In this document: positions 1 through 64,000 of the stretch, one piece after another
Layout of the letters: every line of letters begins with the position of its first letter
Position numbering within the stretch: position 1 is the stretch's first letter
Assembly: GCF_003491345.1 (NCBI RefSeq)
Contig: NZ_CP025512.1
Span: forward strand, 1,922,001 to 1,986,000
Direction: 5' to 3'
DNA: 64,000 bases
Origin: Neorhizobium sp. SOG26
GTDB lineage: Bacteria; Pseudomonadota; Alphaproteobacteria; Rhizobiales; Rhizobiaceae
The notes under the pieces: model-generated
What the model was told of the DNA's origin: nothing
Database searches by the model: none
Seen by the model: the letters and a program-made list of their open reading frames with translations, nothing else
Position numbers and translations under genes: made by a program

Positions 1-321
1 GGGCGACACAAGCCCTTGCCACGCCTCGTTGATGATGAGCATCGCCGCCACCACGATCAGCATGCCTTCAACGACTGCCGCGATATATTCGGCCTTGTGG
101 TGGCCGAACTGGTGGTCGTGGTCGGCCGGTCGCTGCGCGTAACGGATCACGAAATAGGCGATGATCGCGGTCGCCACGTTGACGATCGACTCAAGCCCGT
201 CCGAGAGAAGGGCAACCGATCCGGTCACCCACCAGGCGAGCATTTTCAGCCCGATCACCGCCACCGAGATCGGGATGCTCCAGAATGCGAGCCTCTCGAC
301 CAGATTGCTTTCCCTCACCAC
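1..321 (-). CDS. Cation diffusion facilitator (CDF) family metal efflux protein, N-terminal part
   Basis: Reading leftwards off the window edge, 107 codons are visible. They carry the start of a CDF transporter: a first membrane segment at about residues 12-32, then the motif SDGLES (residues 40-45), a second hydrophobic segment, and a histidine-rich loop (DHDHQFGHHKAE) followed by a third segment. CDF proteins exchange Zn, Fe, Co or Mn for protons across the inner membrane, and the SDGLES aspartate and FGHHKAE histidines lie where the family has its metal site. The start is a GTG (another GTG follows directly) with AGAAGGA about eight bases upstream; no in-frame ATG exists nearby. The 3' end is outside the window. 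Metal specificity cannot be told. Confidence 0.85.
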   Translation of the reverse strand, partial: MVRESNLVERLAFWSIPISVAVIGLKMLAWWVTGSVALLSDGLESIVNVATAIIAYFVIRYAQRPADHDHQFGHHKAEYIAAVVEGMLIVVAAMLIINEAWQGLVSP

Positions 322-376
322 CGACTTTGTCCTTCTTGCGCGTGCGAATGATTTGCAGAACCGAAGCTCCAAAACG

Positions 377-419
377 CCGAAACCGCCGCAGCGAGTTTGA
401 CTCGTTGCGGCGGTTTCGG
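377..419. terminator. Strong hairpin between divergent genes, possible terminator or attenuator
   Basis: A 19-base inverted repeat (377-395 and 401-419) with a five-base loop and a single G-T wobble. On the minus strand the stem is followed by CGTTTTGG, so it could stop leftward transcription entering the CDF gene; on the plus strand there is no T-run. Its place between two divergent genes is unusual for an ordinary terminator. Confidence 0.5.
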
Positions 420-495
420 AATGGCGGCTCTATGACTCAACTGCCGCCTGTTGTCAAAGACTACGAAAGACCTAATTGCAGATGTGATTAATTTG

Positions 496-515
496 TTATA
501 TAACTCGTTATATAA
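496..515. promoter_or_regulatory. Perfect palindrome, probable operator of the adjacent MarR gene
   Basis: A 9-bp perfect inverted repeat TTATATAAC / GTTATATAA with a two-base centre ends 15 bases before the GTG start of the MarR gene. MarR regulators commonly bind AT-rich palindromes of about this size over their own promoter. The GGAGGAG ribosome binding site lies directly downstream at 518-524. Confidence 0.65.
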
Positions 516-530
516 ACGGAGGAGCAGGCT

Positions 531-1022
531 GTGTCACGCGATATCGTACGGGATTTCGGATACCTCACGCTCGGCACGCGCCTCAGGCGGCTGGGAGAAC
601 TTCTTCAGGCAAACACGCAAGCGGTGATGACCGAGTTCGGCGTCACCATTCCTGCGGCACAATACCCCTTCCTGGCGGCGATTGATCGCGACGGCCCGCT
701 TACCGTCGGAGAGCTCGCCGAAGCGGTCGGCATCACCCAGCCGGGTGCCACGCGCACGATCAATCAGCTCGTGCAGGCGGGCTTGGTCGAAGCCTCCGTC
801 AGCGACGAGGACCAGCGGCGCCGCAGCATCACCTTGACGCCAGCCGGCCAGGAACTGGTGGCGCTGTCGAAACAGGCCGTCTGGCCGAAGGTCGAGGCAG
901 CCGTGCGGGAAGCCTGCGCCGATCTTGATGGCCCGCTGCTCGACCAGATCGCCGCGCTGGAGGCGAGCCTCGCCGCCGCTCCCCTCCTTCAACGGATCCA
1001 CAAGCAGAGGGAACGCCAATGA
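531..1022 (+). CDS. MarR family transcriptional regulator
   Basis: A 163-residue protein with the MarR winged-helix fold: dimerisation helices at the N-terminus, LTVGELAEAVGITQPGATRTINQLVQ as the helix-turn-helix (about residues 63-88), then the wing with DEDQRRRSI and the usual LTPAG segment. The GTG start is chosen for the strong GGAGGAG seven bases upstream. Its stop overlaps the start of the GNAT gene by four bases (ATGA), so the two are translationally coupled. The palindrome at 496-515 is the likely autoregulatory site. The ligand is unknown; a MarR-acetyltransferase pair suggests control of a small-molecule modification. Confidence 0.9.
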   Translation: MSRDIVRDFGYLTLGTRLRRLGELLQANTQAVMTEFGVTIPAAQYPFLAAIDRDGPLTVGELAEAVGITQPGATRTINQLVQAGLVEASVSDEDQRRRSITLTPAGQELVALSKQAVWPKVEAAVREACADLDGPLLDQIAALEASLAAAPLLQRIHKQRERQ

Positions 1023-1699
1023 TGCATGTGCTTGATCGCCCTGTCTGGAATGCGCTCGCCACCGTCCATGCGGGTTTTGCTCAAGGATCGGAGTTGGCCA
1101 AGCGTTACGACCCGACCATCGTGCCGTTCGCCGCGCCGGCCGATTTGACGCAGGCGAGCCTCGATGCGCTGGCGTCGCTGCCGGCACCGTCCGAAGTGAT
1201 GGTGATCGTCGAGTCACAACCGGTGGAAACGCCGCCGTCGCTGGAAACGGTGATGGATGCCGTACTCGTCCAGATGGTTGCTGAAAAACCGTTCGAACCG
1301 ATCGAAGATCCGCGCATCAAACCGCTAGGTGAAGCGGATGCCGAAGAAATGCTTGAACTGGCGAACCTCACGAAGCCCGGCCCTTTCACGCTGCGGGCCC
1401 AGGCGCTCGGCACCTTCTGGGGTATCCGCGAGAGCGGACGCCTCGTCGCCATGGCTGGGCAACGGATGCGCCAACCGGGGTATGCAGAACTCAGCGGCCT
1501 CTGCACCCGTCCAGAGTTCCAGGGCCAGGGGCTCGGCAAGACGATGATGCGTTTCGTGGCCGGCGAGATCTCCGCCCGCGGCGACGCAGTCTTCCTGCAT
1601 GCCTACCGCAGCAATGTCGGAGCGATCGCCATGTACGAGAAGATGGGATTCTCGCTGCGCCGCGAGATGCACATGCGGGTCGCCAAGCGGCCGAACTGA
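1019..1699 (+). CDS. GNAT family N-acetyltransferase
   Basis: A 226-residue protein whose C-terminal half is a GNAT fold of the FR47 type: LSGLCTRPEFQGQGLGKTMM (about residues 158-177) carries the acetyl-CoA pyrophosphate loop Q-x-x-G-x-G, and NVGAIAMYEKMGF is the typical final strand-helix. The N-terminal half (about 100 residues) has no motif I recognise. Two ATGs lie in tandem at 1019 and 1022; the first overlaps the marR stop. It probably acetylates a small molecule or peptide; the substrate cannot be inferred. Co-transcription with marR is very likely. Confidence 0.88.
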   Translation: MMHVLDRPVWNALATVHAGFAQGSELAKRYDPTIVPFAAPADLTQASLDALASLPAPSEVMVIVESQPVETPPSLETVMDAVLVQMVAEKPFEPIEDPRIKPLGEADAEEMLELANLTKPGPFTLRAQALGTFWGIRESGRLVAMAGQRMRQPGYAELSGLCTRPEFQGQGLGKTMMRFVAGEISARGDAVFLHAYRSNVGAIAMYEKMGFSLRREMHMRVAKRPN

Positions 1700-1738
1700 T
1701 CTCGGCCGCTTGGAGTTAAGGGAGGAACGCTGCGCGCC

Positions 1739-3928
1739 TCAGGCAGCCTTGGTCGCCCTCTTGCGCGACAGATGCGCCACGACATTCTCGATCATCCGCA
1801 TGCCGGCATCTCCGCCGAGCGTCATGATCGATTCCGGGTGGAACTGCACCGCCGCGATCGGCTCCTTGGCGTGCTCGATGCCCATGATCGTGCCGTCCTC
1901 GCTTTCGGCGGTGATGATGAAGTCCGCCGGCAGCGTCTTCGGATCAGCAAAGATCGAGTGGTAGCGACCGACTGTCACCTCTTTCGCAAGGCCCGAGAAC
2001 ACAACGCCCGGCTCGAGCACGCGGATGCGCGACGGCTTGCCATGCATCGGCACCGCGAGGTGGCGAAGTTCGCCTCCATAGGCTTCCGCCAGCGCCTGCA
2101 GGCCAAGGCAGACGCCGAAGATTGGCAGGTTTTTCGCCCGCGCCGCCTTGATCGTCCGCTTGCAGTCGAAATCCTTCGGGCTGCCTGGTCCCGGGGAAAG
2201 TACGACCAGATCCGAATCGAAGCGGTCGAACACTTCCTCGGGTACCGGAGAGCGCACGGTTGAGACGGTCGCGCCCGTCTGGCGGAAATAGTTCGCCAGC
2301 GTATGGACGAAGCTGTCCTCGTGGTCGACGAGCAGGATCTTCACGCCATGTCCGACGGCTGCCACGTCGCGGCCCGCCTTCGCGGCATTGCCGGATCGTG
2401 CGTCACGGATGGCGGCAATCATGGCAGAAGCCTTCAGCTCGGTTTCGGCTTCTTCCTCGTGCGGATCACTGTCGTTCAATAGTGTTGCTCCTGCCCTCAC
2501 CTCGGCAATGCCATCCTTGATCCGGATGGTGCGCAGCGTCAGCCCGGTATTCATGTCACCGTTGAAGCCGACCATGCCGATTGCCCCACCATACCATGCA
2601 CGCGGGCTCTTTTCATGGCTCTCGATGAACCGCATCGCCCAGAGTTTTGGCGCACCCGTTACGGTCACCGCCCAGGCGTGGCTGAGGAAACCGTCGAAGG
2701 CGTCCATGTCGGGCCTGAGCCGCCCTTCGATATGATCCACCGTGTGGATGAGGCGCGAATACATCTCGATCTGGCGACGGCCGATCACCTTCACCGACCC
2801 GGGCTCGCAGACCCGGCTCTTGTCGTTGCGGTCGACGTCAGAGCACATGGTGAGCTCGGACTCGTCCTTCTTGGAGTTCAGCAGCTTGAGGATCTGTTCG
2901 GAGTCGGAGATCGCATCCTCGCCGCGGCGGATGGTTCCCGAAATCGGGCAGGTTTCGATCCGTCGCCCGGATACCCGCACGAACATCTCCGGCGAGGCGC
3001 CGACAAGGTATTCCTGTTCTCCCAGGTTGATGAAGAAGGAATAGGGAGACGGATTGATCGCCTTCAGCCGGTTGGAGATCTGCGACGGATTGCTGTCGCA
3101 GCGCTCCATGAACTTCTGGCCGGGCACGACCTCAAAGAGGTCGCCGCGCCGAAAACTTTCCTTCGCCTTTGTAACGAGCTCGGCATATTCGCCTGGCTTG
3201 TGGTCGCCCCGCGGCGGAATGACGTCGGTACGCTGGAACGGATCGGGCGCAATCTCGTCGGACTTGCCTTCCGTGGTAAGGCCGCCCTTGGAAAAGTCAT
3301 AGCGGTCGATCCAGGCCTTTGCCGCGTGGTGATCAACCACCAGGATCTCGTCCGGCAGGTAGAGGACCATGTCGCGCTGGTCTTCCGGGCGCTCCATCGA
3401 CAACTTGATGGCATCGAACTGGAAGGCAATGTCGTAGCCGAAGGCACCGAACAGCCCGATTGCAGAATCCGCATCGGAATAGAAAAGATCGACCACGGCG
3501 CGCAGCACCGTGAACACGGTCGGCATCTTGGAGCGTTCTTCTTCCGTAAAAACGCGGCTTGGTTCATCGACAGTGAGGTCGAGGCGGCGCGCGCTGCGGG
3601 CACCGAGCGTCAGGTCCGCAACCGTTGCCAGCTTCTGCGCAACCAGTTCGAGAAGCACTTCCCCGCGACCGTTATAGGCCTCGATCCAGACCTTGCGACC
3701 GCGCGAGGAGAAGCCAATTGGCGGATCGGCGATCGCCGTATCCCAGCGCGTGTAGCGGCCGGGATATTCGTAGTTCGACGAAAACACCGCCCCGCGCCGC
3801 TCGTCCAGCCGATCCACATAAGACGAGATGGCGGTGGCATAATCTGCGGCGCGCCGCTTCCGGCTCACCGTCACGCCGCCCTTCGTCTCGTAGGTTTCCG
3901 AACCGTCGTCCCGGATGATGGTCACCAT
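1739..3928 (-). CDS. trpE(G): Anthranilate synthase, fused TrpE and TrpG subunits
   Basis: A 729-residue fusion catalysing chorismate plus glutamine to anthranilate, the first step of tryptophan synthesis. The N-terminal part is the chorismate-binding TrpE domain (signatures [40 protein letters not shown]). From about residue 528 comes the class I glutamine amidotransferase, with the nucleophilic cysteine in FGVCLGLQ (about 607) and the His-Glu pair in QFHPES. Single-chain trpE(G) is typical of rhizobia. The ATG at 3928 is preceded by GAGAGGCAGGA; the frame is open a further 48 codons into the leader, but that extension would cross the attenuator and is rejected. Regulation is by the upstream Trp leader and attenuator. 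Confidence 0.97.
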
Positions 3929-3974
3929 TGTCCTGCCTCTCCGATCTTGAAGCCCGATCCGAGTACAGCCCAAC

Positions 3975-4004
3975 AAAAAAGCCGCCTCGGATTTCGGGCG
4001 GCTT
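3975..4004 (-). terminator. Intrinsic terminator of the trp attenuator
   Basis: On the minus strand a stem GCCGCC / GGCGGC, extended by flanking AA-TT pairs, is followed by six T residues (plus-strand 3975-3980). It lies between the Trp leader peptide and the trpE(G) start, which is exactly where ribosome-mediated attenuation requires it. Confidence 0.88.
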
Positions 4005-4034
4005 GTTGTCGTCTTGTCGATTGAACATGACTGG

Positions 4035-4091
4035 TCAAGGCCGCGTGAAGCGTGCCCACCACCAGTTACCAATGTTCATCGAGTTCAGCAT
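4035..4091 (-). CDS. trpL: trp operon leader peptide with three consecutive Trp codons
   Basis: An 18-codon frame reads [18 protein letters not shown] and stops before the attenuator stem. The three TGG codons in a row are the classic tryptophan sensor: when charged tRNA-Trp is plentiful the ribosome moves on and the terminator forms; when it is scarce the ribosome stalls and trpE(G) is transcribed. An internal ATG at 4079 would give the 14-residue form. Neither ATG has a convincing ribosome binding site, and the promoter places transcription start within two bases of 4091, so the longer form is probably translated from a leaderless or nearly leaderless RNA, as known for S. meliloti trpL. Confidence 0.85.
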
Positions 4092-4099
4092 GCGCGGGA

Positions 4100-4128
4100 T
4101 GGTAGCGCTAGTTTAGCAATCAGGCAAG
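4100..4128 (-). promoter_or_regulatory. Promoter of trpL-trpE(G)
   Basis: On the minus strand CTTGCC (4128-4123) and CTACCA (4105-4100) are separated by exactly 17 bases, matching the alphaproteobacterial vegetative pattern CTTGAC-N17-CTATAT. Counting from the -10 puts the transcript start at about 4093-4091, on the trpL start codon. Confidence 0.65.
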
Positions 4129-4237
4129 TGGCTTCTGCAACCCCTTCCCGCCCCTCCTTCATCTCCCACCCATCAGGCAACCTCTGCCGATGCTGGCGCG
4201 TTCATCTGTGCCTGTTGAGGCGACCGGGAGGGTAAAG

Positions 4238-5155
4238 GTGAAGCGACACATCGTGCTGATCTTGTCTGCAGCCGTTTCTCTGGGAGCGGCTCTGCCACGC
4301 ACCGGTCCCGTTCCCGCCACCAAGCCGGAACCTCCCGCACAGGCCACGGAACAACCGAAACCTCAGGAGGAGGCACCCGCCTCGGACGCATTAGCTCCAC
4401 CAGCCGAGACGCCCGCCGAAGGCGAGGCCGCAAAAGATCGGGAGAGCGGGTCGATCCCCACGCCGGCACCAAAACCCGACCAGCCACCAAAGCCATCGGG
4501 ACCCGCAGCCGAAGAGGCTCCCAAATCGGACGATGCAGCTAAGGAACAGGAGAAAGAGCAGGAAACCGCCGAACCTCCCCCGCCGCCTCTCGTCAAGGAG
4601 GACCCGGAGGAACTGAAGGCCTGCATGGCGGAGCTCGCGACGCTTGGCACGAAATATGAGAGCAAGCCGCGGATCGACGAAGGGGAAGGCTGCGGCATCG
4701 AGAGCCCGATCGCCGTAACCGAAGTGCTACCAGGCATCGATGTCGGCGGCGCGACGATGCGCTGCAAGACGGCCGTCACCATGGCCCATTGGTTGAAGGA
4801 TACGGTCCAGCCGGCGCTGAGCATCGCCATGCCCGGCCGCAAGATCACCGGGCTGGTTGCCGGATCGACCTATGCCTGCCGCCTGCGCAACAGCGCCTCC
4901 ACCGGCAAGATTTCCGAACACGCCCGCGGCAATGCCTTTGACGTCGCGTCCTTCAAGCTCGACAACGGCGAAACGATTTCGATGAAGCCGCGCGACGAGG
5001 ACTCGACTCTGGAAGGCGCCTTCCAGCGCACCGCCACCGCCGGTGCCTGTCTGCACTTCACCACCGTCCTGTCACCAGGCAGTGACGAAGCGCATGAGGA
5101 CCACCTGCACCTCGATATCCTCGAACGCACCAATGGCTACCGGTACTGCCGGTAG
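4238..5155 (+). CDS. Extensin-like family exported protein
   Basis: About 305 residues. A hydrophobic N-terminal signal (KRHIVLILSAAVSLGAALP) precedes a 110-residue linker rich in Pro, Glu, Lys and Ala that probably spans the periplasm or peptidoglycan. The C-terminal 190 residues match the extensin-like C-terminal family (cysteine-containing, with ISEHARGNAFDV and HEDHLHLD). Those two segments carry His/Asp residues arranged as in the D-Ala-D-Ala carboxypeptidase/Hedgehog-type zinc fold, which is inference. GTG at 4238 is preferred over the upstream ATG at 4190 because GGGAGGG lies just before it and the signal peptide then starts correctly. Role in the cell envelope is likely; the substrate is unknown. 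Confidence 0.8.
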   Translation: MKRHIVLILSAAVSLGAALPRTGPVPATKPEPPAQATEQPKPQEEAPASDALAPPAETPAEGEAAKDRESGSIPTPAPKPDQPPKPSGPAAEEAPKSDDAAKEQEKEQETAEPPPPPLVKEDPEELKACMAELATLGTKYESKPRIDEGEGCGIESPIAVTEVLPGIDVGGATMRCKTAVTMAHWLKDTVQPALSIAMPGRKITGLVAGSTYACRLRNSASTGKISEHARGNAFDVASFKLDNGETISMKPRDEDSTLEGAFQRTATAGACLHFTTVLSPGSDEAHEDHLHLDILERTNGYRYCR

Positions 5156-5177
5156 GGCCGTATACGCCAGCGATGCC

Positions 5178-6857
5178 TCAGAACAGGCCTTCGACCTCGC
5201 CCGTCTCGTTCAGGCGGATACGCTCGGCCGATGGCGAGCGCGGCAGGCCCGGCATGGTCATGATCTCGCCGGTGATCGCCACCACAAATCCGGCGCCGGC
5301 CGAAAGCCGCACCTCGCGCACATGCACCACATGGCCTTCCGGCGCGCCGCGCAGGTTCGGGTCGGTTGAGAAGGAATATTGCGTCTTCGCCATGCAGACC
5401 GGCAGGTCGCCGTAACCCTGCTCTTCCCAAGCCTTCAGTTGGTCGCGAACACCCTTGTCGGCGGTGACTTCGGCCGCGTGATAGATCTTGGACGCGACGA
5501 TCTCGATCTTGTCCATCAGTGGCAGGTTGTCCGGGTAAAGCGGCTGGAACTTCGCCTGTCCGCTTTCCGCCAGTTCGACCACCTTCTCGGCGAGTTCCGC
5601 AGCCCCCGCGGAGCCGTCTGCCCAATGCCGGCAGACGATCGCATCAGCGCCGTGGCGTGCCGCATAATCCTTCAGTGCCTCGATCTCGGCATCGGTATCA
5701 CTGGTGAAGTGGTTGATGGCGACCACCACAGGCACGCCGAACTTGCGCACATTGGCGATATGGCGGCCGAGGTTTGCAGCACCGCGAACCAGTGCCTGGA
5801 CGTTTTCCGCCGACAGATCTTCCTTCTTGATCCCGCCGTTCATCTTGAGCGCCCGAACGGTCGCCACGATTACTGCCGCATCCGGTATCAGCCCTGCCTT
5901 GCGACACTTGATGTCGAAGAACTTTTCCGCCCCGAGATCGGCCCCGAAGCCGGCTTCGGTCACCACGTAGTCGCCAAGCTTCAGCGCCGTCTTCGTGGCG
6001 ATCACGGAGTTGCAGCCATGGGCAATATTGGCGAATGGCCCGCCATGCACGAAGGCCGGGTTGTTTTCGAGCGTCTGCACCAGGTTCGGCTGCATCGCAT
6101 TCTTCAGCAGCACCGTCATTGCCTGGTGCGCCTTCAAGTCGCGCGCAAAGACCGGCGAGCGGTCGACGCGGTAGCCGATGACGATCTCGCCCAGCCGGCG
6201 CTCCAGGTCGGCCAGATCCTCCGCAAGGCAAAGGATCGCCATCACCTCGGAGGCGACGGTGATATCGAAGCCGCTTTCGCGCGGGAAGCCGTTGGAGGGA
6301 CCGCCGAGCGACGTCACCACCTGGCGAAGCGCACGGTCATTCATGTCCATCACCCGCCGCCAGGTGATCCGGCGCGTGTCGATGTTCTGTTCATTGCCCC
6401 AGTAGATGTGGTTGTCGATCATCGCGGCGAGCAGGTTGTGCGCCGAGGTGATGGCGTGGAAGTCGCCCGTGAAATGGAGGTTGATATCCTCCATCGGGAT
6501 CACCTGCGCATACCCGCCACCGGCTGCCCCGCCCTTCACGCCGAAGCAGGGTCCAAGCGATGGCTCGCGCACGCAAACGATCGCCTTCTTGCCGATGCGG
6601 TTCAGCCCGTCGCCAAGGCCGACGGTGGTCGTCGTCTTGCCCTCGCCCGCGGGCGTCGGGCTGATCGCTGTCACAAGGATCAGCTTGCCGTTCGGCCGGT
6701 CGGCCAACAAGGCGATGAAGTCGGCGCTGACCTTCGCCTTGTCATGGCCGTAAGGCGCGAGTTCTTCGGCCGGAATGCCGAGCTTGGCGCCGATCTCTAT
6801 GATCGGCTTCTTGGTTGCCGCGCGTGCAATCTCGATATCCGACTGGACTGCTGACAT
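5178..6857 (-). CDS. fhs: Formate-tetrahydrofolate ligase
   Basis: A 559-residue cytosolic enzyme joining formate to tetrahydrofolate with ATP to give 10-formyl-THF, feeding one-carbon units to purines and fMet. The P-loop [11 protein letters not shown] is at residues 68-78, and family signatures [19 protein letters not shown] and the [10 protein letters not shown] segment follow. Full length for the family. The ATG at 6857 has GGGGAAG upstream; an in-frame extension to 6896 exists but lacks such a site. The gene is monocistronic, divergent from the LuxR gene. In rhizobia this enzyme supports C1 oxidation and serine-glycine metabolism. Confidence 0.97.
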
Positions 6858-7092
6858 GCATCTTCCCCTGGTTGGAACCTGATCCCCCACCTTCATGCTT
6901 AGCGAAGCAGAGGGAGCCTGTGAACCAAGCCATCGACGTTGCGAACCGGAAATCGCAGATGTTATAAGCTAAAACGTGACAGATAATCGGAAAAATTAAC
7001 CTCAAGCGGAACGGGAGGGAGAATCCGCTGGCTCTTCGGTCGGATTGGTATATTCCTGCTTGTGAAGCTAAACCGTTGTCAGATTTTTAACC

Positions 7093-7821
7093 ATGATCAC
7101 TCTTGAGCGGCAGTCGATCCTGAGCAGCGAGATTTCCGCTGTCGATTGCCCGGAGGATATTGGCCCCGCTTTTGCACGCATCACGCAGGCCTTCGGCTTC
7201 CGTTATTACCTCCTGCTCAATGCCTTGAGCCGCCCGCAGGAGGCCTCGCTTGCGCGACTGGTGATTGAGGGTGATCTTCCGGAAGAATACATCCAGGAAT
7301 ACGACCGCCAGCGGCTTCTTTCGGCCTGCCCGATCGCAGCGATCGTCGCCAAATCACCCACACCGGTCTCTTGGTCGATCGACGAGCCCGATGACCTGCG
7401 TGGTTTCAGTTTTCCGGATGCGATCATCGAGTTGCAGCGTTCGCACGCCATCGGGAGCGGCGTTGCCATGGCCTTCCGTTCTCTCGCCGGCCCCACCTAC
7501 ACGACCTTCATCTTTGGATCGCGCCCGCGGCTCACGCAAGACGAGCTCAACGAGATGGGCATGATCCTGCTGCACGCCTTCGGCGCCTTCGAGCGGCTCA
7601 ACCATCCACAAGCGCCGGCCGCGCCCGCATCGCTGACGACCCGCGAACTGGAAGTCGTTCGCTGGACGGCGCAAGGCAAGACCTCCGCCGAGATCGGCCG
7701 CATCCTGTCGCTCTCCGACCACACGGTGAATGCCTACATGAGCAACGCCATAAAGAAACTGGATTGCGTCAACCGAACCCAATTGGTAGCTAAAGCTTTA
7801 AGGCTCAGGCTGATAAACTGA
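7093..7821 (+). CDS. LuxR family regulator with autoinducer-binding-like domain
   Basis: A 242-residue protein. Residues 15-165 resemble the autoinducer-binding domain, and residues 178-238 are the GerE/LuxR helix-turn-helix (LTTRELEVVRWTAQGKTSAEIGR, then HTVNAYMSNAIKKL). No luxI-type synthase is present in the window, so this would be a LuxR solo. In the ligand pocket the usual Asp-Pro pair seems to be replaced by Cys-Pro (SACPIAA), while the later Trp (VSWS) is kept, so acyl-homoserine lactone binding is doubtful. A small PAS protein follows 33 bases downstream and may be a partner. Targets unknown. Confidence 0.85.
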   Translation: MITLERQSILSSEISAVDCPEDIGPAFARITQAFGFRYYLLLNALSRPQEASLARLVIEGDLPEEYIQEYDRQRLLSACPIAAIVAKSPTPVSWSIDEPDDLRGFSFPDAIIELQRSHAIGSGVAMAFRSLAGPTYTTFIFGSRPRLTQDELNEMGMILLHAFGAFERLNHPQAPAAPASLTTRELEVVRWTAQGKTSAEIGRILSLSDHTVNAYMSNAIKKLDCVNRTQLVAKALRLRLIN

Positions 7822-7854
7822 CGCCGTTGCTGCGCGGGCAGCGGGAGGAAAAGC

Positions 7855-8316
7855 GTGCCGCCCTGGGTTCAATATTCAACGAAGCCGTCCAACCCTCAAT
7901 ATCCCTCGATACCCCTGACCGCAGAGGAAGTTGTCGACCTCGCCTCTGCCTTCGAGCTCTTTGGTTACTGGCGCCTCGATATCGATAGCGGACACCTGTT
8001 CGCCACTGAAGATATCTGCCGCATCTTCGGCCTTCCGCCGACTGAAGGGCCGCTCAATCTGGTCACCTTCACCTCCCGCATCCATCCCGATGACATGCCG
8101 GTGTTGATGGAGATCTACGAGCGCATCAGCCAGGAGCGACTGGTCTACCAGAATGTCTATCGCGTGAAGACGGATGGCGAAGGCTACAAATACGTCCGCT
8201 CCGTCGGCAGGTTCCGCGACAAGCCGGGCACGGGTGGCGAGATCGTCGGCTTCACCGAGGAATGCTGTCCGCAAACCCCGGCAGTCACTTTCTCAGAGCC
8301 CACGGCCGCTGAATAA
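7855..8316 (+). CDS. Small single-domain PAS protein
   Basis: A 153-residue soluble protein that is almost entirely one PAS_3-type domain (about residues 25-140): FGYWRLDIDSGHLFATEDICRIFGL, then HPDDMP and the strand RVKTDGEGYKYVRSVGRF. There is no output domain, so it probably passes a redox or small-ligand signal to another protein, plausibly a kinase or the LuxR protein encoded just upstream. The start is GTG, supported by GGGAGGAAAA six bases before it. It is in the same direction as the LuxR gene with a 33-bp gap and is probably co-transcribed. Confidence 0.78.
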   Translation: MPPWVQYSTKPSNPQYPSIPLTAEEVVDLASAFELFGYWRLDIDSGHLFATEDICRIFGLPPTEGPLNLVTFTSRIHPDDMPVLMEIYERISQERLVYQNVYRVKTDGEGYKYVRSVGRFRDKPGTGGEIVGFTEECCPQTPAVTFSEPTAAE

Positions 8317-8340
8317 GGCGGTTCACGGTCGCGACGAACC

Positions 8341-9504
8341 TTAACGGTCCAGCACCGCGCGCGCCTCGACGAGGTTCGAACGCACGTTCAGGATATGGAA
8401 GCCCATCACCGCAAGATGGCTTGGCATGATCATGCCGTCTTCGCTGCCGTTCGACACAATCGTTGGCTGGACGTTGAGGGCCGAGCGGAAGCGGCTCAGC
8501 GTGTCGTTCCAGATCTGGCCAAGATTGCGCTCGCGGATCACCTGCGAGAAGTCCGCCCCTGCGCCGGAAAGAATGGCGTAATAACCGTAGAGCTGTCCGT
8601 AGGCGAACCAGAAGCGGTCGTCGGCACGCGTGTCGAACCAGCCGGCACTGTGGTTTTCGGATCGGTCGCGCAGGATGGCCGCCGTGCCGCCAAGGTCGTT
8701 GGCGATGCGGTCGATGAACTGCACCAGGTTGTCGGCACGGCTGTCGAAGGTCGCAGCACAGATCGTAAGGTCGCGGTTGAACGCCCGCAGCTTCTCGATC
8801 GCCGTGCGGTAATAGGATGGCGTCGGGGTTTTAAACCCGAAAGGATCAAGCCCGAAATACCAGGAATATTCATCGAACTGCAGGTTGCCGCGCGCGTCCT
8901 GGAGATTGTTGTTGATGCCCGATGTGCCGCGCACGCGACCGAGCGTATCGACAAGTTCCGTCGAGGTGCGGCGCACTGCCTGGTTCACGCCACGCTGGAA
9001 CGAGGCCTTGTTGTCAAGGAACGGCGTGTGGTCCCAATCAATGCCGAAGAAGCCGAGCCGATAGAGAAGCATCGACGATATCCAGGCATTCTGGTTGACG
9101 TTGAAGTCCGTGAGGTCGGCTGCGGCATCGACGATCGCCGAAGACTGGCACTGGCGCGCAGCCGGATTGGCAGCCGTCGCGGCCGGCGTCGCATCGCTGC
9201 CCGCTAGTGCGGTCGATGGCGGCAATTCCTGGCCCGCCGGCACCGTGCGTTCCGACCAGCGGTAGGTATCGATGAAGTTCGGGTTGAAGCCGCTCCAGAC
9301 CTGCGTCTGGATAAAGAAGTAGCCGTAAAGCCCGATCAGCACCGCGAGCACGGCAAGGATCGGCCCCTTCACCATCCAGTGGCGACGGCCATACCAGCCA
9401 TGCGCAGCCATGAACGGCCAGACGAGCCATGCGAACAGCAGGCCGATCCCCCTTCCGATGGCCTGGCCGGCGTTCTGGAAGAAGGCAGTGATCCGTTCAA
9501 GCAT
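8341..9504 (-). CDS. DUF2333 family inner-membrane protein
   Basis: A 387-residue protein with an amphipathic N-terminus, one clear membrane segment (about residues 48-67, GPILAVLAVLIGLYGYFFI) and a large, probably periplasmic domain. Length, N-terminal anchor and the conserved SAIVDAAADLTDFNVNQNAW segment fit the DUF2333 family, whose function is unknown. The ATG at 9504 fits the hydrophobic start. A perfect 14-bp palindrome lies 30-43 bases upstream. The gene upstream (coiled-coil protein) reads the same way with a 74-bp gap and may be in the same operon. Confidence 0.78.
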   Translation of the reverse strand: MLERITAFFQNAGQAIGRGIGLLFAWLVWPFMAAHGWYGRRHWMVKGPILAVLAVLIGLYGYFFIQTQVWSGFNPNFIDTYRWSERTVPAGQELPPSTALAGSDATPAATAANPAARQCQSSAIVDAAADLTDFNVNQNAWISSMLLYRLGFFGIDWDHTPFLDNKASFQRGVNQAVRRTSTELVDTLGRVRGTSGINNNLQDARGNLQFDEYSWYFGLDPFGFKTPTPSYYRTAIEKLRAFNRDLTICAATFDSRADNLVQFIDRIANDLGGTAAILRDRSENHSAGWFDTRADDRFWFAYGQLYGYYAILSGAGADFSQVIRERNLGQIWNDTLSRFRSALNVQPTIVSNGSEDGMIMPSHLAVMGFHILNVRSNLVEARAVLDR

Positions 9505-9533
9505 CGAGGTCTCCGTCAGGCGCTAGTTGGCTC

Positions 9534-9547
9534 AACACATATGTGTT
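9534..9547. promoter_or_regulatory. Perfect 14-bp palindrome upstream of the DUF2333 gene
   Basis: AACACAT directly followed by ATGTGTT, centred about 36 bases before the DUF2333 start codon and about 38 bases after the stop of the coiled-coil gene. It has the size and symmetry of a repressor site; the cognate regulator is not evident. Confidence 0.4.
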
Positions 9548-9578
9548 CGCCGGGCATGACACAACGGCCTTGCGACGA

Positions 9579-10514
9579 TCAGGACCGCGCCGGCCGCAAC
9601 CGTGGCAGGCCCCATCGGCGCTTGGCCGGTTGCACGGTTGGCACCGGCGGTTCTGCCGGCACTACGCCCGGAAAATGGGCGGCAAAAACCGCATCGGCGC
9701 GTTCGCGCCTGCCGTTCAACCCGTGGATCGTCAGCATGCCGCGCATGAAACGGTCCGTCTCCTGCTGGAGCGACGGAAACCGCTCCACCGCAAGCGGCTC
9801 ACTGCCATCGCGACGCGAGGCTTCGAACACCACCTGATAGAGGATCAGGACATCCTCCATGTCTGCGGAAATCTTGTGCAGGAGCACATTACAGGTGCCG
9901 ATGCGGTGGTTGATCTCGCCGACAAAGCCTTCGAACGTCGCAAGGATCCGCTGCAACCGCCGCGTCGCTTCCAGTGTTGTCATCGCTTCGCCGGTCTCGC
10001 CCTTCAAAGCCTGGATCATCTCTGGCCGATGGTCGATGAAGGTGACAAGGCAGCTTTCGGTCCGGCGCCGCTCCATCACAAGCAGTTCGCGCTCTTCGCG
10101 GATCATGCCGGCCAGCAGATCGCCGCGCCTCAGTAGTTCCTCGAGATGAAGAAGCAGGGACGGACTGGAGGCACGCGCTTCCAGCCGGCGCTGCATCATC
10201 GAGCGGGAAAACAAGCCGATCAGCCTGTCAGAGCGGCTCGGCTCCTCGCGTTCCTCGAACTCCGTCTTCCGGCGCGCGATCTGCCGCGACATTTCGTAGG
10301 CTAGTCGCGCTAGCGTCGTTTCCGCCTTGCGCCGCTCTACGATCTCCGCCTCAAGCCGCGCCTCTTCGCGCTGCAGGGTTTCGTCATCGGGCAGCACCGC
10401 ATCTTCGGCCGCCACATGCAGCATCTGCATGACCGGCTGCAGCGCCTCGCGCATCTGCGCAAACACACCGCGGATGCGATCTACCTCACCGTCGAACCTC
10501 TTGACCTTGGCCAC
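9579..10514 (-). CDS. Coiled-coil hypothetical protein
   Basis: About 311 residues, soluble, with long charged heptad-rich stretches (about residues 45-95 and 120-200, rich in Glu, Arg and Leu) and a basic, Pro-rich C-terminal tail ending RRWGLPRLRPARS. No catalytic motif or named family is recognised. The GTG at 10514 is chosen over an upstream start because GGGAGGCAGGA sits just before it. It precedes the DUF2333 membrane gene on the same strand, so the two may act together at the membrane; this is only inferred from position. Confidence 0.65.
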   Translation of the reverse strand: MAKVKRFDGEVDRIRGVFAQMREALQPVMQMLHVAAEDAVLPDDETLQREEARLEAEIVERRKAETTLARLAYEMSRQIARRKTEFEEREEPSRSDRLIGLFSRSMMQRRLEARASSPSLLLHLEELLRRGDLLAGMIREERELLVMERRRTESCLVTFIDHRPEMIQALKGETGEAMTTLEATRRLQRILATFEGFVGEINHRIGTCNVLLHKISADMEDVLILYQVVFEASRRDGSEPLAVERFPSLQQETDRFMRGMLTIHGLNGRRERADAVFAAHFPGVVPAEPPVPTVQPAKRRWGLPRLRPARS

Positions 10515-10598
10515 GTCCTGCCTCCCTGCCCGCTCAGGCAGAAGATAGCGCCGCGGCAAGAAATTTCCACGGCGGCGGGGAAGGCGTGGCGGCGCGCG

Positions 10599-11048
10599 TC
10601 AGAGCCCCAGCGCGGTGATCTCGGCGGCAAGCCGTTCCTTGGCGAGCTTCGGCATCTTGGCATCCTTGACCGGCGCAAGATCGACCGGCTGGTCACCGAC
10701 AACAACCACGGCAACCATGCCCATGCCGAAATGTGGCGTGCACTTGAAGACATAGGCGCCGGCCTGGTCGACGGTGACCGAAAGCTCCTGGTTCATCTTG
10801 CCCTTGATGGCGGGAACACCTTCCGGCGTCAGGCCGACGATCGAGACCACGTCATGCCCCTTGTCGGCCGGCACGAACTTGATCGTGTCACCAAGCTGCG
10901 CCTTCACGGCAGCCGGCTCGAAGACCATCGCCTGCCCGTCGGCGCCCTTGTTGAGCATCTTGATCTCGATTTCCGCACCAAAGGCCGGCGCTGCAAAAAG
11001 TGCGGCGAGTGCGGCAAAGGCGAAAGTGGTTTGGCGAGCGTTGCGCAT
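10599..11048 (-). CDS. Pseudoazurin, periplasmic blue copper protein
   Basis: A 149-residue precursor with a signal peptide cleaved near AFG-AEIEI. The type 1 copper ligands are all present: His65 (GHDVV), Cys103 and His106 (KCTPHFG) and Met111. The C-terminal helices are those of pseudoazurin rather than plastocyanin. It carries electrons in the periplasm, classically to copper nitrite reductase NirK or to cytochrome c peroxidase; no denitrification genes are in the window. The ATG at 11048 has AGGAGA upstream. An FNR/FixK/NnrR-type box 63 bases upstream of the start suggests induction at low oxygen or by nitric oxide. Confidence 0.93.
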   Translation of the reverse strand: MRNARQTTFAFAALAALFAAPAFGAEIEIKMLNKGADGQAMVFEPAAVKAQLGDTIKFVPADKGHDVVSIVGLTPEGVPAIKGKMNQELSVTVDQAGAYVFKCTPHFGMGMVAVVVVGDQPVDLAPVKDAKMPKLAKERLAAEITALGL

Positions 11049-11110
11049 GGGGTATCTCCTGCTAGGCAATTTGGTTGCCGCCGTTTTAGGAGACGCTCAA
11101 ACACCTGGCG

Positions 11111-11124
11111 TTGACACACCTCAA
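11111..11124. promoter_or_regulatory. FNR/FixK/NnrR-type box upstream of pseudoazurin
   Basis: On the minus strand TTGAGGTGTGTCAA fits TTGA-N6-TCAA, the half-site arrangement of Crp/Fnr-family regulators FNR, FixK and NnrR. It is 63-76 bases upstream of the pseudoazurin start codon, a suitable place for an activator site. Confidence 0.6.
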
Positions 11125-11165
11125 CCGCCGGTGGGCAATGGACAATCTGCCGCAGCCGCGAACTT

Positions 11166-11753
11166 CTAGGCGCCCTCGCAGCGCATCTTTTCTTCCCAGT
11201 GCCGGCGGCAGAGCGAAACGTATTTTTCGTTCCCGCCAACCTCCACCTGCGCGCCCTCGCGAACGAGGTTGCCTTCGGCATCGAGCCGCACGACCATGGT
11301 TGCCTTGCGGCCGCAAAAGCAGATGGTGCGCACCTCGCGCAACTCGTCGGCAATCGCCAGCAGCTCCAGCGATCCGGGAAACAGCTTGCCCTGGAAGTCG
11401 GTCCGCAACCCATAGGCCATCACCGGAATGCCGACATGGTCGGACACGCGCGCCAGCTGCCAGACCTGCTCCGATGTCAGGAACTGCGCCTCATCTACGA
11501 AGACACAGGCGAGCGGCTCGCGCATGTGCATCTCCTTGATCGTCTCGAACAGGTCGTCGGAGCTACTGAAGGGGATGGCGTCGGAAGACAGGCCGATTCG
11601 CGAGGCCACCTTGCCCTGCCCTGCGCGATCATCCAGCGCGGCCGTGAAGATTGCCGTGCGCATGCCCCTTTCCTGGTAGTTATAGGAGGCTTGCAGCAGC
11701 ATGGTGGACTTGCCAGCATTCATCGTGGCGTAGTGGAAATAGAGCTTGGCCAT
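11166..11753 (-). CDS. tdk: Thymidine kinase
   Basis: A 195-residue type II thymidine kinase phosphorylating thymidine with ATP for salvage. The P-loop is MNAGKST (about residues 11-17), the Walker B-like segment is FVDEAQFL, and the zinc cysteines are in CFCGRKA and near SLCRRH. Length is normal. The ATG at 11753 ([15 protein letters not shown]) is preferred to the in-frame upstream start, which would add 17 basic residues not seen in the family. It stands alone between pseudoazurin and choX. Confidence 0.96.
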
Positions 11754-11964
11754 GCCCGGTTTCTGATCGCATTTCAGCGCCGGGAAAAGTCGCCGCGGGC
11801 GCAACCCACAGAAAACTGGGATCCCCTATGCGGCAGTCGGTGCAGCACGCTGTACCCCCGATGTCGCAAAGACACCGGGAATGCGCGCGGATGCGCGCGC
11901 TTGCGCCATTCCTCAGGATATTGATAATGGCGGGAACGCAGAAAAATCAGAGGGAGCATACAGC

Positions 11965-12918
11965 ATGCGCGTCGACACCTTCCTGAAAACGGCCGTGGCC
12001 GCCGCCTCGCTTCTTGCGATCGCCGGCACGGCGAATGCAGCAGAACCAGAGGCTTGCCAGACCGTCCGCATCTCCGACGTCGGCTGGACCGATCTCGCCT
12101 CGACCAACGGCAGCTTCGTAACGATCCTCAAGGCTCTGGGTTACAAGCCAGACGTCAAGACGCTCGGCGTGCCGGTGACCTATTCTTCCATGAAGAACAA
12201 GGACATCGATGTCTTCCTCGGCAACTGGATGCCAGCCCAGGCGGGCGCCATCAAGGCTTACCTGGACGACAAGTCCATCGAAACCATTACCGTGAACCTC
12301 GAAGGCGCCAAGTACACGCTCGCCACCAATGCTGCCGGCGCCAAGCTGGGCATCAAGGACTTCAAGGATATCGCCCAGCACAAGGATGCCCTCGAAGGCA
12401 AGATCTACGGGATCGAGCCGGGCAACGAAGGCAACGGCATGATCGTTGACCTGATCGACAAGGACACCTTTGGGCTCAAGGGCTTCCAGGTGGTGGAGTC
12501 GTCCGAGCAGGGCATGCTGACGCAGGTTTCGCGCGCCGACAAGGAAGACAAGCCGGTGATCTTCCTCGCCTGGGCGCCGCATCCGATGAACGTCGCGCAC
12601 GAGATCACCTATCTCGCCGGTGGCGACGACACCGTTTTCGGCCCCGATTTCGGCGGCGCGACCGTCTACACGGTTGCCCGCGGCGGTTATGTCAACGAGT
12701 GCCCGAACGTCGGCACGCTTCTCAAGAACATGAAGTTCTCGCTCGACATGGAAAACGCCATCATGGGCAGCATCCTCAACGATGGCGAGGACAACGAGAA
12801 GGCTGCGAAGGCGTGGCTGAAGGCCAATGGCAGCGTCGTCGAGCCGTGGCTTGCCGGCGTCACCACCTTCGACGGCCAGGACGGTCTTGCGGCCGTCAAG
12901 AAGGAGCTTGGCCTCTAA
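11965..12918 (+). CDS. choX: Choline ABC transporter, substrate-binding protein
   Basis: A 317-residue periplasmic protein with a signal peptide ending AGTANA-AEPEA. The mature part is the glycine betaine/choline-binding OpuAC-type fold, with DVGWTDLASTNGSF, FLGNWMPAQ and FLAWAPHPMN, segments that supply the aromatic box for the quaternary ammonium in ChoX. It delivers choline for conversion to betaine or for phosphatidylcholine synthesis. GAGGGAGCA precedes the ATG. It is the first gene of choXWV; an 11-bp hairpin between it and choW probably sets the usual excess of binding protein over permease. Confidence 0.95.
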   Translation: MRVDTFLKTAVAAASLLAIAGTANAAEPEACQTVRISDVGWTDLASTNGSFVTILKALGYKPDVKTLGVPVTYSSMKNKDIDVFLGNWMPAQAGAIKAYLDDKSIETITVNLEGAKYTLATNAAGAKLGIKDFKDIAQHKDALEGKIYGIEPGNEGNGMIVDLIDKDTFGLKGFQVVESSEQGMLTQVSRADKEDKPVIFLAWAPHPMNVAHEITYLAGGDDTVFGPDFGGATVYTVARGGYVNECPNVGTLLKNMKFSLDMENAIMGSILNDGEDNEKAAKAWLKANGSVVEPWLAGVTTFDGQDGLAAVKKELGL

Positions 12919-12931
12919 GCCAGATCCATGA

Positions 12932-12958
12932 GCCGGAGCAGCCCGTCGCTGCTCCGGC
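12932..12958 (+). terminator. Intercistronic hairpin between choX and choW
   Basis: A perfect 11-bp stem (12932-12942 and 12948-12958) with a five-base loop lies 14 bases after the choX stop. It is followed by a C/T-rich stretch but no clean T-run, so it is better read as a stabilising or partial-termination hairpin than as a full terminator. Confidence 0.6.
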
Positions 12959-12994
12959 ACCCGCCCTTTCTTTCTCTCAAAATGGCAGGTCTGC

Positions 12995-13833
12995 GTGGAT
13001 TGGATCGAAGAGCACCGTATTCCCATAGGCGCCTGGGCGAAGTCAGTCGTTGATTGGCTGACGACCAATGGCTACTGGTTTTTCAGGTGGCTGTCGTCCA
13101 CCTTGTCGTCGGTTATCGACGGCCTTTTATGGCTTCTGCAGGCCCCTCACCCGCTGGTGGTGATGGCGATCTTCGCAGGCCTTTCTTACGCGCTACGGCG
13201 CTCCATCCCGCTCGCGCTCTTCACCTTTGCCGGCTTCCTGTTCATCTTCAACCAGGGCTATTGGGAAGAAACGACGCAGACGCTCGCGCTCGTAAGTGCA
13301 GCAACGGCCGTCAGCATGCTGATCGGTGTACCGCTCGGCATCGCCGCGGCCCGACGCGAATGGCTCTACAGCGCCATGCGTCCCGTGCTTGACCTGATGC
13401 AGACGCTGCCAAGCTTCGTGTACCTCATCCCGGCGCTCATCCTGTTTGGCCTCGGCATGGTCCCCGGCCTCATCGCCACGGTCATCTTCGCCATCCCCTC
13501 GCCGATCCGCCTCACCCGTCTCGGCATCATCTCGACGCCGACGGCTCTTACGGAAGCCGCCGTCGCTTTCGGCGCGACACCCGGCCAGGTGCTGCGCAAG
13601 GTTGAACTGCCCTATGCGACGCCGCAGATCATGGCGGGTCTGACGCAGACCATCATGTTGTCATTGTCGATGGTCGTCATCGCGGCCCTCGTCGGCGCGA
13701 ACGGCCTTGGCGTTCCGGTACTTCGCGCGCTGAACACGGTGAACGTAGCCCGCGGCTTCGACTCCGGCCTCTGCATCGTCATTCTCGCGATCATCCTCGA
13801 CCGCATGTTCCGCACGTCGGGAGGCAGCGCATC

Positions 13834-13837
<4 letters not shown>
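12995..13837 (+). CDS. choW: Choline ABC transporter, permease
   Basis: A 280-residue inner-membrane protein with five to six hydrophobic segments and the BPD_transp_1 fold, including the EAA loop (ATPGQVLRKVELPYATPQIMAG, about residues 190-211) that docks on the ATPase. It is the ProW/OpuAB type. The GTG start (GTG GAT TGG) follows GGCAGGT weakly. Its stop overlaps choV by four bases, so the two are translationally coupled. Confidence 0.94.
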
Positions 13838-14937
<1,100 letters not shown>

Positions 14938-14947
14938 CACCGGACGG

Positions 14948-15709
14948 ATGACCAGCGAGAACGACATCAAAGCCGAGGGCGACAAGCCCAAGGTGATCCG
15001 TGACACCGATGACGAGGCGCGCCGTCTGGCGCGCACCCTCCTGCGCGGCGCCCGCTACATGGCGCTTGCCGTGCTTGATCCGGAAACCGGTTTCCCCTCC
15101 GTCAGCCGTGTGCTCACCGGAACGGATATCGATGGCGTGCCTGTGATCCTCGTCTCCGCCCTTGCCAGTCACACGAAGGCGCTGCGCGCCGATCCTCGCT
15201 GCTCGCTGCTGGCCGGCGAACCCGGCAAGGGCGATCCGCTCGCCCATCCGCGCATCACCGTGCAGTGCATCGCAGAACCGGTGCGCCGGGAAACGCCGCA
15301 GCACGAACGCCGCCGGTCGCGATTCCTCAACCGCCACCCGAAGGCGGCGCTCTACCTAGATTTTGGCGATTTTCAGTTTTTGCGAATCACGCCGCAGACT
15401 GCCGCGCTCAATGCCGGCTTCGGCCGTGCATACATATTGCCCGGATCGGACCTTGTCATCGCTGAACCGGCAGACGGGGAAGAGTGGCGGCAGCTGGAAG
15501 AAAAGCTCTCCACCATGACCGCCGAGGCTGCCGCTGTTGCGGCCCATCTGGGGCGCCACGAGAGCCCTAACTGGCGCTTTGGAGGCCTGGATCGCAGCGG
15601 TTTTGAGCTGATTTGCGGCGATATCCTCCTCCGGCACGAGTTCGATGAACCGGCCGTATCGCCCGAGGCCGTGCTTAACCATATTTCGGCATTCGCTAAT
15701 GCGCGGTGA
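14948..15709 (+). CDS. HugZ/pyridoxamine-phosphate-oxidase-fold protein
   Basis: A 253-residue soluble protein. Residues 20-160 form an FMN-binding split-barrel (ARTLLRGARYMALAVLD, then SALASHTKALRADPRCSLL), and residues 170-250 resemble the DUF2470 tail of HugZ-type heme-degrading proteins. In that family the tail contributes to heme binding; whether this one degrades heme or is a general flavin-binding protein is not clear from sequence. It lies ten bases after choV, which may be positional chance, and ends just before the NolR-like gene's promoter. Confidence 0.75.
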   Translation: MTSENDIKAEGDKPKVIRDTDDEARRLARTLLRGARYMALAVLDPETGFPSVSRVLTGTDIDGVPVILVSALASHTKALRADPRCSLLAGEPGKGDPLAHPRITVQCIAEPVRRETPQHERRRSRFLNRHPKAALYLDFGDFQFLRITPQTAALNAGFGRAYILPGSDLVIAEPADGEEWRQLEEKLSTMTAEAAAVAAHLGRHESPNWRFGGLDRSGFELICGDILLRHEFDEPAVSPEAVLNHISAFANAR

Positions 15710-15723
15710 CGCCCTACCTAAAT

Positions 15724-15739
15724 TTTAGGTATATACAAT
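15724..15739 (+). promoter_or_regulatory. NolR-type binding site
   Basis: TTTAG followed by nine bases and AT fits the described NolR consensus (A/T)TTAG-N9-A(T/A). It lies 85-100 bases upstream of the NolR-like gene, as expected for the autoregulation known for nolR. Confidence 0.5.
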
Positions 15740-15823
15740 CGTCTAAGACACTTGTTATTTCTTACCCATCATTAAGGATGTTTTTGAGCGGGGGGCCGCT
15801 ATGAAAACGAGGGGACACAGCTG

Positions 15824-16144
15824 ATGAACACGATGGAACTATCCGAGCACTCAACCGCAGCCGCAGGCCTGCTCTCTGCCATGGCAAACCCGAAGCGGCT
15901 GATGATCCTTTGCTGCCTCGTAAAGGGCGAAGTGGCCGTCGGCGCCTTGGCAAACCAGGTTGGGCTGAGCCAGTCGGCTCTTTCGCAGCACCTGTCGAAG
16001 CTGCGTGCGCAGAAGCTCGTGAAGACGCGTCGTGACGCACAGACCATCTATTACTCCAGTTCCTCCGAGCAGGTCATGAAGGTGCTCGAGACGCTCGAAG
16101 ACATCTACTGCACGGTAGAACAGAAGACGTCCGTCGCCGCCTGA
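15824..16144 (+). CDS. ArsR family regulator, NolR-like
   Basis: A 106-residue winged-helix repressor. The core (AAGLLSAMANPKRL, then VGALANQVGLSQSALSQHLS and RRDAQTIYYSSSS) is nearly the same as the rhizobial nodulation and global regulator NolR as I remember it, including the recognition helix. NolR lacks metal-binding cysteines; the two cysteines here (LCCL, about residues 26-27 of the core) are not in an ArsR metal motif. The N- and C-terminal tails are shorter than in NolR. A NolR-type box lies upstream. It may control nodulation, motility or core metabolism; being an ortholog rather than a paralog is unproven. Confidence 0.85.
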   Translation: MNTMELSEHSTAAAGLLSAMANPKRLMILCCLVKGEVAVGALANQVGLSQSALSQHLSKLRAQKLVKTRRDAQTIYYSSSSEQVMKVLETLEDIYCTVEQKTSVAA

Positions 16145-16299
16145 AACAAGGCCGCAACCTGATTTGGTGAATACATGAGATGTTGAGGGGCAGCAGGAAT
16201 GCGGGCCCTCAAACCTTTTGGGCGGCAGGTATAGCTGCCGCAACCGGGCCTCACGGGCATGATCTCGAAACCCGTTGACGCTTTCGTTCCCCTTGATAA

Positions 16300-16317
16300 T
16301 TTGACCATCTAGTCAAA
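16300..16317. promoter_or_regulatory. Inverted repeat upstream of the aminotransferase
   Basis: TTTGAC and GTCAAA flank six bases, a perfect 6-bp inverted repeat 61 bases upstream of the aminotransferase start. The spacing excludes an FNR box (which needs four bases between TTGAC-type halves). It is a likely operator for an unidentified regulator. Confidence 0.45.
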
Positions 16318-16377
16318 AGACGGCGACAGCCGCCGAGGGGAATAGGCCACCCGAAATCGATGGCCACGGAGATCTTT

Positions 16378-17706
16378 ATGTCCAATCGTCTTAACACCAC
16401 GCCGAACGATCTTCGTGCGTTCTGGATGCCGTTCACAGCCAACCGCCAGTTCAAGCAGGAACCGCGGATGTTCGTCGGCGCCAAGGACATGCACTATACC
16501 ACGTATGACGGGCGCCAGGTGCTCGATGCGACGGCTGGCCTCTGGTGCGTGAACGCCGGTCACTGCCGCCCGAAGATCACCGAAGCGATCCGCGAACAGG
16601 CAGGAGAACTGGACTATGCGCCGGCCTTCCAGCTCGGCCACCCGAAGGCCTTCGAGCTTGCCAACCAGCTGGTGGACATCGCGCCGGAAGGCATGAACCA
16701 CGTGCTTTACACCAATTCCGGCTCCGAGTCGGTGGAGACGGCGCTCAAGGTGGCACTCGCCTACCATCGCGTGAAGGGCAACGGCTCGCGCTTCCGCCTC
16801 ATCGGCCGCGAGCGCGGTTACCACGGCGTCAACTTCGGCGGCATCTCGGTGGGCGGCATCGTCGCCAACCGAAAGATGTTCGGCACGCTCCTGACCGGCG
16901 TCGATCACATGCCGCACACCCACCTTCCGGGTCAGAATGCCTTTACCCGCGGCCAGCCCGAACATGGCGGCGATCTCGCGACCGAACTCGAACGCATCGT
17001 TACCCTGCATGATGCCTCGACCGTCGCGGCCGTCATCGTTGAGCCGGTTGCCGGCTCCACCGGCGTGCTCATTCCGCCGAAGGGCTACCTCCAGAAGCTG
17101 CGCGAGATCTGCACCAGGCACGGCATCCTGCTGATCTTCGACGAAGTCATCACCGGTTTCGGCCGCCTCGGTGCGCCGTTTGCCGCCCAGTATTTCGACG
17201 TGAAGCCGGACATCATCACCACCGCCAAGGGCCTGACCAACGGCGTCATCCCGATGGGGGCCGTCTTCGTCACCTCCGAGATCCATGACGCGTTCATGAA
17301 CGGTCCGGAGCACATGATCGAGTTCATGCACGGCTACACCTATTCGGGTAACCCGATCGCATCCGCCGCTGGCCTCGCAACGCTCGAGACCTACAAGGAA
17401 GAAGGCCTCTTCGAGCGCGCCCGCGACATCGCGCCTTACTGGGAAGACGGCCTGCATTCGCTGAAAGACCTGCCGAATGTCATCGACATCCGCAACCTCG
17501 GCCTGATCGGCGGCATTGAGCTTGATCCAATTGCGGGCGAGCCCACCAAGCGTGCCTTCACCGCCTTCCTGAAGGCTTACGAGAAGGGCCTGCTGATCCG
17601 CACCACCGGCGATATCATCGCCATGTCGCCGCCGCTCATTGTCGAGAAGCACCATATCGACGAGATCTTCGGCAAGCTGCGCGAGATCCTCTCAAACAGT
17701 ATCTGA
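16378..17706 (+). CDS. Omega-amino acid (beta-alanine) pyruvate aminotransferase
   Basis: A 442-residue class III, PLP-dependent transaminase. Signatures: TNSGSESVETALK for the phosphate site, YHGVNFGG, LLIFDEVITGFGRLG and TAKGLTNGVIPMGAV with the PLP lysine in TAKG. The sequence matches omega-amino acid:pyruvate aminotransferase of Pseudomonas type (about 449 residues), which moves amino groups from beta-alanine and related omega-amines to pyruvate. The ATG at 16378 is chosen over one six codons upstream because GGAGA lies seven bases before it. The 233-bp region in front holds an inverted repeat at 16300-16317. Exact substrate is uncertain. Confidence 0.9.
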   Translation: MSNRLNTTPNDLRAFWMPFTANRQFKQEPRMFVGAKDMHYTTYDGRQVLDATAGLWCVNAGHCRPKITEAIREQAGELDYAPAFQLGHPKAFELANQLVDIAPEGMNHVLYTNSGSESVETALKVALAYHRVKGNGSRFRLIGRERGYHGVNFGGISVGGIVANRKMFGTLLTGVDHMPHTHLPGQNAFTRGQPEHGGDLATELERIVTLHDASTVAAVIVEPVAGSTGVLIPPKGYLQKLREICTRHGILLIFDEVITGFGRLGAPFAAQYFDVKPDIITTAKGLTNGVIPMGAVFVTSEIHDAFMNGPEHMIEFMHGYTYSGNPIASAAGLATLETYKEEGLFERARDIAPYWEDGLHSLKDLPNVIDIRNLGLIGGIELDPIAGEPTKRAFTAFLKAYEKGLLIRTTGDIIAMSPPLIVEKHHIDEIFGKLREILSNSI

Positions 17707-17932
17707 GCCTCGACTTCGAGAGCCGGCGGGGCATCCCCCGCCTGCCCTCCCTGCTTCACTGCATGCTTCATCGCCAAGAGACGCGGATGCGGATTGCCTC
17801 GCGCGCCGCCCCACTCGACGGCCTGCGAAAGAGCCTCTACAGAAGGCGCTCGCATCTGCCAGTGTCAGCCGTGTCCGGCACAGCCTGGCCTAACCCTCTT
17901 CCGATTGTTTGAGCCCGCCCCCGGAGGGTCGC

Positions 17933-19654
17933 ATGCTTCGTCGTTTCTTTTCCTATTACGCGCCATACAAGTCGCTGTTCTTCCTCGATTTCGGCTGCGC
18001 CGTGCTGGCCGGCCTGCTGGAGCTCGGCTTCCCGCTCGCGGTCAAATATTTCGTCGATGACCTTCTGCCGGCGCAGGAATGGGGCTGGATTGCCGCAGCC
18101 TCTGCCCTGCTGCTCGTCGTTTATGTCGTCAACACCGGGCTGATGGCGGTCGTCAACTACTGGGGCCACGCGCTCGGCATCTCGATCGAGACCGACATGC
18201 GGCGCCAGGCCTTCGACCATATCCAGAAGCTCTCCTTCCGTTATTTCGACAACAACCGCACCGGCCAGCTGATCACCCACGTCACGAAGGACCTGGAAGA
18301 GGTTGGCGAAGTCGCGCACCACGGCCCGGAAGACCTGTTCATCGCGATCATGACCTTCATCGGCGCCTTCATCCTGATGTTCACGGTCAACTGGAAGCTG
18401 GCGCTGCTCACCACCGCCATCGTGCCGTTCATGACCTGGCTCGTCAGCAAATACGGTGCACGCATGACCACGAACTGGCGCAACCTCTTCCGCCAGGTGG
18501 GCGACTTCAACACCCGGGTGCAGGAAAGCGTCGGCGGCATTCGCGTCGTCAAGGCATTTGCCAACGAGGAATACGAAAAGCAGCTGTTTGCCGCCAACAA
18601 CGAAAGCTACAAGACCACCAAGCTCAACGCCTATGCCTATATGACGGCGAGCATCACCATGAGCTACCTCAGCACGCGCCTCGTGCAACTGATGGTCATG
18701 CTGGCCGGCACCTATCTCGTCATCTCCGGTGAACTCAGCTATGGCGGTTTTGTCGGCTTCCTGCTGCTCGTCAACGTCTTCTTCCGGCCGATCGACAAGA
18801 TCACCTCGGTGATCGAGACCTATCCGAAGGGCATTGCCGGCTTCACCCGCTTTGCCAATCTCATCGACACCGCACCCGACATCGCCGACCGTCCGAATGC
18901 GAAGGTCGTGGATCACCTGACCGGTGCCATCGAATATCGTGACGTCAGCTTCAGCTATGATGGCAAGGGCAAGGTCTTCGACCACCTGAACCTCAAGATC
19001 TCGCCCGGCGAAACCGTCGCCTTCGTTGGTGCCTCGGGTGCGGGCAAGACGACCCTCTGTTCGCTGCTGCCGCGGTTCTACGAGGTCGACAGCGGCTCGA
19101 TCCTGATCGACGGCATCGACATCCGCGACATGACGCAGGCGTCGCTGCGCAGCCAGATCGGCATCGTCCAGCAGGACGTCTTCATGTTCGGCTCGACGAT
19201 CCGTGAAAACATCGCCTATGGCCGGCTTGGCGCGAGCGAGGCGGAAGTCATTGCGGCGCTGCGGCGCGCCTCACTGGAAGAGTTCGTGCTGTCGCTGCCG
19301 CAGGGCCTCGACACCCCAACCGGCGAGCGCGGTGTGAAACTCTCCGGTGGCCAGAAGCAGCGGCTTGCGATCGCCCGCATCTTCCTCAAGAACCCGCCAA
19401 TCCTGATCCTCGACGAAGCCACCTCTGCGCTGGACTCGGCCACGGAGCTCAGCATCCAGCAGGCGCTTGGTGAACTTTCCAAAGGGCGCACCACGCTGGT
19501 CGTGGCGCACCGCCTCGCCACCATCCGCAATGCCGACCGGATTGTCGTCATGGGCCCGCAGGGCATTCTGGAGGAAGGCAGCCACAGCCAGCTGTTGCGG
19601 ATGAACGGTGCCTACGCCCGCCTGCACGAGGCCCAGTTCGGCGCGGTAGCCTGA
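17933..19654 (+). CDS. ABC exporter, fused membrane and ATPase domains
   Basis: A 573-residue half-transporter that works as a homodimer. The first 310 residues hold six membrane helices of the ABC exporter (MsbA-like) type; the ATPase follows with Walker A GASGAGKTT, Q-loop QQDVFMFG, signature LSGGQKQR, Walker B LILDEATSALD and the H-loop VAHRL. Substrate may be a lipid, peptide or drug; nothing in the sequence decides. The ATG at 17933 is preceded by GGAGGG, so the in-frame TTG upstream is not used. A bidirectional terminator at 19668-19698 closes the gene. Confidence 0.92.
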   Translation: MLRRFFSYYAPYKSLFFLDFGCAVLAGLLELGFPLAVKYFVDDLLPAQEWGWIAAASALLLVVYVVNTGLMAVVNYWGHALGISIETDMRRQAFDHIQKLSFRYFDNNRTGQLITHVTKDLEEVGEVAHHGPEDLFIAIMTFIGAFILMFTVNWKLALLTTAIVPFMTWLVSKYGARMTTNWRNLFRQVGDFNTRVQESVGGIRVVKAFANEEYEKQLFAANNESYKTTKLNAYAYMTASITMSYLSTRLVQLMVMLAGTYLVISGELSYGGFVGFLLLVNVFFRPIDKITSVIETYPKGIAGFTRFANLIDTAPDIADRPNAKVVDHLTGAIEYRDVSFSYDGKGKVFDHLNLKISPGETVAFVGASGAGKTTLCSLLPRFYEVDSGSILIDGIDIRDMTQASLRSQIGIVQQDVFMFGSTIRENIAYGRLGASEAEVIAALRRASLEEFVLSLPQGLDTPTGERGVKLSGGQKQRLAIARIFLKNPPILILDEATSALDSATELSIQQALGELSKGRTTLVVAHRLATIRNADRIVVMGPQGILEEGSHSQLLRMNGAYARLHEAQFGAVA

Positions 19655-19667
19655 TGCGGACAATGAA

Positions 19668-19698
19668 AAAGGAGGCGACTACGTCAGCCGCCTCCTTT
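19668..19698. terminator. Bidirectional intrinsic terminator
   Basis: AAAGGAGGC and GCCTCCTTT form a 9-bp stem whose ends give an A-run on one side and a T-run on the other, and the loop can pair further (GAC/GTC). It lies between the convergent ABC exporter and hydrolase genes and can serve both. Confidence 0.85.
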
Positions 19699-19717
19699 GC
19701 TTCTTCCCTCAGTCTGC

Positions 19718-20557
19718 TCAGGCCTTGAAGAAGGCCAGCAGGTCGGCGTTGATCACATCGGCGTGGGTCGTAGCCATGCCATGCGGGAAGCCTTCATAGA
19801 CCTTCAGCGTACCGTTTTTCAAAAGCTTGACGGCCAGCAGGGCGGAGTCTTCAATCGGAACGATCTGGTCGTCGTCCCCATGCATGACGAGGACCGGGAC
19901 TTCGATCGCCTTCAGGTCTTCGGTGAAGTCGGTCTCCGAGAAGGCTGCGATACAATCGTAATGGGCTTTCGCGCCGCCCATCATGCCCTGCCGCCACCAG
20001 TTCTGGATGGCGCCTTCTGAAACCTGGGCGCCCGGGCGGTTGAAGCCGTAGAACGGGCCGGCCGGCACATCGCGGAAGAACTGTGCCCGGTTGGCTGCAA
20101 GGGATGCCCGGAAGCCGTCAAACACTTCCATCGGCAGGCCGCCCGGATTGTTTTCCGTCTTCAGCATGATCGGCGGAACTGCACCGAGCAGCACGGCCTT
20201 GGCCACGCGTCCATCGCCACCATACTGCGCCACGTAGCGTGCAACCTCGCCGCCGCCCGTCGAGTGGCCGACATGGATGGCATTCTTGAGGTCGAGTTTG
20301 GCGACGAGTTCGGCGACATCGGCCGCATAGGTGTTCATCTCGTTGCCGGTGTCGCTCTGGGTCGAACGGCCGTGTCCGCGCCGGTCATGGGCGATGACGC
20401 GATAGCCTTGGTGCAGGAAGAAAAGCATCTGCGCGTCCCAATCGTCGGCAGACAGCGGCCATCCGTGATGGAAAACGATTGGCTGCGCGTCCTTCGAACC
20501 CCAATCCTTGTAGAAGATCTGCGTGCCGTCCTTGGTGGTGATGAAATTGCTGCTCAT
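19718..20557 (-). CDS. Alpha/beta hydrolase, non-heme chloroperoxidase/perhydrolase type
   Basis: A 279-residue soluble hydrolase. Nucleophile Ser99 sits in GHSTGGG; the acid is in [11 protein letters not shown] and the histidine in GFPHGM near the C-terminus. The sequence ([46 protein letters not shown]) is typical of bacterial cofactor-free haloperoxidases and arylesterases, which make peracids from carboxylic acids and hydrogen peroxide. It is divergent from an OhrR-like regulator, and three TCGCGATA-type sites lie between them, which fits control by organic peroxide. Confidence 0.9.
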
Positions 20558-20684
20558 GGTCCTATCCTTTCAGAGTAAATCTTCGAAGGTAATGCCGTGA
20601 TGCAAGAGGGGCTTGGGAGCGCCCCTCCTCCATCTTCATATGGCTCCACGGCCTCGTCTAGAGGCTGAAACCGCGTTTAACAGT

Positions 20685-20761
20685 TCGCGATATTTGTTAT
20701 CGCGATAATGAAAAGGTAGCGAGGGCGACGGATAATGTCTACAAAAAACTTTATCGCGATA
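20685..20761. promoter_or_regulatory. Three TCGCGATA sites between the hydrolase and OhrR-like genes
   Basis: TCGCGATA occurs at 20685-20692, 20700-20707 and 20754-20761. The second lies in the perfect 12-bp palindrome TTATCGCGATAA (20697-20708), and the third in the palindrome TATCGCGATA (20752-20761). They cover the divergent promoter region and are the likely operators of the MarR/OhrR-type protein at 20810. Confidence 0.7.
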
Positions 20762-20809
20762 TCAATTTTATGATAGAGGTTTGAAAACACAGGAATTCCG
20801 GAGCCCGCC

Positions 20810-21262
20810 ATGCCTGCCACCAAGACGCAAGATGCGCCCTATCCGCTCGATGAGCAGCTTTGCTTCACGCTTTACGAGGTGAACATGGCCATCAATCGCG
20901 CCTACAAGCCGATGCTGGACGAGATGGGCATTACCTACCCGCAATATCTCGTGCTGAATGCACTCGCTGAAAAGGACGGCATGACGATCGGCGCCATTGC
21001 CAGCCGCCTGTCGCTGGAGTCAAGCACGGTCACGCCGCCGGTCAAGCGCATGGAGCAGGCGGGACTGGTCGAGCGCCGCCGCAGCAAGGAAGACGAGCGA
21101 CAGGTTCATGTCTGGTTGACGCCCGCCGGCCGCGAGCTCCTCATGCAAAGTCGCTGCCTTGGAGACACGCTGCTGCGCCGTTCGGGCATGAACCAGCAGG
21201 AGTTTGCAAGCTTCAACCGCCAGGTCCAGGGGCTCTTGGCAGCACTTGGCCGCAATGCATGA
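20810..21262 (+). CDS. MarR/OhrR family redox-sensing regulator
   Basis: A 150-residue winged-helix protein. LDEQLCFTLYEVNMAINRAYKPML at the N-terminus has the cysteine in the exact context used by OhrR to sense organic hydroperoxides. The helix-turn-helix is MTIGAIASRLSLESSTVTPPVKRMEQAGL and the wing contains KEDERQVHVWLTPAG. Oxidation of the cysteine normally releases the repressor from DNA. The target is most likely the divergent hydrolase gene, through the TCGCGATA sites, plus its own promoter. No ohr gene (OsmC-type peroxidase) is adjacent, which is less usual for OhrR. Confidence 0.87.
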   Translation: MPATKTQDAPYPLDEQLCFTLYEVNMAINRAYKPMLDEMGITYPQYLVLNALAEKDGMTIGAIASRLSLESSTVTPPVKRMEQAGLVERRRSKEDERQVHVWLTPAGRELLMQSRCLGDTLLRRSGMNQQEFASFNRQVQGLLAALGRNA

Positions 21263-21559
21263 GCCGAGCCCGGCAAGGCTTCGAAATGTTGGGTTTGGAA
21301 GCTTTGTTCACCTTCATCTTTTCGTGAAACGACAAAAGCTGCGGCCGCTTTGTTATGTTCTTGCGAAAAGCCTCATGAAATCTTAAGCGTTGTTGCCGCC
21401 AGCCGAAAGCCAAACATGGCTCGGCACGGCTTCGACCGCATCGCCCTCCTGTGGGTTGGCTCGGCACACGCAAGACTGACCTCAAGCGAAACCGGAGACA
21501 GACAGGGCTGACTGTGGCGTTACGCCAGGCCAAGAATGGCCGATCCAAGGAGACTGAAA

Positions 21560-22666
21560 ATGAACCTCAAGACCTTCCTCGGGGCAACTGCCCTCGCTTC
21601 GCTTCTCTCCGCACAACTCGCTCACGCTGAAATCGTCATCGGACTGATCGCGCCGCTGACCGGCCCCGTCGCCGCTTACGGCGACCAGGTCAAGAACGGC
21701 GCCGAAACCGCCATTGCCGAGATCAACAAGAACGGCGGCATCCTTGGCGAGCAGGTGGTCCTGAAGACCGCAGACGACGCTGCCGAACCGAAGCAGGGTG
21801 TATCCGCTGCAAACCAGATCGTTGGCGAAGGCATTCGCTTTGTCATCGGCCCGGTCACTTCGGGTGTTGCCATGCCGGCCTCCGACGTTCTTGCCGAAAA
21901 CGGCGTCCTGATGGTCACGCCGACGGCGACCACCCCTGACCTCACCACTCGTGGCCTCACGAATGTCCTGCGCACCTGCGGCCGTGACGACCAGCAGGCC
22001 GTTGTTGCCGCTGATTACGTGCTGAAGAACCTCAAGGACAAGAAGGTCGCCATCATCAACGACAAGGGCGCCTACGGTAAGGGCCTGGCCGACGCCTTCA
22101 AGGCTGCCATCAATGAAGGCGGCATGAAGGAAGTCGTCGATGAAGCCGTAACCGCCGGCGAAAAGGACTTCAGCGCGCTCACCACCCGCCTCAAGTCGGC
22201 TGGCGTCGAAGTCATCTATTTCGGCGGTTACCACCCGGAAGGCGGCCTGCTCGCCCGCCAGCTGAACGATCTTGGCGTCAAGGCGACGATCATCGGCGGT
22301 GACGGCCTGTCGAACAGCGAATACTGGAACATCGGCACCGAAGCTGCAGCCGGCACGCTCTTCACCAACGCGTCTGACGCGACGAAGAACCCTGACTCGA
22401 AGGCTGCTGCCGATGCGCTCGCTGCTCGCAACATCCCGGCCGAGGCCTTCACGCTGAACGCCTATGCAGCTGTTGAAGTACTGAAGGCCGGCATCGAAAA
22501 GGCCAAGACGGCCGAAGATGCGGAAGCCGTTGCTGCTGCGCTGAAGACCGGCGAACCGATCCCGACCGCCATCGGCAAGCTCACCTATGGCGAGACGGGT
22601 GACCTCACCTCGCAGAGCTTCTCCGTCTTCAAGTGGGAAAACGGCAAGATCGTTGCCGCCGAATAA
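21560..22666 (+). CDS. Branched-chain amino acid ABC transporter, substrate-binding protein
   Basis: A 368-residue periplasmic binding protein of the LivJ/LivK family. The signal peptide ends in QLAHA and the mature protein begins [20 protein letters not shown], with the characteristic VIGPVTSGV and [10 protein letters not shown] segments lining the ligand cleft. No livHMGF genes are next to it, so it is an orphan component working with a permease elsewhere, common for highly expressed rhizobial LivJ. AAGGAGA precedes the ATG. A GC-rich hairpin follows the stop. Confidence 0.94.
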
Positions 22667-22688
22667 GGCTTCTTATAATCTGACAACA

Positions 22689-22716
22689 TGAGGGGGCGCC
22701 TACGGGCGCCCTCTTC
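22689..22716 (+). terminator. Probable terminator after the LivJ-type gene
   Basis: GAGGGGGCGCC and GGCGCCCTC form a GC-rich stem around a TACG tetraloop, with one mismatch, about 23 bases after the stop. It is followed by TTCATCTCT, so the U-tract is imperfect. Confidence 0.6.
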
Positions 22717-22810
22717 ATCTCTGCGTTGGCGGCAAGCTGCATTCTGCGAAGAATACGGCCGGCAAAACCGTCGCGGATGTTCGAGTTCGTCTTTCGCCCA
22801 AGGTGACCGC

Positions 22811-23770
22811 GTGACCCAGAACCAGCCCAATCCTTCCGCTGAAGGCATCCTCGCCGCTTCCAGCCGCATCGATCCGGTCTTCACCAACAGCCCGCTGATC
22901 TCGCAGGAAACCGCCAACACGGCGCTGGGCCTGCGCCTTCTTGCCAAGGTTGAGACGCTGAACCCGATCCGCTCCTTCAAGGGTCGCGGCACCGACTGGT
23001 GGATGCAGAACGAACCGGCAGGCGATCATGCCGTCGTTTCCGCCTCGGCCGGCAATTTCGGACAGGGGCTTGCGTATGCAGGGCGGGCGCGCGGCCGCAA
23101 GGTAGTGATTTTCTCTGCCACGACGGCCAACCCCGGCAAGGTTGAGGCCATGCGCCGGCTGGGCGCCGAGGTGCGCCTGGAAGGTGCGGATTTCGATGCC
23201 GCAAAGGCTGCCGCGCGCGCTTATGCCGAGGCTCACAACTGCCCCTTTGTCGAGGATGGCAACCTGAAGACCATCGCCGAGGGTGCCGGCACCATTGCGC
23301 TCGAGATCACTGAGCGCCTGGAGCGCGACGGGGCTCAACTCGACGCCATCATCGTGCCGCTCGGCAACGGAGCGCTGCTTACCGGCATCGGCGCCTGGAT
23401 CCGCGCCAAGGCGCCCGGCTGCAAGGTGATCGGTGTTGTCGCATCCAACGCACCTGCCATGAAGCAGTCATGGGAAACCGGCCGGCTCATCTCCACCGAA
23501 ACCGCTGCCACCGCCGCCGATGGCATCGCGGTACGCGAATGCGTGCCTTACGCGCTCGATTGCATGCGCGACACGGTGGACGAAGTCTGGGAGGCAAGCG
23601 AGGCCGCCATCCGCAACGCCCGTGGTTTCTGCCTCACCCACTATGGGCTCGTGGTCGAGGAAGCAGGGGCCGCCGGCATCGCCGGTCTTCTGGAGAATGG
23701 CGGGAGCCTGAAGGGCAAAACCGTTGCCACCATCCTTTGCGGCGGCAATGTCCGCAGCGAAAACGCCTGA
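22811..23770 (+). CDS. PLP-dependent threonine/serine dehydratase-like enzyme
   Basis: A 319-residue fold type II PLP enzyme. The Schiff-base lysine is Lys57 in SFKGRG, SASAGNFGQG binds the carboxylate of the substrate, and PLGNGALLTG binds the phosphate. There is no ACT regulatory domain, so it resembles catabolic threonine/serine ammonia-lyases rather than IlvA. GTG at 22811 is chosen with AAGGTGA upstream; a frame upstream of it lacks a site and runs into the preceding terminator. Substrate is uncertain: threonine, serine or a hydroxyaspartate are all possible. Confidence 0.83.
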   Translation: MTQNQPNPSAEGILAASSRIDPVFTNSPLISQETANTALGLRLLAKVETLNPIRSFKGRGTDWWMQNEPAGDHAVVSASAGNFGQGLAYAGRARGRKVVIFSATTANPGKVEAMRRLGAEVRLEGADFDAAKAAARAYAEAHNCPFVEDGNLKTIAEGAGTIALEITERLERDGAQLDAIIVPLGNGALLTGIGAWIRAKAPGCKVIGVVASNAPAMKQSWETGRLISTETAATAADGIAVRECVPYALDCMRDTVDEVWEASEAAIRNARGFCLTHYGLVVEEAGAAGIAGLLENGGSLKGKTVATILCGGNVRSENA

Positions 23771-23855
23771 CGGCACCGGGCTTCCGAAACGCCTCTCCCC
23801 GTTTGCCGCGCGACCCGCTAGGTTAGGCGACTGAATCAGCGTGAGGAGCCTGCCC

Positions 23856-25550
23856 ATGACCACCCGCCTCGAAACACTCATCGACCAGGGCACCGGCCGT
23901 GAACCTGCCGACATCGTGCTGAAGGGCGGGCGCTTCTTCGATCTCGTCACCGGCGAACTGGTGGCCTCGGACATCGCGATCTGCGGCGACCGCATCGTCG
24001 GCACCTGCGGCAGTTATGCCGGCAAGACGGAGATCGACATCACCGGCAAGATCGTCGTGCCCGGCTTCATTGACACGCATCTGCACATCGAAAGCTCGCT
24101 GGTTACGCCGCATGAATTCGATCGCTGCGTCCTGCCCTACGGCGTCACCACCGCCATCTGCGATCCGCACGAGATCGCCAATGTCATCGGCACCGAGGGC
24201 ATCCAGTTCTTCCTGGATTCGGCCGAACAGACGATCATGGATATCCGCGTGCAGCTGTCGTCCTGCGTGCCGGCAACACATCTGGAAACGGCGGGCGCCG
24301 ACCTGCCAATCGAAAAGCTCCTGCCGTTCCGCGACCACTCGAAGGTGATCGGGCTCGCCGAGTTCATGAACTTCCCCGGCGTCATCCACAAGGATCCGAT
24401 CTGCCTTGCCAAGCTTAACGCCTTCTACGACGATCATATCGATGGCCACGCGCCGCTCCTGCGGGGCAATGACCTGAACGGCTATCTCGCCGCAGGCATC
24501 CGCACCGAACACGAATGCACCACCGCCGAGGAAGCGCTCGAAAAGATCCGCAAGGGCATGCACATCCTGGTGCGCGAAGGTTCGGTTTCGAAGGACCTGC
24601 ACGCGCTGATGCCGATCATCACCGAGCGTCTGTCGCCTTACCTCGCGCTCTGCACAGACGACCGCAACCCGCTCGACATCGCCGAGCAGGGCCATCTGGA
24701 CTACATGATCCGTACCGCGATCGCTCATGGCGTCGAGCCGCTCGCTGTCTATCGCGCAGCCTCGATCTCCGCTGCGCGCGCCTTTGGCCTTCGCGATCGC
24801 GGCCTTGTCGCGCCCGGCTGGCGCGCTGACCTCGTGGTGATCGATAGCCTGGAAAACTGCAAGGCGGACATGGTCTTTTCCGCCGGCCGCAAGGTCACCG
24901 ACGAACTTTTCGCCACCCGCACGCCGGTCGCACCGGTCGGGCTCGACAGCGTCAAGGCGCGGCCGGTACAGGCCATGCATTTCGGCGTACCGGCAACGCA
25001 AGGCGAAACGCCGGTGATCGGCGTCATGCCCGGCAAGATCATCACCGAACACCGCCGCTACCGCCTGCCCGCCTCCGGCAACCAGACTGGCGTCGATCTC
25101 GACCGCGACATCATCAAGGTTGCCGTCATCGAGCGGCACGGCAAGAATGGCAACCATGCCAACGGCTTCGTCCAGGGCTTCGGCTTGAAGAAGGGTGCGA
25201 TCGCCTCCACCGTCGGCCATGACAGCCACAATATCTGCGTCGTCGGCGTCAACGAGGACGACATGGCGCTCGCCGCCAACCGCCTTGGGGAGATTCAAGG
25301 CGGTTTCGTCGTGGTGGAGGACGGCAAGGTGACCGGCGAGATCGCGCTTCCGGTCGCCGGCCTCATGAGCCTTGAGCCTTACGAAGCGGTTCGCGACACG
25401 CTGCACGGCTTGAGGAAAGCCGCCTATGCCCTTGGAACGACTCTCGAAGAGCCGTTCCTGCAGGTTGCCTTCCTGCCCCTGCCCGTCATCCCGCACTTGA
25501 AGATTTCGGACAAGGGCATGGTCGATGTCGACAAGTTCGCGCTGATCTAG
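23856..25550 (+). CDS. ade: Adenine deaminase
   Basis: A 564-residue amidohydrolase converting adenine to hypoxanthine and ammonia. Metal site: THLHIE (about residues 70-75), the HTH-like DPHEIAN segment, the LCTDDRNP aspartate and the C-terminal [12 protein letters not shown] domain that marks the Ade family. Full length. ATG at 23856 has GAGGAG upstream; an in-frame start 15 bases earlier lacks one. It provides hypoxanthine for the xanthine dehydrogenase encoded at 50-54 kb, although the genes are 25 kb apart. Confidence 0.95.
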
Positions 25551-25594
25551 CTCAGCCTGCCGGGGGGAAACATCCAGCAAGCCGGTTCGATGAT

Positions 25595-25945
25595 CTACTT
25601 CCGCCGCAGCACCATGCCGGCGTGGTAGAGCACGTCGTCACGGAAGTCGCCGTCGGCGGTAAAGCCCGTGTCGTCCTTGTAGTCGATATGGTCGCCATTC
25701 ACCCAATACTGGCCCTCGTGTGCCCGTTCGCGTGTGCCGCGGGCTTCGACATAACGTCCGTTGGGCAAGAGTTCATGGCGGATGTTGTTGTCGTCGGTCA
25801 CCCACATGCCGACGTAAGGGTGGTTGGTCATGCGCTTTTCCTCTTCCTCGATGTCGTGCGCCAGCACGGTGATTGCGGAAATGAAGCCGAAGGCAGCCAC
25901 CACGGCTGCCAGTGCAAGCGTCCTGCGAATGGGGAGGCTAACCAT
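25595..25945 (-). CDS. Atu4866-like small exported protein
   Basis: A 116-residue protein with a signal peptide or N-terminal anchor (about residues 8-29). The mature part reads NHPYVGMWVTDD, NIRHELLPNGRYVEARG and DYKDDTGFTADGDF, matching the small beta-barrel family named after Agrobacterium Atu4866; its function is unknown. Its start overlaps the end of the upstream small gene by eight bases, so it is probably translationally coupled to it. The pair is divergent from an AraC-type regulator. Confidence 0.75.
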   Translation of the reverse strand: MVSLPIRRTLALAAVVAAFGFISAITVLAHDIEEEEKRMTNHPYVGMWVTDDNNIRHELLPNGRYVEARGTRERAHEGQYWVNGDHIDYKDDTGFTADGDFRDDVLYHAGMVLRRK

Positions 25946-26099
25946 CGAGATAGTCCCTCCTCAGCCTGCGTTCGCGCCGTGCATTTGCCTTTGCGGACGT
26001 CCATCCGAAGTAAGCGTGCAGCAAGCGGGCGACGTGTCGTTCGAACCAGCGGGCAACCCACCGGAAAGGGCTTTCGAGCAGGCATTGAAACTGTGCCAT
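25938..26099 (-). CDS. Small basic hypothetical protein upstream of the Atu4866-like gene
   Basis: A 53-residue, strongly basic protein (AQFQCLLESPFRWVARWF..., ending in an Arg-rich RRERRLRRDYLDG). The ATG at 26099 follows GAGGAGACGGTG closely, a good ribosome binding site, and the stop overlaps the next gene by eight bases. Amphipathic, aromatic N-terminus suggests membrane association. No family recognised; the site and coupling are the main reasons to call it. Confidence 0.55.
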   Translation of the reverse strand: MAQFQCLLESPFRWVARWFERHVARLLHAYFGWTSAKANARRERRLRRDYLDG

Positions 26100-26298
26100 C
26101 ACCGTCTCCTCTACGTTCAGGTTCGTATTCGGACGAGACGGAATATGAGGGAGAAGCTGCAGCAGACGGTAGACCAGTTCTCCGACATGATTGCACGATC
26201 CTACAGACAGCATTTGTAACGGGCACGGCTACCACCTATCTCCCCACCAACAGGGATGGCGATCGCGATCCTCTACCCGCACCCGAAAGGAAGGGATC

Positions 26299-27204
26299 AT
26301 GCAGGACAAGCTTGCCCAACTCGCAAAGCTGGTTGCACAAAACACCACGGCCGATGGCGTCTTTCCAACCGCCGTTCCGCGCCTGTCGGTGATCCGCATG
26401 TCGAGCCCGACCGATCCGCTGCACACGCTTCACCAGCCGGCGGTCTGCGTCATCGTCCAGGGCGCCAAGCAGGTCATGGTGGCGGAGGAGGTTTATCGTT
26501 ACGAGCCGGGGCAATATCTCGTCGTGTCGGTGGACATGCCGGTGACCGGCCAGATCATCGAAGCCACCCGCGACGAACCTTACCTCTGCCTGCGGCTCGA
26601 TCTCGACCTGAAGCTCCTGGGTGACATGCTGGTCGAGATGCCGGATGCCTTCGGCACCTCCTCGGGCCGCTGCAAATGCGTCGGCGTCAGCCGCACCACG
26701 CCCGACTTCCTGGATGCGGCGCTGCGGCTCGCGCAACTCGTCGACCGCCCGCACGAGATCGCCTTCCTCGCACCGCTCATCGAAAGGGAGCTGATGTTCC
26801 GCCTCCTCCAGGGCGGCCAGGGGCAGATGCTGCGCCAGATCCTGGCGCCGGAAAGCCGGCTGCAGCAGGTCACCCGCGCCATCAACTGGATCCGCGAAAA
26901 CTACGCCGCGCCGTTCTCCATCGAACAGGTGGCAAGTGCCGCACGCATGAGTTCGTCCGCGCTGCACCAGCATTTCCGCGAGGTGACCTCCATGAGCCCC
27001 CTCCAATACCAGAAGCAACTGCGTCTCCAGGAAGCCCGCCGGCTCATCCTCGCCAAATCCATGGATGCCGCCACCGCCGCCCACCGCGTAGGTTATGACA
27101 GTCCCTCGCAGTTCAGCCGCGAATACCGGCGCCTGTTCGGTGCACCGCCGATCCAGGACATTTCCCGCCTGCGCAGCCACCCGGCGGCCTACGCCCAGGC
27201 CTGA
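26299..27204 (+). CDS. AraC family transcriptional regulator
   Basis: A 301-residue regulator of the YqhC/AraC_N type. The N-terminal cupin-like domain (SPTDPLHTLHQPAVCVIVQGAKQV, PGQYLVVSVDMPVTG) is followed by two helix-turn-helix units (FSIEQVASAARMSSSALHQHF, then AAHRVGYDSPSQFSREYRRLFG) in the last 110 residues. AraC_N-type relatives such as YqhC sense reactive aldehydes and control oxidoreductases. It is divergent from the small-protein pair at 25595-26099, which are its most likely targets. GAAGGGATC precedes the ATG. Confidence 0.9.
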   Translation: MQDKLAQLAKLVAQNTTADGVFPTAVPRLSVIRMSSPTDPLHTLHQPAVCVIVQGAKQVMVAEEVYRYEPGQYLVVSVDMPVTGQIIEATRDEPYLCLRLDLDLKLLGDMLVEMPDAFGTSSGRCKCVGVSRTTPDFLDAALRLAQLVDRPHEIAFLAPLIERELMFRLLQGGQGQMLRQILAPESRLQQVTRAINWIRENYAAPFSIEQVASAARMSSSALHQHFREVTSMSPLQYQKQLRLQEARRLILAKSMDAATAAHRVGYDSPSQFSREYRRLFGAPPIQDISRLRSHPAAYAQA

Positions 27205-27213
27205 TCCAAAAAT

Positions 27214-27273
27214 ATTCAACCATTCGGTTGACAATAAAATCCTGCGGCCGCATATTCAACCACATGGTTGAAT
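27214..27273. promoter_or_regulatory. Twin operators and promoter of the ArsR gene
   Basis: Two copies of TCAACC-N4-GGTTGA begin at 27216 and 27256, exactly 40 bp apart. The second extends to the perfect 9-bp repeat ATTCAACCA / TGGTTGAAT (27254-27273) and includes the start codon. Between them lie TTGACA (27228-27233) and CATATT (27251-27256) with a 17-base spacer, so the promoter is covered by both sites. The transcript would begin at 27263-27264. Confidence 0.8.
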
Positions 27274-27665
27274 CACATACGTCGCAGATCGACAACGTCT
27301 TCCACGCATTGAGCGACGCAACGCGGCGGCGCATGCTGCGGGAACTGGCCAGTGGCGAGCGCACCGTGAGCCAGCTTGCCGAGCCGCACGAGATGTCGCT
27401 TGCAGCCGCTTCCAAGCACATCAAGGTGCTGGAGAGCGCCGGCCTGATCCGCCGCGAGGTGAATGGCCGCACCCATATCTGCCGGTTGGAACCCGGGCCG
27501 CTGGCGAGCGCCCATGAATGGCTGGGCTTCTACGAGCGCTTCTGGACGAGCCGCCTCGATGCGCTGGAGCGTCTTCTTCGCGACGGCGATGCCCGAGCCG
27601 CTGCCGGGCAAGCCAAGCAAACCTCATCCGACAAACCGAAAGCCAAAAAGGGAGAAGAGCAATGA
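27264..27665 (+). CDS. ArsR family regulator, probably leaderless
   Basis: A 133-residue protein with a typical ArsR winged helix: IDNVFHALSDATRRRMLRELAS, then TVSQLAEPHEMSLAAASKHIKVLE. No metal-binding cysteines are present. Proteins of this subfamily are often next to SRPBCC (AHSA1-type) genes, as here. The ATG at 27264 has no ribosome binding site and coincides with the predicted transcript start, so translation from a leaderless RNA is likely. The stop overlaps the SRPBCC start by four bases. The C-terminal 30 residues are Lys/Ala-rich and probably disordered. Confidence 0.87.
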   Translation: MVESHTSQIDNVFHALSDATRRRMLRELASGERTVSQLAEPHEMSLAAASKHIKVLESAGLIRREVNGRTHICRLEPGPLASAHEWLGFYERFWTSRLDALERLLRDGDARAAAGQAKQTSSDKPKAKKGEEQ

Positions 27666-28195
27666 ACGACATGACGCATGCCAGCCCATACGGCACCATC
27701 ACAGAGCCACTCGCGCTCACCATCCAGCGCAAGCTGCCCGGCCCCATCGATCGCATCTGGGCTTACCTGACGGAGAGCGACCTGCGCCGCCAGTGGCTCG
27801 CGTCGGGCACCATGCCGGGAGAGGCCGGCGCCCCGTTCCAGCTCACCTGGCGCAACGACGAACTGGCGACCTCGCCCGAAGGCCGCCCGGAAGGTTTTCC
27901 CGAAGAGCACAGCATGGAGAGCGAAGTCCTAGTGTTCGAGCCGCCGCACCGCCTCGTCTTCGCCTGGCCGCCGCAGGGCGAGGTCAGCTTCGAACTCCAG
28001 GCCGTCGGCAATGACGTGCTGCTCACCCTCACCCACAAGCGCATCTCCGACCGCCGCAACATGGTGATGATCGGCGCCGGCTGGCACATGCATCTCGATA
28101 TCCTTGTGGCCCGCGCCAGTGGCGCCGAGCCCCCCTCCTTCTGGCAGGGTTGGAGCCGCCTCAGGGACGAATATGAAGGCCGCATCCCGGCCTGA
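27662..28195 (+). CDS. SRPBCC (AHSA1-type) domain protein
   Basis: A 177-residue SRPBCC/START-like protein (PIDRIWAYLTESDLRRQWLASG, then LVFEPPHRLVFAWP and GWHMHLDILVARASG). These hydrophobic-pocket proteins bind small ligands; ArsR-linked members are of unknown function. It is translationally coupled to arsR by an ATGA overlap and is surely co-transcribed. The ArsR protein is probably its repressor, and the GFA gene 55 bases further may belong to the same unit. Confidence 0.85.
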   Translation: MNDMTHASPYGTITEPLALTIQRKLPGPIDRIWAYLTESDLRRQWLASGTMPGEAGAPFQLTWRNDELATSPEGRPEGFPEEHSMESEVLVFEPPHRLVFAWPPQGEVSFELQAVGNDVLLTLTHKRISDRRNMVMIGAGWHMHLDILVARASGAEPPSFWQGWSRLRDEYEGRIPA

Positions 28196-28249
28196 TACCG
28201 CCGGCTCCGGACCGCCGCCAAGCTAGACCCGAACCAGATGGAGGAGATC

Positions 28250-28666
28250 ATGAGCAGGTCCTATGCGGGCGGCTGCGCCTGCGGCGCTGTCCGCTACACA
28301 TGCGAGGGAGAACCGGTGGCGATGGTGGACTGCCAGTGCCGCCAGTGCCAACGCCAGACCGGCGGCGGCCATGGCTCCTACCTGACCTTCGCCGGCACGC
28401 CATGGGATGTGCAAGGGACCCCAAACACCTGGAGCGTGGCGGGCGATAGCGGCACGACCAAGAACGCCGCCTTCTGCGCCACCTGCGGCTCGCCGCTGTT
28501 CATCACCTTTCCAGATGTGCCTGGGGTCGTCGCCATCCGCGCCGGGAGCCTCGACGAGCCGGAGCGCTACCAGCCGCAACTGGTAACCTGGACCGAAGCC
28601 GCGCAGCCGTGGGATCACGTTGATCCCGCGGCCACCAAATTCGCGCGGATGCCGCCCACGGCCTGA
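28250..28666 (+). CDS. GFA family zinc protein (glutathione-dependent formaldehyde-activating fold)
   Basis: A 138-residue protein with the Cys pattern of the GFA/CENP-V fold: CACGAVRY (residues about 10-17), CQCRQCQ and CATCGSPL, which bind two zinc ions. The founding member speeds the reaction of formaldehyde with glutathione, but most members of this size have no proven activity. The ATG at 28250 follows GGAGGAG. It probably ends the ArsR-SRPBCC operon. Confidence 0.85.
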   Translation: MSRSYAGGCACGAVRYTCEGEPVAMVDCQCRQCQRQTGGGHGSYLTFAGTPWDVQGTPNTWSVAGDSGTTKNAAFCATCGSPLFITFPDVPGVVAIRAGSLDEPERYQPQLVTWTEAAQPWDHVDPAATKFARMPPTA

Positions 28667-28683
28667 CGCCCAGAGCTTGGCGC

Positions 28684-30333
28684 TCAGAGCCTGGCGCAGA
28701 ACACGTCGAGCGCGTCGAGCTTCGCCACGCCCGCTTCGATACGGGAGGTAAAGCCGGGCAGGTCCACCGGCAGCACGTCGCCGAGCCGTGTCGGCAGCGT
28801 GAAATCCTGCGGCTGGCGGGTCAGGTTGAAGACAAACAGCAGTTTTTCGCCGCGCTTTTCCCGCACGAAGGCGAGGAGGTCCTGGTTGGTGTCGAGGAAG
28901 GTCATGTCGCCATCGATCAGCGCCGCATGCGCCTTGCGGAACGCCAACGTCGCCCGATAGTGATTGAGCACCGAATCCGGCATCGCCTCGTGCGCATCCA
29001 CGGCGCGGCTTGCATGGTCCGTCGGCACCGGAAGCCAGGTCTTCGAGCCGGTCGTGAAGCCGGCATGCGGCGCCTGCGCCTCCCACACCATCGGCGTGCG
29101 GCATCCGTCACGACCCTTGAAGGCCGGCCAGAAGCGGATGCCATACGGATCGCGCAGATCCTCGAACTCCAGTTCCGCCTCGGTCAGCCCCAGTTCCTCG
29201 CCTTGGTAAAGGCAGATCGAGCCGCGCAGCACCGAAAGCAGCGTGATCGAAAGCTTGGCCACCCGATCCTGCTCTTCCGGCGCCTCGATGAAACGCGTCA
29301 CGTGGCGAATGACGTCGTGGTTGGAAAAGGCCCAGCAGACCCATCCGTTACTCACGGTATCGGCCACCGTCGTCATCACGTTGCGGATGTAGCTCGCATC
29401 GAAGGCCGGCCCCAGGAAGTCGAAGGTGTAGCACATGTGGAGCTTGTCGTTGCCGGTCGTGTAAAGCGCCAGCGTGTTCAGCGACCGTGGTCCATCGCCG
29501 ACCTCGCCCACCGTCGCGCGCGCCTCGTAGCTGTCGAGCAGCGAGCGCAGCCGCTTCAGGAACTCGATGTTTTCCGGCTGCGTCTTGTCGTAGAGGTGGT
29601 TCTGCATCGAATACGGATTGGTATCCGTTTCCATGCCCGCGCCCTCGGTGTCGTAGACCATCGGCGGGTTGTTGCGCAGTTGCTTGTCGTGGAAATAGTA
29701 GTTCACAGTATCGAGCCGGAAGCCGTCCACCCCGCGGTCGAGCCAGAAGCGAACCGTATCAAGCATCGCATCCTGCACTTCCGGATTGTGGAAGTTGAGG
29801 TCCGGCTGCGAGATCAGGAAGTTGTGCATGTAATATTGCTTGCGCACGCCATCCCATTCCCAGCCCGGCCCACCGAAGATCGACAGCCAGTTGGTCGGCG
29901 CCGTGCCGTCCGGCTTGGGGTCGGCCCAGACATACCAGTCCGCCTTCGGGTTGGTGCGGCTCGAGCGGCTTTCGATGAACCACGGGTGCCGGTCGGAAGT
30001 GTGGGAAATCACCTGGTCGATGATGACCTTCAGCCCCAGCCGATGCGCCTCCTCCATCATCTCGTCGAAGTCGGCGAGCGTGCCGAACATCGGGTCGACA
30101 TTGCAGTAGTCGGAAACGTCGTAGCCCATGTCGGCCATCGGCGACGTGAAGAACGGCGACAGCCAGATCGCATCGACGCCAAGCGAGGCGACATGCGGCA
30201 GGCGCTCGGTAATGCCCCTGATGTCGCCAAGGCCATCGCCGGTCGTATCCTGGAAGGATCGTGGATAGATCTGGTAGATGACTGCGCCGCGCCACCAGTT
30301 GGCATCGACCGTCGTCGCCATTTCGCTTGCCAT
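28684..30333 (-). CDS. Alpha-glucosidase, GH13 family
   Basis: A 549-residue GH13 enzyme. Conserved regions: DQVISHTSDRHPWF (region I), GFRLDTVNYY with the nucleophile Asp (region II), GEVGDG with the acid Glu (region III) and FSNHDVIRH (region IV). No signal peptide, so it acts in the cytoplasm on imported sucrose, trehalulose or maltose-type sugars, as AglA of rhizobia does. Here it is not next to an aglEFGK transporter. The ATG at 30333 has GGAGAGACGGAAC upstream. Divergent from KDG kinase. Confidence 0.93.
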   Translation of the reverse strand: MASEMATTVDANWWRGAVIYQIYPRSFQDTTGDGLGDIRGITERLPHVASLGVDAIWLSPFFTSPMADMGYDVSDYCNVDPMFGTLADFDEMMEEAHRLGLKVIIDQVISHTSDRHPWFIESRSSRTNPKADWYVWADPKPDGTAPTNWLSIFGGPGWEWDGVRKQYYMHNFLISQPDLNFHNPEVQDAMLDTVRFWLDRGVDGFRLDTVNYYFHDKQLRNNPPMVYDTEGAGMETDTNPYSMQNHLYDKTQPENIEFLKRLRSLLDSYEARATVGEVGDGPRSLNTLALYTTGNDKLHMCYTFDFLGPAFDASYIRNVMTTVADTVSNGWVCWAFSNHDVIRHVTRFIEAPEEQDRVAKLSITLLSVLRGSICLYQGEELGLTEAELEFEDLRDPYGIRFWPAFKGRDGCRTPMVWEAQAPHAGFTTGSKTWLPVPTDHASRAVDAHEAMPDSVLNHYRATLAFRKAHAALIDGDMTFLDTNQDLLAFVREKRGEKLLFVFNLTRQPQDFTLPTRLGDVLPVDLPGFTSRIEAGVAKLDALDVFCARL

Positions 30334-30478
30334 GTTCCGTCTCTCCGGGCTTGTCAATGATCCGAACCCAACCTAGAGCCGGCATGGCAAAAGACAACGC
30401 AAAAACAAGGCGTCGATGCCATCTTGCAAGAGGCTCGCCAGAAGCCTATGCGACTGACAGGGCTTATGGAGGACCGGC

Positions 30479-31393
30479 ATGGGCGGCAAGCTTCTTTCGA
30501 TCGGCGAATGCATGGTGGAACTGTCGCAAGCGGGCGAAGGCCTGCTGCGTAAGGGCTTTGCCGGTGATACCTTCAACACTGCCTGGTACGCCCGCGCATG
30601 CCTGCCGGCGGAATGGCTGGTGGACTATTACACCGCCGTCGGCGATGATCCGCTGTCGACCGAAATGCTGACGATGATGAAGGCCGCCGGCATCGGCACG
30701 ACCGCCATCCGCCGCATCGAAGGCAAGACGCCCGGTCTTTACCTCATCACGCTCAAGAACGGCGAGCGCACCTTCAGCTACTGGCGCGACACGGCCGCCG
30801 CCAAGAAGCTCGCCGATGATCCGGATCATCTGCGCGCCGCGATCGAGGGATCGGACGTCGTCTATTTCTCCGGCATCACGCTCGGCATCCTGGCTCCTGA
30901 GGCCGTCGATACGCTGCTGGCCGAACTGCGCCGCGCCAAGGCGTCGGGCAAGACGGTCGCCTTCGATCCGAACATCCGCCCGCGGCTTTGGCCGAACAAG
31001 GACTACATGCTGAAGACGATCGAGGACGGCGCCCGCGCCGCGACCCTCGTGCTGCCGAGCTTCGATGACGAAACCACCCATTTTGGCGACAAGACCGTCG
31101 CTGACACGGTCGCCCGCTACAAGGCGCTCGGCGTCGAGAATGTCGTGGTGAAGAACGGCGCGGAAGGTGCCACGATCAGCTTCGGCACATCGGAGCAAAT
31201 CTACGTCCCGGCCGTCACCGCGACCAATGTCGTGGATACGACGAGCGCCGGCGACAGCTTCAACGGCGCCTTCCTGTCGCGCCTTGTCTGCGGCGTTGCG
31301 CCCGCAGAGGCCGCCGCTTACGGCGCATCGGTGGCGTCGGTCGTCATCGGCCACCACGGCGCACTGATCAGCCCCGGCCTTCTGCCGGGGTGA
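30479..31393 (+). CDS. kdgK: 2-dehydro-3-deoxygluconokinase
   Basis: A 304-residue PfkB-family sugar kinase phosphorylating 2-keto-3-deoxygluconate in the Entner-Doudoroff and uronate routes. The PfkB signature is DTTSAGDSFNGAF (about residues 250-262), with the catalytic Asp of TSAGD, and FDPNIRPRLWP is typical of KdgK. TGGAGGAC precedes the ATG. It is divergent from the alpha-glucosidase; joint control of sugar use is plausible. Confidence 0.9.
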   Translation: MGGKLLSIGECMVELSQAGEGLLRKGFAGDTFNTAWYARACLPAEWLVDYYTAVGDDPLSTEMLTMMKAAGIGTTAIRRIEGKTPGLYLITLKNGERTFSYWRDTAAAKKLADDPDHLRAAIEGSDVVYFSGITLGILAPEAVDTLLAELRRAKASGKTVAFDPNIRPRLWPNKDYMLKTIEDGARAATLVLPSFDDETTHFGDKTVADTVARYKALGVENVVVKNGAEGATISFGTSEQIYVPAVTATNVVDTTSAGDSFNGAFLSRLVCGVAPAEAAAYGASVASVVIGHHGALISPGLLPG

Positions 31394-31461
31394 TCCCTCG
31401 CCTCTGCTCTTCTTGAAAGCCTGACTGGAATTACTGCCGCTTCATCAAGCGGCATCCGGTC

Positions 31462-31548
31462 TCAGCCGATCTTGCTGTCGCGCCAGAGGAAATACCCGAT
31501 GCCGCTGAAACCCAGGCATACGGACGCAATAAGACCGGCAATGATCAT
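31462..31548 (-). CDS. 28-residue single-pass membrane microprotein
   Basis: The frame reads MIIAGLIASVCLGFSGIGYFLWRDSKIG: one hydrophobic helix of about 20 residues and a charged tail. GGAGGAG lies seven bases before the ATG, and the frame lies in an intergenic space between convergent genes. It is too short for similarity, but the strong ribosome binding site and intact helix are persuasive. Similar microproteins often modulate a membrane complex; no partner is identifiable. An 8-bp hairpin at 31435-31454 follows the stop. Confidence 0.55.
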   Translation of the reverse strand: MIIAGLIASVCLGFSGIGYFLWRDSKIG

Positions 31549-31657
31549 GTAGTTCTCCTCCAGAAACGGTGCGACACCCTCCTGCGTCGCAAACCATTGT
31601 GCGGAAGAGAACACGGAAGCGCTGCGCTGACAAGGTGTCACCGCAGCAAGCCCCGTC

Positions 31658-33088
31658 TCAGCGCTTCTTTTTGCGCCCTTCAAACGGGTTGTCGCCCGCC
31701 TTGAAGTGGATGCGGATCGGCACGCCCGGCATGTTGAAGTCGGCGCGCAGCCCGTTCACGAGGTAGCGGACATAACTTTCCGGCAGCGCGTCAGGCCGCG
31801 TGCAGGACACCATGAATGCCGGCGGGCGAGCCTTCACCTGCGTCATGTACTTGAGCTTCAGGCGGCGACCGGAAACCGCCGGTGGCGGATGCTGGATCTG
31901 CGTGCCTTCGAGCCAGCGATTGAGACGGGCCGTCGAGATGCGCTTGTTCCAAACCTTGTCGGTCTCGATGATGTTCTGCATCAGCTTGTCGAGACCGTAT
32001 CCGGTCTGGCCGGAGATCGGCACGGCACGGATGCCGCGCGCCTGCGGCAGCAGCCGCTCGGTCTTTTCGCGCAGGTCTGCAAGCACGGCCTGCGGATCCT
32101 CGACCAGGTCCCACTTGTTGAAAGCGAGCACGGCGGCGCGCCCTTCGCGGATCACCAGGTCGACAAGTTGCAGGTCCTGCTTTTCAAACGGGATCGTCGC
32201 GTCGAACACGATGACGACCGTTTCGGCAAAGCGGATCGAGCGCAGCGAATCCGCCACCGAAAGCTTTTCAAGCTTCTCCTGCACGCGCGCCTTGCGGCGC
32301 ATGCCGGCGGTGTCGAACATCTTGATGGTGCGGCCGCGCCAGTCCCATTCCACCGAGATGGAATCGCGGGTAATGCCGGCCTCTGGGCCGGTCAGCAGGC
32401 GGTCTTCGCCGAGGAAGCGGTTGATCAGCGTCGACTTGCCGGCATTCGGGCGGCCGATGATGGCAACGCGCAGCGGCTTTGTATCGTCATATTCCGGCTC
32501 GGCTTCGTCCTCGGCCTCGTCGCCCAGCACGGAATCGCGCACGTCGACGTCGGTTTCGGCTTCGTCCTCGTCGTCCTTCGGGAAGGCGCGCTCCTCGCCG
32601 ATTGCCTCGACGATCGCGTCACGCAGGTCGATCATGCCCTGGCCATGCTCTGCGGAAATCGGAACGGGCTCGCCAAGGCCAAGCGTAAAGGCATCGTAGA
32701 AACCGCCGTCGGAGCCGCGCGCTTCCGACTTGTTGGCCACCAGCACCACCGGCTTGCCGCTGCGGCGCAGCAGTTCGCCGAAGGTCTTGTCGAGCGGGGT
32801 GAGACCCGATTTGGCGTCGACAACGAACAGCGTCACATCCGCTTCGTCGATCGCTGCCTCGGTCTGGGCGCGCATGCGGCCTTCGAGTGTCTCCGGTCCC
32901 GCTTCTTCGAGGCCTGCGGTATCGATGATGGTGAAGCGCAGGTCCACGAGCTTGGCGGCGCCCGGCCGGCGGTCGCGGGTGACGCCCGGCGTGTCATCGA
33001 CAAGCGCCAGCTTCTTTCCGACGAGGCGGTTGAAAAGCGTGGACTTGCCGACATTCGGACGTCCGACGATGGCGACTGTGAAGCTCAT
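31658..33088 (-). CDS. der: Ribosome-assembly GTPase Der (EngA)
   Basis: A 476-residue protein with two GTPase domains in tandem: GRPNVGKST at residue 8 and GRPNAGKST at about residue 213, each followed by DTAG-type G3 and NKS/NKW G4 motifs, then a KH-like C-terminus ending in basic RKKKR. An acidic linker ([13 protein letters not shown]) separates the two. Der acts in 50S subunit maturation and is essential. The YfgM-like gene precedes it with a 32-bp gap on the same strand, as in the E. coli yfgM-bamB-der order but without bamB. Confidence 0.97.
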
Positions 33089-33120
33089 GGTGTTCCTTGA
33101 AGGCCTTTGACAGCCAGTAG

Positions 33121-33792
33121 TTAGGGTGCCTTGCCCGAAGAGGCGATGTTGTCGAGCATGATCTGGGCGCGGTTGGCGATGTTGCGCGGCGTGGCCGCAT
33201 CATTGGCGATCTGCTGGTACCACTCCTTGGCCTTCTTGAAGTCGCCGGCCTTGTAAGCGGAAAGCCCAAGCGCCTCGCGAGCCGAAGCGGCCAGCGGATT
33301 GCCAGGATTGGCCATGGCCTGCACCTGCGCGGCAACCTCGTCATAGCTGCCGGTATCGATCAGCAGCCATGCAGCACGCATCTTGGCCAGCTCGCGCATT
33401 GCCTGCGGCGCCTTTGCGTCATTGCCCACTTCCGTGAAAGCGGCAATCGCGGCGGCGTTGTCGCCCTTGGCCTGGTGAACCGTCGCAGCGCGCAGCTTCG
33501 CGAGCACCGGATAAGCGCCCGTGCCATCCTTGGCCAGCGCTTCGAAGGCGGCGAGCGCCTCGTCCGGCTTGTTTTCGTTCGCCAGCGTCAGCGCCGCCAG
33601 GAACCGGTCACCGGACTGGGAGGAGTTATGCGTCTGCCAGTACTGGTAGCCTTCCTTGGCGATGGCACCACCGACGACAAGCGCGACAACGGCAATCACG
33701 ACGGGCCTGAATCGCCTCCAGGCGTATTTCATCTGGTCGGAACGAAGTTCCTCATTCACTTCGCGAATAAAACTGTCGTCGCTATTTGCCAT
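33121..33792 (-). CDS. YfgM-like tetratricopeptide-repeat membrane protein
   Basis: A 223-residue protein: a short cytoplasmic N-terminus ([20 protein letters not shown]), one membrane helix (about residues 30-48), and a periplasmic TPR-like domain with repeated Ala-rich helices ([30 protein letters not shown]). This is the architecture of YfgM/YfgL-neighbour proteins that attach to SecYEG and help folding of periplasmic proteins. ATG at 33792 is chosen because the longer in-frame region upstream would make the protein lack its normal membrane topology. Likely co-transcribed with der. Confidence 0.85.
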
Positions 33793-34008
33793 CAAGAACT
33801 CCGGCCCCAACTGGTCTGCACGCGGCCCATCACGTGGAAAAGCGCCTTCTAGCTTATTTTCCCTGAGATGTAAGGCCCTTCTGGCAAATCTGGCAAAGCT
33901 TGTTAACCGGCATGAGGCTAGGAGGCGCCTTTTTTCGTTCCATTCAAAGCTTCGCCTTATTCCGTCACCAGAAGAAGGCAGCCTTCGCGTATCAATCAGG
34001 TGCCTCCC

Positions 34009-34995
34009 ATGCGTTCCCCCCTCGCCGCCCTTGCCCTCTGTCTTGCCGCCATCTCCACCCAGGCGATCGCGCAGGACAAGCCCAAGCAACTGGTGATGAT
34101 TTCGTTTGATGGCGCCGGCGACAACAAGCTCTGGCAGCGCAGCCGCGACCTCGGTGCAAAAACCAATGCCCGCTTCACCTATTTCCTCTCCTGCACGCTG
34201 GTGATCGCCCGCGCTGACGCCAAGCAATACCGCGCGCCGCATGGCAAGCTTGGCCGCTCCAATATCGGCTTTGCCGTGGACAAGGCGGAAGCACGCGCGC
34301 GCCTCACCCATGTCTGGCAGGCGCGCGGCGAAGGCCATGAGATCGCCAGCCATACCTGCGGCCACTTCGACGGCAAGAACTGGTCGGTTGCAGACTGGGC
34401 GACGGAGATGGCCACCTTTCGCAGCGTGCTGAAGGACGCGTGGAAGGCAAACGAAGCAGCGAATGAAGAGCCCGACGGCTGGCAGGACTTCATCGACAAC
34501 GAGATTCGCGGCTTCCGCGCACCTTATTTCTCCACCAGCGCCGGGCTGGTCGCGGCCGAAAAGCGCGCCGGCTTCACCTATGACGCGAGCCTCGTCACCA
34601 AGGGCCCTGCCATGCCGAAGAAAAAGGAGGGCATCATCCGCTTCGGCCTGCCGCTCATTCCCGAGGGGCCATCGGCCCGTCCACTGATCGGCATGGACTA
34701 CAATCTGTTCGTCCGCCATTCCGGCGGCTTCGACGACCTGAGCAAATCCGCGGAGTTTGAATCCCGCGCCTATTCCGCCTTCCGCGCCGCATTCGACAAG
34801 CAATATGCCGGCGACCGGATCCCGCTGCAACTCGGCTTCCACTTCGTCGAGATGAACGGCGGCGCCTATTGGCGGGCGATGGAGCGGCTGGTGACGGAGG
34901 TCTGTGGAATGGCCGATGTTGCCTGCGTCACCTATAGCGAGGCTGTCAGTCTCATCGGCGATCGCGCTAAACCGGCTGCCGGTTCCGGCCTCTGA
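34009..34995 (+). CDS. Exported polysaccharide deacetylase (CE4) family protein
   Basis: About 328 residues with a signal peptide (LAALALCLAAISTQAIA-QD). NodB-fold motifs are present but partly divergent: SFDGAGDN (motif 1, with one Asp), HTCGH (His-x-x-x-His, motif 2) and RAPYF (motif 3). Typical family members remove acetyl groups from peptidoglycan or other glycans. The divergent motif 1 could mean a different substrate. The ATG at 34009 has only a weak ribosome binding site; a GTG at 34000 is an alternative. A hairpin at 35010-35039 follows. Confidence 0.82.
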   Translation: MRSPLAALALCLAAISTQAIAQDKPKQLVMISFDGAGDNKLWQRSRDLGAKTNARFTYFLSCTLVIARADAKQYRAPHGKLGRSNIGFAVDKAEARARLTHVWQARGEGHEIASHTCGHFDGKNWSVADWATEMATFRSVLKDAWKANEAANEEPDGWQDFIDNEIRGFRAPYFSTSAGLVAAEKRAGFTYDASLVTKGPAMPKKKEGIIRFGLPLIPEGPSARPLIGMDYNLFVRHSGGFDDLSKSAEFESRAYSAFRAAFDKQYAGDRIPLQLGFHFVEMNGGAYWRAMERLVTEVCGMADVACVTYSEAVSLIGDRAKPAAGSGL

Positions 34996-35009
34996 CCTCG
35001 GAAACGAAA

Positions 35010-35039
35010 CGGAGGGGGCGTGGACAATTTCGCCCTCCG
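35010..35039. terminator. Hairpin after the deacetylase gene, possibly bidirectional
   Basis: CGGAGGGGGCG and CGCCCTCCG pair with two bulged bases around a 10-base loop, 15 bases after the deacetylase stop. On the minus strand the stem is followed by TTTCGTTTC, so it could also end a leftward transcript from 35062-35268. Confidence 0.5.
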
Positions 35040-35061
35040 CAAAAGAACCTTCGTCGCTGCA

Positions 35062-35268
35062 TCAAGCACTTAACCATCGCATCATCTGCTGGTTTTCCAC
35101 GCCCCTCGGCGGACGCGCATAATTGCTCTCGTCATCGGATGGGAAACCGGGTTCGCGAACCGGCAGACTGTTCGGGTCGAAAGGCTCGGTTCCGGTGATG
35201 GTTGTTTGAAGCGGTCGACGAGGGCTCGGAAATCCTCCGAAAACCGCCAGAACAGCCGGGGCAGGCAA
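35062..35268 (-). CDS. Possible small hypothetical protein
   Basis: The last 48 codons (TTITGTEPFDPNSLPVREPG..., ending in VENQQMMRWLSA) use common high-GC3 codons and read like a real protein, but upstream there is no ATG; the frame can only begin at a TTG at 35268 without a good ribosome binding site. The hairpin at 35010-35039 lies just past the stop. It may be a real small gene, the 3' end of a decayed gene, or chance. The rest of the 426-bp space (34996-35421) holds nothing else I recognise. Confidence 0.35.
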   Translation of the reverse strand: MPAPAVLAVFGGFPSPRRPLQTTITGTEPFDPNSLPVREPGFPSDDESNYARPPRGVENQQMMRWLSA

Positions 35269-35421
35269 AACCTGATACCCCCAATACCCGAATACCCGCC
35301 TGCCCCATTCCCAAGGCCAACATTCCGGTGCTCAGACACTCCGGAACAGAGGCCACAAACGCAAAACCGCGCCGGGGTGACGATCCGGCGCGGCCAAAAC
35401 TGCTGTCTTGATTTTCCTCGA

Positions 35422-36738
35422 TCAGGTCGGCCGGTCGGCTTCCAGTTCCCCACCCACCGCTTCGCGCTCCAGGTAATGCTGGTCGATATCCGGCAGCGGC
35501 TCGTCGTAGATGGCCGCTTCAAACGCCCGAAGGCGCTTGTGGACGGAGATCAACTCGACGATCGTCGACCAGGAATTGACGAGGAACTGGAACGAGCTCG
35601 ACACCTGCCCGAAGGCGGAACTGATCTGGTTGAAGGCGCCGAGCGAAACGCTGCCGGCAACCATGGACGGCCCAAGGATCAGCAGCGAGAAGATGCCGTT
35701 TGCCTGCAGGTAGGAATAGCGCACCACGTTGAAGTAGACGTAGTGGAAGTAGAGCGTGAAGTAGTTCGTCCGCACCCGGTCGAACAGCTCACGCACTGTC
35801 GCCGGCTGGGCGCGGTCGGCATGGTCTTCGCCGTAAACGAGTTCCTTGCGGTAGGCCGCCTCGACGCGCTGGTTGCGGAACTGCAGGCCCGGCAGGCGGT
35901 AACCGGCGATGATGAGGCAGACCGTTCCGAAGATCGACCAGAAGATCGCCGCCGAAACGAGCGGATGCGGAATGGCGCCGACGATCGGCAGTTCGGTGAT
36001 GTTGGCCGATAGCCTCACGAGCACCGGCATGAAGGCGATCAGCGTCATGATGGAGTCGATGAAGGCGACGCCTAGCCCTTCCATGATCTGCGAGAAGCGC
36101 ATCGTGTCTTCCTGCACACGCTGCGAGGCACCTTCGATATGCCGCAGCTTCGGCCAGTGCTCCATGTAGTAGTCGTTCATCGCGTTGCGCCAGCGGAAGA
36201 TCCAGTGGCTGACGAAGAAGGCGTTGAGCACCGACACGTTCATGCCGAGAAGAGCAAGCCAGGCGAAGCTGCCGACCTGTTCATAGAAGTTTTCGACGGT
36301 GCTCGTCGTCTGCTTCGACATGATCCCCTGCACATAGTCCCAGAACGGGCCGTACCAGTTGTTGACGGCGACCGAGACCTGCACCTGGAAGTATACGATG
36401 AAGAGGATCAACGCCGAGCCCAGGATGGACCAGCGCTGCCAGGGATGCGGCGAATAGAAGTTCCAGAACGCGTAGAACAGCGCCACCGCAATCGTGAAGT
36501 AGATGTAGAACCACAGGAACGGCGGCGAGAGAAAGACTGTGAAGCCGATGATCGGTTCGGCACCTGGCGCATCCGGCGGCAGCCCGATCAGGCTGCCGAG
36601 GTTATAACCGCCCGCATACCAGACGGCGACCACGATGGCCGCCCAGATCGCCGCAGTTGTGAAGAAGAGTTTGGGACGAGGAAAGAAAGAGTGGAACACG
36701 GAGCGTCGGCTTTCCTGAGGTTCGAACGCGCGAACCAT
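35422..36738 (-). CDS. SbmA/BacA-type peptide transporter
   Basis: A 438-residue inner-membrane protein with six to seven hydrophobic helices. Conserved stretches such as WNFYSPHPWQRWSILGSALI, FVSHWIFRWRNAMN, YYME-W, RIEGASQRVQEDTMRF and FRNQRVEAAYRKELVYGEDH are nearly as in S. meliloti BacA (about 420 residues). BacA/SbmA imports peptides, including bleomycin, microcins and plant NCR peptides, by proton gradient, and is needed for bacteroid survival in some legumes. The N-terminal 14 residues are extra; a GTG at 36699 would give the BacA-like start. Neither start has a strong site. SbmA versus BacA type is not decided. Confidence 0.9.
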   Translation of the reverse strand: MVRAFEPQESRRSVFHSFFPRPKLFFTTAAIWAAIVVAVWYAGGYNLGSLIGLPPDAPGAEPIIGFTVFLSPPFLWFYIYFTIAVALFYAFWNFYSPHPWQRWSILGSALILFIVYFQVQVSVAVNNWYGPFWDYVQGIMSKQTTSTVENFYEQVGSFAWLALLGMNVSVLNAFFVSHWIFRWRNAMNDYYMEHWPKLRHIEGASQRVQEDTMRFSQIMEGLGVAFIDSIMTLIAFMPVLVRLSANITELPIVGAIPHPLVSAAIFWSIFGTVCLIIAGYRLPGLQFRNQRVEAAYRKELVYGEDHADRAQPATVRELFDRVRTNYFTLYFHYVYFNVVRYSYLQANGIFSLLILGPSMVAGSVSLGAFNQISSAFGQVSSSFQFLVNSWSTIVELISVHKRLRAFEAAIYDEPLPDIDQHYLEREAVGGELEADRPT

Positions 36739-36843
36739 TGCGCATGAAGTCGCAGGAAACTATGGCAGATCATAATGCCGGGCAATAACTGCCGCAAAAT
36801 GTTACACAATTGTAACCCCGGGTTATTCCCGTGAAACCACGTG

Positions 36844-38019
36844 CTATTCCCGCGTGAGCCGCGCCACCGGAACGGAAAGCAGGACAGCGACCACAAGGGT
36901 CACCGCCGCCATCACCGTCGGCAGGGTGAAACTGCCGCTCGCCTGCCCCACCCAGCCGGCCACCAGCGGCCCGATGATCTGGCCGGTCCCGAAGGCCGCG
37001 GTCATGATCGCAAGTGCCCGGCGCGGGCTGTCGGGCGACAGCCGCCGGCCAAGTTGCAGGCCATAGGACGTGATGATCATGAAGGTCGCGCCAAGCAGTA
37101 GCCCGCCGACAAGTGCGCCGGCAATCGGCGGCAGCATCACTGAACCGAGCACGCCGATCGCCTCAAGCCCCATCGCCACGACGTAGGTCCAGGCAAACCC
37201 CATGCGCGTTGCCGCCGGCCGCCAGACGACCAGCGATGCGGCTGCCGCGATGCCGGTCACGAACCAGGCGAGGAACTCGATCAACGGCCCGGCGCTGGCC
37301 ATCCGCACGATCGTGACGAGGAAGGTCGCGGTGATCACATAGCCGAAGCCGAAGAAGGTGTAGGAGAGCGTCAGCAGCGCAAGCGGCAGCCGCCAAACGA
37401 GTTGCGGCTCGGGTCGGCTTGCGGCGCCGGTCGGCTGCCGGGGCAAAAGCCATGCCGCCAAGGCCAGCGCGAGGAGCACAACCAGACCACTGGCGATCCA
37501 TTCGGTGCGCCAGCCATGCGCGCCGTCACCGGCCATCATGTTGATGCCGAACACAAGGGCGGAGGACAAGGCAATGCCGACCCCCACCCCGCCGAAATGC
37601 AACATGTTCACCTCTTCCCGCTCGGCCGCGTAAGGCAGCACCAGCGATGACGCAAACACCATGGACAGGGCGCTCGCCATGCCGGCGAGGAAACGGATGG
37701 CGATGAAGGCCGCGACCGATGTCGTCGCGGCCATGGCAAACAGCAGAAGCGCGCTTGCAAGCAGCCCCCAAAGCGCCACCTTGCGCTCCCGCCCCGCTGC
37801 CCAGCCATAAGCCGAGAGGATGGCGCCTGCGAGATATCCGCCAAAGTTGCCGGCCGCGATCAACCCGGCATTGGCGGCACTGATCGGGATACCGACCATC
37901 ATGCCGGGCAGGATCGGCGTATAGACAAAGCGTCCAAAACCCATGGCGCTCGCCATGACGATGGTGCCGGAAAGGCCGATCAGCAGCGGGCGATGGTTTC
38001 GGCAGGTCTGTTGAAGCAT
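36844..38019 (-). CDS. YbfB/YjiJ-family MFS transporter
   Basis: A 391-residue inner-membrane protein with 12 hydrophobic helices. The N-terminal SGTIVMASAMGFGRFVYTPILPGM is the hallmark of the YbfB/YjiJ group of the major facilitator superfamily. Substrate unknown; no neighbour gives a clue. An ATG five codons upstream (38034) is equally possible. The downstream gene (BacA-like) is on the same strand but 105 bp away, so co-transcription is uncertain. Confidence 0.85.
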   Translation of the reverse strand: MLQQTCRNHRPLLIGLSGTIVMASAMGFGRFVYTPILPGMMVGIPISAANAGLIAAGNFGGYLAGAILSAYGWAAGRERKVALWGLLASALLLFAMAATTSVAAFIAIRFLAGMASALSMVFASSLVLPYAAEREEVNMLHFGGVGVGIALSSALVFGINMMAGDGAHGWRTEWIASGLVVLLALALAAWLLPRQPTGAASRPEPQLVWRLPLALLTLSYTFFGFGYVITATFLVTIVRMASAGPLIEFLAWFVTGIAAAASLVVWRPAATRMGFAWTYVVAMGLEAIGVLGSVMLPPIAGALVGGLLLGATFMIITSYGLQLGRRLSPDSPRRALAIMTAAFGTGQIIGPLVAGWVGQASGSFTLPTVMAAVTLVVAVLLSVPVARLTRE

Positions 38020-38230
38020 CCCGGCATAATGCAAGCCTGCGTCGTGAAGGGCAAATCAGCAAATCTCATCGCTGGTTGAACGACGCTGATAGGATCGTCG
38101 GATTACCATCGCTCGAAGGAGTCGCGCTGCGGAAACGAATTGATGCGCCGCAATGCGACTTTCGTCTTGTTCCTGACATGAATGAAGCGCACTCTACGCC
38201 TGTCGTCATGGTGATGGCGGAGGATTGCCC

Positions 38231-38446
38231 ATGGAACGTGACCTATCGATCAGCGAAGTCCTGAACGATCCATTGATCGCCCAGCTTCTCAAAGCTGATG
38301 CGATTGGCCATGCGGCATTTGCCCAGTTGATGGAGAGCGCAGCGCGCGTCCATATGCGCCAACTCCTCAACCAGCTCAATGAAGAACGCGTCGACGCCTT
38401 CTACCGGAGTGCAGAGATCGCCGCGCAGAAGAACAAGCTGAGCTAA
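38231..38446 (+). CDS. Small helical hypothetical protein
   Basis: A 71-residue protein, predicted all-helical (NDPLIAQLLKADAIGHAAFAQLMESAARVHMRQLLNQLNEERVDAFYRSAEIA). GCGGAGGATTGCCC puts GGAGG seven bases before the ATG. No family is recognised, but rhizobia have many small helical proteins of this size. It stands alone between an MFS gene and map, in the opposite direction to both. Confidence 0.55.
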   Translation: MERDLSISEVLNDPLIAQLLKADAIGHAAFAQLMESAARVHMRQLLNQLNEERVDAFYRSAEIAAQKNKLS

Positions 38447-38471
38447 GCCTCAGCCCGCTCCCACCTTCACC

Positions 38472-39227
38472 TTAAGCAGCCAATGTCAGGATCAGCGGCC
38501 CGTTGCGGGTCGCAACCACCGTGTGTTCGTATTGCACGGTGAGCGCGCGAGGATCGCTGTAAAGTGTCCAGACGTCGCCGTTGCCACCGTCCTCTGCCCA
38601 TTCCGCGCCAAGCGACAGGAACGGCTCGACAGTGAACACCAGCCCCTCCTCCATCACCCGCCGCTCGCTGCGGTCCGGCCATGTCGGAATCTCCTTCGGC
38701 TCGTCATGCAGCGTCAGGCCGATGCCGTGGCTCGAAAGGTTGGTGATCAACGTATAGCGGTTCTTCTTGGCGAACGCGCCGATCGCATTGCCGATGCCGG
38801 CGATCGGTTTTCCGGTCTTCACCTGCTGCAAGCCGGTCCAGAGCGCGCGGCGGCCGTCGCGGCAAAGTTTTTCGACCTCGCGCGTCACCGGCGGGACCGC
38901 GTAGGAGGCGCCGGTATCACCGTAGAAGCCGTCCTTCACCGCAGAAACATCGATATTGACGAGGTCACCTGCCTGGATCACCCGGTCGCCCGGAATGCCA
39001 TGCGCCACTTCCTCATTGACGCTGATGCAGGTCGCGCCCGGAAACTGATAGCAGGTCTCGGGCGCCGACTGCGCACCATTGTCTTCGAGAAGCTTGCGGC
39101 CGATGTCATCGAGTTCACGGGTGGTGATGCCCGGCTCCAGCGCCTTGGCCATGGTTTCCACGGCCTGTGCGCAAAGGCGGCCGATTTCCTTCAGCTTCGC
39201 CAGTTCGTTTTCGGTGGTGATAACCAT
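38472..39227 (-). CDS. map: Methionine aminopeptidase, type I
   Basis: A 251-residue metallopeptidase removing N-terminal Met. The metal ligands are in place: NIDVSAVKDGFYGDTGAS (two Asp), SHGIGLTLHD (His), FTVEPF (Glu) and QYEHT (Glu), plus the substrate His in AHGIPG. It is 251 residues with no N-terminal zinc extension. Rhizobia often have more than one map gene; whether this is the housekeeping copy cannot be told. It is followed on the same strand by nothing within 25 bases; the LLM gene precedes it by 17 bases and the two are probably co-transcribed. Confidence 0.94.
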   Translation of the reverse strand: MVITTENELAKLKEIGRLCAQAVETMAKALEPGITTRELDDIGRKLLEDNGAQSAPETCYQFPGATCISVNEEVAHGIPGDRVIQAGDLVNIDVSAVKDGFYGDTGASYAVPPVTREVEKLCRDGRRALWTGLQQVKTGKPIAGIGNAIGAFAKKNRYTLITNLSSHGIGLTLHDEPKEIPTWPDRSERRVMEEGLVFTVEPFLSLGAEWAEDGGNGDVWTLYSDPRALTVQYEHTVVATRNGPLILTLAA

Positions 39228-39244
39228 GACATGCCTTGCAATTC

Positions 39245-40312
39245 TTAGTTCGTCAGCGCGGCCGGTTTCGCGCCATCGGCCGAGCCCGTCAATTCTTTTC
39301 TGACGATTGGCGCGACTTTCGTGCCGTAGAGCTCGATCCCGCGCATGATCTGGTCATGCGGCATGGGCCCGATCGCCATCTGCAACAGGAAGCGATCCAT
39401 GCCGAACACCTTGTGCGCGGCGATGATCTTTTCCGCCACCAGTTCCGGCTCGCCGACGAAGAGATTGCCGAGCGGCGAGCGCGCCTGGTCAAAATGCGCC
39501 CGGTTCGTGGGACCCCAGCCGCGCTCGCGGCCGATCCGGTTCATCACCTCCGCCTGCGGGCCGTAGAATGTGTCGGCAGCGGCCTCGGTCGTATCGGCGA
39601 TGAAGCCATGCACGTTGATGCTGGTCTTCAGCGTCGCCGGGTCATGCCCTGCCCTGCGTGCCGCCTCGCGGTAGAGATTGAAGAACGGTGCAAAGCGCGG
39701 ATATTCGCCGCCGATGATGGCGACCGCGAGCGGCAGCCCCATGGCGCCGGCACGGGCAACCGATTGCGGTGTGCCACCAACGGCGATCCAGACCGGAAGC
39801 GGATCCTGGAGCGGCCGCGGATAAACACCGCGCCCGTTGATCGGCGCGCGGGTCTGGCCGGACCAGGTGACGACCTCCTGTTCCCGCAGCGCCAGCAGCA
39901 GGTCAAGCTTTTCGGTGAACAGCTGATCATAGTCGCCGAGGTCGTAACCGAACAGCGGATAGGACTCGATGAAGGAGCCCCGGCCTGCCATGATCTCCGC
40001 CCGGCCGTTCGAGATGAGGTCAAGCGTCGCAAACTCCTGGAAGACGCGCACCGGATCATCCGAAGACAAGACCGTCACCGCGCTCGTGAGGCGGATGTTC
40101 TTGGTCCGGGCGGCAGCGGCGGCCAGCACGGTGGCAGGCGAGGAGATCACGTAATCCGGCCGGTGGTGCTCGCCGAGCCCGAAGACATCGAGCCCCACCT
40201 GGTCGGCGAGTTCGATCTCCTCGAGCAGGTTCTTGATGCGGCGAGCGCCTTCCGCGCCCTTGTTGGCGGCAGCGGCATCGACATCACCGAAAGTATGCAG
40301 TCCGAGTTCCAT
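39245..40312 (-). CDS. LLM class flavin-dependent oxidoreductase
   Basis: A 355-residue luciferase-like monooxygenase fold: [13 protein letters not shown] at the start, [15 protein letters not shown], then [57 protein letters not shown] typical of the F420/FMN group. It probably uses FMNH2 to oxidise a small organic molecule. The substrate is unknown. The ATG at 40312 fits the family start. 17 bases separate it from map downstream on the same strand. Confidence 0.88.
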
Positions 40313-40419
40313 GGCATAGATCCGTTTCGTGGGGTGCCCCTCAGATAGGGACGACCCGCTTTATGCACAAACCGCATTCTCTCGAACCGGCAGATCGAAA
40401 TATTCGATAGGTCCGGCCA

Positions 40420-40776
40420 CTACGCGCGCGGCAGAGGAAGGCTGTCGATCACTGTCTTCAGGTCTTCCATCATGAACGGCTTGGTAACCACCGGGCAATG
40501 GGAATAGCCATTCTCCAGCCCACTTGCGCCATAACCGGTGGCAAACACGAACGGGATGCCGCGCGCGGAAAGGATATCGGCCACGGGGAAGGACTTGCGC
40601 CCATCGAGGTTGACGTCGAGCAAGGCGAGGTCGAAGGCGGCTTGGCGCGCCAGTTCCTCGGCCCGCGGCAGGCGCATGGCCAGCTCGACCACCTCATGCC
40701 CGAGCTGGATCAGCATGTCCTCGATCATCAAAGCGATTGTCATCTCGTCTTCGACGACGAGGATGCGGAGTGGCAT
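40420..40776 (-). CDS. Single-domain response regulator
   Basis: A 118-residue receiver domain: acidic pocket VVEDE (residues 7-11), phospho-acceptor Asp in LLDVNLDG (about residue 54), Thr in FATGYG and Lys in TKPF. There is no output domain; it is of the type that accompanies HWE/HisKA_2 kinases in rhizobia. It is transcribed after the HWE kinase, with a 3-bp gap, and is its likely partner. Confidence 0.92.
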   Translation of the reverse strand: MPLRILVVEDEMTIALMIEDMLIQLGHEVVELAMRLPRAEELARQAAFDLALLDVNLDGRKSFPVADILSARGIPFVFATGYGASGLENGYSHCPVVTKPFMMEDLKTVIDSLPLPRA

Positions 40777-40779
40777 GCG

Positions 40780-42255
40780 CTACCGCTCCGCATAAAGGTT
40801 TTCGGGTGCCTCCACCGTGCAGACCAGGCCGGTGGGCAGGTATTCCATCGTCACGGTGCCGCCCATCTCGCGGGCAAGGCCGCGCTCGATCAGCACCGAA
40901 CCGAAACCCCGGCGCGCCGGCGGCTGCACCTCCGGCCCACCGCTTTCGCGCCATTCGATCCGCAGGCGTCGCTTGCCTTCGGCGTCGTTCCCTGTCGACC
41001 AGCGGACATCGACCCGGCCCTCGCCGTTCGACCACGCGCCGTATTTCAGCGCATTCGTCGCAAGCTCATGCATGGCAAGCGTCAGGGCAAGCGCGGTTTT
41101 TGGCGACAGCTTGACGTCCTCGTCGCCTTCGACGGTGCAGCGTCCGTCATCCGGCGCATGCGGCTTGATCGCCTGTTCGATCGCACCGCCCAGCGAGGCA
41201 CCGACCCAGCGCTCTCCGGTCAGGAGGTCGTTCGCCTGGCCCAGCGCCACCATGCGCGAGGCGAAGCGGTTCTGTGCTTCCTTGAGGTCGATATCGCCGC
41301 GGAAGGTCTGCGCCGCGATGGCCTGGGTCATCGCCAGGTTGTTCTTGACCCGGTGGTTGAGCTCATGGACCACCAAGCGGAGATGCTCTTCGTACTGCCG
41401 CCTCTCGGTCGTATCGGTCGCCGCCCCGAACCATTCGACGATCTCTCCTTTCTCGTCCATGATCGGCACGGCGCGGGACAACATCCAGCCGAGACCACCA
41501 TCGGCCTGCCGGACGCGATGCTCGAGCTGGAAGACGCTCTTGGTGCGGATCGCTTCCTCGACCTTCGCCAGGACCGCCGGCCGGTCTTCCGGCAGTAGGT
41601 AGGTTTCCTGCCAGTTGATCGTCGGGCGCTCGGTGTCGCTCAAAAGCCCGCGACCATCGAGCGCGCGCATTTCCTTCCAGTCGGCGCTGAACTGGTAGAT
41701 GATGTCGGACGTGGCACTGGTCAGCGCGCGGAACCGTTCCTCGCTTTCGCGCAGCTGCCGCTGCGCCAGGACCTGCTTGGTGGTTTCCACCACGATGGCG
41801 ATCACGCCGGCCGGCTTGCCGCTTTCGTCCATGACCGGCGAATAATCGAGGTTCATCCAAACCGGTGCCGGCTTGCCGTGGCGGATCAGCGTCAGCTCCT
41901 GGTTTTCGTAGGCAAGCGTGCGCCCCGACAGCCCGACCCGCATGACATTGTCGTTAAAGTCGGCAATCTCCGCCCAGCCTTCGCGCACCTTGGAGCCGAG
42001 GAGCTGCGGATGGCGACCGCCGGCAAAACCGGAATAGGCGTCATTGTAGATCATGATGCCGTCTTCGCCCCACAGGAGCACGATCGGCACCGGTGACTGC
42101 AACAGCATGTTGGTGACAGTCTTCAGGCTTTCCGGCCAACTGGAGATCGGCCCGAGCGGCGTCTTCGACCAGTCGAAGGACCGGATGAGTTCGCCGGTAT
42201 GGCCTCCACCATTCGGGAACTGCGATGTCTGGTTCTGCGGTGTGTCGGCTGCCAA
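40780..42255 (-). CDS. HWE-family sensor histidine kinase with PAS domains
   Basis: About 491 residues. Two PAS domains (about residues 30-165 and 180-310) precede the HWE kinase core: the phospho-histidine is in VHELNHRVKNNLA, followed by the family-specific HELATNALKYGAWS ATP-binding box and GFGSVLIERGLA. PAS contexts such as WPESLKTVTNMLL and DWSKTPLGPISSWP are typical of light or redox sensor kinases in rhizobia, though no chromophore Cys (NCRFLQ) is seen. There is no ATG before the first PAS; a TTG at 42255 with GGAGCATCG upstream is preferred, another TTG at 42330 being possible. Confidence 0.88.
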   Translation of the reverse strand: MAADTPQNQTSQFPNGGGHTGELIRSFDWSKTPLGPISSWPESLKTVTNMLLQSPVPIVLLWGEDGIMIYNDAYSGFAGGRHPQLLGSKVREGWAEIADFNDNVMRVGLSGRTLAYENQELTLIRHGKPAPVWMNLDYSPVMDESGKPAGVIAIVVETTKQVLAQRQLRESEERFRALTSATSDIIYQFSADWKEMRALDGRGLLSDTERPTINWQETYLLPEDRPAVLAKVEEAIRTKSVFQLEHRVRQADGGLGWMLSRAVPIMDEKGEIVEWFGAATDTTERRQYEEHLRLVVHELNHRVKNNLAMTQAIAAQTFRGDIDLKEAQNRFASRMVALGQANDLLTGERWVGASLGGAIEQAIKPHAPDDGRCTVEGDEDVKLSPKTALALTLAMHELATNALKYGAWSNGEGRVDVRWSTGNDAEGKRRLRIEWRESGGPEVQPPARRGFGSVLIERGLAREMGGTVTMEYLPTGLVCTVEAPENLYAER

Positions 42256-42403
42256 ACGATGCTCCAGCTCTGGACGAAACTGGCGAGCAATGTAGGACGC
42301 GCTTCTTCCAAGTCCATTGCCCGAAACCAAGAACCGAAGGAATTCAGCCGGTTCATGGCTCCGGCTGAATCAAAGTCGCAGGTCGTGCAGATTTCGGTTG
42401 AGC

Positions 42404-42874
42404 TCAGAAGGTCTTGGCGATCTCTTCGAGTTGGCCCGCCACAATGCCCCAACCTTCGTGGAAGCCCATCTCCTCATGGGCCCTCATGTCCTCTTCCGTC
42501 CAGTGGAGCGCGGTCGCGACATAACGCGTGCGGCCGTTGCCGAGGTCTTCGAACTCCACCACGGCGGTCATGAAGGGTTTCTCCGACGGAACCCAGGCGC
42601 TGGTATAGGCGTCGGTCATCACGAGCTTCCGGTTCGGCACGACCTCGAGATACACGCCATAGTTCGGCGCCTTCTCGCCATCCGGGCCTTCCATCAGGAT
42701 ATAGTTCGAGCCGCCCGGACGAACATCGAGGCGGGCCTCGGTCACCTTCCAGGGCTTCGGGCAGAACCATTCGCCCATGCGCTCCGGTGTTGTCCAGGCC
42801 TTGAACAGCTTCTCGGGCGATACGTCCATCTCGCGCACGATCTGCAGCGAATATCTTGGATTTGATGCGGTCAT
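42404..42874 (-). CDS. SRPBCC (AHSA1-type) domain protein
   Basis: A 156-residue protein with the AHSA1-type SRPBCC fold: REMDVSPEKLFKAWTTPERMGEWFCPKPW, ARLDVRPGG, MTDAYTSAWVPSEKPFM and HEEMGFHEGWGIVAGQLEEIAK. The ATG at 42874 follows GGGAGACGGAAC. It comes 104 bp after the ECF-like sigma gene on the same strand, a combination common in rhizobia and actinobacteria and consistent with being a target of that sigma factor. Confidence 0.87.
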   Translation of the reverse strand: MTASNPRYSLQIVREMDVSPEKLFKAWTTPERMGEWFCPKPWKVTEARLDVRPGGSNYILMEGPDGEKAPNYGVYLEVVPNRKLVMTDAYTSAWVPSEKPFMTAVVEFEDLGNGRTRYVATALHWTEEDMRAHEEMGFHEGWGIVAGQLEEIAKTF

Positions 42875-42978
42875 GTTCCGTCTCCCTTCGCATTGATGCT
42901 GGTGGTGATTACGAACCTGAGGACGCGTGACGCAGGCGACGTCCGACAACCGCCGGCAGTTTTCTTCGCAGCAAGCGG

Positions 42979-44226
42979 TCAGAGCGGTTCGGCGACGCTC
43001 AACTTGTCGATCTGCTGGCGGATATGGGCGCATTCGGCCGGCGAATTGGCAAGCGCGATCGCCCGGTCGAAAGCGTCGCGCGCCTCGCGGTTCCGCCCCG
43101 CCTGCATCAGCAAGCCGCCCTTCACGCCATGGAAATAGAAATAGCTTTGCAGCCGTTCGGCAAGCGGTTCCAGCAGTTCAAGCCCGGCATCCGGGCCCTT
43201 CAGCTTGGAAACCGCCACAGCCTTGTTGAGAGATACGACCGGGGACGGCTGGATGCGTTCCAGCAGGTCGTAGAGCAGGACGATCTCCTGCCAATCGGTC
43301 TCTTGCGCGCTCGGAGCGCGGGCATGCAGCGCGGTGATCGCCGCCTGCACCTGGTATGGCCCCGGCTGCCGGTGACGGATCGCCTTGTCGAGAAGCGCCA
43401 GTGCTTCGTTGATCAGCTTGCGGTCCCAGCGCGTCCGGTCCTGGTCTTCGAGAAGCACGATCTGGCCGGCCGCATCAAAGCGCGCGGCGGCCCGCGAATG
43501 CTGCAGCAGCATCAGCGCAAGCAGACCCATCAGTTCTGGGTCGCCGGGGAAGATCCGCAGCAGCAGGCGGGCGAGCCGGATCGCTTCGTCGCAGAAGGCA
43601 GCACTATCCGGATTGACGATGCCGGCGGAATACCCTTCGTTGAACACGAGGTAGATCATCGAGGAGACGACCCCGAGCCGTTCCACCCGCTCGGCAGCTC
43701 CCGGAGTCTCGAAGGGTATGCCGGCCTTGGCGACACGCGCCTTCGCGCGCGTGATGCGCTGCTCCATCGCGCTTTCGCCGACAAGGAAGGCGCGGGCGAT
43801 CTGCGGTACCGTCAGGCCGGACACGATGCGCAGCGCCAGCGCGATCTGCTGCGTGTTGGGAAGGTCCGGATGGCAGCAGATGAACATCAGCCGCAGGATG
43901 TCGTCGCGGTAATGCGAACTATCCAGCCGGTCGGCCATGTCGCCCTCGGCGTCGGAGAGATCCGAAAAGGCTTCTTCCTCCGGCAGCGGCTCGTTCCTGG
44001 CGCGCTTGCGGATCGCATCAACGCCGCTGTTGCGGCCAACGAAGATCAACCATGCCGCCGGGTCGCGCGGCGGGCCCTTTTCGGGCCATGTCCGGATCGC
44101 CCGCAGGCAGGCCTCCTGGAAGGCCTCTTCCGCGGTATCGAGATCGCGAAAGTAGCGCAGGAGCGCGCCGACGGCCTGCGGGCGGGCCGCCGTCAAGGCA
44201 AGTTCGATCCAGGCAATGTCGGTCAT
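42979..44226 (-). CDS. ECF42-like RNA polymerase sigma factor with C-terminal TPR-like extension
   Basis: A 415-residue protein: region 2 (LRYFRDLDTAEEAFQEACLRAIRTWP, the ECF DxxxAEE motif) and region 4 (FICCHPDLPNTQQIALALRIVSGLTVPQIARAFLVGESAMEQR) occupy the first 180 residues. The remaining 230 residues are helical repeats (DUF6596-like), as in group ECF42, which lacks an anti-sigma factor and is thought to be controlled by this extension. It overlaps the upstream DGPF/YCII gene by four bases, another ECF42 hallmark. Confidence 0.9.
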   Translation of the reverse strand: MTDIAWIELALTAARPQAVGALLRYFRDLDTAEEAFQEACLRAIRTWPEKGPPRDPAAWLIFVGRNSGVDAIRKRARNEPLPEEEAFSDLSDAEGDMADRLDSSHYRDDILRLMFICCHPDLPNTQQIALALRIVSGLTVPQIARAFLVGESAMEQRITRAKARVAKAGIPFETPGAAERVERLGVVSSMIYLVFNEGYSAGIVNPDSAAFCDEAIRLARLLLRIFPGDPELMGLLALMLLQHSRAAARFDAAGQIVLLEDQDRTRWDRKLINEALALLDKAIRHRQPGPYQVQAAITALHARAPSAQETDWQEIVLLYDLLERIQPSPVVSLNKAVAVSKLKGPDAGLELLEPLAERLQSYFYFHGVKGGLLMQAGRNREARDAFDRAIALANSPAECAHIRQQIDKLSVAEPL

Positions 44227-44612
44227 GTCGAAGTCTCGCGTTTGCCCAGCTCGTTCGGGTGGAACACATAGAAGGGCCGGATTTCATAAGACGAGGAGCC
44301 GGGATTGACCTCCGAGAGCTTCTTGGAGAAAGCGACGACCTCGTCGAGCGTGTCTGCTTCCATCGTGTAGAAGCCGAGCAGCACTTCCTTCGTCTCCGCA
44401 AAGGGCCCGTCGAGCACGAGCGGCTCTTCCTTGCCCTTGCGCACCGTGGTCGCCGCCGTGGTCGGCATGAGCCGGCCGACGGGACCGAGCTTGCCGGCCT
44501 TCATCAACGGCTCCTGGACTTCCATGAGCTTGCCCATGACCGCCTCTTCCTCCTCCTTGGACCAGGCAAAGACGGTTTCCTCATGGGCATAACACAGGAT
44601 CGCATAAAGCAT
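44223..44612 (-). CDS. YCII/DGPF-domain protein
   Basis: A 129-residue YCII-related protein: MLYAILCYAHEE at the start, GPVGRLMPTTAATTVR, then DGPFAETKEVLLGFYTMEADTLDEV containing the DGPF motif. Function unknown; fused or adjacent DGPF proteins are the constant partners of ECF42 sigma factors. GAGGAGGCGACA precedes the ATG. Transcribed with the sigma factor downstream. Confidence 0.92.
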   Translation of the reverse strand: MLYAILCYAHEETVFAWSKEEEEAVMGKLMEVQEPLMKAGKLGPVGRLMPTTAATTVRKGKEEPLVLDGPFAETKEVLLGFYTMEADTLDEVVAFSKKLSEVNPGSSSYEIRPFYVFHPNELGKRETST

Positions 44613-44716
44613 TGTCGCCTCCTCTTGAGTGGAAGACGAAAGCCTAGCGGCTCACCCGACAGGCTGCATCAATAAATTCTCGGAGGGCCGCTGGCGGGTG
44701 CGCCGGGCATGCTTAT

Positions 44717-44731
44717 ATGTTCCGGGAACAT
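44717..44731. promoter_or_regulatory. Perfect 15-bp palindrome upstream of the GST gene
   Basis: ATGTTCC-G-GGAACAT lies 21-35 bases before the GST start in the divergent region facing the YCII-sigma operon. The distance suits an operator overlapping a promoter or start region. It does not fit the alphaproteobacterial LexA box (GTTC-N7-GTTC). Confidence 0.45.
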
Positions 44732-44751
44732 TTCCGCTCGAAGGACAAACG

Positions 44752-45459
44752 ATGGCCGATCTTTCCGCTTTCCACATTACTTCCAAGTGGCCGGCGCAGG
44801 ACCCGAATGTCCTGCAGCTTTATTCGACGCCGACACCGAACGGCGTCAAAGTCTCGATCATGCTGGAAGAGATCGGCCTGCCCTACGAGCCGCATTTCAT
44901 CAATATCGGCGAGAACGAGACCTGGGGGCCGGAATACCTGTCCCTCAACCCGAACGGCAAGATCCCCGCGATCCTCGACCCGAACGGCCCGGGCGGAAAG
45001 CCACTGGCGCTGTTCGAATCCGGCGCGATCCTGATCTACCTCGCCGAGAAGACCGGCAAGCTGCTGCCGACCGACCCCGCCCGCCGCTATGAGACCATCC
45101 AGTGGGTGATGTTCCAGATGGGCGGCCTGGGTCCCATGTTCGGGCAGCTCGGCTTCTTCCATAAGTTTGCCGGCCGCGAATACGAGGACAAGCGCCCGCG
45201 CGACCGCTACGCTAAGGAATCCCACCGCATCATCCGCGTGCTCGAAACGCGGCTTGAAGGCCGCGACTGGATCATGGGCGACGAATACACGATCGCCGAC
45301 ATCTCCATGCTGGGCTGGGTTCGCAACCTGATCGGCTTTTATGGCGCCGGTGAACTGGTGGAATACGACCAGTTGAAGAACGTGCCGAAGTGGCTGGAAC
45401 GCGGCCTTGCCCGCCCTGCTGTGCAGCGTGGCCTGGAAATTCCCAAACGCCCGGCCTGA
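44752..45459 (+). CDS. Glutathione S-transferase, YghU/Ure2-like
   Basis: A 235-residue GST. The thioredoxin-fold half contains LYSTPTPNGVKVSIMLEEIGLPYEPHFINI and NPNGKIPAILDP; the helical half ends in ITDYTIADISMLGWVRN-like residues (DEYTIADISM). The N-terminal extension (about 18 residues, ITSKWPAQDP) is the feature of the YghU/Ure2p group, which acts on disulfides or organic hydroperoxides. AAGGACAAACG precedes the ATG. A perfect palindrome lies just upstream. Confidence 0.92.
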   Translation: MADLSAFHITSKWPAQDPNVLQLYSTPTPNGVKVSIMLEEIGLPYEPHFINIGENETWGPEYLSLNPNGKIPAILDPNGPGGKPLALFESGAILIYLAEKTGKLLPTDPARRYETIQWVMFQMGGLGPMFGQLGFFHKFAGREYEDKRPRDRYAKESHRIIRVLETRLEGRDWIMGDEYTIADISMLGWVRNLIGFYGAGELVEYDQLKNVPKWLERGLARPAVQRGLEIPKRPA

Positions 45460-45579
45460 CGGCATCGTGAGAATGACGTGTTGGCGCCAGGCCATAGCGT
45501 CAACACATTCTTAACCAACGGAAGGCCATGTCCGATCCGGAGCCGGCGATGCAAGCCGGCCTGCAACTGCGACGGATCG

Positions 45580-46134
45580 ATGAAGAGCCTTTCTGTATTT
45601 GCGTCTGCGCTTGTCGCGCTCACCCTCCTTGCCAACCCACTGGCGGCCAAATCCGACGAGCACAAGAAGCCTGCCTTCAACGCCTCATGGCCGAAGGGCC
45701 GCGTCACGGGCTTCCCCATTCCACGTTTTGTGTCGTTGAGGTCGGAGCGAGCCAACATGCGGGTCGGCCCCTCCACCGACTATCCGACGAAATGGGTCTA
45801 TTCCGCGCGCGGCCTGCCGATGGAGATCACCGAGGAATACGGCAACTGGCGGCGCGTGCGCGACCAGGACGGCGCGACGGGATGGATGCTCGCGCCGCTC
45901 CTGTCCAGCAAGCGCACGGCCGTCGTCGGACCGTGGCTTGACCAGCCGGCGGCCCTGAACGAGCGTCCAAGACCCAAAGCACGGATGATCGCCAGGCTGT
46001 CGCCGAAGGTCCGCCTCGACATTCTCGATTGCGACGGGAACTGGTGCCGCGTCAGCCTGCGCGACAGGCACCTGTGGGGCTTCATCGACCAGACGCTGCT
46101 CTGGGGCGTCTATCCCGGCGAACTGATCGACTAG
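45580..46134 (+). CDS. Exported SH3-domain protein
   Basis: A 184-residue protein with a signal peptide (VFASALVALTLLANPLAA). Two bacterial SH3-like units follow: FVSLRSERANMRVGPSTDYPTKW with YGNWRRVRDQDGATGWM, then ARLSPKVRLDILDCDGNWCRV with DRHLWGFIDQTLLWG. Such domains bind peptidoglycan in the periplasm. It fits the SH3_4-type rhizobial family. The ATG at 45580 has a weak site. Its stop overlaps the stop of the convergent D,D-carboxypeptidase gene in a shared CTAG. Confidence 0.83.
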   Translation: MKSLSVFASALVALTLLANPLAAKSDEHKKPAFNASWPKGRVTGFPIPRFVSLRSERANMRVGPSTDYPTKWVYSARGLPMEITEEYGNWRRVRDQDGATGWMLAPLLSSKRTAVVGPWLDQPAALNERPRPKARMIARLSPKVRLDILDCDGNWCRVSLRDRHLWGFIDQTLLWGVYPGELID

Positions 46135-47426
46135 CGAACCACGAAACAGTTCATCGATTTTGCCTGCAGCACGCTGCAGGCGCGGGTTGCCGTCTCACGA
46201 TCGGCAAAACCTGCAAGGCGGGCGTTATAGGCCTGCTTGCCGTTATAGGTGGCCGCCTCGATCAGCGGAGAAACGCTGTTGAAGCCGGAAAGCAGGCTGA
46301 TCGCCTTGTCGATCATGTTGACGGCCGAGGCCTTGGTGATGCCGGCCGCGATCTGGACCCGCCAGAGCGATTCCTGCGCCTGGGGTGCAATGGGCGTGAC
46401 GGCCGCTACCTGCGGGTTCTGCGGCGGAAGGTTCTTCGGCGGCACGCCCTGGCTCGGCGCTGCATAAAGATTGGCGATTGATGCACGGGCCGGCTGTCCG
46501 GCGGCGGAACCCGGGTTCATCGTGATCTGCTTGCGTGGCGCTGTCGCAAAGGCGAGAGGCGCCGGCTGCTCGGCCGTCTGCTTCTGCTCCTGTGCCGCGA
46601 CAAGCGCGCCATCCACCGAAAGGCGGTTGCTCGGAACATACTGGTCGAGAAGAGCCGCCATGCGGTCGTCGCGGGCACGGGCCGTCTTGCCGCCCATCAC
46701 CACGCCGATGACCCGGCGCCCGTCGATCGTCACCGCGCTTGCGATGTTGAAGCCGGAAGCCTTGATATAGCCGGTCTTGACCCCATCCATGCCGGGATAG
46801 CGATACATCAGGTTGTTGTGGCCGCGCAGGCGCTTGCCGCGGAACTCCATGTTGCGCATGGAAAACAGCTGGTATTCGCGAGGGAAATCGCGGATCAGCG
46901 CGAGCGCCAGGACCGCCATGTCGCGGGCTGTCGTCACCTGGGCATCATCCGGCAGGCCCGAAGCATTGCGAAACACCGTGCGGCTCATGCCGAGCTGGCG
47001 CGCCCTGCGGGTCATCATCTGGCCGAACTGTTCTTCCGTGCCGCCGAGGAAATCGCCCATGGCAGCGGCCGCATCATTGGCGGAGCGCACGATCATCGCC
47101 TCCACCGCCTCGCGCACGGTAATCGTACGGCCGGCGGGAACGCCGAGCTTCGACGGGATCTTCGACGCAGCGTTCGGTGTGATGAGGATGTCCTGGTCCC
47201 AGGCGATGCGGCGTGCCTTGAGCGCCTCGAAGGTCATGTAGAGCGTCATCATCTTGGTGAGAGACGCCGGATGGTTCAGCTCATTGGCATTTTCGGAGGC
47301 CAGGACCTGGTTCGTCTTCACGTCGTAGATGAAATGGGCGTAGCCGGCTTGAGCGGCCCGCCCGAAGGCCAGGGTTGCACTCAGCACGAGCAAACATGCG
47401 ACGATCTTCGAAATCCGAAACATCAT
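46131..47426 (-). CDS. D-alanyl-D-alanine carboxypeptidase with SPOR domain
   Basis: A 431-residue exported penicillin-binding protein of the DacC/PBP5 type. After a signal peptide come the active-site motifs: Ser-x-x-Lys in HPASLTKM (about residue 60), Ser-x-Asn in VRSANDAAAAMG, and Lys-Thr-Gly in GVKTGYI. Then an Ala/Pro/Gln-rich linker and a C-terminal SPOR domain (about 75 residues, SLWRVQIAAGITKASAVNMI), which localises the enzyme to denuded septal glycan. It trims pentapeptides to tetrapeptides. The start at 47426 (tandem ATG) follows AAAGGG. Confidence 0.93.
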   Translation of the reverse strand: MMFRISKIVACLLVLSATLAFGRAAQAGYAHFIYDVKTNQVLASENANELNHPASLTKMMTLYMTFEALKARRIAWDQDILITPNAASKIPSKLGVPAGRTITVREAVEAMIVRSANDAAAAMGDFLGGTEEQFGQMMTRRARQLGMSRTVFRNASGLPDDAQVTTARDMAVLALALIRDFPREYQLFSMRNMEFRGKRLRGHNNLMYRYPGMDGVKTGYIKASGFNIASAVTIDGRRVIGVVMGGKTARARDDRMAALLDQYVPSNRLSVDGALVAAQEQKQTAEQPAPLAFATAPRKQITMNPGSAAGQPARASIANLYAAPSQGVPPKNLPPQNPQVAAVTPIAPQAQESLWRVQIAAGITKASAVNMIDKAISLLSGFNSVSPLIEAATYNGKQAYNARLAGFADRETATRACSVLQAKSMNCFVVR

Positions 47427-47465
47427 GAACCCTTTGTGAAGTCGAGCGCACAATAGGGCATCGAA

Positions 47466-47495
47466 GGTGGTGCGAAAATGGCGCCACCCGTTTTT
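47466..47495. terminator. Hairpin between glpK and the carboxypeptidase gene
   Basis: GGTGGTGC and GCGCCACC pair over a 7-base loop. On the plus strand the stem ends in CGTTTTT; on the minus strand, the direction of glpK, it is preceded by AAAAA and followed by only TT. It lies 29 bases past the glpK stop and probably ends that transcript, though weakly. Confidence 0.45.
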
Positions 47496-47523
47496 CACTT
47501 GATTTTCTTGAGCTTGGATCGCT

Positions 47524-49017
47524 CTAGCGTGCTGTCAGCGTCCGCTTCACGGCATCCTTCCAGCCGCGGATCTTCGCTGCCCGGGTCTTCTCGTCCATCT
47601 GCGGTTCGAAGCGCCGCTGGCGCGCCCAGCTCTTGGCAAAGGCCTTGCGGTCCGGCCAGACACCGGCCTTCGAGCCGGCAAGCCAGGCGGCGCCGAGTGC
47701 CGTGGTTTCGAGGATCGTCGGCCGGTCGACCAGTGCGTCGAGGAGGTCGGAGAGCCGCTGCATCGTCCAGTCGGAAGCGACCATGCCGCCATCGACGCGC
47801 AACACGGTATCACCGTCATAGGAGCGCCAGTCCTTCTGCATCGCATCGAGCAGGTCGCGGGTCTGGTAGCAGACAGCCTCAAGCGCGGCGCGCGACAGTT
47901 CGGCGGGGCCCGTCGAGCGCGTCAGGCCATAGATCGCGCCGCGCGCCTCGGCATCCCAATGCGGTGCGCCGAGACCCGTGAAGGCCGGCACGAGGTAAAC
48001 TTCCTGTTGAGGATCGGCGTCTTCCGCCAAGTCACCGGACTGACTCGCCCTTTCGATGATGCCGAGCCCATCGCGCAGCCATTGCACCGCGGCGCCGGCA
48101 ATGAAGATCGAGCCTTCGAGCGCATAGGTCGTTTCGCCGTCCAGGCGATAGGCGATTGTCGTCAGCAGGCGGTTCTTCGAGCGCACCATGTCGACGCCGG
48201 TGTTCAACACCGCAAAGCAGCCGGTGCCGTAGGTGGATTTCATCATGCCCGGTTCGAAGCAGGCCTGGCCGATCGTGGCCGCCTGCTGGTCGCCGGCGAC
48301 ACCTAGGATCGGGATCGCTGCGCCGAACAGGCTCTCGTCGGTAACGCCGAAGTCGTCAGCGCAATCCTTTACCTCCGGCAGCATGGCGGCGGGGATGCGC
48401 AGGATTTCCAGCAGGTCCTCGTCCCATTCGTTGCTGCCGATATTGTAGATCAGCGTACGCGACGCGTTCGTCGCATCGGTGACGAAGCTCTTGCCGCCGG
48501 TCAGACGCCAGATGAGGAAGGTGTCGATGGTGCCGAAGCAAAGTTCGCCCTTGGCCGCCCTCGCCCGCGCGCCTTTGACGTTGGCGAGCATCCAGGAAAG
48601 CTTGGTGCCTGAGAAATATGGGTCGAGCAGCAGGCCGGTGCGGCGGGTGAAGAGCTTTTCGAGGTCCTGGCGCTTCAGCTTCTCGCAATAACTTGCGGTG
48701 CGACGGTCCTGCCAGACGATGGCATTGTGGATCGGCTTGCCGCTGTCGCGCTCCCATACCACCACGGTTTCGCGCTGGTTGGTAATGCCGATGGCAGCGA
48801 TATCGGTGGCCTTAAGCTTGGCCTCCTTCAAGGCCTGCTTGACGGTCCAAAGCACCGTGTCCCAGATCTCTTCGGGGTCATGCTCCACCCAGCCGGAACG
48901 CGGAAAGATCTGGGTGAATTCCTTCTGGCCGATGCCGACGATCTTCATCTCGCCGTCGAAGACGATCGCCCTGGTCGAGGTCGTCCCCTGATCGATTGCC
49001 AGAACATAACCCGCCAT
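47524..49017 (-). CDS. glpK: Glycerol kinase
   Basis: A 497-residue FGGY-family kinase making glycerol-3-phosphate from glycerol and ATP. Signatures: [15 protein letters not shown] at the N-terminus, [48 protein letters not shown] and the ATP-binding [10 protein letters not shown]. Full length. The ATG at 49017 follows GGGAGGAACGGC. No glpF or glpD is adjacent. It is divergent from the bdhA operon. Confidence 0.96.
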
Positions 49018-49207
49018 GCCGTTCCTCCCATGATCGTCAGCGTTTTGCGTCGTTTGAGCAGATGGAAACAACAGGGTCAAACGAAATTGCGAGCAGGGGC
49101 ACAACCACCGATCGCCGACGGGCGGATTGCCAGCCCGCCCGGTTTGGGCATAACCTGCACGCCGAGGTGCGGCGCAACAGAACACCGCCCGCAGGGAGAT
49201 TTTCAGA

Positions 49208-49984
49208 ATGGCGAGAACGGTCGTCGTTACCGGCTCAACCTCAGGCATCGGGCTTGGAATCGCGAAAGCCTTCGCCACTGACGGCGCAAATGTCGTCATC
49301 AACGGCTTCGGCGATGCTGACGCGATCGAAGCCGCGCGCAAGGACCTCGACAGCCTCGGCTCTGGCACAGTGCTCTACCACGCGGCGGACATGACCAAGC
49401 CGGCCGAGATCGAGGACCTGATCAAGACGACGGCCGACCGCTTCGGCACGATCGACGTGCTCGTCAACAATGCCGGCATCCAGCATGTGGCGCGGATCGA
49501 AGAATTTCCTCCGGAGAAGTGGGATCAGCTGATCGCCATTCTTTTGTCATCGGCATTCCATACGATGCGCCACACGATCCCGCTCATGAAGGCAAGCGGC
49601 AAGGGACGCATCATCAATGTCGCTTCGGCCCACGGGCTTGTCGCCTCGCCGTTCAAATCGGCTTACGTGGCGGCCAAGCACGGCATCATGGGCCTCACAA
49701 AGACCGCGGCCCTCGAGCTTGCCGCAACCGGGATCACCGTCAACGCCATCTGCCCCGGCTACGTGCTGACCCCGCTGGTGGAAAAGCAGATCCCGGACCA
49801 GGCCCGCGAAAAGGGCATCAGCGAAGCCCAGGTGAAGGACGAAGTCATGCTGCGGTTGCAGGCCACCAAGGAGTTCGTCGCCATTGAGGAAGTGGCTGCC
49901 GCGGCCATTTATCTTGCCAGCGATGCTGCCAGGAGCGTGACGGGCACACATATCTCCATAGACGGCGGCTGGACCGCGCAGTAA
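49208..49984 (+). CDS. bdhA: D-3-hydroxybutyrate dehydrogenase
   Basis: A 258-residue short-chain dehydrogenase: TGSTSGIG (NAD site, residues 8-15), NNAGIQHV, catalytic Ser in NVASAHGL, Tyr-x-x-x-Lys in [10 protein letters not shown], and [10 protein letters not shown] at the end. GIQHVA and the Q/H residues after NAG are typical of BdhA, which oxidises 3-hydroxybutyrate to acetoacetate in poly-hydroxybutyrate breakdown. GGGAG precedes the ATG. It leads directly (49 bp) into xdhA, the same bdhA-xdhA-xdhB mixed-function operon described in S. meliloti. Confidence 0.95.
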
Positions 49985-50033
49985 TGTCAGCGGTTGATAG
50001 TTTGTAGCCGGCAACGGCAGACGAAGGAGACAA

Positions 50034-51506
50034 ATGAGCGAAGCCATCCGCTTCATCCTGAACGCAGAAGAAGTGACACTGGGCGATTTCGGCCCCACGG
50101 AGACTCTTCTGGATTATCTGCGCCTGAAGCGGCGGCTGACGGGAACGAAGGAAGGCTGCGCCGAAGGCGATTGCGGCGCCTGCACCGTTCTCGTCGGGCG
50201 TCTGACGGAGCACGGCCTGCGCTACGAAAGCGTCAATGCCTGCATCCGTTTCCTCGGCTCCCTGCACGGCACCCATGTGGTGACGGTCGAGCACCTGGCC
50301 GGCCGCGACGGCGCGCTGCACCCCGTGCAGCAGGCCATGCTGGATTGCCATGGCTCGCAATGCGGCTTCTGCACCCCGGGCTTCGTGATGTCGCTGTACG
50401 GCTTGTGGCTCTCCAACGACGCGCCGACCCGCGCCGAGATTGAAAGCGCGCTGCAGGGCAATCTCTGTCGCTGCACCGGTTACGAGCCGATCGTCAAGGC
50501 GGCCGAGCAGGTCGCCGCCAACCGCCCAAGCTCGCTGTTCGACCCGCTGGAGCGCGACCGCATCCAGATCATGGCAAAGCTCTGGTCGATCCAGTCCGAG
50601 AACGGCACCATCGTCGTCACCAAGGAGGGCGCGCGCTCGATCATCCCGGCCTCCGTGGCCGCCTTTGCCGAAGTGCTTGCCGAAGAACCCAGGGCCACCA
50701 TCGTGGCCGGCGCGACGGATGTCGGCCTGTGGGTGACAAAGCAGATGCGCCAGCTCGACCCGGTGATCTTCATCAACCACCTCACCGAGTTGCAGTCCGT
50801 CGAAGTCGACGAAAATGGCATCACCATCGGCGCCGGTGTCAGCTACAGCCAGGCGCTCGACAAGATCGCCGACGAAATCCCCGCGTTCGGGAGATTGATT
50901 GACCGGATCGGCGGCCAGCAGGTCCGCAACATGGGCACCATCGGCGGCAACATCGCCAACGGCTCGCCGATCGGCGACACGCCGCCGCCTCTCATCGCGC
51001 TCGGTGCGGAACTGACGCTGCGGACCCATTCGGGCCGCCGCACCATTCCGCTGGAAGATTTCTTCCTGAGCTACGGCAAGCAGGATCGTCTCGCCGGCGA
51101 GTTCGTCGAAAAGGTCTTCGTGCCGCGCCCGCGCGACAACAGCCACTTCGCGGTCTACAAGATCTCCAAGCGTCGCGACGAGGATATCTCGGCGCTTTGC
51201 GGTGCCTTCGACCTGCGCCTTGATGACGAAGGCAAGGTAGCGAGCATCCGCATCGCCTTTGGCGGAATGGCGGGAACGCCCAAGCGCGCCAGCCGTGTGG
51301 AGCAGGCGCTGCTGGGCCAGGCCTGGAGCTGGGGCGTGATCTCGGCGGTGCGCGATGCCTTCGACCAGGATTACCAGCCGCTGAGCGACTGGCGCGCATC
51401 GGCCGAATACCGCAGCCTCACGGCGAAGAACCTGCTTACCCGCTTCTTCCTGGAGACCGCCGGCCAAAGCCACGAACTGCGCCGCTTTGAGCTGGAGGAA
51501 GCGTGA
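50034..51506 (+). CDS. xdhA: Xanthine dehydrogenase, iron-sulfur/FAD subunit
   Basis: A 490-residue small subunit: two [2Fe-2S] clusters (CAEGDCGAC and a further Cys near residue 69; then CGFCTPGF and CRCTGY near residues 107-145) and an FAD-binding CO-dehydrogenase flavoprotein domain from about residue 200 (VAGATDVGLWVTKQ, GAGVSYSQAL, GNIANGSPIGDTPP). It takes electrons from the XdhB molybdenum site to NAD. AAGGAGA precedes the ATG. Overlaps xdhB by one base at the TGATG junction. Confidence 0.95.
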   Translation: MSEAIRFILNAEEVTLGDFGPTETLLDYLRLKRRLTGTKEGCAEGDCGACTVLVGRLTEHGLRYESVNACIRFLGSLHGTHVVTVEHLAGRDGALHPVQQAMLDCHGSQCGFCTPGFVMSLYGLWLSNDAPTRAEIESALQGNLCRCTGYEPIVKAAEQVAANRPSSLFDPLERDRIQIMAKLWSIQSENGTIVVTKEGARSIIPASVAAFAEVLAEEPRATIVAGATDVGLWVTKQMRQLDPVIFINHLTELQSVEVDENGITIGAGVSYSQALDKIADEIPAFGRLIDRIGGQQVRNMGTIGGNIANGSPIGDTPPPLIALGAELTLRTHSGRRTIPLEDFFLSYGKQDRLAGEFVEKVFVPRPRDNSHFAVYKISKRRDEDISALCGAFDLRLDDEGKVASIRIAFGGMAGTPKRASRVEQALLGQAWSWGVISAVRDAFDQDYQPLSDWRASAEYRSLTAKNLLTRFFLETAGQSHELRRFELEEA

Positions 51507-53845
51507 TGGACAAGTCCACCTTCACCACCAAGCCAATCATCAATGGCCCGATGCATGCGCCGCTGCGGCATGACTCGGCGCACAAGCATGTCACCGGCAC
51601 TGCCGATTATATCGACGACATTCCGGAGCCGATCGGCACGCTGCATATGGGGCTTGGCCTCTCCGATCGTGCCCATGCCGAGATCGTCTCAATCGACCTC
51701 TCCGCCGTGGAAACCGCACCCGGTGTTGTCTGCGTTCTGACCGGAGAAGATATTCCCGGCTTCAACGACGTCGCCTCGACCGGCCGACATGACGAGCCGT
51801 TGCTGGCCACCAAGGACGTGCAGTTCCACGGCCAGCCGATCTTTGCCGTGGTTGCCGAAACCCGCGACCAGGCCCGCCGGGCGGCACGGCTGGCGCGCAT
51901 CGAATACCGCGACCTGCCGCACTGGACCGACATCGACGGCGCCCGCGACAATGGCGCACCGCTGGTGGTGGAGCCTATGGTGCTGAAGCGCGGCGAGCCG
52001 CAAACCGAGATCGAAAAGGCGCCGCTGCGCATCCAGGGCTCGATGTCGATCGGTGGCCAGGAGCATTTTTATCTCGAAGGCCAGATCGCGCTCGCTATTC
52101 CCGGCGAAGACGAAGACATCATCGTCTGGTCGTCAACGCAGCATCCGAGCGAAGTGCAGCATATGGTGGCGCATGTGCTCGGCATCGCCAACAATGCCGT
52201 TGAAGTCCGGACGCGCCGCATGGGCGGCGGTTTTGGTGGCAAGGAAACCCAGGGCAATCATTTTGCAGCCCTTGCGGCGGTTGCCGCCAAGAAGCTGAAG
52301 CGTGCCGTCAAGTTCCGCCCGGACCGCGATGAGGACATGACGGTCACCGGCAAGCGCCACGACTTCCGGGTCGATTACGACGTTGCCTTCGACGAGGACG
52401 GTCGCATCCACGCGGTCGACGCGACCTATGCGGCGCGTTGCGGTTTTTCCGCCGACCTCTCCGGCCCGGTAACCGACCGCGCGCTGTTCCACGCCGACTC
52501 CAGCTATTTCTACCCGCATGTCCACCTGACATCGCAGCCGCTCAAGACCCATACGGTTTCCAACACCGCGTTTCGCGGTTTCGGCGGACCGCAGGGCGTG
52601 CTGGGCGCCGAGCGGATGATCGAGGAGATCGCCTACGCGCTGGGCAAGGATCCGCTCGAGATCCGCAAGCTGAATTTCTACGGGCAGCAAGGTTCGGATC
52701 GCACCGCGACGCCTTACCACCAGGAGGTGGAGGACAATGTCATCGCTCGGATCGTCGAGGAGCTGGAAAGCTCCTGCGACTACCAGGCGCGGCGCCAGGC
52801 GATCATCGATTTCAACGCCAACAGCCCGGTAATCCGCAAGGGCATCGCGCTGACGCCGGTGAAGTTCGGCATCTCCTTCACCATGACCGCCTATAACCAG
52901 GCGGGCGCGCTGGTGCATATCTACCAGGACGGCTCGATCCACCTGAACCACGGCGGCACCGAGATGGGTCAGGGCCTCTACACCAAGGTGGCGCAGGTCG
53001 TGGCCGATACCTTCCAGGTCGATATCGACCGGGTGAAGATCACCGCCACCACCACCGGCAAGGTGCCGAATACATCCGCCACTGCCGCCTCCTCCGGCTC
53101 GGACCTGAACGGCATGGCCGCTTATGATGCAGCCCGCCAGATCAAGGAACGGCTGATCGACTTTGCCTGCCGGCAATGGGAGGTCGACCGCAGCGAGGTG
53201 GAATTCCTGCCGAACCGGCTGCGGATCGGCGGCGAAATCGTGCCGTTCGATACCTTCGTGCGCGCCGCCTATTACGGCCGCGTCCACCTGTCGGCCGCAG
53301 GCTTCTACAAGACGCCCAAGATCCACTGGGACCGCGAGGCGGGCCGCGGGCGGCCATTCTATTATTTCTCCTATGGCGCTGCCTGCTCGGAAGTATCGAT
53401 CGATACGCTCACGGGCGAGTACCTGGTGGACCGGACCGACATCCTTCACGATGTTGGCCGGTCGCTGAACCCGGCGCTCGACATCGGCCAGATCGAAGGC
53501 GGCTTCGTGCAGGGCATGGGTTGGCTGACGACCGAAGAGCTCTGGTGGGATGCCAAGGGGCGGCTGCGCACCCACGCACCCTCCACCTACAAGATCCCGC
53601 TCGCCTCCGACCGGCCGAAAGAGTTCAACGTCAAGCTGGCGGAATGGTCCGAGAACGCCGAACCGACGATTGGCCGCTCCAAGGCGGTGGGTGAACCACC
53701 TTTCGTGCTGGCGATCTCGGTGTTCGAGGCAATTTCCATGGCAGTCGCAAGCGTGGCGGACTACACGGTCTGCCCGCGGCTTGATGCTCCGGCCACGCCC
53801 GAGCGGGTGCTGATGGCGGTGGAACGCCTGAAGCAGATGGGGTGA
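51506..53845 (+). CDS. xdhB: Xanthine dehydrogenase, molybdopterin-binding subunit
   Basis: A 779-residue large subunit hydroxylating hypoxanthine to xanthine and xanthine to urate at the molybdenum cofactor. Visible: HKHVTGTADYIDDIP, QEHFYLEGQIALAIPG, RMGGGFGGKE (pterin-binding), NTAFRGFGGPQG, HGGTEMGQG and the C-terminal GKAVGEPP-like segment SKAVGEPPFVLA, which holds the catalytic Glu. GGAGG lies seven bases before the ATG at 51506; a GTG at 51503 is an alternative. The accessory gene xdhC, normally next, is 1.9 kb away. Confidence 0.95.
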   Translation: MDKSTFTTKPIINGPMHAPLRHDSAHKHVTGTADYIDDIPEPIGTLHMGLGLSDRAHAEIVSIDLSAVETAPGVVCVLTGEDIPGFNDVASTGRHDEPLLATKDVQFHGQPIFAVVAETRDQARRAARLARIEYRDLPHWTDIDGARDNGAPLVVEPMVLKRGEPQTEIEKAPLRIQGSMSIGGQEHFYLEGQIALAIPGEDEDIIVWSSTQHPSEVQHMVAHVLGIANNAVEVRTRRMGGGFGGKETQGNHFAALAAVAAKKLKRAVKFRPDRDEDMTVTGKRHDFRVDYDVAFDEDGRIHAVDATYAARCGFSADLSGPVTDRALFHADSSYFYPHVHLTSQPLKTHTVSNTAFRGFGGPQGVLGAERMIEEIAYALGKDPLEIRKLNFYGQQGSDRTATPYHQEVEDNVIARIVEELESSCDYQARRQAIIDFNANSPVIRKGIALTPVKFGISFTMTAYNQAGALVHIYQDGSIHLNHGGTEMGQGLYTKVAQVVADTFQVDIDRVKITATTTGKVPNTSATAASSGSDLNGMAAYDAARQIKERLIDFACRQWEVDRSEVEFLPNRLRIGGEIVPFDTFVRAAYYGRVHLSAAGFYKTPKIHWDREAGRGRPFYYFSYGAACSEVSIDTLTGEYLVDRTDILHDVGRSLNPALDIGQIEGGFVQGMGWLTTEELWWDAKGRLRTHAPSTYKIPLASDRPKEFNVKLAEWSENAEPTIGRSKAVGEPPFVLAISVFEAISMAVASVADYTVCPRLDAPATPERVLMAVERLKQMG

Positions 53846-53848
53846 GGC

Positions 53849-54124
53849 CTAGTAGCCGGCTCTGCGCCAGCCGGCCTGCCGCGCTTCCAGTTCCGAGCAG
53901 AACCACCGCTCGCCGTGCTGCGGGCTGATCTTCGTCGCCGCGTAATAATGCTGGCCGGGCACATGGTAGATCTTCTCGCCCGTGCCAATCGAGATGTTGC
54001 CCTTGATGTTGCAACTCGGATCGAAAAGCGACTTCGGCAGCAGCGTGTATCCACCCGTTGCAGTGAAGACGGCCGCAGAAATGAGGACGGTGGCAAGCGT
54101 AAAGTTGCTCATGCTCGCGAGCAT
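53849..54124 (-). CDS. Small secreted protein, ExoI C-terminal-like
   Basis: A 91-residue protein: a short signal segment (TLATVLISAAVFTAT) and a small domain CNIKGNISIGTGEKIYHVPGQHYYAATKISPQHGERWFCSELEARQAGWRRA, split here by memory of similar rhizobial proteins. The CNIKGN...IYH-PG...WFCSE-EA--AGWRRA pattern is found at the C-terminus of ExoI/thermonuclease-like proteins of rhizobia; the nuclease part itself is absent. Two cysteines probably form a disulfide. It is the first of the genes separating xdhB from xdhC. An alternative start is 54112. Confidence 0.6.
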   Translation of the reverse strand: MLASMSNFTLATVLISAAVFTATGGYTLLPKSLFDPSCNIKGNISIGTGEKIYHVPGQHYYAATKISPQHGERWFCSELEARQAGWRRAGY

Positions 54125-54188
54125 GGCATGAAGAACTTTACCTGAGGTTGCATCAAAAGTTAAAATTGCACTGCTGGGACCGGGCCGG

Positions 54189-55103
54189 TCACGGCACGCC
54201 GTCCTGATGCGGCACCGGAATCTGGCTGATCTTCGGCCGCTGCCAGGGAAACAGGCCGAGCACCAGCGCGCAGCCGAGGATGATGACAGCCGCGCCGACG
54301 AACTGCACCGGCGCCAGCGGCTCCTGCAGGAAAACGGCACCGACAAAAACAGCCACCACCGTCACCACGAATTCAACGCTGATCGCCTTCGTCGCGCCGA
54401 TCGAACCGACCAGCGTGAAATACAGCACATAGGTCGTCGCGCTCATCACGCAGCCGGCGATCAGCAGGTAGACGATGTCCATGAACCCCGGCAGCGCCGG
54501 CACCGGCACCAGTGCGACGAAGGGCGATGCGATGAGGCCGCCGAACAGGAAGGAGCCCATCGTCACCTCCCAGGAGCCGACGTTCTTCAGCCGGTGGCTG
54601 GCGTAATTACTGCCGAAGGCGGCGGAAAAACAGGCGCCCAGCGTCGCGGCACATCCGAGCAGGAATTCACCCGTCAGCGGCACGGCGGGGAACCCGACCA
54701 GCAGCACCATGCCGGCGGCCCCAAGCACGAGACCCAGCAAGCCGCTCGGGCGCATCCGCTCCAGACCCCATACCTGGCTGATGACCATGGAAAACAGCGG
54801 GATGGAGGCAACGATGATTGCGGCCATCGCAGTCCCGATAAGGGGCGTCGCATAGGAAAGGCCGAGCAACTGCCCGGCAACCGTCGTCGCACCGACCACG
54901 AAGAAGGGCCACCAACCGGCGCTGAAATCGAGCCGTCGCCCGGTCAGCTTCGCCAGAAGATACAGCGTGACACAGGCGACGAAGGCGCGGATCGACACCG
55001 CGGCCACCCAGCCGAACGCCGCCACCACCTTCAAAACGATGAGGAAGGAAAGGCCCCAGGCCGTTGCAAGGAAAATGTAGATGGCAAGGTCGCGAGGCTT
55101 CAT
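54189..55103 (-). CDS. EamA/DMT family transporter
   Basis: A 304-residue inner-membrane protein with ten hydrophobic segments in two EamA repeats. The first begins AIYIFLATAWGLSFLIVLKVV; the second contains LLIAGCVMSATTYVLYFTLVGSIGATKAISVEFVVTVVAVFVGAVFLQEPLA. Members export or import small metabolites. The ATG at 55103 is used because the longer frame to 55196 adds a non-hydrophobic extension without a ribosome binding site. It lies inside the xdhB-xdhC gap; purine transport is possible but unsupported. Confidence 0.85.
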   Translation of the reverse strand: MKPRDLAIYIFLATAWGLSFLIVLKVVAAFGWVAAVSIRAFVACVTLYLLAKLTGRRLDFSAGWWPFFVVGATTVAGQLLGLSYATPLIGTAMAAIIVASIPLFSMVISQVWGLERMRPSGLLGLVLGAAGMVLLVGFPAVPLTGEFLLGCAATLGACFSAAFGSNYASHRLKNVGSWEVTMGSFLFGGLIASPFVALVPVPALPGFMDIVYLLIAGCVMSATTYVLYFTLVGSIGATKAISVEFVVTVVAVFVGAVFLQEPLAPVQFVGAAVIILGCALVLGLFPWQRPKISQIPVPHQDGVP

Positions 55104-55225
55104 GGTGGATGAAAGCGCTAGCGAGTTTTGTAGGGAAAGCAAGACTGCCCGGAGCCGAAACAGATCGCCTTGCCAGAAATAGAAGTTCGCTGTCATATCG
55201 GATGAGTGCGATCGGATAAAACGTC

Positions 55226-55597
55226 ATGCCGCATTATGATGTTCGCGATGCCAATCGAGCCCATGCACGACGGATGCGGCGGACGCTTACGCCCGCTGAA
55301 CTCAAGTTCTGGAATGCGGTCCGCGCGCATCGGCTGATGGGCCTGTCCTTCAGGCGGCAGATGCCGATCGCAGGGTACATCGTCGATTTCGCCTGCCCGG
55401 ATCACAAGCTGATCATCGAGATCGATGGCGTTGGCCACTCATTTGACAGACGGATCAGAAGCGATGGCGAAAGGGATCGCCGGTTGGGTTCACTCGGCTG
55501 GCGCGTGGTGCGGTATAGTAATGACGAGATCTACAACCGGCTTGATGATGTGTGTATGCACTTGTTGCGCACGATAGGAATTCATGAGTTTGATTGA
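55226..55597 (+). CDS. DUF559 protein, Vsr-like endonuclease fold
   Basis: A 123-residue protein. RTLTPAELKFWNAVRAHRLMGLSFRRQMPIAGYIVDFACPDHKLIIEIDG carries the Vsr/PD-(D/E)xK pattern: the Asp in VDF and the Glu/Asp in IEIDG. A C-terminal RLGSLGWRVVRYSNDEI is the DUF559 end. Similar single-domain proteins are widespread in Rhizobiales and have no proven role. The stop is nine bases before a 174-bp inverted-repeat element. A link to that element or to DNA repair is only inferred. Confidence 0.85.
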   Translation: MPHYDVRDANRAHARRMRRTLTPAELKFWNAVRAHRLMGLSFRRQMPIAGYIVDFACPDHKLIIEIDGVGHSFDRRIRSDGERDRRLGSLGWRVVRYSNDEIYNRLDDVCMHLLRTIGIHEFD

Positions 55598-55606
55598 TCG
55601 CTGTTA

Positions 55607-55780
55607 CCCCCCTCTGCCCTGCCGGGCATCTCCCCCTCAAGGGGGGAGATCACCAAGCTGCGCCGGCCCTTTTGCAAGTCGGCGCAGAGCCCGCGGCAGT
55701 TGCGGCGGCGATTGGGTCGGGACAGTGCAACGATCAATCTCCCCCCTTGAGGGGGAGATGCCCGGCAGGGCAGAGGGGGG
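55607..55780. repeat. 174-bp element with perfect 44-bp terminal inverted repeats
   Basis: The arms 55607-55650 and 55737-55780 are exact reverse complements over 44 bases. Each arm contains an inner palindrome (ATCTCCCCC / GGGGGAGAT) and the GC-rich CCCTGCCGGGCA motif. The 86-bp centre has no gene. The motif recurs in rhizobial intergenic repeats as I recall them; RIME-like or MITE-like status is not proven. No clear target-site duplication is seen. The right arm ends three bases before the xdhC ATG and supplies a GAGGGGGG ribosome binding site. Confidence 0.85.
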
Positions 55781-55783
55781 TGT

Positions 55784-56623
55784 ATGACACAAACACAATC
55801 CCTCACCGCTTTTATCGCCGCTCATCCCGCAAGCGTGCTGGTCGAGATCGTCCAGGCGAAGGGGTCGACGCCGCGGGAGGCAGGTACCTTCATGCTGGTC
55901 GCGAACGCAGCGATCTGGGGCACGATCGGTGGCGGGCAGTTCGAGTTCATGGCGATCGACAACGCCCGCGCCATGCTTTCGGGCGCCGGCGAGCCGGTGA
56001 TGGACATTCCGCTTGGGCCGGAGATCGGCCAGTGCTGCGGCGGCCGGACGCGGATCAGCTTCACGCCGGTCACCGGACCGGTGGCCGAGCAGTTGACGCG
56101 GCGGCTGGCGGACGAGGCCGAGGAACGGCCGGCTGTGTTCCTGTTCGGCGCCGGGCATGTCGGGCAGGCGCTGGCCGAGGCGCTGGCACCCCTGCCCTTT
56201 GCCGTCACGGTCGTGGAAACGCGCGCCGAGGCGCTGGACGACTTGCCCGACGGCACGGCAAAACAGCTGACGCCTATGCCGGAAGCGGTGGTTTCAAAGA
56301 TCCCGACCAATGGCGCTGTCATCATCCTCACTCACGACCATGCGCTGGATTTCATGATCGCAAGGCAAGCCCTGGCGCGACCCGACCTCGCTTATGTCGG
56401 GATGATCGGTTCCCAGACCAAGCGCGCCACTTTCGCCAACTGGCTGAAGCGCGACGGTGATGGAGAGGCCGAGATGTTGTCGCGGCTGGTGCTGCCGATC
56501 GGCGGCAAGGTGGTCAGGGACAAGCGGCCGGCAGTGATCGCCGCGCTGGTGGCGGCAGAGCTTTTGACGGTCTACGCGCTACGCGAGACGAAAACGTCAG
56601 AACGGCAGGTTCCGCATCGCTGA
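55784..56623 (+). CDS. xdhC: Xanthine dehydrogenase accessory protein
   Basis: A 279-residue XdhC: N-terminal VEIVQAKGSTPREAG with the molybdenum-cofactor-binding region (GTIGGGQFE), then CCGGRT, and a Rossmann unit FGAGHVGQALAEAL at about residue 122. XdhC binds molybdopterin, helps its sulfuration, and inserts it in XdhB. The only ribosome binding site is the G-rich end of the inverted-repeat element. It is downstream of DUF559 and separated from xdhB by about 1.9 kb. Confidence 0.93.
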   Translation: MTQTQSLTAFIAAHPASVLVEIVQAKGSTPREAGTFMLVANAAIWGTIGGGQFEFMAIDNARAMLSGAGEPVMDIPLGPEIGQCCGGRTRISFTPVTGPVAEQLTRRLADEAEERPAVFLFGAGHVGQALAEALAPLPFAVTVVETRAEALDDLPDGTAKQLTPMPEAVVSKIPTNGAVIILTHDHALDFMIARQALARPDLAYVGMIGSQTKRATFANWLKRDGDGEAEMLSRLVLPIGGKVVRDKRPAVIAALVAAELLTVYALRETKTSERQVPHR

Positions 56624-56830
56624 ACCGCGCCGGGCGCTGCAGAACGCGTCCATCCGCCCCGCCGGAAGCTCCTCGCCAAGTCCGACATCCCCATGCAGGT
56701 CCTTCGGGAGATTCGGGACAGACCAGACATGGCGCAGGAGGAGCCGGTTGACGAAGCTTCGTGCCTGCCGCCACAGGCTCTGCGGCAGGAATGGCAGGGA
56801 CGGGAAATGATAGGCCTTTGCGGCACGCAT
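56597..56830 (-). CDS. Small DUF1127-like protein, first copy
   Basis: A 77-residue protein: a hydrophobic/aromatic start (FPSLPFLPQSLWRQARSF) then SVPNLPKDLHGDVGLGEELPAG, which resembles the DUF1127/YjiS pattern (LPDHLLRDIGL). Small DUF1127 proteins in agrobacteria bind RNA and affect C1 and phosphate metabolism. Its 3' end overlaps that of xdhC by 27 bases. It is divergent from a LysR gene, an arrangement repeated at 57871-58098. Confidence 0.55.
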   Translation of the reverse strand: MRAAKAYHFPSLPFLPQSLWRQARSFVNRLLLRHVWSVPNLPKDLHGDVGLGEELPAGRMDAFCSARRGSAMRNLPF

Positions 56831-56935
56831 GGTTGTCTCACGTCGATAAGCTGAATTGCTTGTCTCACCGCATCCATGCGCCTGATTGGCTTGTTCTTCC
56901 AATTCAATTATCATAAGTATCGATCAAGAGAGCTT

Positions 56936-57874
56936 ATGATGAAACTGTCCCGCCGTTTCCCGCTCAATGCCCTGCGCGTCTTTGAAGCCGTGGCCCGGCT
57001 GGAGAACTTCACGCGGGCTGCCGAAGAGCTCGGCATGACGCAAACGGCGGTGAGCTACCAGATCAAGATCCTCGAGGATTACCTCGGCGACCGGCTGTTC
57101 ATCCGCAAGCCACGCGCCCTGCAACTGACCGAATGCGGCCAGAACCTGCTGCCAAAGGTGGCCGACGCCTTCCAGCTGCTGTCGGAAGCCGTGCAGTCGG
57201 CCCGCGGCACGGCGGACGAATTGCTGGAGATCCACTCCACGCCCACCTTCGCCTCCCATTGGCTTGCCCGGCATCTCGGCGATTTCCAGTTGCAGCACCC
57301 GAATATTGCGGTGCGGCTGGTGCGCCATACCGGTCATGACAGCATGGACCCGCCACCAACGGACGTGGCGATCCGCATCGCGGCAAAACCCTGGGACGAT
57401 CTCGTCTGTCATCCGCTCATTCGCCTCACCTACACGCCGATGCTGACGCCGAGCCTTGCCGAGCGGATCGGCGGCGTGCGCGAGCCGGACGACCTGATGA
57501 AGCTGCCGTGGATTTCGAACGGCAAGGGTTTCTGGCAGGACTGGTTCAAGGCGGCCGGCCTCGACAAGCTGCCGATCCGGGAAATGCATCTCGATGCATC
57601 CGGCGCGCTTGACCTTGAAGCCAATGCCGCGATCGCCGGGCATGGCGTGGCGATGCTGAGCCCCTTCCTGTTCAGCGGCGAACTGGCTTCCGGGCGGTTG
57701 ATCCAGCCCTTCGATATCTGCCTCGGCGATGCCAAGACCTACTGGCTCTGTTACCAACCCGGACGCCGCAACACTGCGAAGATCCGCGCCTTTTCCAACT
57801 GGATCCAGGCAGCGCTTGCCCGCGAGATGGAAACCATTCCCGGCCACGTGGCCTTGCCTTCCACAAACGCTTAG
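56936..57874 (+). CDS. LysR family regulator, first copy
   Basis: A 312-residue GcvA-like LysR protein: helix-turn-helix FPLNALRVFEAVARLENFTRAAEELGMTQTAVSYQIKILED at the N-terminus and a ligand-binding domain with TPTFASHWLARHLGDFQ. Tandem ATGs at 56936 and 56939 follow GAGAG. It shares the ALRVFE, TQTAVSYQIK and FASxWLxR segments with the second LysR gene 340 bp downstream. Stop overlaps by four bases the stop of the convergent second small gene. Likely targets are the small gene next to it or the purine genes. Confidence 0.9.
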   Translation: MMKLSRRFPLNALRVFEAVARLENFTRAAEELGMTQTAVSYQIKILEDYLGDRLFIRKPRALQLTECGQNLLPKVADAFQLLSEAVQSARGTADELLEIHSTPTFASHWLARHLGDFQLQHPNIAVRLVRHTGHDSMDPPPTDVAIRIAAKPWDDLVCHPLIRLTYTPMLTPSLAERIGGVREPDDLMKLPWISNGKGFWQDWFKAAGLDKLPIREMHLDASGALDLEANAAIAGHGVAMLSPFLFSGELASGRLIQPFDICLGDAKTYWLCYQPGRRNTAKIRAFSNWIQAALAREMETIPGHVALPSTNA

Positions 57875-58098
57875 AGGCCGCGCGGCAGCGAGATCATGCG
57901 TGACGCCTGCGCGGCCCCGTGGTGGACATCGCCGCGCGGACCACGTCCATCAAGAAGCCCGAGATCACGTTGCCAGCTTTCCGGCATCTCTGCGGGGTCG
58001 ACTGCATTTTGATGCATCGCCTGGCTTGTGCGCCAAAGATCCGCGACCTTGATCTGCGGCAACAGCCGGCCGAAATTCATGCTCAGTGTCGGAAACAT
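57871..58098 (-). CDS. Small DUF1127-like protein, second copy
   Basis: A 75-residue protein: LSMNFGRLLPQIKVADLWRTSQAM, then VDPAEMPESWQRDLGLLDGRGPRG, and ending ASRMISLPRGL. MPESWQRDLGL matches the LPKDLHGDVGL core of the first small protein and the DUF1127 pattern. GGAGGTGCACA immediately precedes the ATG. Divergent from the second LysR gene, and convergent with the first (stops overlap by four bases). Confidence 0.6.
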   Translation of the reverse strand: MFPTLSMNFGRLLPQIKVADLWRTSQAMHQNAVDPAEMPESWQRDLGLLDGRGPRGDVHHGAAQASRMISLPRGL

Positions 58099-58215
58099 TG
58101 TGCACCTCCAACGGGATGAACCCGTTTTCACTGGTTTGATATGGAGGTAGTGTGCGCGCGAGGCGGGGGATGATCCAATCGAAATCCCGTCTCCATGGAT
58201 CAAGAGACCTCATTC

Positions 58216-59124
58216 ATGAAGATGTCCAAGCAGTTTCCCCTGAATGCGCTGCGCGTGTTCGAATCCGCCGCGCGGCAGATGAGCTTCACAAAGGCCGGAG
58301 AAGAGCTGGGGCTGACGCAGACCGCGGTGAGCTACCAGATCAAGCTGCTGGAAGACACGCTCGGCGAACAGCTTTTCCTGCGTCGGCCCCGGCAGGTAAC
58401 GTTGACGGAAGCGGGCAACCGGCTGGCGCCGCGCATCAGCGAAGCCTTCGCGATCATGAACGATGCGGTGGCGAGCCTCAGCAATACGTCGGAGGGGACG
58501 TTGATCATCCACACGACTGCGACCTTCGCGTCGCGCTGGCTGAGCCGTTACCTTGGCACGTTCCAGCTGCAAAACCCGGGGATCGCGGTGCTGCTTGAGA
58601 CATCGCAGGAAACGATCGACTTCACGCGCACCCAAGGCGACGTCGCCATCCGCAGCGGCAGCGGCACGTGGCCGGGGCTCAAGTCGCATTTCCTGATGAA
58701 GAGCCATTTCACGCCGATGCTGAGCCCGCAACTGGCGGAAACCATCGGCGGGGTGAAGACGCCGGAAGACATCCTGAAGCTGAGGATCATCGACCCCGGC
58801 GATATCTGGTGGCCGATCTGGTTTGCCGCGGCCGGCCTGCCGGATGTGGACCTGAAGAGCCGGCCGATCAGCCGGTTCGGCGCCCAGTCATTCGAGGCGG
58901 CGGCGGCCGTGGCGGGCCAGGGCGTGGCGATCCTGAAACCCGAATTCTACACCGACGACGTCGCGCTCGGGCGGCTGATCCAACCCTTCGACATTCTTGC
59001 CAGCGACGGCAGCGACTACTGGCTCGTTTACCCCGAAGCGAAGCGCAATCAACGCAAGATCCGGCTGTTCCGCGACTTCATCCTGAAGATCATGGCGGAC
59101 GAACCCGACCAACTGCCTGGTTGA
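58216..59124 (+). CDS. LysR family regulator, second copy
   Basis: A 302-residue GcvA-like LysR protein: FPLNALRVFESAARQMSFTKAGEELGLTQTAVSYQIKLLED then TLIIHTTATFASRWLSRYLGTFQ and LIQPFDILASDGSDYWLVYP. It is clearly a paralog of the preceding LysR gene. AAGAGACC is the likely ribosome binding site for the ATG at 58216; an ATG at 58195 is in frame. It is 680 bp upstream of puuD on the same strand, which makes puuD-guaD a reasonable target. Confidence 0.9.
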   Translation: MKMSKQFPLNALRVFESAARQMSFTKAGEELGLTQTAVSYQIKLLEDTLGEQLFLRRPRQVTLTEAGNRLAPRISEAFAIMNDAVASLSNTSEGTLIIHTTATFASRWLSRYLGTFQLQNPGIAVLLETSQETIDFTRTQGDVAIRSGSGTWPGLKSHFLMKSHFTPMLSPQLAETIGGVKTPEDILKLRIIDPGDIWWPIWFAAAGLPDVDLKSRPISRFGAQSFEAAAAVAGQGVAILKPEFYTDDVALGRLIQPFDILASDGSDYWLVYPEAKRNQRKIRLFRDFILKIMADEPDQLPG

Positions 59125-59131
59125 GTCACGG

Positions 59132-59488
59132 TCAGAAGCTCATGTCCGGCGCATAGAAGCAACGCAGGTTATCTTCCGTCGGATAAAGGCAGATGTGGTA
59201 TTCCTCGTCCTGGCTGCGCCGGGCCTGGCTCTGCTTCATGGTGAAGCGGTGCGGGCGCGTGATCATCCGATGGTCGCCGGGCTTCAGCTGGATCTCGTAG
59301 CCGTTCTCCGTCACCTTGACGTTGCGGGTGGAGATCATCTGGCAATCACCGGTGTGGTTGTCGCCATTGCAGCAGAAGCCATCATATTTCCACGCCATGC
59401 CACCCGCGCTGTGGGCCTCGTGGGCAAGTGCGGCAGTCGAAAAAAGGCACGCGAACGCAACCATCGATCCTGTCAGAACAAGACGCAT
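59132..59488 (-). CDS. Secreted cysteine-rich hypothetical protein
   Basis: A 118-residue precursor: signal peptide (GSMVAFACLFSTAALAHEAH), then a compact domain with CCNGDNHTGDCQMI, VKVTENGYEIQLKPGDHRMI and HICLYPTEDNLRCFYAPDMSF. Five cysteines remain after the signal, so disulfides are likely. Similar proteins are found in rhizobia; function unknown. GGAGAC lies upstream of the ATG. The 316 bp between its start (59488) and puuD (59805) hold the two divergent promoters and no other gene. Confidence 0.75.
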   Translation of the reverse strand: MRLVLTGSMVAFACLFSTAALAHEAHSAGGMAWKYDGFCCNGDNHTGDCQMISTRNVKVTENGYEIQLKPGDHRMITRPHRFTMKQSQARRSQDEEYHICLYPTEDNLRCFYAPDMSF

Positions 59489-59804
59489 AAGCTTAGTCTC
59501 CGTTGATGAACCAATCATCCCCGGCGAGCCTGTCACGCATTACCCGGCGCCCGCCGGTGCATCTGCATTGCATGTGAAGAATGTCATCGCCGGCCCGGCC
59601 ACGTTTGGGAGGGGAAGCGGCGGTGTGAAAATCTGCGGCATTCGGTATCAAAAGCGCGCTATGAGGCTTTGAACTCAAAGCCAATGTTCCAGGTTCCCAC
59701 GCCCGCGCAAAATGTTCCCGCAGAGAGGCACTTTCTTCTTGAGCGGTTTTTCCGCAAAGTGGCCCCGAGTCAGGGGATCATGTGACGGACGAAGGGGTGC
59801 CTGA

Positions 59805-61031
59805 ATGTATGAATATGCCGTAGCCTGGGAGTGGCTGAGTTTTGCCGCTCGCTGGTTTCATGTGATCACTGCGATCGCCTGGATCGGTTCGTCCTTCTAT
59901 TTCATTGCCCTCGATCTTGGCCTCGTGAAGCGGCCGCACCTGCCGGTCGGCGCCTATGGCGAGGAATGGCAGGTGCATGGCGGCGGCTTCTACCACATCC
60001 AGAAATACCTCGTGGCGCCGGCGCAGATGCCCGAGCACCTGACCTGGTTCAAATACGAGAGCTATTTCACCTGGCTCTCCGGCTTCCTGATGCTGTGCAT
60101 CGTCTATTACGGCGGCGCCGACCTCTTCCTGATCGACCGCTCGGTGATGGACCTTCCGGCATGGCAGGCGGTGCTCATCTCGGTTGCGTCCCTCGCCGTC
60201 GGCTGGGTGTTTTACGACCAGCTTTGCAAGTCGCCGATCGGCAAGAACACCTGGGGTCTGATGGGCGTGCTCTACCTGGCGCTGATCGCCATGGCCTGGG
60301 GTTACACGCAGGTGTTTTCCGGCCGCGCGGCCTTCCTGCATCTTGGCGCCTTCACCGCAACGATCATGTCGGCGAACGTCTTCTTCATCATCATCCCGAA
60401 CCAGAAGATCGTCGTGGCGGACCTGATTGCCGGTCGCACCCCGGACCCGAAATATGGCGTCATCGCCAAGCAGCGCTCGCTCCACAACAACTACCTGACG
60501 CTGCCCGTCATCTTCTTCATGTTGTCGAACCATTATCCGCTGGCGTTTGCGACCGAGTTCAACTGGGTGATCGCGGCGCTGGTCTTCCTGATGGGTGTCA
60601 CGATCCGGCACTGGTTCAACACGACGCATGCGCGCAAGGGCAAGCCGACCTGGACCTGGCTGGTCACGGTACTGCTGTTCATCGCCATCATGTGGCTCTC
60701 GACGGTGCCGAAGGTGCTTTCCGGCGAAACCGAGACCTCCATGTCGCCCGTCGCGCAAAAGTTCGCCGCAAACGACCATTTCGGCGCCGCCCGCGATGTC
60801 GTCCAGGCGCGTTGTTCCATGTGCCACGCCGCCGAGCCCGTCTGGGAGGGCATCAACTTCACGCCAAAATCTGTGAAGCTGGAGACGGACGCGGAGATTG
60901 CCGCGCATGCGCGGGAAATCTATATCCAGGCAGCCCGCAGCCATGCCATGCCACCCGGCAATGTCACGGCCATCACCCCGGAAGAACGCCGGCTCCTCAC
61001 CGCCTGGTATGAAAGCAGCATTTCGCAATGA
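59805..61031 (+). CDS. puuD: Urate hydroxylase, membrane protein with cytochrome c domain
   Basis: A 408-residue PuuD. The first 310 residues have eight to nine membrane helices (ARWFHVITAIAWIGSSFYFIALD, AAFLHLGAFTATIMSANVFFIIIPNQ) with conserved histidines; the C-terminal about 90 residues are a cytochrome c domain with the heme motif CSMCH. In rhizobia and agrobacteria PuuD replaces soluble uricase, oxidising urate to 5-hydroxyisourate with electrons passed to cytochrome c rather than oxygen. It overlaps guaD by four bases. Full length. Confidence 0.93.
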   Translation: MYEYAVAWEWLSFAARWFHVITAIAWIGSSFYFIALDLGLVKRPHLPVGAYGEEWQVHGGGFYHIQKYLVAPAQMPEHLTWFKYESYFTWLSGFLMLCIVYYGGADLFLIDRSVMDLPAWQAVLISVASLAVGWVFYDQLCKSPIGKNTWGLMGVLYLALIAMAWGYTQVFSGRAAFLHLGAFTATIMSANVFFIIIPNQKIVVADLIAGRTPDPKYGVIAKQRSLHNNYLTLPVIFFMLSNHYPLAFATEFNWVIAALVFLMGVTIRHWFNTTHARKGKPTWTWLVTVLLFIAIMWLSTVPKVLSGETETSMSPVAQKFAANDHFGAARDVVQARCSMCHAAEPVWEGINFTPKSVKLETDAEIAAHAREIYIQAARSHAMPPGNVTAITPEERRLLTAWYESSISQ

Positions 61032-62338
61032 CCACCAAACTCATCCGTGGACGCCTGCTGTCCTTCAAGCGCGCGCCGCTCTCCATGACCGACAGCGCCA
61101 GCTACGTATACGAACACGACGGCGCGCTGCTGGTTGCGGACGGCAAGATCGCTGCCGCCGGCGACTACGCCAAGGTCAAGGGTGAAGCCGCGACAGACGT
61201 GGAGGAGATCGACCACCGCCCGCACCTGATCATGCCGGGCTTCATCGACTGCCACATGCATTTCCCGCAGATGCAGGTCATCGCCTCCTATGCCGGCAGC
61301 CTGCTGGAATGGCTGAACACCTATACCTTCCATGAGGAATGCCGCTTCGTCGAGACCGACCATGCGGCCCGCATCGCCACCCACTTCTATGACGAACTGC
61401 TGCGCCACGGCACGACGACGGCCGCGGCCTATTGCTCCGTCCATAAGGCCTCTGCCGACGCCTATTTCGCCGAAGCCATGAAGCGCGGCATGTGCATGGT
61501 GGGCGGCAAGGTGATGATGGACCGCAACGCACCGCAGGGCCTGCTTGACACGCCAGAGATGGGTTATGACGAGACACGCCAGGTGATTGGCGACTGGCAC
61601 GGCAAGGGCCGCAACCACGTAGCGATCACGCCGCGCTTCGCCATCACCTCGACGCCGGCGCAGATGAAGGCGGCACAGACGCTTGCGGAAGAATTTCCGG
61701 ACCTCTTCATCCAGACGCATCTTTCCGAAAACCACGAGGAAATCCGCTACACCTGCGAGCTATTTCCCGAGGCAACCGACTACACCGACATCTATGATCG
61801 TTACGGGCTGCTCGGTCGCAAAACCCTGCTCGGCCATGCCATCCATCTCTCCGAACGGGAGGCGGATGCGCTGTCCGAAGCCGGCAGCGTGGCGGTGCAT
61901 TGCCCGACTTCGAACCTGTTCCTCGGCTCCGGCCTTTTCCCGATGAAATCGCTGATGCGCCGCGACAAGCCGGTGCGCGTGGCGATCGCCACAGATATCG
62001 GCGGCGGTTCGAGTTACTCCATGCTGCGGACGCTGGACGAGGCTTACAAGATCCAGCAGTTGCTGGGCGAGCGGCTGAACCCGTTTGAAAGCTTCTACCT
62101 GATGACCAGGGGCAACGCCGAGGCGCTGTCGATGGAGAACGATATCGGCACCCTGGATGTGGGCTCGACTGCCGACCTGGTGGTGCTGGATGCGGCGCCG
62201 ACGCCCGCGATGAAGCTTCGGATGGAAACGATCCAGAGCCTGCCGGAAGAACTTTTCCTGCTGCAGACGATGGGCGACGACCGCGCCGTGGTGGAAACCT
62301 ATGTCGCCGGCGAGGCGATGAAGAGCGTATTGGCGTGA
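61028..62338 (+). CDS. guaD: Guanine deaminase
   Basis: A 436-residue amidohydrolase turning guanine into xanthine and ammonia. Metal site: PGFIDCHMHFPQ (residues about 70-81), THLSENHEEIRY, GHAIHLSE and the Asp in TDIGGGSS. Full length for GuaD. It overlaps puuD by ATGA and so is translationally coupled. Its product is the substrate of the XdhAB enzyme encoded 8 kb upstream. Confidence 0.95.
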   Translation: MTTKLIRGRLLSFKRAPLSMTDSASYVYEHDGALLVADGKIAAAGDYAKVKGEAATDVEEIDHRPHLIMPGFIDCHMHFPQMQVIASYAGSLLEWLNTYTFHEECRFVETDHAARIATHFYDELLRHGTTTAAAYCSVHKASADAYFAEAMKRGMCMVGGKVMMDRNAPQGLLDTPEMGYDETRQVIGDWHGKGRNHVAITPRFAITSTPAQMKAAQTLAEEFPDLFIQTHLSENHEEIRYTCELFPEATDYTDIYDRYGLLGRKTLLGHAIHLSEREADALSEAGSVAVHCPTSNLFLGSGLFPMKSLMRRDKPVRVAIATDIGGGSSYSMLRTLDEAYKIQQLLGERLNPFESFYLMTRGNAEALSMENDIGTLDVGSTADLVVLDAAPTPAMKLRMETIQSLPEELFLLQTMGDDRAVVETYVAGEAMKSVLA

Positions 62339-62374
62339 GGCTGGGAGGCATCGCCACCTCGCCCGCCAAGGGCG

Positions 62375-62656
62375 CTATCGCTTCCTGGCCGTGTCGTAAA
62401 CTTCCGAGCGCTCCCGCTTGCCGACCGCCACGACGACAACCGTGATCCGCTCGTCTTCCACCCGGTAGACGAGCCGGTAGCCGGCGGCGCGCAGCTTGAT
62501 CTTGTAGTGGTTCGGCATGCCTCGCAGCGCATCGGCCGACACCTGCGGTTGCTTCAGCCTTTCGCCGAGTTTCTTCTTGAACTGATGCTTCAGCGTTGCG
62601 CCGAGGCGGTCCCACTCCTTGCGGGCGGACGGCAGGAACTCGAGCTTATAGCTCAT
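62375..62656 (-). CDS. RelE/ParE-family toxin
   Basis: A 93-residue toxin: YKLEFLPSARKEWDRLGATLKHQFKKKL, then MPNHYKIKLRAAGYRLVYRVEDERITVVVVAVGKRERSEVY, the full RelE core with the basic/aromatic residues (YKIKLR, YRLVY, GKRERSEVY) used in mRNA cleavage on the ribosome. It overlaps the antitoxin by 11 bases. Its start at 62656 is inside the antitoxin gene's last codons. Confidence 0.92.
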   Translation of the reverse strand: MSYKLEFLPSARKEWDRLGATLKHQFKKKLGERLKQPQVSADALRGMPNHYKIKLRAAGYRLVYRVEDERITVVVVAVGKRERSEVYDTARKR

Positions 62657-62891
62657 CAAGGTCGACCGGCACGCCCTTCTCATCGGCACGCGCCTTGGCG
62701 AGTTCGACCAGCGCCTGGTCGTCAAGAGCGTCCACCATGGCCTCATAGGTCGTAGCCGGCACCATGTAGGCCATGACGCGGTTGTGGTTCAGGATCGCGA
62801 TGGGAGAGCCGGTCGCCCCTTCCACCAACGCCGAGGGGTTCTTCTTCAGTTCGGAGACACTGACGGCTATCGGGGCTTCCACGCGCTGCAT
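62646..62891 (-). CDS. Phd/YefM-family antitoxin
   Basis: An 81-residue antitoxin: PIAVSVSELKKNPSALVEGATGSPIAILNHNRVMAYMVPATTYEAM (Phd/YefM DNA-binding and dimer part) and an acidic C-terminus (DDQALVELAKARADEKGVPVDLDEL) that wraps the toxin. The ATG at 62891 follows AGGAG by six bases; ATG at 62906 and TTG at 62912 are alternatives. A near-palindrome at 62918-62935 is the likely operator. Confidence 0.9.
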   Translation of the reverse strand: MQRVEAPIAVSVSELKKNPSALVEGATGSPIAILNHNRVMAYMVPATTYEAMVDALDDQALVELAKARADEKGVPVDLDEL

Positions 62892-62917
62892 CCTGATCTC
62901 CTGCATGATCAATTCTC

Positions 62918-62935
62918 GGTACTATATTTAATACC
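62918..62935. promoter_or_regulatory. Probable operator of the toxin-antitoxin pair
   Basis: GGTA and TACC border an AT-rich 18-bp near-palindrome directly upstream of the antitoxin; on the minus strand it contains TATAGT, a possible -10 element. Phd/YefM antitoxins repress their own promoter through such sites. Confidence 0.5.
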
Positions 62936-63093
62936 ATTTGATCTGCAGATGTCGACTCGTCTGCGTTACACGCGACGGCAGTTGGCGTAGAACGGGCTAC
63001 ATGCACAACCCTGCATAAACGGGGACATTTCGGCTGGCAGCACAGCCGGAATATGGTAGGTCTCCGGGATCAACTTCCAAGGAAAATGATGAA

Positions 63094-64000
63094 ATGTCCA
63101 AGCCGCTGACCATTGCCGATTTGAAGAAACTTGCCCGCCGCCGTGTGCCGCGGATGTTCTTCGACTACGCAGACAGCGGCGCCTGGACGGAAGGTACCTA
63201 CCGGGCCAACGAAGAGGATTACAGCAAGATCAAGCTGCGCCAGCGCGTGCTGGTGGACATGACCGATCGCTCGCTGGAAAGCACCATGGTGGGCCAGAAG
63301 GTGTCGATGCCCGTCGCGCTGGCGCCGACCGGGCTGACCGGCATGCAGCATGCCGATGGCGAGATGCTGGCAGCGAAGGCGGCCGAAGAATTCGGCGTTC
63401 CCTTCACCCTCTCGACCATGAGCATCTGCTCGATCGAGGACGTCGCCTCGGTCACCTCCAAGCCCTTCTGGTTCCAGCTTTACGTGATGAAGGATCGCGG
63501 CTTCATCGAGCGGCTGATCGGGCGGGCAAAGGCGGCGAACTGCTCGGCGCTTGTTGTTACTGCCGACCTGCAAATCCTCGGGCAGCGCCACAAGGATATT
63601 CGCAACGGCCTGTCGGCACCGCCGAAGCCGACGCTGGATGCGGCCCTCCAGCTCGTCACCCGGCCACGCTGGTGCCTGGAGATGCTGGGCACCAAGCGCC
63701 GCTCCTTCGGCAATATCGTCGGCCATGCGAGCAATGTTTCCGACCTGTCCTCGCTCGGCGCCTGGACCGCAGAACAGTTCGACCCGCGGCTCTCCTGGAG
63801 CGACATCCGCTGGATCAAGGATCTGTGGGGCGGCAAGCTGATCATCAAGGGTATCCTTGACGAGGAGGATGCGCGTGCCGCGGCCGATACCGGTGCCGAC
63901 GCGATCATCGTTTCCAACCATGGTGGTCGCCAGCTGGATGGTGCGCCGTCCTCGATCAGCATGCTGCCGAAGATCGTCGAGGCCGTGGGTGACCAGATTG
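63094..64000 (+). CDS. lldD: FMN-dependent alpha-hydroxy-acid (L-lactate) dehydrogenase, N-terminal part
   Basis: The frame is open from ATG 63094 to the window end (302 codons; the full protein is about 380). It reads SKPLTIADLKKLARRRVPRMFFDYADSGAW, with PVALAPTGLTGMQHADGE, STMSICSIEDVAS, WFQLYVMKDR, LIIKGILDEEDA (Lys for FMN) and SNHGGRQLDGAPSS (catalytic His). This is the LldD/glycolate-oxidase family. AAGGAAAA is upstream. Substrate is probably L-lactate; the C-terminal arginine region is off the window. Confidence 0.9.
   Translation, partial: MSKPLTIADLKKLARRRVPRMFFDYADSGAWTEGTYRANEEDYSKIKLRQRVLVDMTDRSLESTMVGQKVSMPVALAPTGLTGMQHADGEMLAAKAAEEFGVPFTLSTMSICSIEDVASVTSKPFWFQLYVMKDRGFIERLIGRAKAANCSALVVTADLQILGQRHKDIRNGLSAPPKPTLDAALQLVTRPRWCLEMLGTKRRSFGNIVGHASNVSDLSSLGAWTAEQFDPRLSWSDIRWIKDLWGGKLIIKGILDEEDARAAADTGADAIIVSNHGGRQLDGAPSSISMLPKIVEAVGDQI

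What the first reader, a model, noticed from the sequence alone, without database searches (positions are those of the whole stretch)
55226..55780. DUF559 (Vsr-fold) gene next to a perfect 44-bp inverted-repeat element
The 174-bp element has exact terminal repeats with inner palindromes, and it begins nine bases after a single-domain endonuclease-like gene. In gamma-proteobacteria REP elements are moved by linked RAYT enzymes. A Vsr-like nuclease that recognises or mobilises this repeat family would be new. The perfect arms suggest recent formation or gene conversion.
Basis: inference. Interest (0 to 1): 0.7.

Follow-up and report, generated by a model that had tools for sequence, protein, structure and literature searches.

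The report
Vsr-fold nuclease paired with palindromic repeats
In this rhizobium-like bacterium and at nearly all related genes examined across Pseudomonadota, the gene for a small nuclease with a predicted Vsr-like fold (DUF559) sits right beside palindromic repeats whose sequence changes in step with the nuclease, so the enzyme likely recognises these repeats and would be what spreads them, a part so far described for an unrelated kind of enzyme.

Summary
In detail: a DUF559 gene (55226-55597) is followed after 8 nt by two perfect 45-nt inverted arms (55606-55650, 55737-55781). The suggested link holds far beyond this locus. Around 120 DUF559 genes of relatives, 52 of 103 inverted repeats found lie within 100 bp of the gene. 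A hairpin arm flanks 113 of 120 DUF559 genes but 114 of 1434 other ORFs, and 19 of 20 DUF559 genes outside the order. Arm family follows the DUF559 tree (14 changes, minimum 10, shuffled mean 73), also between different neighbourhoods. The hairpin occurs in 46 of 48 genomes with DUF559 and 5 of 20 without; RAYT transposases do not explain it. Arm-loop-arm doublets are present or absent as units between close relatives, loops flip, and arm stems show compensatory changes. The predicted fold matches NGO0050, the I-Bth0305I homing endonuclease domain and Vsr. Best reading: DUF559 is the cognate nuclease of these REPIN-like repeats, where RAYT stands elsewhere. Recognition, cutting and mobilisation are inferred. 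Against it, several genomes keep many arms without the gene. The repeats may include the known RIME elements (not checked); the enzyme pairing was not found in ten searches of open-licence papers.

The parts
55226..55597 (+). DUF559 gene, 123 aa, single-domain nuclease with predicted Vsr/EDxHD-like PD-(D/E)XK fold
55606..55650 (+). left arm (type A), 45 nt, with inner palindromes 55616-55627 and 55628-55650
55651..55736 (.). loop of the doublet, 86 nt
55737..55781 (-). right arm, exact reverse complement of the left arm
55784..56623 (+). xdhC-like gene that starts 2 nt after the element; landmark shared by the orthologous loci, not part of the system
54189..55196 (-). EamA-family transporter upstream; landmark only

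Best explanation
The DUF559 protein is most likely the cognate nuclease of the palindromic repeats it sits beside, and it would recognise their arms, cut at them and so drive the copying or movement of arm-loop-arm doublets to new intergenic sites. It would work like the RAYT-REPIN pair but with an unrelated nuclease fold (Vsr/EDxHD-like PD-(D/E)XK instead of a Y1 HUH transposase). SHOWN by computation: physical linkage; match of nuclease lineage and arm family; co-occurrence per genome; doublets present or absent as whole units; loops found in both orientations; compensatory changes in the arm stem; a predicted fold with conserved acidic residues and a histidine. INFERRED: that the protein binds the arm, nicks or cuts there, and causes the movement. 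How the strand is re-inserted is unknown; a fold-back single strand at the replication fork is my guess, because it fits a symmetric element whose loop is found both ways round. The nuclease gene itself stays at a few conserved sites (xdhC here), much as RAYT genes are inherited with the species.
Against: No binding or cutting data. Genomes with no DUF559 match still carry type-A arms (G033 42, G025 28, G027 17), and two Hyphomicrobiales-level relatives without DUF559 have 34 and 12 hairpins. G005 has 13 type-B arms without a type-B DUF559. Adjacent arm pairs are no more perfect than others (20 of 60 v. 13 of 43; mean identity 0.965 in both). DUF559-adjacent elements in different neighbourhoods do not share loops (0 of 60 pairs). 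Two of 48 DUF559 genomes lack the hairpin (G129, G342), and L300 has none. The hairpin pattern was written after reading the flanks of the same 120 loci; shared ancestry inflates counts (23 linked neighbourhood groups); genome counts are not phylogeny-corrected. The direction (gain or loss) of the polymorphic doublets is not proved.
Confidence: 0.6

Rival explanations
1. DUF559 acts on the repeats but does not move them: it is a Vsr-like repair or structure-processing nuclease that trims hairpins or cruciforms, or corrects mismatches in the arms, keeping them perfect and preventing breaks.
For: Vsr-like fold. Caulobacter VsrA, a DUF559 protein, is proposed to be a mismatch-repair nuclease (PMC12907096, passages). 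At the xdhC site arms are 44/44 identical in nine genomes while loops are near random, and 41/44 in the two relatives that keep the element without that gene.
Against: One of the nine (G006) has a broken DUF559 and still 44/44 arms. Arms beside DUF559 are no more perfect than other arms. Cognate pairing and higher copy number with the gene fit spreading better than upkeep.
Confidence: 0.2
2. No functional link: the repeats gather at DUF559 genes because these lie in tolerant spacers, and some other enzyme moves the repeats.
For: One spacer can take different families: hutG-hutH holds an A-type element in Rhizobium sp. N621, another family in R. etli IE4771 and none in sp. C104. Arms occur in genomes without DUF559.
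Against: The gene looks kept (invariant residues); the neighbouring arm is of the family that fits its lineage even in different neighbourhoods; most genomes examined without DUF559 lack the hairpin (15 of 20); other ORFs of 100-200 aa rarely have it (19 of 406 hairpin, 2 of 406 strict); a Y1 transposase is found in 2 of the 57 same-genus genomes.
Confidence: 0.12
3. The element is a regulatory hairpin (terminator or attenuator) of the DUF559 transcript.
For: Very stable fold; in several loci one hairpin lies just after the gene.
Against: Arms lie upstream (92 of 120) more often than downstream (66 of 120), some enclose the gene, and the same arms are dispersed far from DUF559 in up to 138 copies per genome.
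Confidence: 0.05

Closest known systems
REPIN / RAYT (REP-associated tyrosine transposase) pairs
   Same: Short palindromic repeats, mostly intergenic, often as inverted doublets that behave as units; a nuclease gene beside them whose lineage fits the repeat class (PMC3116915, passages).
   Different: The nuclease is a PD-(D/E)XK Vsr-like protein, not a Y1 HUH enzyme; no Y1 transposase in this genome; arms are 45 nt and carry no GTAG end (sequence).
Caulobacter VsrA (CCNA_02930)
   Same: DUF559 domain, Vsr-like predicted fold; spacing of E25, D54, D67 and H71 here equals that of E73, D102, D115 and H119 given there (PMC12907096, passages; arithmetic mine).
   Different: Proposed there as a mismatch-repair nuclease tied to a cytosine methyltransferase; no repeat link in the passages seen.
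I-Bth0305I, EDxHD homing endonuclease
   Different: Single domain of 123 aa, no intron, no long DNA-binding extension; the inferred target is the repeat itself, not an empty allele.
CGTC-tagged REPs of alphaproteobacteria
   Same: Dispersed palindromes without a known mobiliser: 'apparently lack a dedicated transposase' (PMC3733652, abstract).
   Different: Different repeat sequence; no CGTC end on the window arm (sequence).
RIME (Rhizobium-specific intergenic mosaic elements)
   Same: Intergenic palindromic repeats of rhizobia; type A may be a RIME (recalled).
   Different: Not compared: the original paper is not held; two papers that mention RIME were seen in passages only.

Membership tests
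DUF559 (PF04480) | score above Pfam's gathering cut-off | tested here: met
   112.7 bits against 20.6
REPIN | palindromic repeat dispersed in the genome, with inverted doublets | tested here: met
   8 cores at 4 sites here; 138 cores in G047, many as inverted pairs
REPIN | RAYT (Y1) gene in the genome | tested here: not met
   no PF01797 match in G000
REPIN | GTAG end on the repeat | tested here: not met
   no GTAG in 55606-55781 (read)
REPIN | doublet moves as a unit | tested here: inconclusive
   unit presence/absence between close relatives; direction and mechanism not shown
Vsr / VSP repair | Vsr-like fold | tested here: met
Vsr / VSP repair | linked cytosine methyltransferase | tested here: inconclusive
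   immediate neighbours are EamA, xdhC and xdh genes; the rest of the genome was not searched
Vsr / VSP repair | nicking at T:G mismatches | not testable with these tools
   needs biochemistry
EDxHD homing endonuclease | catalytic-domain fold | tested here: met
EDxHD homing endonuclease | extended DNA-binding region | tested here: not met
   123 aa, one domain
MITE / IS-like element | terminal inverted repeats | tested here: met
MITE / IS-like element | target-site duplication | tested here: inconclusive
   none seen at the junctions read; few sites, some with replaced bases
RIME | sequence identity with the described element | not tested
   original paper not held

The most novel reading that the evidence does not exclude
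DUF559 is the missing enzyme of a phylum-wide class of mobile palindromic DNA: a Vsr-fold nuclease that spreads REPIN-like doublets by a chemistry unlike any HUH or DDE transposase. It would be one case of a general rule that small single-domain nucleases of different folds (Y1-HUH, Vsr/DUF559 and, by the side lead found here, GIY-YIG with CGTC-tagged REPs) each own a REP superfamily.
Probability: 0.45. Interest if true: 0.93.

Novelty: new variant of a known kind. Interest (0 to 1): 0.82.

Why it matters
Palindromic repeats are scattered through the spacers of many alphaproteobacteria and other Pseudomonadota, and for one large non-RAYT superfamily the lack of a dedicated mobiliser is stated in print (CGTC repeats, PMC3733652, abstract). 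A small nuclease with a recognisable repeat family would turn such a question into an assay. It would also suggest a function for DUF559, a domain still named as of unknown function in Pfam, and add a transposition-like activity to the Vsr/EDxHD group of nucleases.

Tried and rejected
RAYT as mover: rejected for this genome (no match) and for most of its genus (2 of 57 same-genus genomes have a match). In 68 genomes hairpins follow DUF559 with or without a Y1 transposase (21 of 22 DUF559+/Y1-; 0 of 2 DUF559-/Y1+).

Recent formation of this element: rejected, because the same pair stands at xdhC in relatives.

Arms more perfect beside DUF559: not supported.

Defence role: PADLOC gives only weak hits, the best a homing-endonuclease model at E 0.0013. 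Rfam has no gathering-level match on the element. GANTC sites, expected of Caulobacter intergenic repeats (recalled), are absent from the element.

Led nowhere: a first type-A pattern was one base short (discarded) and was repeated correctly. A hairpin regex for the GIY-YIG lead was wrong and was corrected. The diverse alignment A2 was too varied for a locus scan, so A1 was used. A text search for a hairpin string gave 430 papers, of which the 25 listed looked unrelated by title.

Literature: the 10 searches cover open-licence PMC papers only; none showed a paper linking DUF559 or Vsr with REP repeats. One search lists 14 papers that hold the word DUF559; I opened one (PMC12907096, passages) and saw only titles and abstract starts of the others. 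Subscription journals are not covered, so earlier notice cannot be excluded.

Full report
WHAT IS THERE. The window (G000:C1:1922001-1986000 of a 4.56-Mb genome) holds a 123-aa DUF559 ORF at 55226-55597. Eight bases on, an arm-loop-arm element runs from 55606 to 55781 with two 45-nt arms, 100% complementary. Two nt after it comes the ATG of an xdhC gene. In the whole genome the arm core has 8 copies at 4 sites. There are two DUF559 genes, and the second also abuts an arm-loop-arm element, of a different arm family.

LINKAGE. Stretches of up to 20 kb were taken around the first 120 DUF559 matches, by E-value, of this genome and its relatives. A detector of inverted repeats that knows nothing of DUF559 found 103 in 2.25 Mb. 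Of these 52 lie within 100 bp of the DUF559 domain, 2 at 100-200 bp, none at 200-1000 bp, 43 further off, and 6 enclose the gene. Strict repeats adjoin or enclose 57 of 120 DUF559 genes; they adjoin 39 of 1434 other ORFs of the same stretches, and 2 of 406 ORFs of 100-200 aa (enclosing repeats were counted for DUF559 only). The other 63 loci were then printed (part of the output was cut), and those I could read mostly showed hairpin arms on one or both sides. A hairpin pattern written from them is met by 113 of 120 DUF559 genes (92 upstream, 66 downstream, 45 both) and by 114 of 1434 control ORFs (within 230 bp of the domain for DUF559, within 200 bp of the ORF for controls). Because the pattern was chosen after looking, it was tried on further loci. 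Of 80 loci of named organisms (the best 80 of 295 confirmed, partly the same genomes as before), 64 are strict and 73 hairpin-positive. Of 20 DUF559 genes from 20 genomes outside the order, taken down the E-value list one per genome before seeing flanks, 19 have such a hairpin, mostly CTCTCCC...GGGAGAG, within about 220 bp of the domain.

PAIRING. DUF559 sequences were compared with 330 nt of flank on each side. For pairs in different neighbourhoods (6248 of 7140 pairs), similar flanks are found in 84% (n 198), 97% (n 87) and all 6 pairs at 60-70%, 70-80% and above 80% protein identity, in 27% (n 935) at 50-60%, and in 3-6% below. Arm-family labels (111 of 120 rows; 9 rows of small families left out) need 14 changes on the DUF559 tree against a minimum of 10 and a shuffled mean of 73. 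The tree rests on 108 columns and many forks are open. Shared ancestry contributes: the 120 loci fall into 23 linked neighbourhood groups, 22 of which include a hairpin-flanked gene and 10 a strict one.

GENOME LEVEL. The hairpin CTCTCCC-N(2-9)-GGGAGAG was counted in 68 genomes: 48 that I chose of the 108 with DUF559, and the 20 without a match that the tool listed, of 191. It occurs in 46 of 48 and 5 of 20 (Fisher p 4e-9), with 0-3 reversed-pattern hits per genome. All 20 genomes without DUF559 are of the same class or nearer; the 33 DUF559 genomes of that range all have the hairpin. Among DUF559 genomes without a Y1 transposase it is 21 of 22. In 57 same-genus genomes the type-A arm has a median of 48 copies in 25 genomes with a DUF559 of the type-A clade and 15.5 in 32 without (p 8e-6). 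Several of the latter carry another DUF559 clade, some members of which also have a type-A arm beside them; grouping those apart, done afterwards, leaves a median of 15 in the 25 genomes with neither. Type-B arms away from DUF559 occur in 14 of 21 genomes with that clade and 12 of 99 others (counted by hand; test). None of these tests is corrected for phylogeny.

MOBILITY. Doublets are present or absent as units. Of ten filled/empty pairs shown, two have clean junctions: G001 carries a 186-bp doublet (plus about 5 nt) where G002, with flanks 95 and 94% identical, has none, without a target duplication; G018 v. G012 is alike with about ten bases replaced. In S. meliloti pSymB, strains ml47, R28 and AK57 have a doublet beside mmsB that strains M162 and 2011 and S. 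medicae WSM1115 lack; a gain is likelier, a loss is not excluded. In G047, with 138 type-A cores, many are inverted pairs, often 135 or 142 nt apart. Of 45 pairs among the 10 doublets read there, 13 have homologous loops, 8 in the same and 5 in inverted orientation. At the xdhC site the two arms agree at 44 of 44 positions in nine genomes (one, G006, with a broken DUF559), at 41 of 44 in two relatives that keep the element without that gene, and one more (G023) is masked by N; loops are near random (54% v. 50% for shuffled). Loops are inverted between {G015, G027} and {G001, G044} and between G021 and G056. The variable stem pair of the arm is complementary in 271 of 276 unique arms, with three pair types, which points to selection on the hairpin. 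Against: DUF559-adjacent elements in different neighbourhoods do not share loops (0 of 60 pairs), and adjacent arms are no more perfect than others.

READING. The simplest account is a REPIN-like repeat with its own nuclease, DUF559 standing where RAYT stands elsewhere. Recognition is inferred from pairing, mobilisation from co-occurrence, copy number and unit polymorphism. Arms surviving without the gene fit slow decay after loss, or movement by another DUF559, but are also what a hitch-hiking repeat would show.

NOVELTY. REPIN-RAYT supplies the kind (PMC3116915, passages). The partner enzyme here is of another superfamily, and none of the ten searches showed a paper making this link (see Tried and rejected). 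The repeats themselves are probably partly known (RIME, recalled, not checked).

SIDE LEAD. A GIY-YIG gene elsewhere in this genome has CTCGGGCTTGACCCGAG-type hairpins on both sides. Of nine GIY-YIG loci read (this one and 8 fetched of 33 plasmid records), seven have a matching hairpin close on both sides, six of them with the CGTC end visible; one more has a different hairpin on both sides and one has a hairpin on one side only. CGTC REPs are said in print to lack a dedicated transposase (PMC3733652, abstract).

Noticed in passing
L003:133-663 (G000:C1 about 143.7-144.2 kb) and L347-L354: A single-domain GIY-YIG nuclease gene has CTCGGGCTTGACCCGAG-type hairpins on both sides. In 7 of 9 GIY-YIG loci read, a matching hairpin lies close on both sides, in L347, L348, L349, L352, L353 and L354 with the CGTC end, so GIY-YIG may be the missing partner of CGTC-tagged REPs.
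   Followed up: partly
L009:1487-1604 (G000:C1:1521233): A degraded type-A element lies in frame inside a uvrB coding sequence, residues 491-530 of the ORF, after the UVR motif.
   Followed up: partly
window 3975-4075 (-): RcsR1 small RNA, Rfam RF02552, 76.9 bits.
   Followed up: no
L335, L345, L346 (hutG-hutH spacer of Rhizobium plasmids): The same spacer holds a type-A doublet in Rhizobium sp. N621, a doublet of another family (CCCCTCCCCAACCCCTCCCC) in R. etli IE4771 and neither in sp. C104.
   Followed up: partly
L003:1489-1947 and L010:1488-1853 (G000:C1 about 145 kb and 2757 kb): Two further type-A sites of this genome share a long loop with internal direct repeats and similar DNA beyond the right arm, so they look like a larger duplicated segment.
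   Followed up: no
P0101 (homologue; alignment A1): Its N-terminal extension begins MPGRAEGG, which looks like translated arm sequence, so some DUF559 frames seem to run through the adjacent arm.
   Followed up: no
L330 (G006:C68:167038-168162): The DUF559 gene at the xdhC site of G006 is split over two frames, yet the adjacent arms are still 44 of 44.
   Followed up: no
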